Below, one piece after another: positions 1-64,000 of a stretch of DNA of 64,000 nucleotides. Numbering within the stretch: the stretch's first letter is position 1; each line of letters begins with the position of its first letter. The position numbers and the translations under genes were made by a program. The notes beneath the pieces are model-generated. The model was not told the DNA's origin. It worked only from the letters and a program-made list of their open reading frames with translations, and did not search any database. Source of the DNA: Chimonanthus salicifolius (taxonomy: Eukaryota; Streptophyta; Magnoliopsida; Laurales; Calycanthaceae); contig CM023538.1 in the NCBI GenBank assembly GCA_013350335.1, forward strand, positions 59,075,080 through 59,139,079, written 5' to 3'.

Positions 1-402
1 ATTTTAGAAAATAATTTTTTTAACTTAAAAAGATCAAGAGGCTAACAATACAGAACATTAAAAAATTTACCCATTTGAGTGAAATTAGCATATTCATCCC
101 AGTGAAATTAGCATTTTCAGAAATTAAAATAGAATAAGAATACTTTAAGAGATCAGTATACTGAGTGGGCTGAAGTGCAAACAGAGAGTGCTCTCTCTAC
201 TGCTCTTATCTTCTTCACGCACGGGTTTTCAAATTTTTACTGAAAATTACCATTTTGCCCTTCTGCTTCCGCACCGTCCGGACGTGAGTTAAAAACATTT
301 TTCCTTTGTTCGGACCATCAGATCATTCGGACCATTATTCATGCGTAAATTCCATTCGTCCGGACTGTCTACACATGTCACAATAATGCATATTGCATTA
401 GC
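1..402. other. AT-rich flank with outer arm remnant of a foldback element
   Basis: No gene is seen. The part from about 225 (a stretch like CAAATTTTTACTGAAAATTACC) resembles the outer arm of the foldback element near 57.6 kb, so this is probably the left outer arm of the palindromic element that follows. Positions 1-180 show nothing recognisable. Confidence 0.35.
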
Positions 403-1113
403 TAAAAAAAACTATATAATTCCTATAGTTTTGAATAATAAAATCTCCTTTAAAACTTTAAAGTTATTTTTAAAGCACTGTGTATTTCCAAAATTTCTCA
501 AATTGAATATCTGGACTAATTACTATAACCTGATAAAAATACTTTAAGACTTCAAGGTCTTTTGACACTCCCAAATGTTTAAAACACAGTGTTTTACAAC
601 TAAAAGGTATCCCTCGGCTGTGCTGAAAATACACTTTTGGAAATCCAAACGACTAACCGTAAAAATCGTTGAACTCCAAATTCAAAACTAAACAAATATG
701 TGAAATTTGAAAACTTAGATCTTTCAAATGATTATTTAACTGGATTTTTTTTTTTTGTTTTGAGGAAGGGATGGGAAAATATCAACTATTTTTTGTAAAC
801 AATCATTCGAAAGATTTAAGTTTTTAAATTTCACATATTTGTTCAGCTTTGAATTTGGAGTTCAACGGTTTGTCATTTGGACTTCCAGAAGTGTGTTTTC
901 GGCACAGCGGAGGGATACCCTTATTTGTAAAACACTGTGTTTTAAGCATTTGGGAGTGTCAAAAGACCTTAAAGTCTTAAAATATTTTTATCAAGTTATC
1001 GTAATTAGTCCAGATATTCATTTTGTGAAATTTTAGAAATATATAGTGCTTAAAAAATAACTTTAAGAAGATTTTATTATTCAAAACTATAGAAATTATA
1101 TAATTTTTTTTTT
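403..1113. mobile_element. Large palindromic foldback element, copy A
   Basis: The left half (403-700) reads back as the reverse complement of the right half (about 790-1113). For example ACTATATAATTCCTATAGTT at 407 is mirrored by AACTATAGAAATTATATAAT near 1086. Internal landmarks such as CTCAAATTGAATATC, GGTCTTTTGACACTCCC and GGTATCCCTCGGCTGTGC recur at 19.6-20.3 kb and 57.6-58.3 kb, so this is one of three family members. The spacer is about 50-90 nt. No coding capacity is seen, so it is non-autonomous. Its right outer arm seems lost next to the solo LTR flank. Short open frames inside it are arm sequence, not genes. Confidence 0.75.
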
Positions 1114-1996
1114 TAACCAATGCACTATTGGGAGGGGCCTTCTTCACCCAGGGGCCTAAGGCGATCGCCTTTCTTGCCCAAGGGTTAAGATGGCCCTTGA
1201 GCCATGGGGACTCAAACCTGGTATAATACCCTGCCCCAGATTAGGCGTGTTTTAACTCGTTAAGTTTGTTTAACCGATTAATCTCGGAGATTTTGGTTAG
1301 GGCTTCGAGGAAAGCCCAAGTTTGGCCCGATCTGAGCCCGAAAACTCAGTGATTTAGCTCGTCGAGCTGGAGAGGCATTTTGGTAATTTGCCGCTTATTA
1401 TGTATATTTTATAAATTGTGTAATTTTGTGAATATTATTGGTGAATAATGTTCTCCTTAATGAAGGATTTACATTTATGATTTTAAAATAAAATTATTTT
1501 CAGAAAATGATATTTAAATATCGCCCGTCAAAACCCCGAAAGGGAGTTTTAATTATTTAAAATATTTTCGGAAAGGAGATAAATTTTGAAAATAGTGTTT
1601 GATGTTAGACCATTTTAAGAATGATCTAGATATTTCATTTCACTTCAAAATGATGTCTCTAAATTGTTTATTTTAACAATTCTTTATTTAAGTAAATAGT
1701 GTAAATTTATGAGTTTTATTTAAATAAATGATTTTTAATATGAGATAAAATCTAAAATTTTTATGGTAGCTAAGATTTTCAAAACCAACCTATCTGTAAG
1801 GTTGGATCAGGTTTTTGAGTTTTTAAATTATTACTTTTAGTTTAAAAATCAATTTTTATCAAAATGGGACCCTTTCTGCAATTTAGAAATTATGGGAGGG
1901 CTGATCTACAAAACCCAAAAAAATTTATTGTATCAGCGTCAGCGGCGTGCGGGCGCTACTGCTGCCTGATTTTCCAGCGATTCGCCGTGGTCCTGT

Positions 1997-2092
1997 CCCA
2001 TCGTCGCTACCGGCGATGATTATTTTTCCCCGTCCCGTCCCATCGTCGCTGCCGGTGATGATTATTTTTCCTCGTCCCGTCCCATCGTCGCT
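1997..2092. repeat. GC-rich ~42-bp tandem repeat in the LTR
   Basis: The word CCCATCGTCGCT recurs at about 1998, 2040 and 2083, separated by CGATGATTATTTTTCC-type spacers. It lies about 70-160 bp upstream of the LTR TATA box, the usual place for duplicated U3 enhancer units. This is seen directly; the enhancer role is inference. Confidence 0.6.
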
Positions 2093-2155
2093 GCTGCGCA
2101 GTGGAATTCCGGCCGATCGTCGCTCCATGCGCAGCCGGATTTCCCGGCCTTTTTT

Positions 2156-2164
2156 CTATAAAAG
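2156..2164 (+). promoter_or_regulatory. LTR TATA box
   Basis: CTATAAAAG is followed about 30 bp later by a CTTCACTCTCAGC-like start region and a long CT-rich leader. This is the canonical arrangement of a plant Pol II core promoter, here the U3/R promoter of the solo LTR. Confidence 0.55.
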
Positions 2165-2718
2165 CTGGCATGAACTTCAGTCTTCACTCTCAGCAAGTTT
2201 TGCATCTTCTCTTCTCCCTCTCTGCTCTCTGTTACCCGACCGATACCCCCTTGCCGTGCCTCTCTGTTTCAGTCAAACCAAAGCTTTGAAGGAAATTTTT
2301 TTCAAAAATCCAGATTTTCAGCCCAGGAATTCAATCAAAGGTAACCACTGCATTCCCCTTTCAATTTCGACCGGTTTGGAATAAAAAAAATTTGAATTTG
2401 GCTCTATTTTCAGTGAGAAAAACGATTTCAAAATTTAGGGAAAATTCTAGGGTTCCTCGTATCAGTGATCTTCCGGTGTTAAGATCGGATGGCTCACTGA
2501 GTTTCAAAGCTCCAAACCTCTCCCTATGGAAAGAGGACTCCCGGAGGAATCCATCGGACCAGTCAGATGTAAAAATCGAGTCCAGAAAATAGCCCTTTTC
2601 CCATTTTTGATTTTACTATTCACGGGCGCCGTTCACTGTCTGTTGCAGACAGTGAATGGGGAAGAAGAAGAAAAAATATATATATATTATTTTATTAAAA
2701 AAATTATTTTTATTTGAT

Positions 2719-3037
2719 ATTATGGTTGCTCATGTTTTGAAATGTTGGTTCTCATTGAAAAAAAAAATGAATAAATAATTAAATATTATTATTTTATTCA
2801 AAAAAAAATATTTTTTTTGAGATTATGGTTGCTCATGTTTTGAAATACTGGTTCCCTTTTTGGAAAAAAAATGAATAAATAATTAAATATTATTATTTTA
2901 TTCAAAAAAAATATTTTTTTTTTTGAGATTATGGTTGCTCATGTTTTGAAATGCTGGTTCCCTTTTTGAAAAAAAAATGAATAAATAATTAAATAATTAA
3001 ACATTATTATTTTATTCCAAAAAAAAATTATTATTTT
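2719..3037. repeat. Three tandem ~105-bp units
   Basis: Each unit starts ATTATGGTTGCTCATGTTTT (at 2719, 2822 and 2928) and continues with a GGTTC, poly-A, AATGAATAAATAATTAAA stretch. The units differ by a few substitutions and by homopolymer length. They lie inside the solo LTR. Confidence 0.8.
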
Positions 3038-4744
3038 GTTAGATTATGTGATGTGATGATTTATACCCCCTTGTTAAATAAAATTGTACTAACCCCTTTC
3101 TCTTATTATTTATAGTGTAAATACTATTGTATCTGCTTTCAGTCCGACATTATAGTCGGGAACTGAGTAATTCACTTTCAGGACGACACTATAGTCGGGT
3201 ACTGGGTGACCTCGAGGCCTAATCAAAATGTCAGCTCTTGTCCTATCCAGAAGACAACCGAGAAGTGACCCGAGGATCTAGACCTCACTCAATAAGTCAA
3301 TCTGATCCATGCCCAGAAGACAATATGAGTTTGGACTGAGCCCCTTTTTACTATTATTATCTTGTGGATGATTTAAAAAGGATAGAAACCAAGTAGGAGA
3401 CTCAATTCCATATACTTCGGATATTTTGTGGGAAAATGTGAGATTTCAAAATACTACTCGTGTGTATATATTTGATCTGTATATTGATTGTGCACTTGTG
3501 TGTTGTTTGAATAGAGACTGCGTAAACCACACATAACGGTGAGGAAACTTAACTCTGCAGATTTTGTAAACAGGTGTTATTTTGAGCAATGAGTGGTTTC
3601 GATTTTGATGAACACACTCATGTGCCTATACATGATGCACTATGGTAAGAGTGCTGTGATGATTTGATATTACGGTGTTGATCGTATGTATGTAAGACTG
3701 CTTCCACGTACCTGGGCTATTGAACCAATATCGGCCATATGAGAGATGTTTATGTCTACTGGACCATGGGCGGACCATGCTGTCGTCAGTTGCTGACTTA
3801 AGGGTGTCAGTATCGGCTAAGTTAGAGCCGGAGATGTACTTGCAAGGATGTATTTTGACCGTGTCGGAACTTAATACTGGTCTCAGTGTAGTCGGCAGGC
3901 GTTACGGTGGATAATGGCAGTGGTTTAATGATGTTGACATATTATTTTGAGATTATGCTTATTGTTATCAAGCATGTGATATTGAACTGTTGCTAACCTG
4001 TTTTGTATTTACTTAATTTGCATTGTTAATTATCCTTCACTGGGCTAGTTAGCTCACACCACTCACCTTTCAGGCGATGAACCCGAGGAGGAGGACCCTC
4101 TCTTTCAGGCTTAGGGCGATTAAGTTAAAGCAGTGTTTTGGGATTCCCCCGGAGAGGAATGCCCTGATCTTTCCCTGTTGGTTCTTGGAACCATTGTCCT
4201 TTTTTTTGTACCGGATGTGGTACTTAATTTATGTCCATTTAATGTAATAGGCTATGTTGCCTTTGGAGACAATGCTTTTGAATGATGAATCAATGAGTGA
4301 TTTTATTTTGCGTTGTATTAATCAATGTTGGTTTGGATTTGAGCATGTTATGTATTGATGTTGTTGTATCTTGGTCTTTGGGAAGCATATGGTACATGTT
4401 TGAGTCCACTTGACGGGCTAATATGTAACCGCTGGGCCTAACTGTTGATCCAGCTCAGTAAGAATGCTTGTGGTTCTGTTTGTCTTCAAAAAAAAAAAAT
4501 TAGTTGCGTTCCGGGCCTATCAGTTGGGTCAGGGCGTGACACCTGGCACCTCAAAATTACTATTTGAGTTACACCCATGTGGACAGTAAAGTTTTTATTA
4601 TTTCAGTGAAGTTTTTATTACTTCAGTAAAATATCTCAATAAAGTTTTTATTATTTTAAATTTTTACAAATTAACAAACATATAAAATTTCTTTTGTTGG
4701 ATTAGACTGAAAATTGACAAGAAGATATAGCATAACTGATTAAG

Positions 4745-5083
4745 GATAGCAGTCCTCCTACGGGTTTTTTGTGTAACCAGACACAGGAATTAGTGGATTC
4801 TCGATTTTACCCTTCGCATGAAGAGTAAAATCGGCTCACCAACCCTTCGCATGAACAGTAAATTGACTAGCCGAAATTCACATGAACAGTAAATCGGCTA
4901 GGCAAAAATCGCATGAAAAGTAAATCGACTAGCCAAAAATTCACATGAACAACAGATCGGCTAGCCGAAATTTTACCGTTCATGAGAAATGTCCGATTTT
5001 ACTGTTCATGCGAAGGGTAAAATCGGAAATCCACTAATTCCTGTGTCCGGTTACACAAACCTCTCTTGGAAGGATCGCTACTC
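4745..5083. mobile_element. Mutator-like MITE, copy A (339 bp, 9-bp TSD)
   Basis: The termini are inverted: the left end runs GATAGCAGTCCTCC and the right end, read on the other strand, GAGTAGCGATCC. Both continue into GTGTAACC.GACACAGGAATT and a shared GATTTTACCCTTCGCATGAA segment. The 9-bp word CTGATTAAG flanks both sides (4736-4744 and 5084-5092), as expected for Mutator-like elements. The centre contains several imperfect ~30-bp units built on CATGAACAGTAAATCGGCTAG. Related elements lie at 49.7 kb and 62.7 kb. Confidence 0.75.
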
Positions 5084-5340
5084 CTGATTAAGGGTTAAGG
5101 TATCAAATATCTAAATCGGTCCACAGAATTAACTTGTCGAATCTGTTGCTTTTCTTTCTTTGATTTTCAGGAATGGCGCTCTAAATATTTTAGACCCACT
5201 CGACATAAAAATATCTGTATTCTTTACATTTTTGAAAAGATTGAAATTACTTTACCAAATCAAAATTTGGTATAATTAAGTCAAATTCTGATCCATTTAA
5301 AAATTTTAGTTTAATTATTTAAATTTTCAATAGAAATGTA

Positions 5341-5527
5341 CTCCTCCATCCCAAAATACTTGTCTATTTATTTTCAGTTCCAAATCACATTCTAAAATGA
5401 TGGAAAGATGATATTTTTTATAAACTTTGAATACAATACCAACGTCTGAAAAATAATATTTTATAAAATGATCTATAAGAAATAAAATAAAAATTGAAAT
5501 GAGGCAAGTATTTTCTGATGGAAGGAG
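5341..5527. mobile_element. Stowaway MITE (Tc1/mariner type)
   Basis: The left end CTCCTCCATCCCAAAATACT and the right end GTATTTTCTGATGGAAGGAG form the standard Stowaway terminal inverted repeat, and a TA dinucleotide flanks each side (5339-5340 and 5528-5529). At 187 bp it is AT-rich and non-coding. It sits about 150 bp beyond the stop of the PGG-domain exon, so it may lie in or near that gene's 3' end. Confidence 0.85.
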
Positions 5528-5673
5528 TATATCAGTTAAAATAAATTATATAATCAAGTATTTTGCGACTAAAGATTAAAATGTCCACATCATCAATATC
5601 TTAATCTCAAATTGAGAATCCAATGACAAGACAATGCATAATTCAAGAATCACTGATTAAAGTGACTTCGCAC

Positions 5674-6555
5674 TCATTTCTTCCCATTCTCCACATCTCT
5701 TTTATCATCAACCAAATCATCTCCACTGACATTCTCATTTTTTCTCACACCTCCAACTCTGTTCTTCACCCACAAAACCATCTTGGATGTTATCATCACA
5801 AACAAGCGAAAAACATGGAAAAGAATGACAAAACAATGCCAAACAACTAGTATGGACATCACCAAAATCCAACCAACAACCAGGTATATCAGTTTATTCG
5901 ATATATCCTCCGATACGACGATCTGCATTGTTCCCACGACGAAAGCCATGATCACCGATGTAACAGCTACCCAAATTGTCGCCACCAAAATCGACGTCGC
6001 TATCATGTTCTTCAGAGGTAAGCCACTCACCAGGAAGAGAATGATGAACAAAGATGAGACTAGCCCAGACATGTCGAAGTACATGAACAGCTTGAAGTTT
6101 CTGGGCGCGTACTCATTCATGATGGATGTTCCGGGCATGAATTTTTCCGTTGAAGGAGACGCAATCGGAGATGAAGCATCGATCGATTCTTGCCAAATGC
6201 CTCCGGGAGGGCTGAGTCCGGAGGTGAATGTGACGGTGGCGATCAATGTCGCAACAATTAGCAATGTGTCGTGCTTTTTTCTGAACCAATCTTCATTCTT
6301 CTTCTGTCTTTGGTAGCTTGTTAATGACTTTAATCTCTTCTTCGATGACTTTGGCTTGATTGGAGACATGGTTTGGGCTTTTGGGTTTGCTTCCCTTTGT
6401 CTCTTACATTCGTCCCAAGGGAGTATGTCAGTGATTTCCATGTCTCCATGGTCACTTGGACTCTCAATCAACAGATGAAGGGCTGTACCTGAGTAGTCAT
6501 TCTCATTTCCTCTATCGACTTCTATCTTAGTCTTTTTAATGAAAAGCTTTAGCAT
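5674..6555 (-). CDS. Ankyrin/PGG-domain membrane protein, last exon only
   Basis: The 293 residues visible end in a PGG domain, the C-terminal four-helix membrane module of plant ankyrin-repeat proteins of the ACD6 type. Signature PPGG is at residues 116-119, followed by IWQ. Predicted membrane segments are about 97-115, 155-180, 184-212 and 223-252, and the tail is charged and cytosolic-looking. Residues 20-48 (TALHLLIESP then DILPW) resemble the end of the last ankyrin repeat and its linker. Directly before the ATG on the coding strand is TGCCTTTCAG, a good splice acceptor, so this is most likely the last exon and the ATG an internal Met. No ankyrin exon is visible upstream before about 12 kb, and an hAT remnant lies in that space. 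Either the 5' exons are very distant or the gene is truncated; this exon itself is undamaged. The family acts at membranes in defence and stress signalling, but a specific role here is unknown. Confidence 0.75.
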   Translation of the reverse strand: MLKLFIKKTKIEVDRGNENDYSGTALHLLIESPSDHGDMEITDILPWDECKRQREANPKAQTMSPIKPKSSKKRLKSLTSYQRQKKNEDWFRKKHDTLLIVATLIATVTFTSGLSPPGGIWQESIDASSPIASPSTEKFMPGTSIMNEYAPRNFKLFMYFDMSGLVSSLFIILFLVSGLPLKNMIATSILVATIWVAVTSVIMAFVVGTMQIVVSEDISNKLIYLVVGWILVMSILVVWHCFVILFHVFRLFVMITSKMVLWVKNRVGGVRKNENVSGDDLVDDKRDVENGKK

Positions 6556-6839
6556 CTGAAAGGCACGAAGAGAATAAGTTGAAGGGTCTTCTACCTTCGG
6601 ATCATATATTGAATTTTCGTCAATTTTATAATTTTAATTTTTAAGAAATAGTGGGGGAATGTTGAAGTATTTCCTTAAAAATTATATTAAAAAGTATTGC
6701 ATTTTTAACGAAATCCAAAATTCTTTCTTAAAATGCTTTGTTCTTTAAATTTTAAAGCCAAACTAAAAAATTGAACTTTGAGGCAAATTCTCTTTACAGT
6801 TTAAATTTCATCTTTTTTGGTAACTTTTGAGTCCGGCCA

Positions 6840-7990
6840 GCCTGACTATAAGCGAAGTAGGCGGCCGCCCTAGGCCCTTCAAGTCCATAAGCTCCTTTAT
6901 TATATGTTAAATAGTTAATAATGCATATAAAAATACAAATTCATTGTTGTCAGTTCGGTTAGAATATTGGCCTTCTAAATACGGGACCCTACGTATAATA
7001 ATAATTATTATTTTTATCAAGTTATTTAATAACAATAATGAAAATAACAATAATTTGAATTAATACCACTTGAAATCATTTGACTATTTTTAACTATTTC
7101 GAATTTAGAACACTCAAATTTGATAATTTTTCTATTCAATTTAAAATGTGGGTTTCTTAAAAAATTAAAATAATAATAGTAACAATCATAATAATAATTA
7201 TTATAATCCTCATTTTATTGAGTTTAATAATAATAATAATAATAACTTTAATTAATAAAGAATCTTTTAAAATATATCTATCATTTAAATAGAGCGAAAG
7301 ATAAATCTATATTGAGTTGATAATTTTGAATTAAAAATAATTTGAGGAGATGAGAAAACATAGCTTTATTCCTTTGATCAATGTAGATTTTATTAGAAGT
7401 AATATACAAGTATAAATTATTATAATTAAGAAAAAATTTAATTTTTAATTTTTTTTAAAATCTATAAAAATTGAAAAATTAAAATAATAATAATATCTTC
7501 ATTTCAAATTAGAATTTGCATTAGTGTCGCATTCAAATATGATAAAAGATACAGTACCAAAAGAAGTAAAAGAAATAATTGAATGACTAAATTATATAAA
7601 AAGAACAAATTGTTGTTTTCCAAATGTATGAATTACTTATAAAATAATGTTGATTATACCCATTATAGTTAGCTCTACAGAAACAAGTTTTTCAAAGTTA
7701 AAACTTATAAAATCTTATCTTCGGTCTACAATATCATAAGAAAGATTAAATGGATTAGTTATCTTATCTATTGAAAAATAAATGTTTAAAAAACTTGAAT
7801 ATAGTAATTTAATTAGTAATTTTGCATCTCAAAATAAAAATAAATTTTAAATTCTACTTTGTTATAAATTTGATTATGATATTTTATTTAGATGTTTCAC
7901 ACTTTGTAAAAAAAATTGTATGATTTTATTTTTTATGAATATATAAAATGTCCATCTTAAAAGTTCGCCTAGGACCCTTAAAATATCAGG
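6840..7990 (+). mobile_element. Degenerate hAT transposon remnant
   Basis: It contains the broken hAT dimerisation domain at 7659-7850. It seems bounded by related words: GCCGCCCTAGGCCCTTCAAG near 6865 and TCGCCTAGGACCCTTAAAAT near 7965. Most of the interior is AT-rich noise with ATA and ATT runs. The exact ends and target duplication are not resolved. Confidence 0.5.
7659..7850 (+). pseudogene. hAT transposase C-terminal (dimerisation) fragment
   Basis: Translating from 7659 gives PIIVSSTETSFSKLKLIKSY, then LRSTIS, a stop, ERLNGLVILSIEK, a stop, and more residues to the TAA at 7850. This matches the hAT C-terminal dimerisation domain of the TTF/ZMYM-type transposases common in plants (typical order: SERSFSKLKLIK, LRS, RLN.L..LSIE). 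Two in-frame stops show it is dead. The upstream catalytic part is not recognisable. Confidence 0.75.
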
Positions 7991-8159
7991 ACTTACCCCG
8001 TGAATCCCACATTAGAATTGAAGGAAAATTGAAAGGTGTGATGTATAAATACCCTCTTAACCAATTCGTGTTTTCAAAGTCTTTCATTACCTGGGAGCCA
8101 TATTCTTGCCTGGTGCAAGAGAAAGTAAAAAAATGTTATAATAATAATAAATTGTAACA

Positions 8160-8620
8160 AAGAAAGAAAGAAGGAGAGAAGAAGAAACCAAAGAAATATT
8201 AAAGAGCCCAATAATTCTCTCATTTAATGGTTTCTTAACTCTTGTAGAGTTCAAGTTCTTGACCATTTTGAGAGAGGAACGGTAAAATAGTCACATACTT
8301 GACCGTTTGGGAGAGAGATTGAAGAAACAGTAGTAGACATTGACGTTTGCAATTGAACCGTTGTTGTTTTTTATCTATAAATAGAAAGATTTGTGATGAG
8401 ATGGGTATACTCAAATTTACAGTGTCTTCTCTCTTAAATTTTCAATCACTCTCAATTTGTTTTGGACATTCGGTTCTCTTTTTACTGAGGTGCAGATCAG
8501 TGAGTAAAAGTAAAGGTGTTGGATTCTGGAGACAGAATTTCCAGCGAGTTCACCTGCATACAGTAAAGAAATTATTCTCTTAAAAACAATACTTTGACAA
8601 TGTACCTTATCCATTTTTAT
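8160..8620 (+). mobile_element. Possible Copia-like LTR promoter segment
   Basis: A near-duplicate pair of words (TTGACCATTTTGAGAGAGGA and TTGACCGTTTGGGAGAGAGA, about 48 bp apart) precedes a TATA box (CTATAAATAG at 8376), then a CT-rich start region. Duplicated enhancers before a TATA box are typical of Copia LTRs. LTR ends and target duplications were not found, so an unrelated promoter is also possible. The two small open frames here do not look like proteins. Confidence 0.3.
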
Positions 8621-9854
8621 TTATTAAATTATACTTATTCTTAATATTTCTTAAATTATAAGTATTGTTTATTATAATTCCACAGTAGAATTATATTCAA
8701 AGATGAGGGCAACTTAAAATAAAGTTCCAAACTATAGTTTTGACCAAGTTCTTAATGTAAGAGTTCTCAATGGATATTTTTCTGAAGATCCTAGCCATCT
8801 AAACACCCTTGTATAGCATTCATTCATTCTAAATGAGATCCTCACACCCACAATAGAAAGAGGTTCGACTCTTGTAGAGATGAATTCCTTGCCTGAAAGT
8901 GTTGTCCAGAGGTGGTCAGCTGATGGTGAGCCGCGGCCGCCATATCTCCTTTTGAAGCTACCTCATCAAGCTTGGGATCCATAGAAATTGCAGCTCACTC
9001 TAAACTCTAGATAGAGGCGACAGTCGTCACTTCTCCTCCACTACCACCACCACCTCCTCCTCCTCCTCCTCTCTACGAGACATATATATATATAAGCATT
9101 TGGCGGACATATCGATCATTGGTACTTGTCTTTCTCTCATTTTGCAACATCTCGGTTGTAACCAGCCACATAACCCACCTTAACCAGTGCTCTGTTTGGG
9201 CGGGAAAAACAGTGGAAATAGCAGAGTTAGGTCATGCTACAAAATTTGCTGCTTTTTGCTACTTAAATCATCTTATATGGCTTATTAATGCATGCAATAA
9301 CCGAGTGAAATAAAATAAAAATTCTAGATTTATCTTAAAAGTTAAATTTTATCATCATTAGTATTTCTAATCAATAGATTTAAGACTATGAAAATAAATG
9401 GTAATATGAAATAAACTAACATAGAGAAGAATTTCAAATTCAACCATCCAATTTCATAGCTACTGATCTCATGATGGAGACTCTAATTAAAGATGAATCT
9501 CATAATTTCAGAGAATCTAAATGTTACTTTTTATTTGATGCGGTTGATGAATCTAAAAGGCAAAGTTAAATGAGACAACATGAGTATGAAGTTGTTGCAT
9601 TGAATCGCCTCTCCGGTTAGCATAATTGCCGACGATTGGACGCCGTTGACTGTTGTACGGCTAAGGGATGCTCTACAGATGGGATCCACAAGATTTTGCC
9701 GGCCAGAGTAATTCTTTCTGTAACAAGAATGTTGGATTTACAAGCTCATCACTTGGCTGATAATGCCACGTCCGGCCAGCTGCTCATATTTAATGATGAA
9801 ATTTTGAACTTTTTTTAATTTTAAAAGTATATTTAAATCTCAAAAACCCTTTTT
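8621..9854. other. Intergenic, no gene seen
   Basis: AT-rich sequence with a CTC/CCT-rich microsatellite near 9045-9072 followed by a short TA run near 9082. The open frames at 9119-9313 and 9636-9818 have no recognisable domain and ordinary base composition for non-coding DNA here. Confidence 0.5.
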
Positions 9855-9975
9855 TGAATTTACTTGTAGAAAACTGTGGAAAACTCAGCATAAAACCTCC
9901 ACATGTGATACAAGCCCTTAAGGTAAACCAGATTAGATCATAGGAACTCGAACAGAGCACCTCCCACTTCTTAAA
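9855..9975 (+). repeat. Dispersed short repeat, copy 1
   Basis: This stretch (AATTTACTTGTAGAAAACTG, then AAAACCTCCAC and a GGTAAACCAGATTAGAT word) matches 32880-32985 in the same orientation at moderate identity. It may be a SINE-derived or other short repeat; no promoter boxes are convincing. Confidence 0.4.
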
Positions 9976-10103
9976 AACTTTGAAAAGGCTTAACTATTTC
10001 TCCACCCGAAGTATTCACCACTACAGTAAAATGTGCTTTTAGATATTTTTATTAAAAAAAATTGATTAAAATGTTTCTATATCTTTTTTCTCACCAAAAT
10101 CAT

Positions 10104-10105
<2 letters not shown>

Positions 10106-10159
<54 letters not shown>
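10106..10159. repeat. (AT)n microsatellite
   Basis: About 27 uninterrupted AT units. Perfect and self-complementary. Confidence 0.95.
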
Positions 10160-10163
<4 letters not shown>

Positions 10164-11900
10164 GTCTATACACTTTAATATTTTTAAGAATTGATAAAGA
10201 CACCTTTTTTATATAACAAAAGATATGAACTACCTTTTGATCACTTAGCTGATGAGAAGTGCACAGGGTAAATGTTGCAAAGGTTACTCAGGATTGCCCC
10301 TGACTAGGAGTTACCCCCTATATTATAAATACCCCTTAGCAAGAAAGGGTTTTTAAAAGTGGAAGAAAAGGGATAAAAAATTAATTTTTTACTCTTATCC
10401 CTCTATTACGAAACAAGGGTAATGGAAGATAACTCCCAGTTGTCCCCCTTTATTCCAACACAACTCTAGTATGTCTTGTTATCAAAATCGACAGTGTCTC
10501 TACTCTCTACTAATTTCATTTTCTATCATTTATCAATCACCCTTATTGTCACTAGGGTCATTCTTTTCCAAACCAGAACAAAAGTCGGGGTTGATCACCT
10601 TCTTGTCACTTGTCACAACATTGGCATAGGAGCTCATCTTAAACTTCTCAAATTAAATTTTATTTTAAAATGAATATTTTAATATTTTATTAGTTGAAAA
10701 TATTAACTTTTCATTAAAAATATGTGTTTTTAAAGATTCTAGTACAAAGTATTTCAAAACCTTTCAAAGGGTGTTCATAGAATGATACAAAGAGAAGCCC
10801 CCGAATTGTGTTTAGATAAGGAGAAACAGATTAGAAGGTAATCATTATAAAGTAGATATTCTTTGAGTAGAAGTTCTCTTGAACAAAAGATTTCTCATAA
10901 GGTTACATGAACTGTTGTATTGTACTATGATCTTTTTTATTATTATTTTTTTAAATGTAAATCCTGAAAAAAATCCATTGAGATCTAAGGTGCATTTCAT
11001 AAGCTGCATGGGTCCTAAATTTTAATCTAAAAATTAAATCTAACTCACTTAATCTTAATAGTTGAAATCACCGAATGTCTTTAGAAAAAAAACAAAGATG
11101 TCTAATAATTTTCAACTACTAAAAAAAAGTGACTAACATTTGAGCTTTAAATTGAAATTCGGTCTACTAATATTTTATTAAATGAACTTTTGATCCACCA
11201 ATTATATTTTTATTAAACTCTAAAATATTTAAAAATATATATAATTTAAAAAGTTTGCATGAGATTTTTGGGCTTTCATTTTCTGTTTCTGATTTGAAAA
11301 AATAAAGAATTCCTGGACCCAAAATGGATTTCATATTTTGGCCAAAAAATAAAATAAATCAAACCCCTTGAAAACGAGAAGAGACATCTCAACCTGACAT
11401 TTAAAAGTCAGCATTAGACACATTTATATTAAGATTTTTCAAAATGAAAGTAAAAACCCATAAAAATATTATATTAGACACATAAGAATTTATTTATTTA
11501 CTTACTTTTTAAGTTCAACTATGTTTGATGAGCGGATGGAAAATATCAAATTTTAATTTGTATTCATGACCAACTAATCATGGATGGTTAGTTTGAGTGG
11601 TCAAACTATGTTTTGCTATATATTAGTACACTATAATTGACAAGCCCAAAACTGAATGAACCAATAAAATAAATTCTTTCCTGTAAACCTTTCGCATGCC
11701 GACTCCAGAGAATCATTTACCTTAGAGTTATCCAGTATAGAGAAAGAGGTTTGTATATGTCTTGAAAATTAGTCGAATGTCCTTCAGAGACTTTTGCCGT
11801 AAAAAAATCCATTACACATCTAGAAAAATGTTTCCTAAATTAGAAAAGATTCACATTATGTTATTTAAGTCAGATAATCAACGATAAGTAGTCTCATTCG
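10160..11900. other. Intergenic, no gene seen
   Basis: AT-rich sequence. Positions 10260-10460 contain local inversions such as AAAAAATTAATTTTTTA with GGGATA/TATCCC arms, possibly a decayed MITE. The open frame at 10476-10673 has no recognisable protein content. Confidence 0.5.
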
Positions 11901-12140
11901 AATTTGAACAAAGTCTCAATCACATAAATCAGTTAATTCTACATAGAATGACCCTTTGAGATAGAATGAGAATCGAACTCAAACTCCGCTTCTTGAGATG
12001 ATTGTTCAACCCCTGTAGATTAAAATATACAGTCCATGCAGTAATTTTAAGACTATTGTATTTAATGCGATTGTCACCTACCTTCCACCATTCCAAAGGG
12101 GTGATGGGACTTGTAAGCCCCTTTGACCGCATTAGATTAA
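11900..12140 (-). repeat. SINE-like repeat (minus strand)
   Basis: On the minus strand GTTTGAGTTCGATTCTC contains a Pol III B-box-like core (GTTCGATTC), followed by CAAAGGGTCATTC. The same order, TTCGATTC then CAAAGGGTC, occurs on the minus strand at 15600-15745. This suggests a tRNA-derived SINE family; no clear A box or poly-A tail is seen. Confidence 0.35.
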
Positions 12141-13129
12141 CAAAATATTGAAGTTTAATCAAAACAAACCATTCAATACTAAAACAAAATTGAAAAAGAA
12201 AGACATTTTATTGATCTTTAAGTTCTTACATCTTGTCAAAAATGAAATATGAAAAGAAAGGGACTTGCCTCTATCGAAAAGACTTGCAATGGTCCTGCGT
12301 GTCTAACGGATTTGAATAATTGATCTTTTAATTCTCTAATTCTGTTGAAAAGGGGTTGGTATACCAACATTTTTATCTTTGATGAGACTGAAATATCCAT
12401 TTCGTCCAAAATTGTTCAATCCTTCTTCTTTTCCTCTTCTCATTTGCCTAGACAAAATGAATATTTCACTCATTCACCAAAGTTAAAAGTGTTTGTGCAC
12501 CAATCAACTCTGAATCCTGTTTTCATGGCTGCAGCAAACACTTGTAGTGTACAAAGAGTGACTTAGAGTGTAGAGGAGCAAGAGAGAACAAGAAGGAAAA
12601 GAGGGGTTGCTTACCCTCAAAGGCTACAGTGTGTTGACTAGAAATTTATCCGGAGTTCGAACATGATATTAAATTAATTTTAAAGGAAGGCCTTCAAACG
12701 TCGGCACTTTTTGAAATTTTTTGAAAATTTATTTTTTAAAACATTTAAAATGGTTTTTTAAGGTTATAGTATATGAGTTTTTAATAAAAGCGGTCAAAGC
12801 TCGCAAGTTGGAGGTGGAAAGCATTCATGTCATTTCCACAAAGTCGAGTTAAAAGGACTTTCAATAAAAATGAAAAATAAGAAATGAAAAAAAAAAAAAA
12901 AAAACCTCCAAAATACTCCAGTTGGCTTGACTTGAACATTTGGGTTAGGTCAAGTCTTAAAAGTCAAATTGACTTGGTTACAAATTGAGTTGGGTGGCAT
13001 TTGCAAAAAAAATTCTTTTAATTTATGCCTGCAAAGACTTCAGCCATACCAGTCAACAAAATGACTAAATGTACATCACGTTTTGAACAAATAAACTGTA
13101 GTGGAGGACCATTCAAACTGGTACACACC
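12141..13129. other. Intergenic, no gene seen
   Basis: No coding signal is recognised; the open frame at 12345-12566 matches nothing familiar. A poly-A run lies near 12885. Words such as GAGGACC.TTCAAACT.GT near 13095 recur near 15035, which hints at an old segmental duplication with 14.9-15.1 kb. Confidence 0.4.
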
Positions 13130-13460
13130 GAGGGTTAAAAAAACAGCCTCGCCGATGTATCAGCTGATTTATTAATATCGATGATACCGATATATCGGCC
13201 AATATTTTTCTCTGTTCGACTGATTTATTTTTCAATTTCTTTTGATATATCAGCTGATATTAAAAAAAAAATTGAAAAAAAAGATTATCAGCCAAAATTT
13301 CTTTTGAAGTTCTGATTCATATATCTGATTTTTTTAAGGGGAAGTAGATGATATAAAAATAATTTATTTGTTATTTTAATTTTAATTTATATTTGATAAA
13401 TTAAAAACAATAAATAAAATATTTTTTGTATTTTTATATCGGCCCACAAATCAAAACCCT
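13130..13460. repeat. ATCGGCC-rich dispersed repeat, copy 1
   Basis: Dense short palindromic words (GATATATCAGCTGATAT, CCGATATATCGGCC) recur here. The same vocabulary occurs at 15995-16290, 16545-16765 and 47955-48110. It is AT-rich with embedded CGAT motifs and no open frame. The family is unknown to me. Confidence 0.5.
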
Positions 13461-15084
13461 AGCTTTGGTTGAGTAATGGAAACGATGTCTGCAAATCACA
13501 AATGTCATTTTCAGTAGTTAGGTGAGTACTCCAAGTGGTCCTTAGGGAGGGGGGATGGGGGGAGCAAAGCTCCCTCACGTCTTAGGATCACGTCTTAGGA
13601 TCAAACGTTTGTGCTACTGACTTATCTGGTCCGACTGTGTAGGTAATGACGGTACAGGTACAGAAGATTAGTCTTGTTAGGTCAATACCTCAGAAATACC
13701 TTCGTTATAAAAAAAAAAAAAAAAAGAAGACTAGAAAAAGTATAAAATAAAATGTGAAAAAGGTATAAAATAGATTATAATATTATATGATAGGAGATGG
13801 ACATCACAACTTACATCAATAGATGTAATGTTTCACGTGCACAATTCTCATCACTTTGGCCTGTTGGGAACTTGGAATACTGGTTCCTCCTCTTTTAGGA
13901 GAAAAGTAGAAGGCAAATGGATCAAGGAAACTTGGAGGGTTTTTATTTTATTTTTAAAGAATGGATTTAGGAGCAGATGCAGAGGAGATTATTCTTGATA
14001 GTGATAGGAAAAAGTTTCTATTTTTATATTTTATTTTAAATTTAATAAATTGATCATATAAAAAATAATATATAACTCATTTATTAAATATATTGACTTG
14101 AATTAATTAAATATAAATAATTTAATCTAATATTGCTTGACTCATAATTTACTCCATCCAATTGATCCAACTTAACCAATATCAAATAGATTGGTTCAAA
14201 TCATACATAACATGACACATTTATTAAATGATTTGATCAGCTCAAGCACTTAATAGACTAATTTAATCCAACTCATTCAGTAGGTGGTTGACTCATTCCA
14301 ACTTATACTCAACCATTTGTTGAATGAGTAAACTCAATATAAGTATCTAATCAAGTTTAAATGAGTTAGTCCAACTCAACGTATTTCGTAAAGATTACTT
14401 AACCAAAACTATATCAAACTCAAACTATCTATAGATACTTTGATCTAACACTTTACAATCTTAAATAGATTGACACAACTTTTTTTTTTTTAACTGTAAC
14501 AGAAAACTATATTAAAAAGAAGAAAAAGTATAGAAATCATTAAAAAAGGCCTAAGAGGATTAGGCGAAAAGAACAACAAAAAAAAAAGGCAGAAAATAAT
14601 AACTGATATACATTCTATCTCATTTATTAAATTAATTGACCTAACTTGAATATCACAGCAAAATTAAATGACTTAACCAACATATTGAAACTCGTATCAA
14701 ACTCGAACACTTTTGAAAAAAAAAAGATTTTTCAAATCCAAATAGTATTATCCTTGTCGCACACAAAAGACCTTTAAATGAAAACATTAAAGTTTTGAAG
14801 GGACTCTTGGTGGAGTCCTAAGTTCCTTTCTATTAAAGGTGAGAAAAAGGAGCACTAAAATGCTTTAGTTGATTGGAATTGGAAATTGAATTAATTGAAG
14901 TCTTCTCAATCAAATTGACTTGATTGGAATTTGAGTTAGGTGAGAATCATGCCCATGAAGACTTGAGTCATTGCAATTTTTTATTTTTCTAACCATGCCC
15001 ATGAAGACTTTAGTCATTTGAATAAATGGAGCAGAGGACCTTTCAAACTAGTGCACATTAGATCAACTTTTTCATCTTGACCTT
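13461..15084. other. Intergenic, no gene seen
   Basis: Contains a 15-bp direct duplication (ACGTCTTAGGATCACGTCTT near 13578), a poly-A run near 13710 and long AT-rich stretches with repeated CAACTCA-like words near 14.1-14.4 kb. No protein or RNA gene is recognised. Confidence 0.45.
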
Positions 15085-15235
15085 TCAACTTCTTGGTGGA
15101 AGTGGGAGATTGCAAGTTTGTGCTCCTATAGTTAAATTTTGGTGTGCTTTAAGGGTAGTGGGTTCATCCGTGAGAATTTTAGTAGGACTGTGTCTGAGTT
15201 TTCCACACGTTAATAAAAAAAAAAATCTAAAATAT
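15085..15235 (+). repeat. Probable tRNA-derived SINE
   Basis: TGGTGGAAGTGG (15094) fits a Pol III A box and GGGTTCATCC (about 15160) is a weakened B box. The unit ends in CACACGTTAATAAAAAAAAA, and SINEs commonly have such an A-rich tail. The order of A box, B box, unrelated body and tail fits a SINE. The open frame at 15077-15265 is incidental. Confidence 0.45.
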
Positions 15236-15599
15236 AGACAATCTTTTCAATTTTTGAGTCTGTAATGGAAGGTCTTTGAATTTATACTGCTAATGCTTCA
15301 TGGGACAAAATCATCTGAATTATGAAACCATTCAAATTGGAATTTCATTAGACCAATTTTACCCTGGTCTTGGTCTCTTGGAGTGTTTAAGTTTAAATTA
15401 GTGATATTTTATTTTTTAAGTATTTACTCAAACAATAAAGAGCAAATATTTAAATTATATAGGAAGTTGAATTGTATGGAAGTTTTGGATAAATTATAAG
15501 TGAATGCTAACCTATAAGTGCTATACTCATGTAAATTTCCCATTAAACTTGTATATCTTTTCTGCATTTTTAATTTTTTTTATTTGTAATTAAAAAGTC

Positions 15600-15745
15600 T
15601 ACACGCCTCACCTAACTAATCTTCAGAATATGTGTAAACCTCTCAATCCACACGTACTGAATAAATTCAATGGGGAGTAGCGACCCTTTGAACTTGTGTG
15701 AATCGAACACAACATTCCCCCCCTCCAATGGTGAATTCTTAGCAC
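15600..15745 (-). repeat. SINE-like repeat, second copy
   Basis: The minus strand reads TGTTCGATTCACACAAGTTC then AAAGGGTCGCTACTC, sharing the box-like core with 11900-12140. The plus-strand layout also resembles 34625-34815 (GACTAAT..T..GA.ATGTG.AAACCTC). Confidence 0.35.
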
Positions 15746-15994
15746 TCTACTTTTAAATTTAATACCCTTTTACTGAAATTTCCTATTCCTATGCTTTCAA
15801 AATGGTTAAGGTAAGCATAAAAGAACTAATATATATTTATACATAAGTATTACAGTAAATATAGATAAAAATCCAACACGTTTTAAATTATATAACTTAT
15901 TCTTGTTTATGTCAAGAAATTTCTCGAGACTTTAGATTCAATGAAAAGTTTTATCTACCAAAGTAGAATTTGAACAGTTGGACAACATGTATGT

Positions 15995-16290
15995 CTTGGA
16001 TGATCATAGGTAGAAATATTGCTCGATATATATTGGATTTTTCAAAGTGATTATATATATACAATATATATCGGTTGTATAATTTTGATATAGCCCATAT
16101 ATCGATTTAAATATCGGTAAATATCTGCCAATATATCAACTGCCCATTAATTTTTTTAAAAAAATAAAACAAAATCGACTATGAGAGATAAAAATATCAC
16201 CATAATATCAGTCGATATATCAATATTACTGATATTTATATATCGGCCGATTAATCGACCTAGGCAAAAATTTAACCCTTGTGCATGATA
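15995..16290. repeat. ATCGGCC-rich dispersed repeat, copy 2
   Basis: Runs of ATATATCGG/CCGATATAT words, including TATATCGGCCGATTAATCGA near 16239. It belongs to the group described at 13130. Confidence 0.5.
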
Positions 16291-16544
16291 TAGAATTTTG
16301 GCCATCAAAATCACTGAGAATGTCATTAATATGATTCACATTTCTTCTAATTAGGTTTTGAAATTTCAACTTCTGAAGTTGCTTCAGACACTCAAAGAAG
16401 ACTCGAAAACCAAAGGTTGGTAGGCACCCTTTGTACGTAGAACTTTTTCCATATTGACTTCTGGACCAGCTAATAAACTTGAGTCAACCAACCATTAGTC
16501 CACAACAGCACTGGTAGATGGAACTAAAGTAGTACTTAATAAAT

Positions 16545-16765
16545 TAATAAACTAATACGCTAATAAATATCGATATATTAATAATACCTATTGTATCAAT
16601 GATATATCATCGATGAACAACTACATAAGTTAAAATATACTATTTACTTAAAAAATATAATATAGGCGATATAACGATAATACATGATTATTTCAGTGAT
16701 ATTTTAACTCAGTATCAACAATATGTGATCAAAACGATCATATTTAATATAGGACAGTCAAAATA
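16545..16765. repeat. ATCGGCC-type repeat, copy 3 (weaker)
   Basis: ATATCGATATATTAATAATACC and ATGATATATCATCGATGAAC are of the same palindromic style but without the GGCC core. It abuts the pogo-like MITE that follows. Confidence 0.3.
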
Positions 16766-16775
16766 TATCACTATA

Positions 16776-17630
16776 CAGTAAAGCCTCTATAATGTATTAC
16801 TCTTAGGGGTGAAACTCCCGAGAAATCATGCAGGTCAGGTCACACGAGTCGGGTCAGGGGGTTAGGTCGGATTGAGAAAACAGAGACCCACATGGAATTC
16901 GGGTTGGGTTAAGTTGAGGGATTTTCAAAATTAGGCTAAAATGGGTTCAAAATGTGGGCCAGGTCAAAATTCAAGTTCAGTCACGTTAGAATTCGGGTCG
17001 GGCCAGGTCTAGAATTTCGCCTCAAAAGTTCGGGTCGGGTCGGTTCCATATTTAATTGACTCGATCGGGTTGGATTTACCCGATTTCGGCCCTAATTACT
17101 CTATAAAGTTAGAATCTGTCTAAAATAATATCGACAATCGATTCCGACTTCGGGCTCTTAGAAGATATAATAAATCTCTCTTACTCTTTACTCAATATAT
17201 TCAAAATAAAAAATGTACTGTCCCAACTATTTTGTAAAGTAATATTCCATATATTCATAATACAATATTACTTCAAAAGTAATAAGGACCTTCACAAACA
17301 CTCTGAAAATAGACCCTAGGATGATTTGTTTCTAGATCTGGCCGACGTAGTAGGGTTTCTCTTTGTCCTTGAGGGTTGCAGGCGAAAAGGATCAAATGGC
17401 GGCGATGGGCAACAGTCTGACTTTCAGACAAGCAATGGCCGATGAGATAGAAATAGGAAGAAGATAAAACGATTTCAACCAAAAAGACTTTTTACGATGA
17501 GTGAGAGTTTAAAGAGTTTTTTTTAAAGAAATACTGAATGTCAATTTGCGAGACCCTCTAATTAAATAATCTCTCTAATGTAATATATCTACCATGATCC
17601 CTACCATATTACATTATAGAGATTTTACTG
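16776..17630. mobile_element. pogo-like (Lemi1/Emigrant type) MITE, interrupted
   Basis: The left end is CAGTAAAGCCTCTATAATGT and the right end, on the other strand, CAGTAAAATCTCTATAATGT. TA lies at both outer edges (16774-16775 and 17631-17632). The CAGTAAAACCTCTATAAAT terminal signature with TA duplication is the known plant pogo-like MITE type. About 20 bp inside the left end it is split by a 291-bp hAT MITE with its own 8-bp duplication; without that insert the element is about 556 bp. It has no coding capacity. Confidence 0.8.
16804..17094. mobile_element. hAT MITE with GGGTCGGG-rich body, copy 1
   Basis: It starts TAGGGGTGAAACTCCCGAG, ends TTTCGGCCCTA, and is flanked by a perfect 8-bp duplication ATTACTCT (16796-16803 and 17095-17102), the hAT hallmark. 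The body is a G-rich series of TCGGGTCGGG and GGGTTGGGTT words. A second copy in the opposite orientation lies at 29983-30263. Confidence 0.85.
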
Positions 17631-17632
17631 TA

Positions 17633-19344
17633 GTCGAAAATAATAGATACCGTATCTCATTGACCATTATTTGATACCCTAACATATGCTAAGAAGGTGA
17701 AGTCGTGGTCTTTCTGTTAGGTGAGATAATTTATTTTGAAAGTGATTTAAGAAAATATATTGACAAATGACAACCATATGAAAATCAAACGATTGGCGTA
17801 TGAAGGGATTAGAAAAATAACTATTAAAATAATCTTCTATATTATTTGTTAAGGCTTGTCGACATAAAAGTTAAAACAAAGATAAATTACTGAATCGTTT
17901 GCTAAAGAGGAAAATTAATTCCTCTAATCCAACAAATTTGTAGCACAATTTTGTTAAGGGCTCTGTATGAGACTTATTTTATAATAAATATAGATTGATA
18001 AAAAAAATTATTTATATTCTTAACTTAAATTCAATTTTTCTGATGTTTATTTAATGTATATTAATTATTAGATTGATCACTATATATTTATTTAATTATT
18101 ATTTTTAATATTTTAAATTAAGAATTAAGATGATTTAAGAGACTTCATTTTCAATAGTTGATAGCATTCATAATAAGCTATCTAACCATTCAACTTTTTT
18201 ATCCTAAATCTGAATTATAATTCAAAAGAAGAATTTCATATATTAGAATAATTGTCAGACCATACAGCAGAAGAGCAGGGACGGTGATTGACGGTCATAG
18301 ACGACGGTTGACGGTCATGGCGGCGAACAGTGTAATGGAAAGACACGGACAATGTAGCAGTAACGGAGAATGGCGGCCGACAATCTCGACGGTGCTGGGC
18401 GGAGCAAGCATACAAGGAAAAAACTCAGAATTGGATTGAGAGCAAAGGTTTAAAACTTTAAACCCTTAACCATTTTAGGAAAAATGCTACAACAATAGTA
18501 AGATGCATGTCATTATCATTTATGACACTTCTTTGGCATGACAAATTCAATACAAAATTGAGTTTTTTTTTTTTTAATAAACAATATTTTCAGATATTTT
18601 AATATTTTTAAATAATAAAATTTTAAAAACTCAAAAGATAGCTTCTCTCTATGTTCTAGGCCTTGGGATAAAAAATTCGAAGTGGTGATACTGTGTACCA
18701 TTGCGTCTGTATGGGTGCACCGATACATATGGCATTATGGGTTGATACAAATTCTCTCTCCTTTTAATTTTTCAAAAATTCTGAAAAAAATTATATAAAA
18801 TCAATGAAAATTCTATGCTTTGTTTCTATGTAATTTTATCATTATTTCATGGTCATTTAGATATTTAAATGTGATTTTGAAGTTACGAAGTCTAAAATTT
18901 TAAATTATTTTTGCAAAAAAAATGTAGAAAAATCCCAAAAAATTCAGAAACATGAAAAATAAAATCTAGTAATTTCCTCTTAGAATGACCATTTTGAGGG
19001 TTTTTTTTTCGAATTCTGACTCTTAAATAATTTTAAATTCAATAATAAAATGTGAATTTCTTTCTACTTCAATCCATATTCCTATTGCGTGGTTCTTTGA
19101 GTCATCTTTCTACTCCTCTAAAATTATCTCAATCACAATCCGTATGATAAAATTAGACCGATATATAATAGCCGATATACAATTGATGCGTACACAACCG
19201 CAATGGTGTACAGTCGCATCTGCAAAACAATATTATACACAATTTGGTAAACTCAAATCCTAAAATGTTAAGTCAAAATTCAAACTTTGGTATGATATCA
19301 CTCACTTGAGCAAAGATCATGATCAATCAGAATTTGGATGACAA
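17633..19344. other. Intergenic, no gene seen
   Basis: AT-rich. Positions 18275-18410 are a locally GC-rich island with TTGACGGTCAT repeated at about 18287 and 18308. The open frames at 18516-18728 and 19319-19579 match nothing known. Confidence 0.5.
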
Positions 19345-20710
19345 CTCAGTGGATCATTGGAATTTTGTGCTCCTGCGGTGTACTTGTTGTTTCCCCCTTC
19401 TTCGTGTGAATCACATGTGCCGTGACAAAACTCCTCGTCCACTTACATGTAAGTCATTGGAATTGGCGCCCCATTCGGACACCGCTCTCCCTTTCCGTCG
19501 GAAACACCTCAAGTCATTGGAATTGGCGCCCGGTTTCGACACCCTTCCTCAGGTGACACCCGATTGGACAGTCAAATAGTTAGCAGAAGTAAAATCGTTT
19601 CAACGAACGAACGCCATTTGATGCTACAGTAAAGTTTATTTTAAAATTTTAAATAGTAAAATATTTCTTTTAAGTAACGTGTATTTTTAAAATTTTATAA
19701 ATTAAATATCTGAATTAATTACGATAACTTGATAAAAATACTTTAAAACTTAAAGTTCTTTTGACACTCTCAAATATTTAAAATACGGTATTTTACAAAT
19801 AAGGGTATCCCTCAGCTATGTGGAAAATATATTTAAAAGTGTCAAAAAACCTTAAAGTCTTAAAGTATTTTTATCATGTTATCGTAATTATTCTGGATAT
19901 TCAATTTGAGAAATTTTGAAAATACACAGTGCTTAAAAAATAACTGTAAAGTTTTAAAAGAGATATCGGCAATATAGACAGTTATTTTTTAATTACTGTG
20001 TAATTTCAAAATTTCTCAAATTGAATATCCGGACTAATTACGATAACTTAATAAAAATATTTTAACACTTTAAGGTCTTTTGACACTCCTAAATATATTT
20101 TCTATACAATCGAGAGATACTCTTATTTATAAAACACCGTATTTTAAGCATTTGGGAGTATCAAAAGACCTTCAATTTTTAAAGTATTTTTATCATACTA
20201 TCGTAATTAGTCTTGATACTTAATTTGAAAAATTTTAAAAATATACAATATTTAAAAAATAACTTTAAAAAAATAGATTTTACTGTTTAAAATTTTAAAA
20301 TAAATTTTATTGTAGCATCATCGGCTAACTCAGGATTCTTATAATCTTATGAACGATTCGATCATCCGAAGACACTGAAAAATGAAAAATGAATAGAAGA
20401 ATCGGAATTTTAGCAGGAAGATAAAATGGTAACTTCTATAGAAAATTTAAAAAGGAGTGTTTCCTGACAGAAAGAGGAGGTGTCTGATTGAGACGCCTTG
20501 GAATTTGTGCTCCTGCGGTGTACTTGTTGTTTTCCCCTTCTACGTGAGTACGTGTGAATCACATGTGCCGTGACAAAACTTACCTCATCCACTTACATGA
20601 AAGTCATTGGAATTTTGTGCTCCTGCGGCGTACTTGTTGTTTTCCCCTTCTACGTGTGAATCACATGTGCCATGACGAAACTCTTCTCCTCCACTTACAT
20701 GAAAGTGAAA
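19345..20710. repeat. ~100-bp direct repeats split by a foldback element
   Basis: A unit starting TTGTGCTCCTGCGGTGTACT and ending CCACTTACATG..AGTCATTG occurs at about 19363-19460, 20500-20605 and 20612-20706. A shorter word, AAGTCATTGGAATTGGCGCC, is duplicated at 19451 and 19513. The gap between copies 1 and 2 is filled by the foldback element at 19619-20321, so the array predates that insertion. Confidence 0.75.
19619..20321. mobile_element. Foldback element, copy B
   Basis: The left edge GATGCTACAGTAAAGTTTAT mirrors the right edge ATTGTAGCATCATC. The interior shares the family landmarks (ACGATAACTTGATAAAAATA, TTTTGACACTCTCAAAT, GGTATCCCTCAGCT) and their reverse complements. It is more diverged than the copy at 57.6 kb and interrupts the ~100-bp repeat array. 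Confidence 0.75.
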
Positions 20711-22559
20711 CTTATTAAATGAGAATCAACAACCAAATGTCCAATCACAAAGCGTATGACTGTAGAGTGGTGGGCCACACCTAAAACAATGGTGTCTTCT
20801 GGGTCCCACTTATAACGTCAGCAAATTTGTCGGTCAACTTTTCCTTTGCGCGTTGCATGGATAATCTGTTGGGCGTTGATATCCACAAATATAGATATTT
20901 AAAATTTTAGAAGTTTAAAATATTTAATTAAAATATAGAGAAAATCAATTGCATCTCTTAATTTTTTTAAATATTAAAAAATAATTTTCATTCGGTGATT
21001 GTCTATCTAACACCCATGGAACTTAGATCCATAATCTCTAAAGTACAATCACGAGCTCTTACCATTATATTTCTTAAATTAATTTTTACTTGTCATTTAA
21101 AATATTTAAAATAATAAAATTATCATTATTGTATAAATAATAAACTGTACTTATAATTTTTTTAGAAAACCTAACTCATCTCTCACTTTTTTCCCAAAGC
21201 TAATTTATCTTTTACAAAGTCTTTATTAATTTATTTTTTTGAATTAATCTTTTTTATGAATTTTTAGTACTCCAAAATATTCATGAGAAGGGTTCAGGTT
21301 AGTATTAAGTAAAATATTAGTATTGAGTTTAATCTTTACAAAATATTAATATTAAGATCAATTTAATAATATCAAATCAACTTTAATATAAGTTAGATGT
21401 AAATTAATAAATGACTTATCATTAATAAATGTATACTTCAAGCAAACTATGGACATTTTTGTAGTTCCCCCTTTAATCCTTTAATAAATGACCAAAAAGA
21501 CATCATTAACATCATTCATACTTTTCATAAAAAAGACTCATCTATAAAAGGACGGTCAAAATTTTAAAGAGTTGGATGAAATTTTGATTTTGCCATTTGG
21601 AAATATGTTAAAGCAAAAATTCTATTATTCTAATCAAATAATTATAGAATACATTTTAACATTTAGTTTATTGCAACTCTTTTAATTTAATTTTATCAAA
21701 TCTAGAATTTTTAGTATCTTTACTATTATTATTATTCTCAAATGCCAAAATTTTAATGGATTTTCTACAGTTTCCTACAAATAAATTATAAAAAAAAGTG
21801 TATTTTTTTTTAATTTTACTTCTCTATTTAACTTTTATTAAAAAAAATAAGTATAAAAAAATCTACTGTTTAGAGTTTGTCTTTTTAAATAAAAAGTTGA
21901 AATCAAAAGTCAATAGCAGTTATTAGATCCAAATTTTTAGTTTGTGATGTATTTGAATTTTTATGATTATTTTAAGCTTTTAACTTAAATTTTACTTTTA
22001 AGATGCTCAATAATTCAGAATTCAGCAGGGTATGGTAATCCACTCTTTCACAGTTTACTGGATGTTGCATGTAAAAAAAAATTAAAATATTATTTTAAAT
22101 TTGGTGTAGTCAATCGGGCTAACATCAATCTCCCATTTTTCTCTTATTAATTTATATTATTATTTTATTCATTTCCACTGGTGCATCATGCGTGGACTTC
22201 ACGAGACTCAAATGAAATTTTTTTCATTATTCTTTACATTTTATATAATTTTTCTCATGAATCTGCAAAAACCAGCCACAAACTTCAAATGGGGTCTGTC
22301 CTACCTTCTTGGATTTTCATATCATTGGAAATCGAAAGGAAAAATAGGACGAAGTAAAAAACAATAAAAAAAATTCCTCTCTCTATCAGTCTTCATATTT
22401 TTTTTATGTCCATGTGTTATATTCATTTAAGTGTATGCAGTCATTAGTGAAATTGGTCAATCCAAGGAGAAGATCTCATTCTGTCTTTATTTTTTGGCAC
22501 CAGTTTCAATTTCGGGAGGTACAATCTCAACCCAAAATGTGTAATTTTGTTTACGGGCG
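20711..22559. other. AT-rich region upstream of the receptor gene
   Basis: No coding signal. Several TATA-like words (for example TTTATATAATT near 22233) could serve the receptor gene promoter, but no single one can be assigned. Confidence 0.4.
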
Positions 22560-23260
22560 CCCTTTAAATCTTTCTCTTCTGTAAGATTCTTTGTGTTTGG
22601 TTAGATGCAAGAGAAAGCTGCCATTTGAATTGGGTATCTTGCGCAGTAGTTGTGAAAGCAAGCTTCAATCTTAGCTGGGAATAGCATATAGCATATTTCC
22701 TCATGGTTTTAAATCAGAACACCCCTTTATCTTTCTTTTCTGTACGATTCTCTGTTTGTATTTCTTTCTTCTTTGGGTAGCTGCAAAAGAAAGCTGCAAT
22801 TTGAATTGGGTTGTCCACTGGTCTGCAAATAGTTGCAGCAAGCCTTAAGTATGAACAGGGAAGTTGCTTAATTTTTCAGAAATTGTGAAATAAGATTCTG
22901 CAGTCTGAATTGAATTCTTTGGGAGATATTTTCTAAGTAGTTCTGTTATCTGATTTTTTTTTTTTAAAATTGCTGACTTTGTTTGCTGCACTGAAAACAA
23001 TCCTCTTTCCTGAATTGGATCTTGTGGACATTATCTGATAAGCAGTCTTCCTTTTTATTTATTTTATTTTGTATATATTTTTGGGGGTGGGGGGACATTA
23101 CTTCTTAAGCATTCCTCTTCTCTGAATTGGAATTTTTCTGCCTTGTCCATAATGTTCTTTCTAAAGTTGTCTTTTATTAGATAGCTGCAAGAGCAAGCTT
23201 CAAATTGAGTGTTTTTTTATTTTTTTTTCAAACACTTGCCGGAGAAGGCTTGAAATTTAG
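22560..23260 (+). repeat. Imperfect repeats in the receptor gene leader
   Basis: Three related segments (about 22570-22690, 22737-22860 and 23160-23215) share a TCT-rich start, TAG(A/C)TGCAAGAGAAAGCTGC-like words and an ATTTGAATTGGGT follow-on. They lie 0.4-1 kb before the start codon and are probably transcribed as 5' leader or leader intron; that is inference. Confidence 0.45.
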
Positions 23261-23638
23261 TGGGTTTTTTCTTTTTTCTCTGTGCTTTTTGTTATGATTT
23301 TAATTTCCTTTGAAACTTCTCTGTCTTCATATTCGACACAGCTTATAACATCTTTAATAACTGCTTTATTTTTTATGTTCTTGTGTCTTCTTTTTGAGAA
23401 ATTTTAGTGATTTGAATTGGGACTGATCATTAATCAAATCAGTTTCAAAATTACTTTTTATTCTCTATTTATTTATTCTTGACTTGGTGTTTAGTTTCTT
23501 CTTATGTTGTTTGTTGGAGACTTGCAGATGATATGAGTTTCCACAACTTTGGTTTGAGAATAATCTAAAAATTTAGTGATAAAAGGGTGGATAGTGGGAT
23601 GAGATATTCAGTCTTTTGTATTTGGTGAAGCTTCAATC

Positions 23639-32403
<8,765 letters not shown>

Positions 32404-33181
32404 CTAATGTGTACCTACCTTCAAAGCTTGTAATTAGCCTCTCGATCCACGTGCATCAGAAATATTTTTGAACACTAGGTACTGTGGATAGAGATAGATT
32501 TTAAGAAATTATATAAAATAATAGAATCATACGAGTAATCATGCAAGTTTAGTTTGCTGCTTCGAATTAACTTTAAATATGTCACTTGGTATGCGTGTGA
32601 TTTGGTGATACTCAGCATTTGTTTGTTCCCCAAGTGCCACTTACTGCTCATCAAGCATCAAAATGTAATCCTATGTTTGTTTTGTTCATTCATGGTGCAG
32701 ATAAGTGTATAAGGTTGCATTTTCTGTATTAAATTAGAAACTTTAAACGGGTTACTTTCTCAAGAACCATGCCCAATCCAAGGAAACAGCTCCAAGAAGT
32801 GGTATTTTCCTTGCTGCTTTTGCTTTTTCATGAAACAAAACAATGGAAACATGCTAGTCCTTTTCTTTCTTTCTTTTTTGAATTTACGTGTGGGAAACCT
32901 GCGGGATACCGAGTGTAAAACCCCCACGAGTGAGTCCACTATCCCTAGAGCACACCAAGGTTAAGCCATTAGATTACACACAGTTCCTGTATGCATAAAG
33001 TACCATTCATTGGAGCCTTTACATAGGGATTCACATGTTTTCTCTATGATTTTTATCCATTGTTTTGGTCATTTTCTCTTTAGAAGAATCAATTAATCCT
33101 CCATGTTTTGATGAAACAGTTGTCAACTCTGTTCAGCTGACTTTTCTGTATTCCAACCAGAAGTTTCAGGGATTTGGCAGA
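32404..33181 (+). other. Receptor 3' flank and probable 3' UTR
   Basis: No coding signal. The first few hundred bases should be 3' UTR, but no single poly(A) signal can be assigned. The part 32880-32985 is the second copy of the short repeat seen at 9855. Confidence 0.4.
32880..32985 (+). repeat. Dispersed short repeat, copy 2
   Basis: AATTTACGTGTGGGAAACCT, then GTAAAACCCCCACGAGTGAG and CCAAGGTTAAGCCATTAGAT, matches 9855-9975 in the same order and orientation. Confidence 0.45.
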
Positions 33182-33985
33182 TTTTTTTTAAATGACAATT
33201 GTATTAATAAGTAAACGGCACCAAAGGTGGTACACAAGAAAGGAGTACAACAATAGAAAGAAACTGGAGTAGAAAAAAGAAATCCTCACTCAATACACCC
33301 TAAATATAGATAAGTCAATGCATTCTTTCCAAGTTCTCATTATCTCTAAAATGGAGAAATTTTGAAAATCAGCAAGAGTGGAGGCGCAAGCTGTGCACTT
33401 AGCCTTAACTCTAGAGAAAACATCTTGAAGACTCTCCGCGGTGCTTTTAAAAATCTTGTTGTTTCGCTCTCTCCAAATAGTCCACAAAGTTGCTAGAAGA
33501 GCAAGTCTCCACGTAGATAAAAATCTAGCTGAAAGACTAGTGATCTCCCATGCAAAGGATAATTGAGCTATCACCCACCAAACTCCGAACAGGTTGAGAA
33601 TTGAGCCCCAAATGGCCATCAAAAATAGATAGTGAATGATGATATGGTCTAAATCTTCATAAGCCCGGAGACAAAAGGGTCAAACAAGGACCATAATTCT
33701 TCCTCTTTTGCATAGGTTGTCTTGCCTAAGAATTTTGCTCAACTCCGTTGTCCAAATAAAATTGATGGCTCTCAAGGGAGCTTTTGATGACCAAACATAA
33801 GGATTTACCTATTGGAGAGGAATTACATTGGTTGTTCCACACATAGCAAGATTTCACAGATAAAGAACCAGAAGGGTCTGACATCCAAACCAAAGAATCC
33901 TTGTCCACTTGTATCTTATCAAATATATTTTCAATATCTACGGTTGATTTTATCATATTTATTGAAACGATATAAATATGCATAA
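33182..33985 (-). pseudogene. LINE ORF2 C-terminal fragment (zf-RVT region)
   Basis: On the minus strand 33983-33726 reads DSLVWMSDPSGSLSVKSCYV, the zf-RVT region typical of plant LINE ORF2. After a frameshift comes IWTTELSKILRQDNLCKRG, and 33622-33290 gives TLWTIWRERNNKIFKS and the terminal region. The 3' end (plus-strand 33182-33200) is a T run, that is, a poly-A tail on the element strand. At least one frameshift makes it dead, and its upstream boundary abuts an hAT MITE fragment. Confidence 0.75.
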
Positions 33986-33999
33986 AATGTATGGGCAGA

Positions 34000-34134
34000 G
34001 TATCGAGCTTTGGGCTTGAGAATTGATATGCTCAAGCCTGAGCCCGATAAACAATCAGGCTATAAACCAATGCTCAAGCCCTATTTTCCTCGGGCTTGTT
34101 GGGTTTAGATTTTCGGACCAAATTGCCATCCCTA
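34000..34134. mobile_element. hAT MITE end fragment
   Basis: The right end CCAAATTGCCATCCCTA is the reverse complement of the Ac/Ds-type terminus TAGGGATGGCAAT. The body has repeated GGGCTTGAG/CTCAAGCC words. No matching left end is seen, so it is partial. Confidence 0.5.
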
Positions 34135-34624
34135 ATATCATTCAAATCCTACACAAAAAAAAAAAAATTGGAATTATTACTCAGTTTCAGCATGGTATTT
34201 TTTTCTAGTCTCACTGTAACTACCCGACCCATATACAGGGCTTAGGGCTCAACTCAGCAAGAAATTGTCCGCTCTAGGCCTCGCACACAGCTAACCCAAA
34301 TGGTTTTGCCTTTGGGCCCGAGCCCACCTGGCCCGGCCCAAAACGCGTCTTGCTAGTTAAGTGGGCTTGGCCTCTTATACACCCCTCACCTCTCTCCCTT
34401 CCTAACCGATGTGGGACTCCCCACATCGGCTCGGCAAGGGTTTCACACTCACTCCATACCTATCCAAATTTATTTTTATTTGATTTCAAGTATAAGTGTA
34501 CAACCACTGTTGGGTTAAAAACTACAACTGCCGTTGGGTTAAAAACTGACATTTCTCTAGTTATTATGTCCTTAAAAGGGTGTCTCTCCTAATAAAATTA
34601 GAGTGCCTCTATTATTATTTTATA

Positions 34625-34815
34625 ATAAATTTTTTGAAGATCTAAGGTATTCAAGTCTCTTAAGCACGTGACTAATACTTGAGACATGTGCAAACCTCCA
34701 TATCCGTACACATCGAGTAATACTATGGGAAGTGGCTCTTTTGTGTTGAGATTTGAGAGTGACTTGAATTCAACACCTTCTGCATTTCAAGCAGATTCTT
34801 GACCACCAAGCCAAT
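34625..34815 (-). repeat. SINE-like repeat, third copy
   Basis: Shares the layout of 15600-15745 (GTGACTAATACTTGAGACAT, ATGTGCAAACCTCC, then GACTTGAATTCAACACC), but is more decayed. Confidence 0.3.
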
Positions 34816-35059
34816 CTCAAGGATTATCTTTTAAAATTCTATATATGCAACTTGATTTTTTACCGTCTCTTTAATTTTTTATCCATGAATAAAACTTTTC
34901 AACTTCAATAAAATTGAGATTGGTCAATTTTCATTGAATGATCCTTTGGAGTTTTTTACTCATTGAATCGTGTGAATGTCTATGGTGAAACATTTAAATG
35001 ATTGGGCTAGTAATAGGAAATTCCTCTCATAGAGGTTGGTATGCATTGATAGGGATATT

Positions 35060-35392
35060 TGGAGGTTGTGCAGGTTGGGAGGCATCATTTTCACTCACAC
35101 TCCCTGTTAAGCAAACAATGTAGCAGACTTCTTAGCAAAAGTTGTTGTTGATAAGCAAAGTCCAACTTTGAAAATATTTTCCTCTAACCAGTTTTGGAAT
35201 TAGGAGATCTGAATTCCTCTTAGCGGAGGATGTTTGTTTTGTTATGTTTTTCTTTCTTTTCTTGTTTTCCTTTTCTATTTTTTTATTTTACTTTTCATCT
35301 TGATCCGAACAATATCTTTCTTATACCTGGATCCTCCTCTTGTAACTCTTTTTTTTAATGGTACAGCCGTTAATGTTTTAAAAAAAAAATGA
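35060..35392 (+). pseudogene. LINE 3' end fragment (RNase H tail)
   Basis: Reads IIFTHTPC, a stop, ANNVADFLAKVVVDKQ, the conserved N..AD.LAK close of the plant LINE RNase H domain, then a T-rich 3' region ending in a run of ten A residues at about 35380. The in-frame stop shows it is dead. Confidence 0.65.
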
Positions 35393-35813
35393 AACAATTA
35401 AGTGACTTTAAATTTGTAACTTTTCCAATCCAAGACCATGTAATCAATATACGTTAAATCACAACCTTAGTTTAAAATATCGGTGATATTCAATAGCTTT
35501 TCCAAAGAATCCTTTATGATATCTACTAATATTATCATAGTAGGTATCATCAGAGGGTGTGTAGTCCTTCGCCAATAGAAGGTTTAAGAATATTTATATA
35601 TCATAGTATTATTTAAAGGTCATGCATTGAGTGTATTTGCATATTAAGCTAACATACAATAATTTTAGGAAATTGATAAAGATAATATATAAATAAATTA
35701 GTATTTTACATATAATTCCACCTAATAGAATTTAAGTGGTGATTAGGTACAATCCTAAAATATTACGTAATTATTTAATATTATAAATATATTATCTCTG
35801 TAAGAAAGAAACT

Positions 35814-35886
35814 GGGGATGTAGCTCAAACGGTAGAGCGCTCGCTTTGCATGCGAGAGGTACGGGGTTCGATACCCCGCATCTCCA
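35814..35886 (+). tRNA. tRNA-Ala (anticodon UGC)
   Basis: A full cloverleaf: the acceptor stem GGGGATG pairs with CATCTCC, the D arm contains AGCTCAAACGGTAGAGC, and the anticodon stem CTCGC..GCGAG holds loop TTTGCAT (anticodon TGC, reads GCA). The T arm is CGGGG TTCGATA CCCCG and the discriminator base is A. A and B boxes are intact, CCA is not encoded, and there is no intron. The run of eight T at 35887-35894 is a standard Pol III terminator. Confidence 0.97.
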
Positions 35887-35894
35887 TTTTTTTT
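35887..35894 (+). terminator. Pol III terminator of tRNA-Ala
   Basis: Eight T residues directly follow the discriminator base. Confidence 0.9.
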
Positions 35895-37539
35895 CATTTA
35901 CAGTAATCTTTTTTTCCTTTTCAATGATATCGATTTTAGATTGTGAGAAATTAGTATATAAATGCAAGTTATCTACGAATAAAGGTGATAATTTAAAAGA
36001 AAAGATGATTAGATAAATAAGAATATTTTAATCTTTTTGCAATGTTAAGATTCATATAAAATTATCTTCCAACATGTAACATTTGTAATTTTTGTGCTCC
36101 ATTTTTCTATTTACTTATTTTGGTAATTTTATTTATTTCATCAAAAAATTATTAACAACATTTAAAAAGAAAAAAAAAACTATAATTTTCAATGGTATCA
36201 TATCATGTTGTTGTTTAGGTTGAGGCCTCATTTTCATTGATGGTAATTCATCGAATAGTTAAAGATAAATGGTCATTCAATAGCAAGAAAAAAAATTTGA
36301 ATGAAGTATTGGCTAATACAATTGAAAAAGAAAATTATGAAATTTAAATACATGTGTGCCTTAAATATGCTTTTGATTTAATTCATTAACATATTTGATA
36401 TATATTTATTTCATGTATGCTTTAAATTTGATTACTCCTTTGAATTGTGTTTTGAATCATGTATACCTTTAATTTAATGATTGACTTGTTTAGCTTTGGT
36501 AAATAAGAGGATTGAATTCCCTAAGGTGAAAGCCCCACATGTCTTAGACCATATGGTGCTAACCGCCTTGCGGGGTGTGTGCGTGTGCACAAGTCTGTCT
36601 TGATGGGGAGGAGTGAGTGATGTGTGAGCACAGGGTCTACCACACTGGCAGCTCACTGACAAGCTAGAGGTGAGAGGTGAGGTGGTCACGAATTCCATAT
36701 CGAGAGCATATGAGTGATGCGCATACATGCGGGTTGGTACTTGTATGTGCATATTAGCGTAATTGATGTTTTCTTTTAAATATGGTGATTCATCTCCTGA
36801 TTTTATGTGGTACATTGATACCATGCAAGCATGATTTAAAGTTGTATTTATTTGGGTTATTTGAAATTAAGGCCTGAGGCCTAGTTAATTTTATCTCGAT
36901 GAATGATTTGAGATTGTAATGATGAATATGACCAGAGGTCCTATTGGAGTAAGGGGAAATGATGTGTATTGTATGAATGGATAGAAGTGACATTATATGT
37001 CATACAGGTAGAAAAATTTCTAAATATTATGGAATTCTGCCGAATTTTCAATAGAATTCCTCTCTTGATTAGACATTTAATTTTCTCCCCTTATTTTACT
37101 TAAATCACATCTCAAAATTTTAGAGTGCGACGGTGTTTAAAGATCATTATATCGGGAAACCGGTTTGATTTGGAATTAGGATTTCCTTTCAAAATTATAG
37201 AGTAACATAGTTTTCAACATATTTTCAGCTAAAAATCAATTTCAAATTCATAAAACTATGGAAACATATTTTTTTCTCTTTATCTTGATAGTCAACGATT
37301 ATAGATGGGCCATCGTACAGTGGAGCCATTTCAAATTATTAATTGGGAGGTCTGAATCTGATCTATCATAATTGCGACCATGGATTAAAATTTATTATCA
37401 ATTCCATAAAAGAGTGCAAATTGAACAGGGTCCTATTCGAACAGAGAACGCATGCAACCACTCAGAGACTCATTTCTCTGATGATCAATCATCAAATCCA
37501 CCAAATCCAAACCAAGCAATATATGAATTTTTTTAATAG
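35895..37539. other. Intergenic, no gene seen
   Basis: AT-rich flanks around a more GC-balanced block (36500-36760) that looks LTR-like in style but shows no ends. A possible decayed hAT remnant near 36210-36350 (EASFSLMVIHRIVKDKWSFN) is too weak to call. Confidence 0.4.
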
Positions 37540-38950
37540 AAAGTGGTTTCTACCATAGAATTGATTTTCCTCTCAATCTCAGGGCAAATGCCCTTTATCA
37601 GAACAGACATATCTCCAAAGACCAAACATAATCCATTGTCATCAAGCATAGGATTATTGCTCCGAATCGAGAAAAATTGCAGAAGAAAAGAATGCAGACA
37701 TACATACTACCTATTGCCACAATGTAACTGGAACCAATGGTTTCACAACTCTGTTTGAGGAAGTACTTTATATAGACCCACTGGAAGCCCCGAAACAATA
37801 GGCGGGTAGACCTTGGTCTTGGTCAAAGCCTACTCGAGAACAGCTCGGAACCATATTACTTTCACAAAATAAAGGGACTTATTCAGTCCTCAGTCCTCAA
37901 ATGTAAACACAGCCCCCATCTGGAGCAAACAACAGCTAATAGTGGCGAGCAATGACCACTGGTAAAATTGCATGGAGTTGTTTCAGTAACATGCAGAGCA
38001 TTTATTTACCCTAACGTTTATGTGTGAACAACATGTTTCACACTTATACATATATATATCTAGTCATTGAAAACTAGAAAATACCTGTTCTCCACCAAGT
38101 AAACCTCCAGAACTGACTCGATCATAAACATATTGTAATAGTAGAGATACCAGCAGATAGTGCTTATATGAGGTTCAGAAATGCCGCAGCAAACAACTGG
38201 TGAGCTTCGTAATCCCATCAAAAGCCAAAGGTGCCAGCATCTGGGACAGGAGCCCTGGTCTTTCTTGATAAGGCTGTGAAGCTCGCCAGTTGCAAAATCC
38301 TTCTCTGCATTCCACCCTTCTGACATGGGAAAGAATTTTTTAAAAACAGAGAGAGAGAGAGAGAGAGAGAATAAAAAAGCAGATGCATATTCTACAAGAA
38401 GAGGAAAAAACAGATCCCGATGGAAGCCAAAGCCAGACCAGAATGTTACAATGCCTTTAATAGAAATCAAAGTCAGGCTAATAGCTTGAATTGATCTCTT
38501 CAAATTTGGAAAACTATTTATCATACCAGTCATTTATTTTCACTAAAATCAGGGCAGTGATGGAGGCACACCATCTGTTAGAGCACGTCAACAATTTAAA
38601 TGGTAGAAAGCATGAGGCATACATGTCTAAATCAAAACCCAAATCCAATTTTGTCAAATTGAAGAAGTTGCAGCACTGTTTACTCGATCAAACTTGTGAA
38701 TTCTCTTAAAATCAATGCAGTCTAAAGCACTAAAGCAAATAATTAGGATAAATGTTATGATAGTCAAACCTTTCAAAAAAAAATGTGATAGTAAATACAG
38801 TTTATATCATGGATAAAGGATGAAATACAAACCTTGATATTTCAGGAGATCTTCATGCATACCACGGGAATGGTGAGCCGCGCGGCATGCTGGCACAGTC
38901 AGTGCGGGGAATGCTCTCCCGCACTGACTCAAGCAAAAGTTCATTGACTG
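37540..38950 (-). other. eRF1 3' untranslated region with two candidate introns
   Basis: Read on the minus strand, candidate exon segments are 38950-38833, 38319-38085 and from 37750 leftwards. Candidate introns are 38832-38320 (CAAG|GTTTGT .. CCATGTCAG) and 38084-37751 (ACAG|GTATTT .. CAAACAG). The first intron has a CT-repeat pyrimidine tract (the GA microsatellite at 38349-38371 on the plus strand). The first junction lies 118 nt after the stop codon, beyond the ~50-55 nt rule for NMD. After the UAG the reading frame stays open through both predicted junctions for about 130 codons. Unspliced, it closes after about 44 codons. Splice sites are predicted only. The open frame at 38533-38060 is the readthrough frame plus intron. 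Confidence 0.6.
38897..38929 (-). promoter_or_regulatory. Stem-loop just after the eRF1 stop codon
   Basis: On the mRNA, AGTCAGTGCGGG (12 nt), a 9-nt loop AGAGCATTC, then CCCGCACTGACT form a perfect 12-bp, mostly GC stem. It starts 21 nt after the UAG. Stable downstream structures can stimulate stop-codon readthrough, so a link to the readthrough context is plausible; function is inferred. Confidence 0.7.
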
Positions 38951-38953
38951 CTA
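38945..38953 (-). promoter_or_regulatory. Readthrough-type stop context UAG CAG UCA
   Basis: The eRF1 coding region ends EESE, then TAG CAGTCA. This is an exact match to the UAG-CARYYA context known to promote readthrough. Plant eRF1-1 has been reported to carry a readthrough-promoting stop and an NMD-inducing 3' UTR forming an autoregulatory loop. Confidence 0.8.
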
Positions 38954-40264
38954 TTCTGATTCTTCGTACACCTCTCCATCATCAGAAAGCTCATCAAATG
39001 ACCTCATATCGAGTTGATAACGAAGGATACCACCAATTCCACCAAATCCCCTACAGAATTGAGAGCCTTCTTGCGACTTGTTGGTGACAAACTCAAGACT
39101 ACAACCAAAGCGCCTGTACTCATTTGCAAACCACTCGAGAAGGGGCATTTTTTCTTGAACTTCTAACTCAGCAGAGTTCGACGAATCACGAAAATTGCTC
39201 TGATTCGCTTCTTGATCCTTGTTCAGATGCTTTACGATGAGCTCCCCAGTAACAGAGTTCTTCAACACATATCGGCTCATGTCCAGATTTTCCCACACAA
39301 TAAGTGTTTCCACTGCACCCATCTCCAAACCCTTTAGTGTGTCATCTACCCCAAAGACATACTTCCCGGTATCTTGGCTAATTTCCTCAAAATACTTCCC
39401 AATTAATTTCTTCTCCTGAATGAATTTCACATTTGACAAAATCTCTGACGACAGCTCAATAGCCTGATTAAAACCATTCTCTCCTCCATAAGAGACATCA
39501 ACCACATTCAGTATCTTGGCCTGGAGACGGGGATCAAACATGTCTGACTGACTTAATTCTGTCTTGAAATCAGCAGAACCAGCCAAAATCAGCCCTGAAA
39601 CATTGGGCTGACTTGTTGACGGGTTGATAAAAAACTGTGTTGCAAGCTCAGCTGTCTTCCTCACATAATTGTGACGTTTCTCCATCCGAAGCCGAGCAAA
39701 CCGCAGAGCTGACTGCCCTCCTCTTCCATGTTTCTTTGGTAGATCTACAGAAAATTTGTGAAGTAATTCACGTGTATTTCCACTTAAAGTACCAAAAAGG
39801 GTTCCATTCCCATCCATTACTATGAAACCAAATTTATCATCAGATTCCAAAAGTTCATTCAGAGCCTCAGTGTGGAACTTATTGTCACAAAGGTACAAAG
39901 ATGCATTTATGGGCCTAAAAGGCTCAAAGTCTATTGTAACTTTCTTTTCCTTCCCATCTTCGGTGACAATAGTCCCAGTGTAAAGAACCAGTCCATTTGG
40001 AGGAACCTTGTTGTAAAGCTTCAACCTCTGCTGAGCAGAGGTAATGGCACCCAACACGGATTGCCGATTTACTCGGCTCTTGATGTTTGAAGCGGTTCCA
40101 AATTCATCACCCAACATCTTAGTTACACGAGATATTTGATCACGTGGAGGCATAATCAAGGAGATCATGCTCGTTCCATTCCCTCTTGCAGCTTCGAGTG
40201 CCTTTATCAGTTTCTTAATCTTCCACATCTCAATGTTTCTGTCAGTGTCATGCCCATCTGCCAT
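38951..40264 (-). CDS. eRF1: Eukaryotic peptide chain release factor subunit 1
   Basis: Recognises all three stop codons in the ribosomal A site and triggers peptide release, working with the GTPase eRF3 in the cytosol. The 437-residue product is full length for plants and intronless. Domain 1 carries GTS (30-32), the stop-decoding TASNIKS loop (NIKS at 60-63) and YLCDNKF (124-130). Domain 2 carries the catalytic GGQ (182-184) in [20 protein letters not shown]. Domain 3, for eRF3 binding, ends in acidic [13 protein letters not shown]. The start is the ATG at 40264 ([10 protein letters not shown], the conserved plant start). The upstream in-frame stretch of Leu codons to 40363 is intron, because a clean acceptor (TTGTACAG) lies 33 nt before this ATG. 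All key motifs are intact. Regulation by stop-codon readthrough plus NMD is likely (see the stop context, stem-loop and 3' UTR entries). Confidence 0.97.
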
Positions 40265-40334
40265 TGCGATTAGGAGGACAACAAACAAGAGTATTACCTG
40301 TACAAGTAACAGATAAATCAATACAAGTAACCAA

Positions 40335-40371
40335 AATAATAATAATAATAACAACAACAACAATAATAATG
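40335..40371. repeat. AAT/AAC trinucleotide microsatellite
   Basis: AATAATAATAATAACAACAA followed by more AAT units, within the predicted leader intron. On the coding strand it gives the spurious Leu run upstream of eRF1. Confidence 0.85.
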
Positions 40372-41469
40372 TGTTCCATAGAAGTGTTAAAAATCATAAC
40401 TGCAAGGGGGTGCCATCACAAAATTCATATGCATGTTACAAGTCAGAAACATATGGATACTTGGAAATTAATAAAGTATAACAAAACAAATCAACCACAG
40501 ACACATATACAGAAACCAAACTGCCTAGGTCCTTTATCTTTGAGAAGAAGGAAATCTGTTAACCTTTTTATCAGTAACAAGTCATCATACATTTGAAATT
40601 TGGTTATAATACCAAGAAACAAAATGCAGTGCCACAAGAATCTGTCCATTCTTTCACATAAAGTCTTTCAACACAGACTGAAGTTATTAAGTAATGGTCA
40701 CTGTAATTGTTTGGAACTGATATATTGGTAATGTGCCTGCCAGTTCTTTTAAAAAATAAAAAAAATCTTTAGTAAAATAGTTCAAGAAAATAAAAAAAAC
40801 AAAAATAAATGTGTGGTGGCATGAACCAATGAATTCAACAAGCTTAGAGTTCTAAGCATGCATGGAAAATGGACAATGCAGAGGATGATCAACATCTTCA
40901 GAGTCACGAAGACAGTCTATGATTCTATGACTGGTGAATATTGTCTTGTGTGATATTTTCCTTACACTAGTTGTCATTGAAGAAGCTAAGAGCCTGTAAG
41001 GGCCCTTCACAACCTAGACACAGTCAGGTTGACAATAAAATTACAATCACAATGATTTCTCCATTCAAAGAAAGACTTCATGAAAAATGGTCCGGGGTCC
41101 AAAAGGATCCAGCCACCAAGATCTATAATCAAGCTCAATAGAAAGAAGAAAGACTTTTCAAGAAGATTAAGGAAATACAAAATCGCTTGTCATTATCTGA
41201 AAGATACTTCAAAAACGAATATCCTAAACACTAAAAAAAATCAACAACTACTGCATCAGGACAAACAAATTTAAGACACAAATGGAAGCTGGTTAGCGAA
41301 AGGAAAATAACCACGCGTAACATTTTCAAAAAATAAACCAAATTCTCTCTACCACCCGATAATGGATACCCCCACATGAATTTGTCAACACAAGCACAAA
41401 TGGCTCTCTACATCCTTGACAATTTCCACAAGTTCAGGTTGAGTTCCTATCCTGAGTTATCGAACCCAT

Positions 41470-42267
41470 ACTTGGCAATCACAAGATACTTCCATGAGGC
41501 ATCATTCTCTTAACCAAATATCCAAAGCCACTTAGAGAGAAGGGCCTCATTGACATCAGCAATGGGTCTCATGCCCAAACCACCATCTTTAATGGATGGA
41601 CCAACAAGTGCCAAATAACAAGATAATTTTTTCATCATACTCCAAGATCCACTCTTCATAGACTTGAAAGTATCAAGAATGTAGATAGGAAGGGCCAAGA
41701 GAACAAACCTCAGTAACATGATACACCCACCTTTGGAGAGATACTTCTCTCTCCAAGAAGGTAAGTCTCTTGTTGGAATTATCAATGATGGGTTCCCAAA
41801 GGGAATGTCAAAGAGTCCCAACGAAAAGAGAAAGGCCAAGATAAATGGAAGAATAGTGGGCGTTGGGAGATTTGGCAAATGCAATTAAGTAAGCAAAGGG
41901 ACAAAATGTCCGCCCTAGAAATCGATCACTTTGGTTAGAGAGATTAGGGAGTTAGCTTTGGGGATGGATGTAACGTTTGTCCAGATCGGCCGATCAACGA
42001 ATGGAATGGCAGATTATTTTGCCAAGCTTGGAGTCACCAACCTTTTCCGGTGTTTCCTTCTTCGAGTTTGGAGGAGCTTCTGTTCTTATTTTATTGTATT
42101 TTCTGTTATTTTTTTTGAAAGGTTATTGTATTTTCTGTTTTTACTAGTTGTTATTTTATTTTCTTCTCTTGTTTGGGTTTAATTCTTTTAGACCTTTTCT
42201 TTCTTCTTGTATTTGTACTCTTTTATTTTAAATATAATTTTCTTGGTTACCGCTCAAAAAAAAAAAG
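41470..42267. mobile_element. LINE fragment with inverted 5' part
   Basis: On the minus strand 41884-41510 reads WREKYLSKGGCIMLLRFVLL, then GGLGMRPIADVNEALLSKWL, the reverse transcriptase end of plant L1-type ORF2. On the plus strand 41931-42060 reads VREIRELALG, then GMADYFAKLGVTN, the RNase H end. It is followed by a T-rich 3' region and a CTCAAAAAAAAAAA tail at 42267. The two parts come from one family in head-to-head order, as left by twin priming. Both lie in the predicted eRF1 leader intron. Target duplications were not found. Confidence 0.7.
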
Positions 42268-43814
42268 ATCGGACTAGCAATGAAGAAGCTTCGCAAAATA
42301 TAAAACGGTCCTCAAGATCGATTTTGATGCCAAAGAAACCATCTGAAGAATTTTTTCTATTGACATGAGGGGCTCTCATAGTGAAAGCTTAATAAGGGTG
42401 GATTGATTAAAGAAGCCTATGCCTAGATACAATTCTCAACAAAATTTGTCTTGATTGAATGGCTCTAAGAGTGGATTTGGAATGGGAGATTACTTCTTAG
42501 GAATTTTGTAAGCAAAGATTCTATTAAGTGGAGGATTCTCCTTCTTCTAAGTAGGGAGAACATGATTCTACCACGTAGGTAGTAGAACACAGGTGATTGA
42601 AAAGTTAGGGAAATTGGCACCATAATGTGATCTAGTTAGAATTCCCCTTGCCAAACAAATTACAAACAAAATGCACAAGGAAAAAACCTCGTGTAATGTT
42701 AGCAACCTTTAATCCAACTAGTTAAAGAATCCAATTCATTGAATGGTAATGGGCATCGGGTGGAAAAGGGTTCAAATGAAGACCATAGTGGGCCCAACTT
42801 GAGGGGTTCTCACTACCTAAATGTTTGCACAGTCACGTGATTGAGAACAGTCATTATGCCATTTTAAGTAAAATTAGTTTCCATATCCATCAATATAGAC
42901 CTGTTCATTTTTACACAAAATGAAAGACCATACAGATTGCAGAAAAATTAATCAATTTTTAGTTTAAAGGGTTAATTTTATCTACCTAGATGGAGATAAC
43001 ACCTCAGATTGATTACAATGGGCCTAAACTACCTCTGTTTTCAGATTGGTTATAGCCTTATAGGGTACAATATACTTGATCTCTACCAATTATCCAGTTT
43101 TTGTTTAACTTTTTCTGCAGTTTTAAATTTTAAAATAATATTTTTCATAAAATGTGAGAATGGATCCATGTATTCAAACACAATGATCCATAACAACAAA
43201 GAAAATGAAACAATGATATCCAACCACTAGCAAATTGGGATCTTCGATTTGTTGTCATGTTGCGAACTGCAACCCACAATCTCTGAACCGCAAAGAAACA
43301 AGATTGGTGACTTTTGCCATATAATCTCTTTTCTAAAATATCATTTACCAAAACAATAAAGATCTTTCTCAAACACATAAGTATGTTTACATATTGATAA
43401 AAGCAAACCATCATGCAAACATTAATCTAAGAGCATATTTGGATGCATGGATTTCTCAGAGATCCTCAAGATTGAGGATAGTTTCTATTGATCCAAGAGA
43501 TATCCATTCTTTGGATACACCAAGCGAATCAACTTTGGATCAAAATTTCTTTGATTCCTAAAGACACATGCTATTTCATCTGTACATTCAATAGGAAGCT
43601 GCGTCAAGGAGACTACAAATCTATGGAGGTTGAGCCCCACAAGATTCACAGGATGCATAATAACTACACGAATGGCAGGAGAGTGAAATTTCAAATTGGG
43701 GTCAGTTCAAGCTATGCAATTTGGTGCTTAAAAAATAAATATATTATAAAATTAAAAGTTTAAATGCCAATATCAAGTGTTAGCGTCAACATTTAGATTT
43801 GACTCGAGTGTTAT
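42268..43814. other. No gene seen within the leader intron
   Basis: No coding or repeat structure is recognised apart from scattered AT-rich stretches; the open frames at 43009-43763 are in conflicting orientations and match nothing. Confidence 0.4.
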
Positions 43815-43947
43815 TTTTCACATGATATCAAAGCTAGAAGGAAATGGCAAACATGCTTGTTTGGCTTGTGGACAAATTTCACAAGTTTTATTCTTTGAAC
43901 AAGAAATAAAGGGAACATCCTAGCTAAATTATGGAAACGGCAATGAT

Positions 43948-44352
43948 TCAAGTGGTCAAGCCGAAAATGTCAAAATCAAGGAAGGGGGGTTGAATGACTG
44001 CCATTACCGAAGCTACATGGAAGTAACAAAGCACCTCATGAATATTACCTTGTCCAATTGTCTTCTTTGTTGGCGGGTCGTGAAAAAGACAACATGCAGA
44101 AGAAAAACATACTAAACAAGAATCGGATTTGATAATTTGACTTGTAGACAAGAGCCTAAAAGTTGAATGATGGAGTAAAGAAAACATCTCAAGCAAAATG
44201 GACAGAGAAAGATGAACAATCCCAATGTGTGTGACAAAGTGCATTGAGCCATTTGGAAGTTGAACAAAAGATGGTGTAGAACATGGTTCGTATGAAGAAA
44301 ATAAAAATAAGGTGGAACACATATAATTACTGGCACATGTATCAAAAATCAT
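43948..44352 (-). pseudogene. Copia gag-pol fragment (protease region)
   Basis: Begins IFDTCASNYM, a decayed form of the Copia protease motif DTGASDHM. It continues YEPCSTPSFVQLPNGSMHFV, HIGIVHLS and LLSTSQIIKSDSCLVCFSSA, all standard around the Copia protease. The change from G to C next to the catalytic Asp and the isolated context show it is dead. It lies in the predicted eRF1 leader intron. Confidence 0.75.
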
Positions 44353-45900
44353 ATTTAATGGGAAGGGACTGTGAGGGTAATACTTGCGAGGTGAGCACCA
44401 GAGGTGATGCTACCTAAAGAGGGCATGGCTAATAGTTGGTTCCGAACTAGCTAGGAACTAGTTGCTAACCAGTTGTGAACCAATTTCAAACGGAGAGGAA
44501 AACTGAAGAGTTGTTGGATCGACACATATGGTGTAGTGGGAAGACCCAAGAAAGCATATGATGCAGACTAGGTAGAATAGGACACATAATCGCTAAAGCG
44601 GAAGCACGGACACAACTCAAGAATCCCAGTTGTGTAAAGTTAAGAACAAATAAGGGTTTAACGCAGCCCGCGAATATCAAAGAGTAAACCCAACTCATTT
44701 AAGTGATGTAATTAATTGAGTAGATTTATTTCGACACTGCGTGAATGGGGTTATGCGGGCAGCTGTGGACGTGGGTGCATTAGCAATTTAGAAAGGTTGG
44801 GCCCCGAGTCGAAGGATGAAAAATTATTTTCGATCCCAACAGATGAGTGAACAGTTTGGGTCATTTCAAGCCTCGATGAGCCAAGCCCAACACACCAGGC
44901 CCATTAGTGCAGCCTAGCTGATCCAAGTCAAATTGGATTAATCAACCATGGCATGATTTTTAAGTGCTAAGGTCTCTAAACACCACCGTTTAAAGAATCC
45001 CAAACGTGTGGGAGTGTGAACCAGCTACAACGTTGGCTGACATTAGATTTAGGATTGATTCTCCATATTGGACTTAGGACTTAGAGAATAGCCTTATTAG
45101 ATAACTTCTTTTTTAAAAAAAAAAAAAAATTCAGCATTAGGGTTATTGTCATGTTAGGAAAGTAGGGTCGGCTCCAATGTATAGGATTAGAAGTCAATTT
45201 TATTTTCTTATTTAATCCATGTATTCAGACGTCTTGAGGGGAGCAATTATGAAAAAAAAAATATTTTTTTCATGAGAAATTTGGTTGAGGGCCAGCAGAA
45301 GTTGCAACCGAGTCAAGCAATTTGCTTGTGTGTCCTGAAGACTGTGGCCATGAGGAGGTAGCACCAGAGAAGAAGAAGATCTCAATGACTGATCGTATCT
45401 GTAAGGAGGCAGTCGTCGAGCGCCAAGCACTGGAGAAGATGAATGGGGAGAGCAAATCAAGCAGACCAACTAGATCTGGGTTGTCCGTCGTGCTGTTGGG
45501 CGCGTTTGAAATAGGGATTTGTGCCTGGGCTTTCAGAAGGGAAAAGGGGGGTCAGTGCTTTTCTTCGTTGAGGAAAAAAATAGCAGGACGACGGTGGAAA
45601 GAGGTAAGAGGAAAAAATCACATGAATGCTCTTAGGCTGATACCATGTGAAAACTAACACTCGAGAATTTACCAATGTCTTCCTCAATTGAAGAGGGACA
45701 CTGTTAAATTCTTGAGTGTTATTTTTCGCATCATGTGGCTAGGGTGGTCGAGCAAGGGAAAAAAAATCAAGCTCACATGAGAATTAAAAATTCAATGACA
45801 ACAACATGGCTAGGATGATCAGTCGAGGACAAAACTTAAGCATGCCCTTTACCCATGTGGTCCTCCATTCATACCACCGAACCACGAGGGCCAATCAGTC
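44353..45900 (-). mobile_element. Copia element debris with possible primer site
   Basis: On the minus strand GTTTTCACATGGTATCAG (about 45655-45638) looks like an LTR end and a tRNA-Met primer site upstream of the protease fragment. A related GTTATTTTTCACATGATATC occurs on the plus strand at about 43809. The middle contains no readable gag. The LTR limits are not resolved. Confidence 0.4.
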
Positions 45901-46494
45901 TTCCCAAGGCTTCGTATGGATGCATGGAGAGAGAGGGTTCAGAACTGGCCACCTTCTAACGAAATAGTTGAATCCACTTTTTATTCAGTTAGAAAATTAT
46001 TATTTTCAAAGAAAAAAAAAGGCAATTTCCCTTTCATGCGTCCAAATAGAGCCAAAGCTCAGACACCCTCCTTAACGCTGATTGTTTCTTCGACAGACAA
46101 AAAGATAATAATTCGGAAAAAAGGAACCAAAAAGATTATAATTGATTACCCATTTCAACCACTGGAGAGATCCATATTTCCACACATGCAAAACACTTAA
46201 TGATAATAAAATAATAAAACAATAAACAATCCATACAGAGACATCAGGTCCATCGCAGAAAGAAAAAAGAAATAAAAAAGTGAAACATCTTTCGTTCCGA
46301 CTTCCGATGCATCATTTGAAAATTATATATCATCAAAACCAATGCATACAAAATCAGGTGCAATTTCTCCAATATGCTCTAAATCGGATTCTCCAAATAC
46401 ATTAATCAGCGAAAAAAAAAAAATTATGCATTTTGCGACAATAATACCCGTAGAAATACAAAATCTAGGGTTTAGAAAAAGGGAGGAAAAATAC

Positions 46495-46550
46495 CAGAGA
46501 CGGGAGCAGATCTTCCGCAGCGAGAGAGACGACGATGGCAGGCAAAAACC
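46495..46550 (-). other. Probable eRF1 first (non-coding) exon
   Basis: On the minus strand TATTCTAGGGTTTTTGCC follows a TATA box by about 25 nt, then a CT-rich leader ending CCCGTCTCTG|GTATTT. The TAGGGTTT word is a telo-box, common in promoters of plant translation genes, which fits eRF1. Assigned to eRF1 by orientation and lack of another candidate gene. Confidence 0.5.
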
Positions 46551-46570
46551 CTAGAATATCGTCGGCTTAC

Positions 46571-46577
46571 ATTTATA
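46571..46577 (-). promoter_or_regulatory. TATA box of the probable eRF1 promoter
   Basis: CCTATAAATG on the minus strand, about 25 nt before the telo-box leader. Confidence 0.6.
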
Positions 46578-46628
46578 GGGAGGAATTTGTGACAGAAGAG
46601 TAACCGAGTTTGGTTCTTCTGTCATCAG

Positions 46629-46638
46629 GACACGTGTC
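46629..46638. promoter_or_regulatory. Palindromic GACACGTGTC (G-box/ABRE type)
   Basis: A perfect 10-bp palindrome with an ACGT core, about 80 bp upstream of the predicted transcription start. Such sites bind bZIP factors; use here is inferred. Confidence 0.5.
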
Positions 46639-46967
46639 GACCTACGGATTCCCCTTACCCCAACCAAATCAAAAGATGATGTTTGATGAGTTCTTAAATT
46701 TTTTACATTATTAAATGTCGAAATTATTTTAATATTATTTAATGATTAATATTTAATAGCAGATGACCGTATCTAAATTATAATAATTAGGGATCTAAAT
46801 ACTTCATGAATAAAGTTGCCATTTAAAAAGAACACCTATTAATGAAGTAGTCACTCTCTTTACCTTTAATAAAAATAGTAATTAATAAGTACATTTTGGT
46901 GGATTAATGGTTTTTTGCATTATAATGGCTATATTATGTATAAATATATATTCTTCTTATAATTAAG

Positions 46968-47151
46968 GGTAATGATTTTCACACCAGCAACTTTGATAGT
47001 TGCACACCATAATAAAATGAAATCTCATTATTACCCTTTGTTATTTAAGGTGTAACTTGCTTTCAAAAGAGGAGAAGGAAGAGGATAATAATGAGATTTT
47101 CTTTTGTTATGGTGTGCAACTATCAAAGTTGTTGGTGTGAAAATCATTACC
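46968..47151. mobile_element. MITE with ~65-bp inverted ends (184 bp)
   Basis: GGTAATGATTTTCACACCAG at the left mirrors GGTGTGAAAATCATTACC at the right, with further pairing through GCAACTTTGATAGTTGCACA. The flanks TATAATTAAG (46958) and TATAATTAAA (47152) match at 9 of 10, as expected for a Mutator-like MITE. It lies about 0.3 kb upstream of the eRF1 promoter. Confidence 0.8.
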
Positions 47152-47257
47152 TATAATTAAAATGTAAAAAATTGTAATTTTATCTTTTTAAGACCGGTAG
47201 ATCTCATCAAATGCTAATGTTTTCAATATTTTCTTTTTGTGACAGAGATGAAAAATA

Positions 47258-47451
47258 GGGTATACATTCTCATGAGGGAGAATTTTTTATCTCACATGGG
47301 AAACTTTTTTTTTTTCAATTCTCATTTTACCTTTCTACCCAACAAAGAAAATGGAAGTGTAAAAAGGAAGTAAAAGGGTAAAATAGGAATTTCAAAAAAA
47401 AATTGAATTCCCATGAGATAAAAAGATTCTTGGGTGTGAAAATATTTACCC
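47258..47451. mobile_element. Decayed MITE (194 bp)
   Basis: The left GGGTATACATTCTCATGAGG and the right, on the other strand, GGGTAAATATTTTCACACCC, with TTTTTATCTCA further in on both arms, form an imperfect inverted repeat. The flanks share AAAAATA. It resembles the neighbouring MITE in style but is not the same family. Confidence 0.55.
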
Positions 47452-47954
47452 AAAAAATATATCATTAATGAAAAAGAGAGGTATAAAAAAAATACAAAGG
47501 GCACAAATGTTATTAAATTTGAAAGAGCCATAAAGGTTTTTTTTTCAAATAAGTCTGAAATATGAATGATAAAAGGATTGAATACAATTTCACTAAAATT
47601 TTATTTTAATTTCAAATTTTGTTATATATATATTTTTCAAGATATTTACTTCATTACTTGGGTTTCATTTTAGAAATTTAACTCTGTACACGTAATACAA
47701 TTTTTTTTAGTTATGCCTTTCACCCAACACTATTATTGGTCTTTTTATCTATTAAGTATCAACCACATTATATAATATTATATCTTAGAACCTTAATTTA
47801 TGGGTCTTCATTGACTCCATTCTCTCAATGCATTCTAATTCTAATTGTAACTATTTGATTTTTATCATTGTTTGTAGTCTCCTTTGGAGTGTAATCATTT
47901 TCGCATCACATGTTTTAATCATGATCAAACTTCAGTGCAAACTTATTTTGCATG

Positions 47955-48110
47955 TGATCAGGGGTCCAAATATCAGCCGATACGATTCATATCAGCCGAT
48001 ATTCGATCGATATATCGATATTTTAGTCGATATCAGTCATTTTTTTTTAAAGAAAAAGATAAGAGAAAAATATTGGCCGATGTATTGGCCGATACCGAAT
48101 TTTAAATATA
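47955..48110. repeat. ATCGGCC-rich dispersed repeat, copy 4
   Basis: CAGCCGATATTCGATCGATA and GGCCGATGTATTGGCCGATA words, in the style of 13130 and 15995. Confidence 0.5.
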
Positions 48111-48920
48111 TGATCTCATGTGTTCGCACATGTGTGTTGTAGTTAGGGTAAGATAGGATTCTTTCAAAAAGGCATTTTTTCATATAATGTTTATTATAAA
48201 AGATCAAGAAAATTGAATTTTAAAAGATAGATAAAAAAATTCATAATAAAATTAAGGTAATTTTTCATAGATTTCAATTAAACAATGAGATCAACTCATA
48301 ATGACTTCAAATTGGGTAAGAATATAGTTCACAATGTAGAGTTTGACATGAGAGGGGTAAGAATACAGTTCCAAAATTTTTATCCCCGAAGTGTAAGTTA
48401 TTATGTGACACAATTGATATACATATCTAACATTAGTTAAAAAGATGGCTGGGTTTAGATAAATTTTAAATTTTGGAGGTCAGGAGTTACCCCAGGTAAT
48501 ATGAAAATCCATCATTTAAAAAAAAAAAAAATCAAAAGTTGAGGGAGAGAAATAAAAAAATTGATTTTTATAAGTGATTTAATTACGAATTAAAATGATT
48601 TTATAAGTACTTTATTCAAGCAATAATCTTTCTAAGCCCCCACATGGAGGCACTACAAATAGAATCTCATTCTCCTCTCTCTCTTTATTTAAAATACTTT
48701 CCATATGGAGTCCACAGCCCCTGTGAATTGATTGATGAAAATCAGATGGTTTCTTAATGACCCATATTTGATTGTTGTTTTCTTGATCCATGGTAAAAAC
48801 TTATCTTAATTTTTCATCTAATCAACTTGAAGATTTAAACGAGTTAGATCGAATAAAAATGTTTAAGACATTATTTTAACAAACATTTATATGAATTATA
48901 AAATTAAAATAAAAACCATC
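48111..48920. other. Intergenic, no gene seen
   Basis: AT-rich with a poly-A run near 48520; nothing recognised. Confidence 0.45.
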
Positions 48921-48929
48921 AAATTCTAT

Positions 48930-49325
48930 AAAAGGAAAATATGTCTTAAAAACTGATGGAGGAGGGAAAATAAAAAAATCAGAAACAAAGAGAGAGTAAA
49001 GACTAAAAGAAATAAGAAAATAAACATAAAGAGACATGAAAGGAAAATCAGAAAAATAAAAACCCAAAAAGAGGAAATAAGAAAATAAGATGAAAATTTT
49101 TAAAAATGGAAAAAAAAAAAAAGAACGACAAAGAAAGAAGAAGACCAAATAAAAACCAAAATTAAAAGAATGGGTGAAGAAGAAGATTAAGAGAATAAAT
49201 GATAAACACTAGGGAAAGAAAGAGGAGAGGATGAAGAATACACTCTAAATAAGAAGACTATGGGGGAAGAAAAGAATAAATGAAGAAAAAGAAAATTAAA
49301 TTAAAAATGAATGAAAAAAAATAAG
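48930..49325 (+). repeat. Long purine-rich strand-asymmetric tract
   Basis: About 400 nt are dominated by A and G on the plus strand, with very few C. The open frame on the minus strand (49148-48876) is a product of this composition (Phe/Ser/Leu-rich) and not a protein. Confidence 0.7.
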
Positions 49326-49652
49326 TGCACATATTCACTTAAAGTCGTTTGATAATCGATTTTTTTTATGAAACGAGTTTTTTTTTTTTTAATAACTCAA
49401 TTTTCAGCCAAATCAAGTTAATTATGCGGCGTTGATCGAGTCAAGATTGGGTTTTAAAATCATGTTCACAATCAGTCCATTTAAATTTAAAAATAATAAA
49501 AATAAAAATAATTGTTTTTGTTCATTTCACTGTATATAAAATATTTTAAAGTATTTTTATAAAGGTTAATAAAATAGGGATTACTAGAGGTATTTTTATT
49601 TAAATGACTAATAATAAATCATAATTAAATATATAAAAATAAATTATTTTTG

Positions 49653-49852
49653 GACAACGATCCTCCCACATACATTTTGTCTAACCCGACACGGATTTTA
49701 CTTTATTATCTATTCTGCCTTTCGAATTGGCTTGCCGAACCTTTGATGTAAATGATTGGAACGGTTCGACGAGCCGATTTGAAGGACAAAATGATCAATA
49801 CAATAAAGTCCGTGTAGAGTTATACAACATGACCGTGGGAGGATAACTACTC
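49653..49852. mobile_element. Mutator-like MITE, copy B (200 bp, 9-bp TSD)
   Basis: The left end GACAACGATCCTCCCAC and the right, on the other strand, GAGTAGTTATCCTCCCAC are inverted repeats. They continue into CGACACGGATTTTACT-type sequence and pair most of the way to the centre. The flanks TTATTTTTG (49644) and TTATTTTTA (49853) match at 8 of 9. Same family as 4745-5083 and 62677-63104. Confidence 0.75.
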
Positions 49853-49984
49853 TTATTTTTATTTTTTTATTTATAGAAGTATCTCTAAAAATAGTTTTTT
49901 ATCAACCACTTCCATGACAAGTGGTCTTCAACTGAGCGGGTAGTTATCTTCTTTTCTTCGTCATGAGTAGATCAAATGCTTTCC

Positions 49985-50075
49985 TCTTTCTTCCATTATT
50001 GTGTGTTGAATTAGAATACTTTGGTTCTTCTAAAACAAGCCTTGCGGAGACTTCTGGATATCTAAACTGACCAGC
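49985..50075 (+). pseudogene. Decayed relative of the C/D snoRNA at 51.5 kb
   Basis: ACTTTGGTTCTTCTAAAACA, GGAGACTTCTGGATATCTAA and an ACTGA box align in order with 51560-51616, but the C box and the guide are mutated. Probably a dead duplicate. Confidence 0.4.
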
Positions 50076-50079
50076 ATTA

Positions 50080-51030
50080 TCACAAAAACAGTTTTTTGGG
50101 ATATTAGTGACAATTGATAATATTGAGATATTTTTAATTTTTTAGAATTTTATTAGAAAATTAATGAAAAAATAATATTAAAAAGTAGAATAAAAAAATA
50201 ATAAAATAAAAATGTTAATAAGGAACTTACAGAGAATTTATTAGAATATTATCATGATATTACTACTTATCACGGTTTTATCAAGAATTTCTCATCGGGC
50301 CAATAAATATACGTTATTAACTCGCTAATGATATTTTATTTATAAAAAAAAAGTAAATTTGGAAAAAACTGCTGATATTTGCAACATGCCGACATGGATT
50401 GAAGGGGCATATGTGGCATTTCCTTATATTTTATATCCAATTGAATAGTTGATATGATTTTTTTAAAGAATATACACAAAATCACTCACAAACAACTTTG
50501 AGAGGAGTCAAAGCAAACAAGTATGATTCTAAAAACTTAAATCAAATGAGCTATTCGTACTGGTTGGTGATTATTTCCTTCAGGTTGAAGGAGTTTCCTT
50601 TATTACTTTGGTGAATGTCTTCTAATCGCTTTTATACTAGTTCTTTGAAATATTGAAATTATTTATGTAAATCCTGTTTGATGTGTACAATCTTTTGTGA
50701 AGAAACCCCTTCTTCTTAAAAAAAGTAAAAACACCAGGGAGAAAATTCTCATTACAGAATATAGAACATTTCACTTTTTTTTTTTTTATGATTTAAAAAA
50801 TACCTTGATGTTAGTTGCTTGAAAAATAGATTTTTTAAGATAATTTCTACTCTAGACACCGAGATCAATGAAGCGGGACTCACACGTAACTTAATTTGAA
50901 AAATTAAATGACTATATAATATTTGAAACACCTTTCTCTCAACTATTCATTTTTGAAAGTGAATTCTACCTTAAAAATATTACAAAATCATGTTTTCCAA
51001 AAGCCTCTTCTCTGACCTCCCTCCCAATCA
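50080..51030. other. Intergenic, no gene seen
   Basis: AT-rich sequence upstream of the putative snoRNA host promoter. Confidence 0.4.
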
Positions 51031-51150
51031 TTTTCTATAAAACCATTTTCCTCAAAATTTTACCATAAAAATTCATTTTTTCACTAAAATCGAAGGAAAT
51101 CAAAATTACCCTAGCAGCAAATTCAAAATTACACGAGAAACCTGTGGCAT
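51031..51150 (+). repeat. Promoter-flanking segment duplicated at the window end
   Basis: TTTTCTATAAAACCATTTTC through GAGAAACCTGTGG matches 63865-64000 in the same orientation, with about 20 bp of extra sequence in the second copy. Confidence 0.7.
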
Positions 51151-51169
51151 TTGTCACAGGGATTCTCAA

Positions 51170-51250
51170 CCAACCTTCTATATAATGGCTCTAAGCCCCT
51201 CTCTTTCCTTATCATATTAGGCTAGGGTTTGGATTTAGGTTTTTGTCTCC
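51170..51250 (+). promoter_or_regulatory. Promoter with TATA box and telo-box
   Basis: CTATATAATGG (about 51178) is followed by GCTAGGGTTTGGATTTAGGT (about 51220), which contains a telo-box (TAGGGTTT). This pair is typical of plant snoRNA and translation-apparatus genes. No long open frame follows, and a box C/D snoRNA lies 320 nt downstream, so a non-coding host transcript is likely. Confidence 0.55.
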
Positions 51251-51539
51251 TCAGGCAAACGAAGAGGTCTGTTGCAATTCTTTCCCTCTAATGATTCCTC
51301 ATTCTTCCCCTTTTCATGTATGAACGTGTCAGATATTTGTTGGGTCACTCCAATCGAATACTTGTTTGTTTGTTTTGTTTCCTATTTTTTTTGGTGCGCC
51401 TTTTTTTGATTTTTCAAATTTTGAGATGGACTCAAGAATGAATATCTCTTGTTGAAATCAATCAAGAGTAGCTTAAACCGGCCTGAAAGCCGAGCCATTT
51501 GGTTCACACTGGTTTGGTTATTTACTTGAGTTCATAGTC

Positions 51540-51621
51540 TCCCTGATGATGATTTAAAAGAAAACTTTCGTTCTTCCGATATAATCCATGAGGAAACGTC
51601 TGGAGACCTGAACTGAAGGGA
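51540..51621 (+). ncRNA. Box C/D snoRNA candidate 1
   Basis: C box ATGATGA (51546-51552) and D box CTGA (51613-51616) are enclosed by a 5-bp terminal stem TCCCT/AGGGA. The guide TGGAGACCTGAA ends directly before the D box. By the +5 rule the C at 51608 points at a G. The complement CAGGTCTCCA is, as I recall it, a conserved segment of large-subunit rRNA, so the RNA would direct a 2'-O-methylation there. A CATGAGG word may be C'. A close relative with the same guide lies at 53.6 kb. Confidence 0.65.
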
Positions 51622-53177
51622 CATGGTTTTTTTTTAATCTTTTCTTTGTTTTATTTTGTGATTTGGGTGCATAGAATGGCAATTTTTTTTTTTTTTTTTT
51701 AAATATAACTATGTTAACTAAAAATGAAAAATGGGTTCATTTTAGAAGCACTTTTCTCATTTTTGGCAGTTGCCTTTGTGGCCATTTGATGGAAGTGGAG
51801 TGAGTTCAATATAAGTTGATTGTAATTGTTGTTGCTGGTGAATTTGTTTGGAGACACTATTTTGTATTTTTTAGAATATATGTAAAAAATACTGTTGAAC
51901 TCATAATTTAATAGATAATATACATATTAGAAGGAAATTTCATCTATAAATGAAAAAAAGTATTAGGGAGTGTCACTTGATAAAAATGGGGTGTCCTATT
52001 CAATCCAGAAATGTTAAAGTCACAGAGTTCTACTTTAGCAAAGTAATAGAAATTGTAATTTCTTTTATTTAAGAATTTATTGGGTAAGTGGAGGCTATCA
52101 TATAAAGATCTAGTAGTGTAACACTTTAATGATCATTTTTGGTTTTAATCTTTTACTTTGAAATACTCCACAACAATGTTTTTTAATATGATAGGATCCA
52201 CTTGATCAATTATGTATTCAAGATATAATTTATTTTACCATAACTAAGGTAATGGATTTCTTTTACCTCAGCATGAATCTCCATTCCTTGTGACAGCTTC
52301 GTTTTTTTTTGTTAAGTGACACCTCTTACTATTTTTTTATAAATTAAATGGCAAAAATACCTTTGACATTGTAGTACAAGGATGATTCTGCATTTTATAA
52401 GGGGATTTTGTCTTTAAATAAAAACAATAGATACTGTCCATTTATAAAAATGGTGGCATCTCAATCAAGCTTCTTTGGTTTTTATGATTTTTTCGAAATT
52501 GTATTTTATGTTTCAATCCATCATTTATAATATATAACTGAATTTGTGTATATTTAAAAACATCACATCAATGTGTACTTTAGCTAAAAAAGAGCTTGAA
52601 AAACTGAAAAAGGGGTCTTAAAACTGAAATATGTAGTAATCAAAGTTAATGTTTGTGTTTTCTCCCCATAGATGGATCCGTTTTCTTGCTACCTTATTGT
52701 CTACTACATGTTGAGCTTTTTTTTGACCATTTTCAGGCACTTATTTTTTTAGTTTTTTCAAGCTCTTTTAGGTCCAATTACATTTTGATGTGATGTTTTT
52801 GAGTGTACACAATAGATTCACTATATATATTTAGAAAAGACATTCTCTTATCTGATAGAAAATAAATAGTTTATTATAAATGATATTTTTAATTTTTAAA
52901 CATTTTGTATTAAATTACATTTAGATTTTTACACATTCTTTAATACAAAATATGTAAAAGTTAAAGATGTTATTTAATACAAAATATGTAAAAATCAAGA
53001 ATGTCATTTAAATTAAGGAAGGAGGGGATAAACTTATGTTTAGAAAACTTCTGGGGTTGGTCATGGGGGCATTCATGTTTTTTAAATTAATAATGCCTTT
53101 TATTTGTTAGGAGTTGTAATTGATGGTTTTGATTTTTTCACTGTGGTTTTTACAAATTCTAGCCTCTTTTTTGAACG
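51622..53177. other. Region between the two snoRNA candidates
   Basis: AT-rich with a long T run near 51685; no other box C/D pair with a closing stem was found by eye. Probably intron or body of the host transcript. Confidence 0.35.
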
Positions 53178-53540
53178 CTTGATACTATGAGTTTTTTATG
53201 TCAAATTTTGACATCATCCTTCCATTTGGTCTTGTACTAAGTTTCAAACATTGAAATTACATTGAAGAATCATTAATCCCTTTTCATTATTCGTTGAATG
53301 GGGCATTCATAATCTTAAATAGGACCCTTATGTTACAAAGAATTTTAAACGTTACTTTATGTAAATATGTGTCTAAGTAAAGTTATTGTGAATGATTTTG
53401 AGAACTTATCAATGTTCAATCTAAACTTGTGTATGTGTGGTGATTTACTCTTTTGATTGCTTGATACTTTGTGTTTCTCATGTTAAATTTTGAGATTATC
53501 CTTCTATTTGGTCTTGTACTAAGTTTCAAACATTGAAGAT
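53178..53540 (+). repeat. Direct duplication upstream of snoRNA candidate 2
   Basis: A ~80-nt segment (GCTTGATACT, TTTGGTCTTGTACTAAGTTT, CAAACATTGAA) is present at 53178-53260 and again at 53457-53538. The second copy directly precedes snoRNA candidate 2. Confidence 0.75.
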
Positions 53541-53544
53541 CTTA

Positions 53545-53626
53545 ATTCCTCTAAGGATGACCAAAAGAATTTGTTCGTCTGAGTTCCACTAGGAGGAAAT
53601 TATTTGGAGACCTGAACTGAAGAGAT
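53545..53626 (+). ncRNA. Box C/D snoRNA candidate 2
   Basis: C box AGGATGA (one change from RTGATGA), D box CTGA (53617-53620), a short CTCT/AGAG terminal stem, and the guide TTGGAGACCTGAA identical to candidate 1 before the D box. The middle part also aligns (AAAAGAA, TTCGT, AGGAGGAAA). The weaker C box makes activity less certain; it may be a paralogue on the same transcript. Confidence 0.5.
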
Positions 53627-54399
53627 TTGAGATCTTTGATGTGATTAGCTTTTTTTCATGTAGGATCTTTTATTTCTAAGTTACCAACAGTCTTTCGTCC
53701 TCATGATAATTCTCCTTTGACCACTGATAATTCAAGTTTCTAGACTAAGTTGTTATTTTCTTTAAAAAAATATTCCATTTCCAAGTTTGAACTTGATCTT
53801 ATTTACATCCCTATGATGAATGAAATGTGAGATAAAAGTAGTGGACTGATCTATATGATGTGATTTGATTCTGAGGGGTGGTGCTTTTGGTTTTATTTTA
53901 TCAACTATGAGGTAATTTTTTACTGTTTTTCGTATTAACCATCTTGCTTTATACTTTGTAAATTTTGAACTGAAATTTGTTTTTTTTTTTCTAGTGTTTG
54001 GATTGGATAAAGCATAAAGAAATTTTCATTTTCATGATGTATGATCAAATTTGTTTCTTGAGGTCAAGGCATTATTGCTGAAGTCCATATTGGTGTGGAC
54101 TTGTTTTTTTTTTTTAAATTGTTCATTAGATTATATTCCCAATGATTGAACAACTCATAGTTTCAGCCTTGTCTGAATTTAAGTTGCTGATAGCCATAAA
54201 TGTTTCTGAGGGACTTCATTTGTATTTCTGCTATAAACACTCTTTCTTATATTACAGGACATCAACTGCAGATGAAATTTTTGTAGGGTCGGTTTTACTG
54301 TTTGGATGGATGGGCAGCAGACATTGGGGTTTGAACCTTGTATGTTAGAGACTTTGCACTTCTTTTGACACTGTTTTTTCCTCTCACAGTCGATGAGGG

Positions 54400-54530
54400 A
54401 TGATCATATACTGTCTACAGTACCATAATGTTGGTCACATCTACCACTCATTTAAATTTTTAATATTTTAATCAAAATGAATTGTCGATGTGGTCGGTAG
54501 TTTAGTATTGCCGTCAGTATATGATCATTG
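54400..54530. mobile_element. Small foldback MITE
   Basis: TGATCATATACTGTCTACAG at the left mirrors CCGTCAGTATATGATCA at the right, with further pairing of GGTCACATCTACCAC and GTGGTCGGTAG in the arms. About 130 bp; the target duplication is unclear. Confidence 0.55.
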
Positions 54531-56395
54531 TTACTTCTAAGATTTAGAGTTTCTCATCCCCACTCATATCCTGACCATCTAAAATTATTGCTTGTTTTTG
54601 TTCAAGTGAACATTACTGAATGATGTTTTAGGGAAGAAATTCCAAGGCTGGGTTTTGTTAATGGATCTTTGTTGGGATTGTAAAGTCTTCCAAATAATTG
54701 GATGGTTAGTATTGACAATGAATCTTTGCCACAATAGTCTCCGTTTACCTTTTTTTTTTTAATTAAAAAATTTAGAACTATGGTTGTCTTCTCTCATCGG
54801 AAATCTACCAAATCCTATGGGTTTCTCATTGTAGAATATGGATTCATTAAGAGTTGGGTTTGAACATTTTGATTTTTGGTATTGGATGTGTAAAAATGCT
54901 TTTTTATGTTTTGAACTGTTTGGTTTTAGTTCTTCGCACAATTTTGCGGTAAATGTGTAGTTGGTGTGCATGTTTGAATTCCTCACACCTAGGCATGAGG
55001 CTCACCAAATGCGGTGGTGATGTGTCTATTGAAAAGTCTTTGAGATCACCTTGATCTGATCAATTTAGCCATGTTTTTAAGGTTGTAAAGTTTTCAGACT
55101 AAAAATAATTTAGTTCGATAAAATTTTGAAGACCTTAAAAACATTGTTTGATTGTTTCAATTGAGGTAAAGACTTTTTCAATGGATCCATCACCACTCCA
55201 TTTGATGGGCTCCATGCCTAGACGTGTTGGGTGGCACCATGTACATCAGTTCATTTCGCTCATCTTTGGTTGTTTGATAAAGGCTTTGTTTTTCGCTTAT
55301 TTGAGTGTATATAGAAAGAGAGATGAGATTGGAGTGCAACATGCCTTTTCTTTTGATGGGAGAAGGTAGAGATATTTTCATTTTACATAGAACTCTTAGT
55401 AGGCCAAATTTCATTTGAAGCTGAAGTTATCATAAATTCATCTGTTCTTAAAATTTTGAGGATGTTTGCTTGTTTTGATAATTATGATTAACTGATTAAA
55501 AATTCAATTTTAATATTAAATTTGTTGATTTTGCATTTCATAAATTTTACTTTTAATCTATATAGTTGATTTTTTATGCTGTCTATGAAAATTCTTATGC
55601 TAATGCATCTTGAAATCTGACTCTGTCCAATTAAAAAAAAAGTTGAGATTCCTTCCCCCTCTTTCATCTCTCTCATTCTCTTGAAAGCAAAAGGCATATC
55701 TCATTCTTTTTCCCTTGGTCCGGCTGTTTCTTTTAGTCTTAAATGAAACATTTCAACCTTTCAATTGTTGCCCATCTTCAAACAAAGCAACATGGGAATC
55801 GCATCCTATCTTTATATGCATGGTTCTCTGTTTTTGAAATCCAATCTCTATTTGGTCCAATCTGTTCATGGAGACAAGTATCAAGAGAAATTACAACTAA
55901 ACCTTTGAATTGTTGTAGTGACACACAAAGATGCTTATGGAAAGAAGTTCAGGTACAAATTTATTTTCTAGATTCTTATTATATATGTATGATTTTGATC
56001 TGTTGGTTACTTTTGTAGAAGCATCAAGAAATTTCTAACAGATTCAAAACATTGGCGTAGTGTGGCTTGTGGATTATCCATTAGTCGATCATTCAACCTT
56101 CTAAAGGGGGTAATTGAGGACTCTAATCTAGGCAGGTTCTTCTACGGCAAAGAATATTTGTTTCATAATTTTTCAAAATCATTTTTTCTACGTTGAGAAT
56201 GAAGTGAACATTCCCCAATTGTTGTTAGATGGCTTCTAGGTGAAAAGATAGCCAAAATGTCTGAGATATCAATGGCCAAAATATTTCATTTAAAGATCTA
56301 CAATCATATCCAAAGGGATCCTATGAACAATGTTATGCATTTGATTCACGTTCAACACTCCTCTGGGCCACTTCCCATAGTTGTTTACCTGGTAT
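54531..56395. other. Intergenic, no gene seen
   Basis: Scattered short open frames without recognisable domains or a consistent orientation. Confidence 0.4.
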
Positions 56396-57195
56396 GTGTT
56401 GGATTGAGAGACTTGCATATGCCTCAATGACTAGTCAGGTTAGAATACCCCTTATGTCGTGCAAATTATCCTACAGACAATCACAAATCAATCAAGAACC
56501 AAGCAAGAACACAAATTTTACGTGGTTAGGCAAAACCGCCAACGTCCACGGGGTGTGATAATTTCACTATAAAGAATAAATTGGACAATACAAGGATTAA
56601 AACCTCCCTTCCCTCTGTTCCCTTTCTCACAGTCCCTCTTTCTCTTCTATAGTTTCTTTTCTCTCCTCTCTTATCTTAGAGCCATTGAAATCCAAGAGAA
56701 AAAGATATTATATACTTGTGCCTATGAAACATGACTAGGCTTGGTGGGCCTTTCATAAACACAGGTCTGGCCCAGTAAAGGCCTTTTGAGTCAAAACTTA
56801 ACAAATCTCCAAGGGGTCGAACTTTTTCCCCGAGATGAGATATGTTGGGTTTTATGGCTCAAAGCCCTTTCGGGGCTTGCTGTCTGTAAGGCTGGGCCCA
56901 TTGACACAGTCTATGTTATAAGCCCAAAAGTATATATTGTCTCTTTCTCTTAGGGTTTTTTTGGCTGTACAGTTTCTCTGGGTGAGAAACAGAGAGGAGA
57001 AATAGAGACTGAGGAAGAGGGAAAAGAAGGGTTGGGTAATCCTTATATTGCGAGATCTTCTTCATAATGGAATCTTATTGCACGCCTCGTTGATGTATGC
57101 CGAACCACGTAAAATCTATGGTTTCTTATTTATGTGTGATTGCTTGAATTTTCTGTTTGATCTTTTGATCTGGGTGCGGGTAATTCTACAACACT
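56396..57195. mobile_element. Copia-type LTR fragments
   Basis: Segment one starts TGTTGGATTGAGAGAC and ends near CAAAACTTAACA (about 56810), with TTACGTGGTTAGGC inside. Segment two starts TGTTGGGTTTTATGG (about 56831) and ends near TTCTACAACA (57192), with GCCGAACCACGTAAAATC inside. The ACGTGGTT motif in opposite orientations suggests two related LTRs head to head. TG..CA ends are present, but no target duplications were found. Confidence 0.45.
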
Positions 57196-57586
57196 TTATC
57201 CACAGGTGTGACCCTTGGACACCTTGATCATAAAAAAAATAATGCAATGCTGCTTCCTATGCACATCTACAGTTATCTATATTTTGCACCGTTGTATTGT
57301 TCTCAACCAAAGGTGCAATGGAGTTGGTAGGTACACAGATGTTTTTGATAACAAGGGAGATCGGTGTATTTTTTCACCACTTAGATGAGAACAAGTAGAC
57401 GAACAGATAAATTTGATGTTTGTTTTATGAAACACACATCGGTGTATTTTATCATCATTTAAGTGGTGGAAAGGTACACTGGTGTCTCTTGTTATAAAAA
57501 ATATTGGTGTTCCTATCACTTCTCTAGGTGTAGATATCTTTTACTTTTCTCCCTCTCTTTTCTGGAAGATTCTACCTAAATACATA

Positions 57587-58349
57587 GGTGCTCCATTCAG
57601 ACACCCAGAAAATCTGTTACTATACACCCGTTTTCAAAATTTTAGGTGAAATTACCATTTTACCCTCCTACATTTTATCATTCGAATGATTTTTCGGTTC
57701 ATTTTTATGATTCTTCAGATGATTCGACTACACAGTCGAATCGTCCGAAGGATTCTAAGGATCTTTCGAAGGAATGACTACTGATGCTACAGTAATGCTG
57801 CATTATTTAAATAATATATATTTTTTTTAATTTTAAAATTATTTTTTATCCACTGTGTATTTCCAAAATTTTTCAAATTGAATATTCGGACTGATTATGA
57901 TAGCCTGATAAAAATACTTTAAAAATTCAATGTCTATTGACATTTTCCAAATATTTAAAATACAGTGTTTTACAAATAAGAGTATATCTCGGCTGTGCCG
58001 AAAACATATTTGGGAGTGTCAAAAGACCTTAAAACCTTAAAGTATATTTTTTATCATGTTATCGTAATTAGTCTGGATATTCAATTTGAGAAATTTTAAA
58101 AATACAGCGTGTTTAAAAAATAATTTTAAAAGAGATTTTATTATTTAAATAATACAGCATTACTGTAGCATCAACAACAATTCTTTTGAAGGATCCTTCG
58201 AACGATTCTACTGTGTAGTCGAATCGTCGAAGGATCATAAAAATGAACTGAAAAATCATTCAAAATGTGAGAGGGCAAAATGATAATTTCACCTGAATTT
58301 TGAAAATAGATGTTAGTAACAGATTTTTCGGGTGTTTGAATGGGGCGCC
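57587..58349. mobile_element. Foldback element, copy C (763 bp, best preserved)
   Basis: The left end GGTGCTCCATTCAGACACCC and the right, on the other strand, GGCGCCCCATTCAAACACCC start ~370-nt inverted arms covering nearly the whole element. It is flanked by the 8-bp word AATACATA on both sides (57579-57586 and 58350-58357), consistent with hAT-type transposition. The arms contain the landmarks shared with copies at 0.4 and 19.6 kb. No open frame. Confidence 0.85.
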
Positions 58350-58406
58350 AATACATAATGTAATAAAAAATAAATAATTAAGAAATTTACACTCATACAA
58401 TATGTC

Positions 58407-60046
58407 TGTAACGCCCGCCCCTTTTCACTAAAATTTCTCCATGATTTTATTTTTAAAACATTATTTCCATCTTTTCATATCCATTAAAATTATGAATACA
58501 TTACCATAGGGTTCAAAGCATTCCATCCATCTGCGCTGTCTCATATTGAGTTCCTTTTGATCAAATAAGTACTTCAGGCTCTTTTGATCTGAGAACACCT
58601 CAAACTTCTCACCATAAAGCTAGTGTCTCCAGTTTTTCTTTCTCCTCTTGGATTCCTTGGCCTTCTTTCTTCTTCTTCTCCTTTGTTGGTCGGCCAAGAT
58701 GTGTTTGATCAAAAGAAAAACATCAAAGCTTGGGTCGGCTAAGATAGAGTAGATTTGAGAAAGAGATTGGGAGAGGATGTCTCAAGCTTTGGTCTTGAGG
58801 TGGAGGGCCCAAGCTTGAACTTCTTTCTTCTCTTCTTCTCTTCTTTTTTCCTTGGGCATGAGGGACGGCAATGAGAGGGAGAAAGATGGAGAGAGTGAGG
58901 GAGTTAGATGGAAAAGAGATGGAGAAAAGAGATAAGACTCATCTCATTTGGTTGAGTGCCCTGCACTCCACCATTTAATTTTTCCACCAACCAAGCATGG
59001 GCTTTACATGCTTTAATGGTGGTGGTTGGGATAAACCACCACTAGCCAACGTTTTTGGCCTCTTAGGATGAGGTGGTTTGGTCTCCCATCTTTGACCATT
59101 TGACCATATTTTGAATAGTTTAATTATTTAATTAATTAGATAATTAACTTAGGTTAATTAATTCTCACTTAACCTAATTCCATTTTCTTAAATTCCCTCC
59201 ATGTGTCCACCCATGGTTGACCAATTTAACCATGGTGGCCGGCCCCACCAATCCTTGGTCCACCTCACGAAATGAGGTAGCGTGTTAAGTGGGAATTAAT
59301 TAACCTAAGTTAATTATCTAATTAATTAAATAATTAAACCATTCAAAAGGTGGTCAAATGGTCAAAGATGGGAGACCAAACCACCTCATCCTAAGAGGCC
59401 AAAAACGTTGGCTAGTGGTGGTTTATCCCAACCACCACCATTAAAGCATGTAAAGCCCATGCTTGGTTGGTGGGAAAATTAAATGGTGGAGTGTAGGGCA
59501 CTCAACCAAATGAGATGTGTCTTATCTCTTTTCCATCTAACTCCCTCACTCTCTCCATCTTTCTCCCTCTCATTGCCGTCCCTCATGCCCAAGGAGAAAA
59601 GAAGAGAAAAACTAAGAAGAGAAGAAAGAAGTTCAAGCTTGGGCCCTCCACCTCAAGACCAAAGCTTGAGACATCCTCTCCCCATCTCTCTCTCTCAAAT
59701 CTACTCTGTCTTAGCCGACCCAAGCTTTGACGTTTTTCTTTTGATCAAACACATCTTGGCTGACCAACAAAGGAGAAGAAGAAGAAAGAAGACCAAAGAA
59801 TCCAAGAGGACAAAGAAAAGCTAGAGACACTACCTATATGGTGAGAAGTTTGAGGTGTTCTCAAATCACAAGAGCCTGAAGTATTTATTTGATCAGAAGG
59901 AACTCAACATGAGACAGCGCAGATGGATGGAATGCTTTGAACCCTATGGTAATGTATTCATAATTTTAATGGATATGAAAAGATGGAAATAATGTTTTAA
60001 AAATAAAACTATGGAGAGATTTTGGTGAAAATGGGTGGACGTTACA
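58407..60046. mobile_element. 1.64 kb palindrome with LTR-like ends
   Basis: The left end TGTAACGCCCGCCCCTTTTC and the right, on the other strand, TGTAACGTCCACCCATTTTC begin arms of about 765 nt (58407-59173 and 59284-60046) that are near-perfect inverted copies around a ~110-nt centre. The ends have LTR form (TG..CA), and a tRNA-Met primer site follows the right end at the usual 2-nt distance. The palindrome therefore sits where an LTR would be. The open frame at 59483-59824 is arm sequence and its mirror exists on the other strand at 58.6-59.0 kb. Confidence 0.8.
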
Positions 60047-60048
60047 GT

Positions 60049-60060
60049 TGGTATCAGAGC
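60049..60060 (+). other. Retrotransposon primer binding site (tRNA-Met)
   Basis: TGGTATCAGAGC, the standard initiator tRNA-Met primer site of plant LTR retrotransposons, lies 2 nt after the CA end of the palindrome. Confidence 0.85.
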
Positions 60061-60576
60061 GAATTCGGAAGAATGAATCTTTCGAAGTAAGATTAAGACG
60101 GTTTCACATCTCACGTCTCACTGACGGATAAGAATCCCAACTGACTGACTCTTCGGAGTCCGCTGCACGGGGGCTGGGTTAATTTACTTCGATTGACTCA
60201 AACGGAAGCATTCAATCTAAGAACAACATTTGACGAAAAGGAATGATAGCAAGGGAGAAACATTCACTAGTAGATGGATTTATCAAACATAGCAAATAGG
60301 CTTATTTCCCCCGAATTGAAGGAAAAATACTTTATACTTAGGAAATTTTCCCCAAATTGAAAAGAAATACATGATACTTAGAAATTTTTCACCAAAACAA
60401 AGTATGCATATTTGGTAATTTTCCCCTAAAAATGAGAACACGTAGGGTTGGCCAGTTAAGGGCCGGGCTTTAGAAGTTCGGACTTAACTCGTGTCGTGAC
60501 GTCCCGCGCCCTTTGTTACTTTTATTTCAAAAAAAAAAAATAACTCTGATTTTGGTAAAAAGGGGCGGGCGTTACA
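60061..60576 (+). mobile_element. Leader fragment and second LTR 3' end
   Basis: After the primer site comes about 430 nt without coding signal. Then a segment ends GATTTTGGTAAAAAGGGGCGGGCGTTACA-like at 60576, matching the palindrome end GATTTTGGTGAAAATGGGTGG in order. This is likely a remnant of a second LTR of the same family, so the element has lost nearly all its interior. Confidence 0.5.
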
Positions 60577-62676
60577 GTGACTATTCTTGTTTATGTTTTT
60601 TTTTTTTTCAATTGCATGTATTCTTATGTTCTTTTGGATGGTATTACAAGCATTTTACAGTTTGGATGTAAATTTGCTTGCGATTTGTTTCATCCAATTC
60701 TCACTATGGTCAAACTCAACCTGGTAGCGGTTCATTTATTAAATGAACCAATTTTAGCCTTGAACATGAATTTGGTTAGGACTTTACTAGCAAGTCTCTC
60801 TAACGAGTATTTTCACTATGGTTTGTTCTGTGTGCTGTGTATGTGTAGGGACTATTGCGTGTGATGGTGGGCTGTCCTGCTTGTGTACTTGTGTTGCGAG
60901 TGTGGAGACTGCCTTGTGCAGTGGGATTGCTTTGCGAGTGTGAGTGAGTTATCCTTGTTTGTGGGATAGGGGGTCTGTGCTGCATATGGTATGTTTGTTT
61001 CTCTCACTGGGCATATTGGGCTCACCCCTTTCCGTAGAAGAGTCAGGTGGACCTTTGGACCAGTCATAAGGAGATGGAGCTTAGTTTAGTTGATTTTCTA
61101 TTTTTTGTTATTCGAGAAACAAAGATGTAATTGTAATATGAATATTCAAATGCTATGAATGACTGCAATAATGAGTTTGAGATGACAAACTATCTTGCTG
61201 GTTTACTATTTGTATATGTGATGGCATATGTTGTATCATGTCCTTGTTAAATGTTTGTGTTGTGGATCTCATTTCAATTTTTTTTTCCCTTAGATAGTGT
61301 CACTTTGTGAGATTAACGTATATGTCGCGTGATCGGGCTTTACAGGTTGGTACGTAGAGTTGACTACGAGCTGTGCTAGGTTGTTCAGATTACTGAACAA
61401 TAGAGTTCTGAGGTTCGAACAAGCGAGGTTGAAAATCTATATATATCCAGCTGTGTCGACTTTAGAAAGTGCCTAAAAAAATTCATGAAGTTGTTGAGAC
61501 TTGAATTGAGCATTATGAGACCAAGATTGTGAAAGAGAAACTATATGTGCCTTGATTGATTGTAGCATCATTTGATAGTTTTTTTGAGAAATCGTCACTT
61601 TATTCTTCATAGATCTGAAAGAGCGTTTGCGGCTCTGATTGTTAAAGTGATTGGATAGATCAGTGAGAGAGTTCTAGGGACACTAGTGAGTGCTTGATCT
61701 AGACACTCCTCATCAGTTCCTTGGTTAAGTGTTTTTGATCCGTATGTCATCTAATACAGGCTGAGATTGGTGTATCTATGTTGACAAAGTCAATGAATAC
61801 TTTGTGTCTTGTTGTGGTATGTCACGGGGTTGAACCTCTATAAAAATTCTGCGTCGTGGTGATCTTGCCTGCTTACATCTTTATGCTTGATTATCTTCGT
61901 GCATCGGTGAGCATTTAAGACCAAACCCGTACTTGATTAGTTGACAATCTTATTCTTTTTGATTTGTTAGTGATCAGCACCACATCAAAATCCTTGTTGA
62001 TTAACATTGATATCTTGATTGCATAACTGAGCATTGAGTTATTGTATATTATTATTGTTTTTCAATCAAATTAACTTTTTCTGATATTGATATTTGTTCT
62101 ATACTTTGATAACTTGGTTTTCTCTTTTCTATTGGATAATTTGGTTTGGGTTTAATCAATTAATACAGTTTAATAGAGAAATGATCAATTATTTTAGTAC
62201 ATCTGTGAAATAAGGTTGATACCTATTCACCCCTCCCTCTAGGACATATAGGGGATACGTGTCACTATGTCAATAGCCTATAAGGTCACTTTCACATTTT
62301 TAATGTTCATTTTATATATTTTTTAATTAATTTTAGTTTCAATAGACTAAAATTTGAGAAAAAAATTGAAAAATTTCCAACGAAAAATTTGGCACATATG
62401 AGTCAATGATAAAATGCAATATAACTATTTCTGGTGATATCTTTCATTTACTCTAAGATAAGTTAATAAAGTTTATTCGAAAGAAGTTGGTAAAGGTAGA
62501 AATTGATAATGAGATCACTCTTAACGATGAAATCAAGTCTATGATGGATGACTTAGCTCATAATTTGGTCAAGTTAAATAGGTTTTTACCATCATTGTAA
62601 AACTTTCAAATAGTGATGCGTATGCTCTATATCCTTGTTTAGTTTGATGTAATAAGTTTTACGATAATTTAGTCTA
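60577..62676. other. Intergenic with LTR-like debris
   Basis: CACTGGGCATATTGGGCTCA near 61010 resembles CACTGGGCTAGTTAGCTCAC at 4037 inside the solo LTR, and CCTATTCACCCCTCCCTCTAG near 62222 is of a type found beside Copia LTRs. No gene is recognised. Confidence 0.35.
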
Positions 62677-63104
62677 GAATAGTGATCATCCCACGAGCAC
62701 TTTGTGTATGTAGATATGGGTTTTACCGTGATATTCATTTTGTCTTTCACCTGCAGTACCGAAAATATAAAACAATAGGAATGTCAGAAATTGGCTCTCC
62801 AAGATGTTCGCAAGTGATCCAATTGGTGAGCTGATTTCTGTGAACAGTAAAATTGGTTCGCCAAATCACTTGTAAACAGTAAATTCGGCTCGTCAAGATA
62901 TTCGCAAGTGATCCGCTTGGTGAGTGGATTTCTGTGAATAATAAAATCGGCTCACAGGATCACTCGTAAACAATAAAATCAACTCTCTAAATCACATGGG
63001 AACAGTAAAATCTGCTCTCCGAATCACATGTGAAGGACAAAATGGTCATCACGGTAAAACCCGTATCTGTATACACAAAGTACCCGTGGGAGAATCGCTG
63101 GTCT
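62677..63104. mobile_element. Mutator-like MITE, copy C (~430 bp)
   Basis: The left GAATAGTGATCATCCCACGA and the right, on the other strand, GACCAGCGATTCTCCCACGG begin ~65-nt inverted ends that continue into ACTTTGTGTATACAGATA and GGGTTTTACCGTGAT. The middle has repeated TCGCAAGTGATCC and AACAGTAAAAT(C/T)GG(C/T)TC units, like those of copy A. No clean 9-bp duplication is visible. Confidence 0.65.
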
Positions 63105-63864
63105 AATGTGTATTAGAACATGAATGCTGAAATAGAATTATATAGGTAATGGAAAAACATTACTTGAACTAAATCCAACCACAAATAATTTATTGAATTT
63201 GATTGAAATGTAGAATCTTATAATACAATGTATAATAGATATAATTATTATTTTTCTTTAAGTAAATAACTTTTTTTAGAATGAAAATATATTCTATTTA
63301 AATAAATTGCAAATAAATGTTTTTGGTAGACAACATACTTTTAATGGATATGGAGAAATATAGAGAAATCACAAGAGTCTAATTATTATTAATCATTGAT
63401 TTTTCATGCCTCATCTTTCAAAGATATGATAATTTGACGGAGAAGATTTTCTATAATGATATATAGCGCTTTATCTGTCTCATCCAACTCTATGAGACAT
63501 AATATATGATAAATAAGTAATCTATCTAAAAAATAAAATGTTCTAATCTAAACCTTCTCATTTTTATTATATCATGAATATTCTTATATTAAAGGTGAAA
63601 ATAATGTCATGAATATACGGAAATCACATGTAATTTTAAAGCTTACCACCTAAACTATTCATGCATGACAAACTGTGCAAAGAATGAGCAAAGCAACATC
63701 CTTAAAACCAAATATATTGAAGTGCTACAATTTAAGGTGGGACGTGGATAGAATAGGTAATAATTTATTTATTAAATTGGTTGAGCAACATGATTTAATC
63801 CATTTATTAATTATTTCTTAGATTTGAGAAATAAATATAGAAAAAAATTAAATTTAAAATTAAA
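63105..63864. other. Intergenic, no gene seen
   Basis: AT-rich; nothing recognised. Confidence 0.4.
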
Positions 63865-64000
63865 TTTTCTATCAAACCATTTTCCTGAAAAAATTACCTT
63901 AAAAATTCAGCTTTTCATTAAAATCGAGGGAAACCAACGATCCCCCCAGTTTTGACCGTTACCAAAGCAGCATATTTAAAATTACAGGAGAAACCTGTGG
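63865..64000 (+). repeat. Second copy of snoRNA promoter flank, cut by window end
   Basis: TTTTCTATCAAACCATTTTC through GAGAAACCTGTGG at the last base repeats 51031-51150. In the first copy the TATA/telo-box promoter begins about 30 nt further on, so a second promoter may start just beyond the window. Confidence 0.7.

What the first reader, a model, noticed from the sequence alone, without database searches (positions are those of the whole stretch)
38945..38953. eRF1 gene ends in an exact readthrough stop context, UAG CAG UCA
The stop codon of the release factor gene matches UAG-CARYYA, the best known readthrough-promoting context in plants. For a protein that itself reads stop codons this makes a direct sensor: scarce eRF1 gives readthrough, plentiful eRF1 gives termination. 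Plant eRF1-1 has been reported to use such a loop coupled to NMD, and the match here suggests this species uses it too.
Basis: partly seen in the sequence, partly recalled or inferred. Interest (0 to 1): 0.9.

Follow-up and report, generated by a model that had tools for sequence, protein, structure and literature searches.

The report
Leaky stop on release-factor gene
The plant gene for eRF1, the protein that ends translation, itself ends in an exact match to the plant "leaky" stop signal, followed by two predicted RNA hairpins and a predicted downstream intron, and so likely lets the cell sense and limit its own eRF1, a loop already reported in Arabidopsis.

Summary
An intact 437-codon plant eRF1 gene (minus strand, 38951-40264) ends in UAG CAG UCA, an exact UAG-CARYYA match. 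The surroundings fit the published plant eRF1 readthrough/NMD circuit: a predicted GT-AG 3'UTR intron 119 nt past the stop, and a spliced readthrough frame open for 125 codons to a second stop 53 nt before AATAAA (2 of 5000 shuffles). I file it as a new member of a known circuit; splicing, readthrough and decay were not tested here.

An avocado gene model runs into this region in the same frame, 31 residues without a gap, up to my predicted splice site. Its codons permit 23 of 25 pairs, including one forced G-C to A-U exchange. The signal may thus be CARYYA plus structure. This rests on one relative seen through its peptide; 14 other plant tails gave little or no support, and no plant DNA, RNA-seq or Ribo-seq was available.

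The parts
38951..40264 (-). eRF1 coding sequence, 437 codons plus TAG stop, no intron in the CDS
38945..38953 (-). TAG CAG TCA: stop codon plus exact CARYYA readthrough context
   Evidence: sequence; pattern search
38942..38944 (-). in-frame ATG 6 nt after the stop codon (possible reinitiation start)
   Evidence: sequence
38897..38929 (-). predicted stem-loop 1: 14 pairs, 12 of them uninterrupted, first paired base 22 nt after the stop
   Evidence: pairing largely compatible with Persea peptide
38854..38892 (-). predicted stem-loop 2: 14 pairs, 10 of them uninterrupted, first paired base 59 nt after the stop
   Evidence: Persea peptide de novo best stem is the same register, with one forced G-C to A-U exchange
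38834..38926 (-). 31-residue gapless alignment with the Persea americana eRF1 gene-model tail in the readthrough frame, reaching the last full codon before the predicted donor site
38320..38832 (-). predicted 3'UTR intron (AAG|GTTTGT ... ATGTCAG|AAGG), first base 119 nt past the stop; alternative acceptor ending at 38392 keeps the same frame
38063..38319 (-). second part of the predicted readthrough extension (125 codons in all, 149 with the alternative acceptor)
38060..38062 (-). second in-frame stop (TAG) ending the readthrough frame, given the predicted splice
38001..38006 (-). AATAAA poly(A)-signal-like hexamer, 53 nt after the second stop
37920..38084 (-). possible second 3'UTR intron (CAG|GTATTT ... 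CTCCAG|ATGG); if used, the extension ends 4 codons later

Best explanation
This eRF1 gene ends in an exact UAG-CARYYA stop context, and is likely an autoregulatory sensor in which scarce eRF1 would let ribosomes read through the stop and spare the mRNA, while plentiful eRF1 would make them stop there and let a predicted 3'UTR intron mark the mRNA for nonsense-mediated decay. Shown by sequence: the intact eRF1 frame, the stop context, a 12-bp inverted repeat 22 nt downstream, and a frame that is open across the predicted splice junction. Predicted: the intron, the two stem-loops, and the second stop 53 nt before AATAAA. A ribosome that reads through would cross the predicted exon junction and end near the poly(A) site, removing both NMD signals. 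Inferred and untested here: that readthrough happens, that NMD acts, and that the two stem-loops help. I think the stem-loops most likely slow the ribosome and raise readthrough at the CARYYA stop; they may also keep the mRNA sensitive to NMD when termination succeeds.
For: Intact eRF1 with exact UAG CAG UCA. Composition chance of CARYYA at this one stop 0.0022. Donor AAG|GTTTGT is one of three that share the top score in 37900-39000 (consensus recalled). The spliced frame is open for 125 codons: 2 of 5000 dinucleotide shuffles in frame 0, 9 of 5000 in any frame. Two acceptors both keep the frame. Second stop 53 nt before AATAAA. The exon between stop and intron folds at -46.2 kcal/mol, z -3.67, 0 of 200 shuffles, and of 83 121-nt windows along the predicted spliced mRNA the most stable starts 6 nt after the stop codon. 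The Persea gene-model tail aligns in the readthrough frame: 31 aa, no gap, 0 of 500 shuffles reach its score. Its codons permit 23 of 25 predicted pairs. Permuting only the 18 changed residues reaches its mean pairing score in 42 of 5000 trials and its count of possible pairs in 243 of 5000. Its de novo best stem is stem-loop 2 in the same register (p 0.04). Published circuit in Arabidopsis (passages).
Against: No RNA, ribosome or DNA-alignment evidence from this species or relatives. An Arabidopsis Ribo-seq study found no footprints past the eRF1-1 stop (PMC9293766). Codon usage does not favour the readthrough frame: it scores lowest of all six frames. The extension has no protein relatives in two searches. 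Of 15 plant gene-model tails compared, only Persea clearly aligns in the readthrough frame; Prunus P0083 scores p 0.024, uncorrected for the number of tests, and the other 13 show nothing. Random synonymous codings of the Persea piece fold hardly better than codings of shuffled peptides (mean -26.8 against -25.0 kcal/mol; window -37.3). The de novo stem scan fails on its own positive control, the window peptide (p 0.50), so it says little either way. The acceptor at 38392 scores slightly above the one I prefer.
Confidence: 0.85

Rival explanations
1. Termination followed by reinitiation: ribosomes stop normally at UAG, and some likely restart at the AUG six bases later in the same frame, clearing the downstream exon junction without any readthrough.
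For: ATG at 38944-38942 is in frame and opens the remaining 123 codons of the same predicted extension.
Against: Reinitiation after a 437-codon frame is inefficient in eukaryotes as a rule (recalled). The exact CARYYA match would then have no role. The published plant circuit is described as readthrough.
Confidence: 0.06
2. Compatible with the main reading but different for the stems: the stem-loops do not act on readthrough but on decay; structure just after the stop would keep the mRNA NMD-sensitive and likely set where the NMD endonuclease cuts.
For: In turnip crinkle virus reporters in N. benthamiana, an unstructured region after the stop protects from NMD, and a mutation that makes a hairpin in it abolishes this (PMC6277124, passages). 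In Arabidopsis the UPF1-dependent 3' fragment of eRF1-1 begins 22 nt after the stop (PMC6755094, passages), and the first paired base of stem-loop 1 here is also 22 nt after the stop.
Against: I could not see whether Arabidopsis has these stems; the 22-nt agreement may be coincidence. It does not exclude a readthrough role as well.
Confidence: 0.25
3. The CARYYA match, the open frame and the hairpins are chance features of an ordinary 3'UTR.
For: The 9-mer itself is no rarer than chance in the window. 17 of 3194 121-nt windows in the 64 kb, both strands, fold at -44 kcal/mol or below, and this region is only eighth. Codon usage is not coding-like.
Against: Several low-chance features coincide in a gene already known for this circuit, and the frame and most pairs can be kept in the Persea gene model.
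Confidence: 0.07

Closest known systems
Plant eRF1-1 readthrough/NMD autoregulatory circuit (Nyiko et al. 2017, NAR 45:4174; paper not held, known through passages of PMC11062462, PMC6755094, PMC9293766)
   Same: Same gene; CARYYA next to the stop; intron over 50 nt downstream (predicted here); second in-frame stop near the poly(A) signal.
   Different: Here two strong predicted stem-loops follow the stop. I could not see whether the Arabidopsis gene has them. Splicing, readthrough and decay are untested here.
Type I viral readthrough signal (tobamovirus-like UAG-CARYYA; PMC5382211, passages)
   Same: Exact UAG-CARYYA.
   Different: In the passages read, type I is described without a downstream stem; here two are predicted.
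Type II viral readthrough signal (UGA-CGG or UGA-CUA plus stem-loop about 8 nt downstream; PMC5382211, passages)
   Same: A stem-loop downstream of the stop.
   Different: Stop and triplet differ (UAG CAG), and the first strong stem starts 22 nt after the stop.
Drosophila dfr readthrough stem-loop (+10 to +58; PMC13170385, passages)
   Same: A cellular gene with structure in the first 60 nt after a leaky stop.
   Different: Different gene and kingdom; the passages read mention no NMD sensor built on it.

Membership tests
Plant eRF1 readthrough/NMD circuit | The gene encodes eRF1 | tested here: met
Plant eRF1 readthrough/NMD circuit | Stop codon in a readthrough-promoting (CARYYA) context | tested here: met
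Plant eRF1 readthrough/NMD circuit | 3'UTR intron more than 50 nt downstream of the stop | tested here: inconclusive
   Predicted GT-AG intron starting 119 nt downstream; the gapless Persea alignment reaches the last full codon before the same donor; no transcript seen
Plant eRF1 readthrough/NMD circuit | Long 3'UTR (over 350 nt in Arabidopsis) | tested here: inconclusive
   About 458 nt if cleavage is near 37980 after the AATAAA at 38006; the cleavage site is assumed
Plant eRF1 readthrough/NMD circuit | Second in-frame stop near the poly(A) signal | tested here: met
   TAG 38062-38060, 53 nt before AATAAA, given the predicted splice
Plant eRF1 readthrough/NMD circuit | Measurable readthrough that falls as eRF1 rises | not testable with these tools
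   needs reporter assay
Plant eRF1 readthrough/NMD circuit | mRNA rises when NMD is blocked | not testable with these tools
   needs RNA data
Type I readthrough signal | UAG followed by CARYYA | tested here: met
Type II readthrough signal | UGA then CGG or CUA, stem-loop about 8 nt downstream | tested here: not met
   UAG CAG; strong stem starts 22 nt downstream

The most novel reading that the evidence does not exclude
Plant eRF1 mRNAs carry a composite recoding switch: a UAG-CARYYA stop plus two conserved stem-loops that together set readthrough and place the NMD cut 22 nt after the stop, so that one compact RNA element both measures eRF1 and chooses between rescue and decay of its own message.
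Probability: 0.35. Interest if true: 0.7.

Novelty: new member of a known kind. Interest (0 to 1): 0.45.

Why it matters
A release factor that sets its own level through the leakiness of its own stop codon is one of the cleanest feedback designs in translation. This locus adds another plant and, more usefully, points to a structured exon right after the stop whose pairing appears to be largely kept in avocado. If real, the structure is a new handle on plant readthrough, where the CARYYA signal (type I) is described without a downstream stem. It might also explain why the UPF1-dependent cut in Arabidopsis lies 22 nt past the stop.

Tried and rejected
Paralogs in the same genome: the genome search did not complete (13 tries). 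Conserved extension protein: two searches found nothing at E up to 10, and Pfam found no domain in it. Codon usage of the extension: no support. Looking for stems in other plants' gene-model tails from scratch: the method fails on its own positive control, so it was set aside except for noting that Persea's best stem is stem-loop 2. Rfam on 37000-41500: only one sub-threshold snoRNA match, at 37462-37500. I considered a retropseudogene and rejected it: the frame is intact with all motifs. In the extended gene models I first suspected a conserved extension; most of the tails instead look like predictors splicing out the stop, and apart from Persea they do not match the window.

Full report
What is there. 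On the minus strand, 38951-40264 encodes a complete eRF1 of 437 aa with NIKS and GGQ motifs and all three Pfam eRF1 domains. Most of the listed hits that bear an organism name are plant eRF1s, at up to 95% identity; a rotifer and a midge are among the exceptions (7993 hits, the best 120 listed). The species of the window is not known. The stop is TAG, followed by CAG TCA and then an in-frame ATG. CAGTCA is an exact CARYYA. The nine bases alone are not rare in the window (3 found, 3.86 expected), but at one named stop codon the six bases have a chance near 0.0022.

What surrounds it. A donor AAG|GTTTGT (first intron base 38832) and acceptors ending at 38320 or 38392 predict a 3'UTR intron that starts 119 nt past the stop (splice consensus recalled). 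With either acceptor the frame after the stop stays open, for 125 or 149 codons, to a TAG at 38062-38060, 53 nt before an AATAAA. Dinucleotide shuffles of the spliced 3'UTR keep frame 0 open that long in 2 of 5000 trials, and any frame in 9 of 5000. The splice sites were chosen by me, so these figures are somewhat flattering. A possible second intron (38084-37920) would move the second stop by only four codons.

The structured exon. The 121 nt from the stop to the donor fold at -46.2 kcal/mol (z -3.67; 0 of 200 shuffles as stable). A first, shorter stretch gave z -2.21, with 4 of 200 shuffles as stable. Stem-loop 1 occupies 38929-38897 with a 12-bp perfect stem, the only perfect stem of 12 bp or more with a loop of 3 to 12 bases in the 64 kb that is not a TA repeat. 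Stem-loop 2 occupies 38892-38854, with 14 pairs of which 10 are uninterrupted. Of 83 121-nt windows along the predicted spliced mRNA, the most stable starts 6 nt after the stop codon. In the whole window, both strands, 17 of 3194 windows are at or below -44 kcal/mol, and this region ranks eighth.

A relative. Among the 120 listed proteins, 108 carry the motif I anchored on, and 18 of those have long tails in place of the usual C-terminus. These look like gene predictors splicing out the stop and running into the 3'UTR frame (inference). I compared 15 of the 18 with the three frames of the exon after the stop. Persea americana P0005 aligns in the readthrough frame, 31 residues without a gap, 13 of them identical, 0 of 500 shuffles as good; P0083 (Prunus) reaches p 0.024 without correction; the other 13 show nothing. 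The Persea alignment reaches the last full codon before my predicted donor; against the spliced sequence tblastn ran two unmatched residues further. This supports the exon boundary. Taking each Persea residue as its set of codons, 23 of the 25 predicted pairs inside the aligned part can form. Sliding one side by 1 to 6 bases gives 12 to 19. Shuffled peptides reach the mean pairing score in 0 of 5000 trials and the count of 23 in 8. Permuting only the 18 changed residues reaches the score in 42 of 5000 and the count in 243. One pair is forced from G-C to A-U on both sides, and a second changes on both sides and can still pair; two pairs cannot form. Against this, random synonymous codings of the Persea piece fold hardly better than those of shuffled peptides (mean -26.8 against -25.0 kcal/mol). 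Without being told the structure, the best stem that the Persea peptide allows is stem-loop 2 in the same register (p 0.04). The same method fails on the window's own peptide (p 0.50), so it has little power.

Mechanism. [quoted passage not shown] High eRF1 gives termination and NMD, and low eRF1 gives readthrough and protection (PMC11062462; PMC6755094). The original paper is not held, and I know its abstract only by recall. I infer the same loop here. My addition is that the two stems probably assist. They may raise readthrough, as downstream structures do in type II and III viral signals (PMC5382211) and in Drosophila dfr (PMC13170385). They may also keep the message NMD-sensitive, since a hairpin in the region after the stop abolished NMD resistance in turnip crinkle virus reporters (PMC6277124). 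The UPF1-dependent fragment of Arabidopsis eRF1-1 begins 22 nt after the stop, the same distance at which stem 1 begins here. I cannot tell whether that is coincidence.

Against. An Arabidopsis Ribo-seq survey saw no footprints past the eRF1-1 stop (PMC9293766). The extension has no protein relatives in two searches, and its codon usage is not coding-like, the lowest of six frames. The peptide therefore is probably not the point; passage of the ribosome is. The last 60 residues of the extension are hydrophobic (GRAVY 0.51, against -0.44 for eRF1), so the product may be unstable (inference).

Verdict. It is a new member of a known circuit. I met no description of the stems, but my look was narrow: two searches carried structure words (one search found 0 papers; one search listed 6, of which I read passages of one, PMC6277124), and of the papers listed I read passages of seven in all, the one above included. 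The defining paper was not available, so I cannot exclude that it mentions the stems.

Noticed in passing
proteins P0005, P0008, P0021, P0055, P0066, P0095 and others: 18 of the 108 anchored plant eRF1 database proteins (120 listed) have their C-terminus replaced by a long tail, apparently because gene predictors spliced out the leaky stop and continued into the 3'UTR frame; a likely annotation error and a possible marker of open readthrough frames.
   Followed up: partly
P0055 (potato eRF1 gene model), tail: The tail holds two similar segments (GVEQEACTGARGLSPYSAAHVLSKK and GVKQEGCIGVRELTPDLATHVLSNK), which suggests a tandem duplication in the potato eRF1 3'UTR.
   Followed up: no
38952-38932, minus strand: A weak third hairpin is predicted to pair part of the stop codon and CAG with UUGCU just before stem-loop 1, so the leaky stop itself may be partly paired.
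   Followed up: no
23913-28624, plus strand: Exons of a glutamate-receptor-like channel gene (ANF_receptor and Lig_chan domains).
   Followed up: partly
5677-6555, minus strand: ORF with a PGG domain.
   Followed up: no
43951-44352, minus strand: Remnant resembling a retroelement Pol polyprotein beta-barrel domain, below Pfam's cut-off.
   Followed up: no
10106-10159: Long perfect TA repeat that can form a 25-bp hairpin.
   Followed up: no
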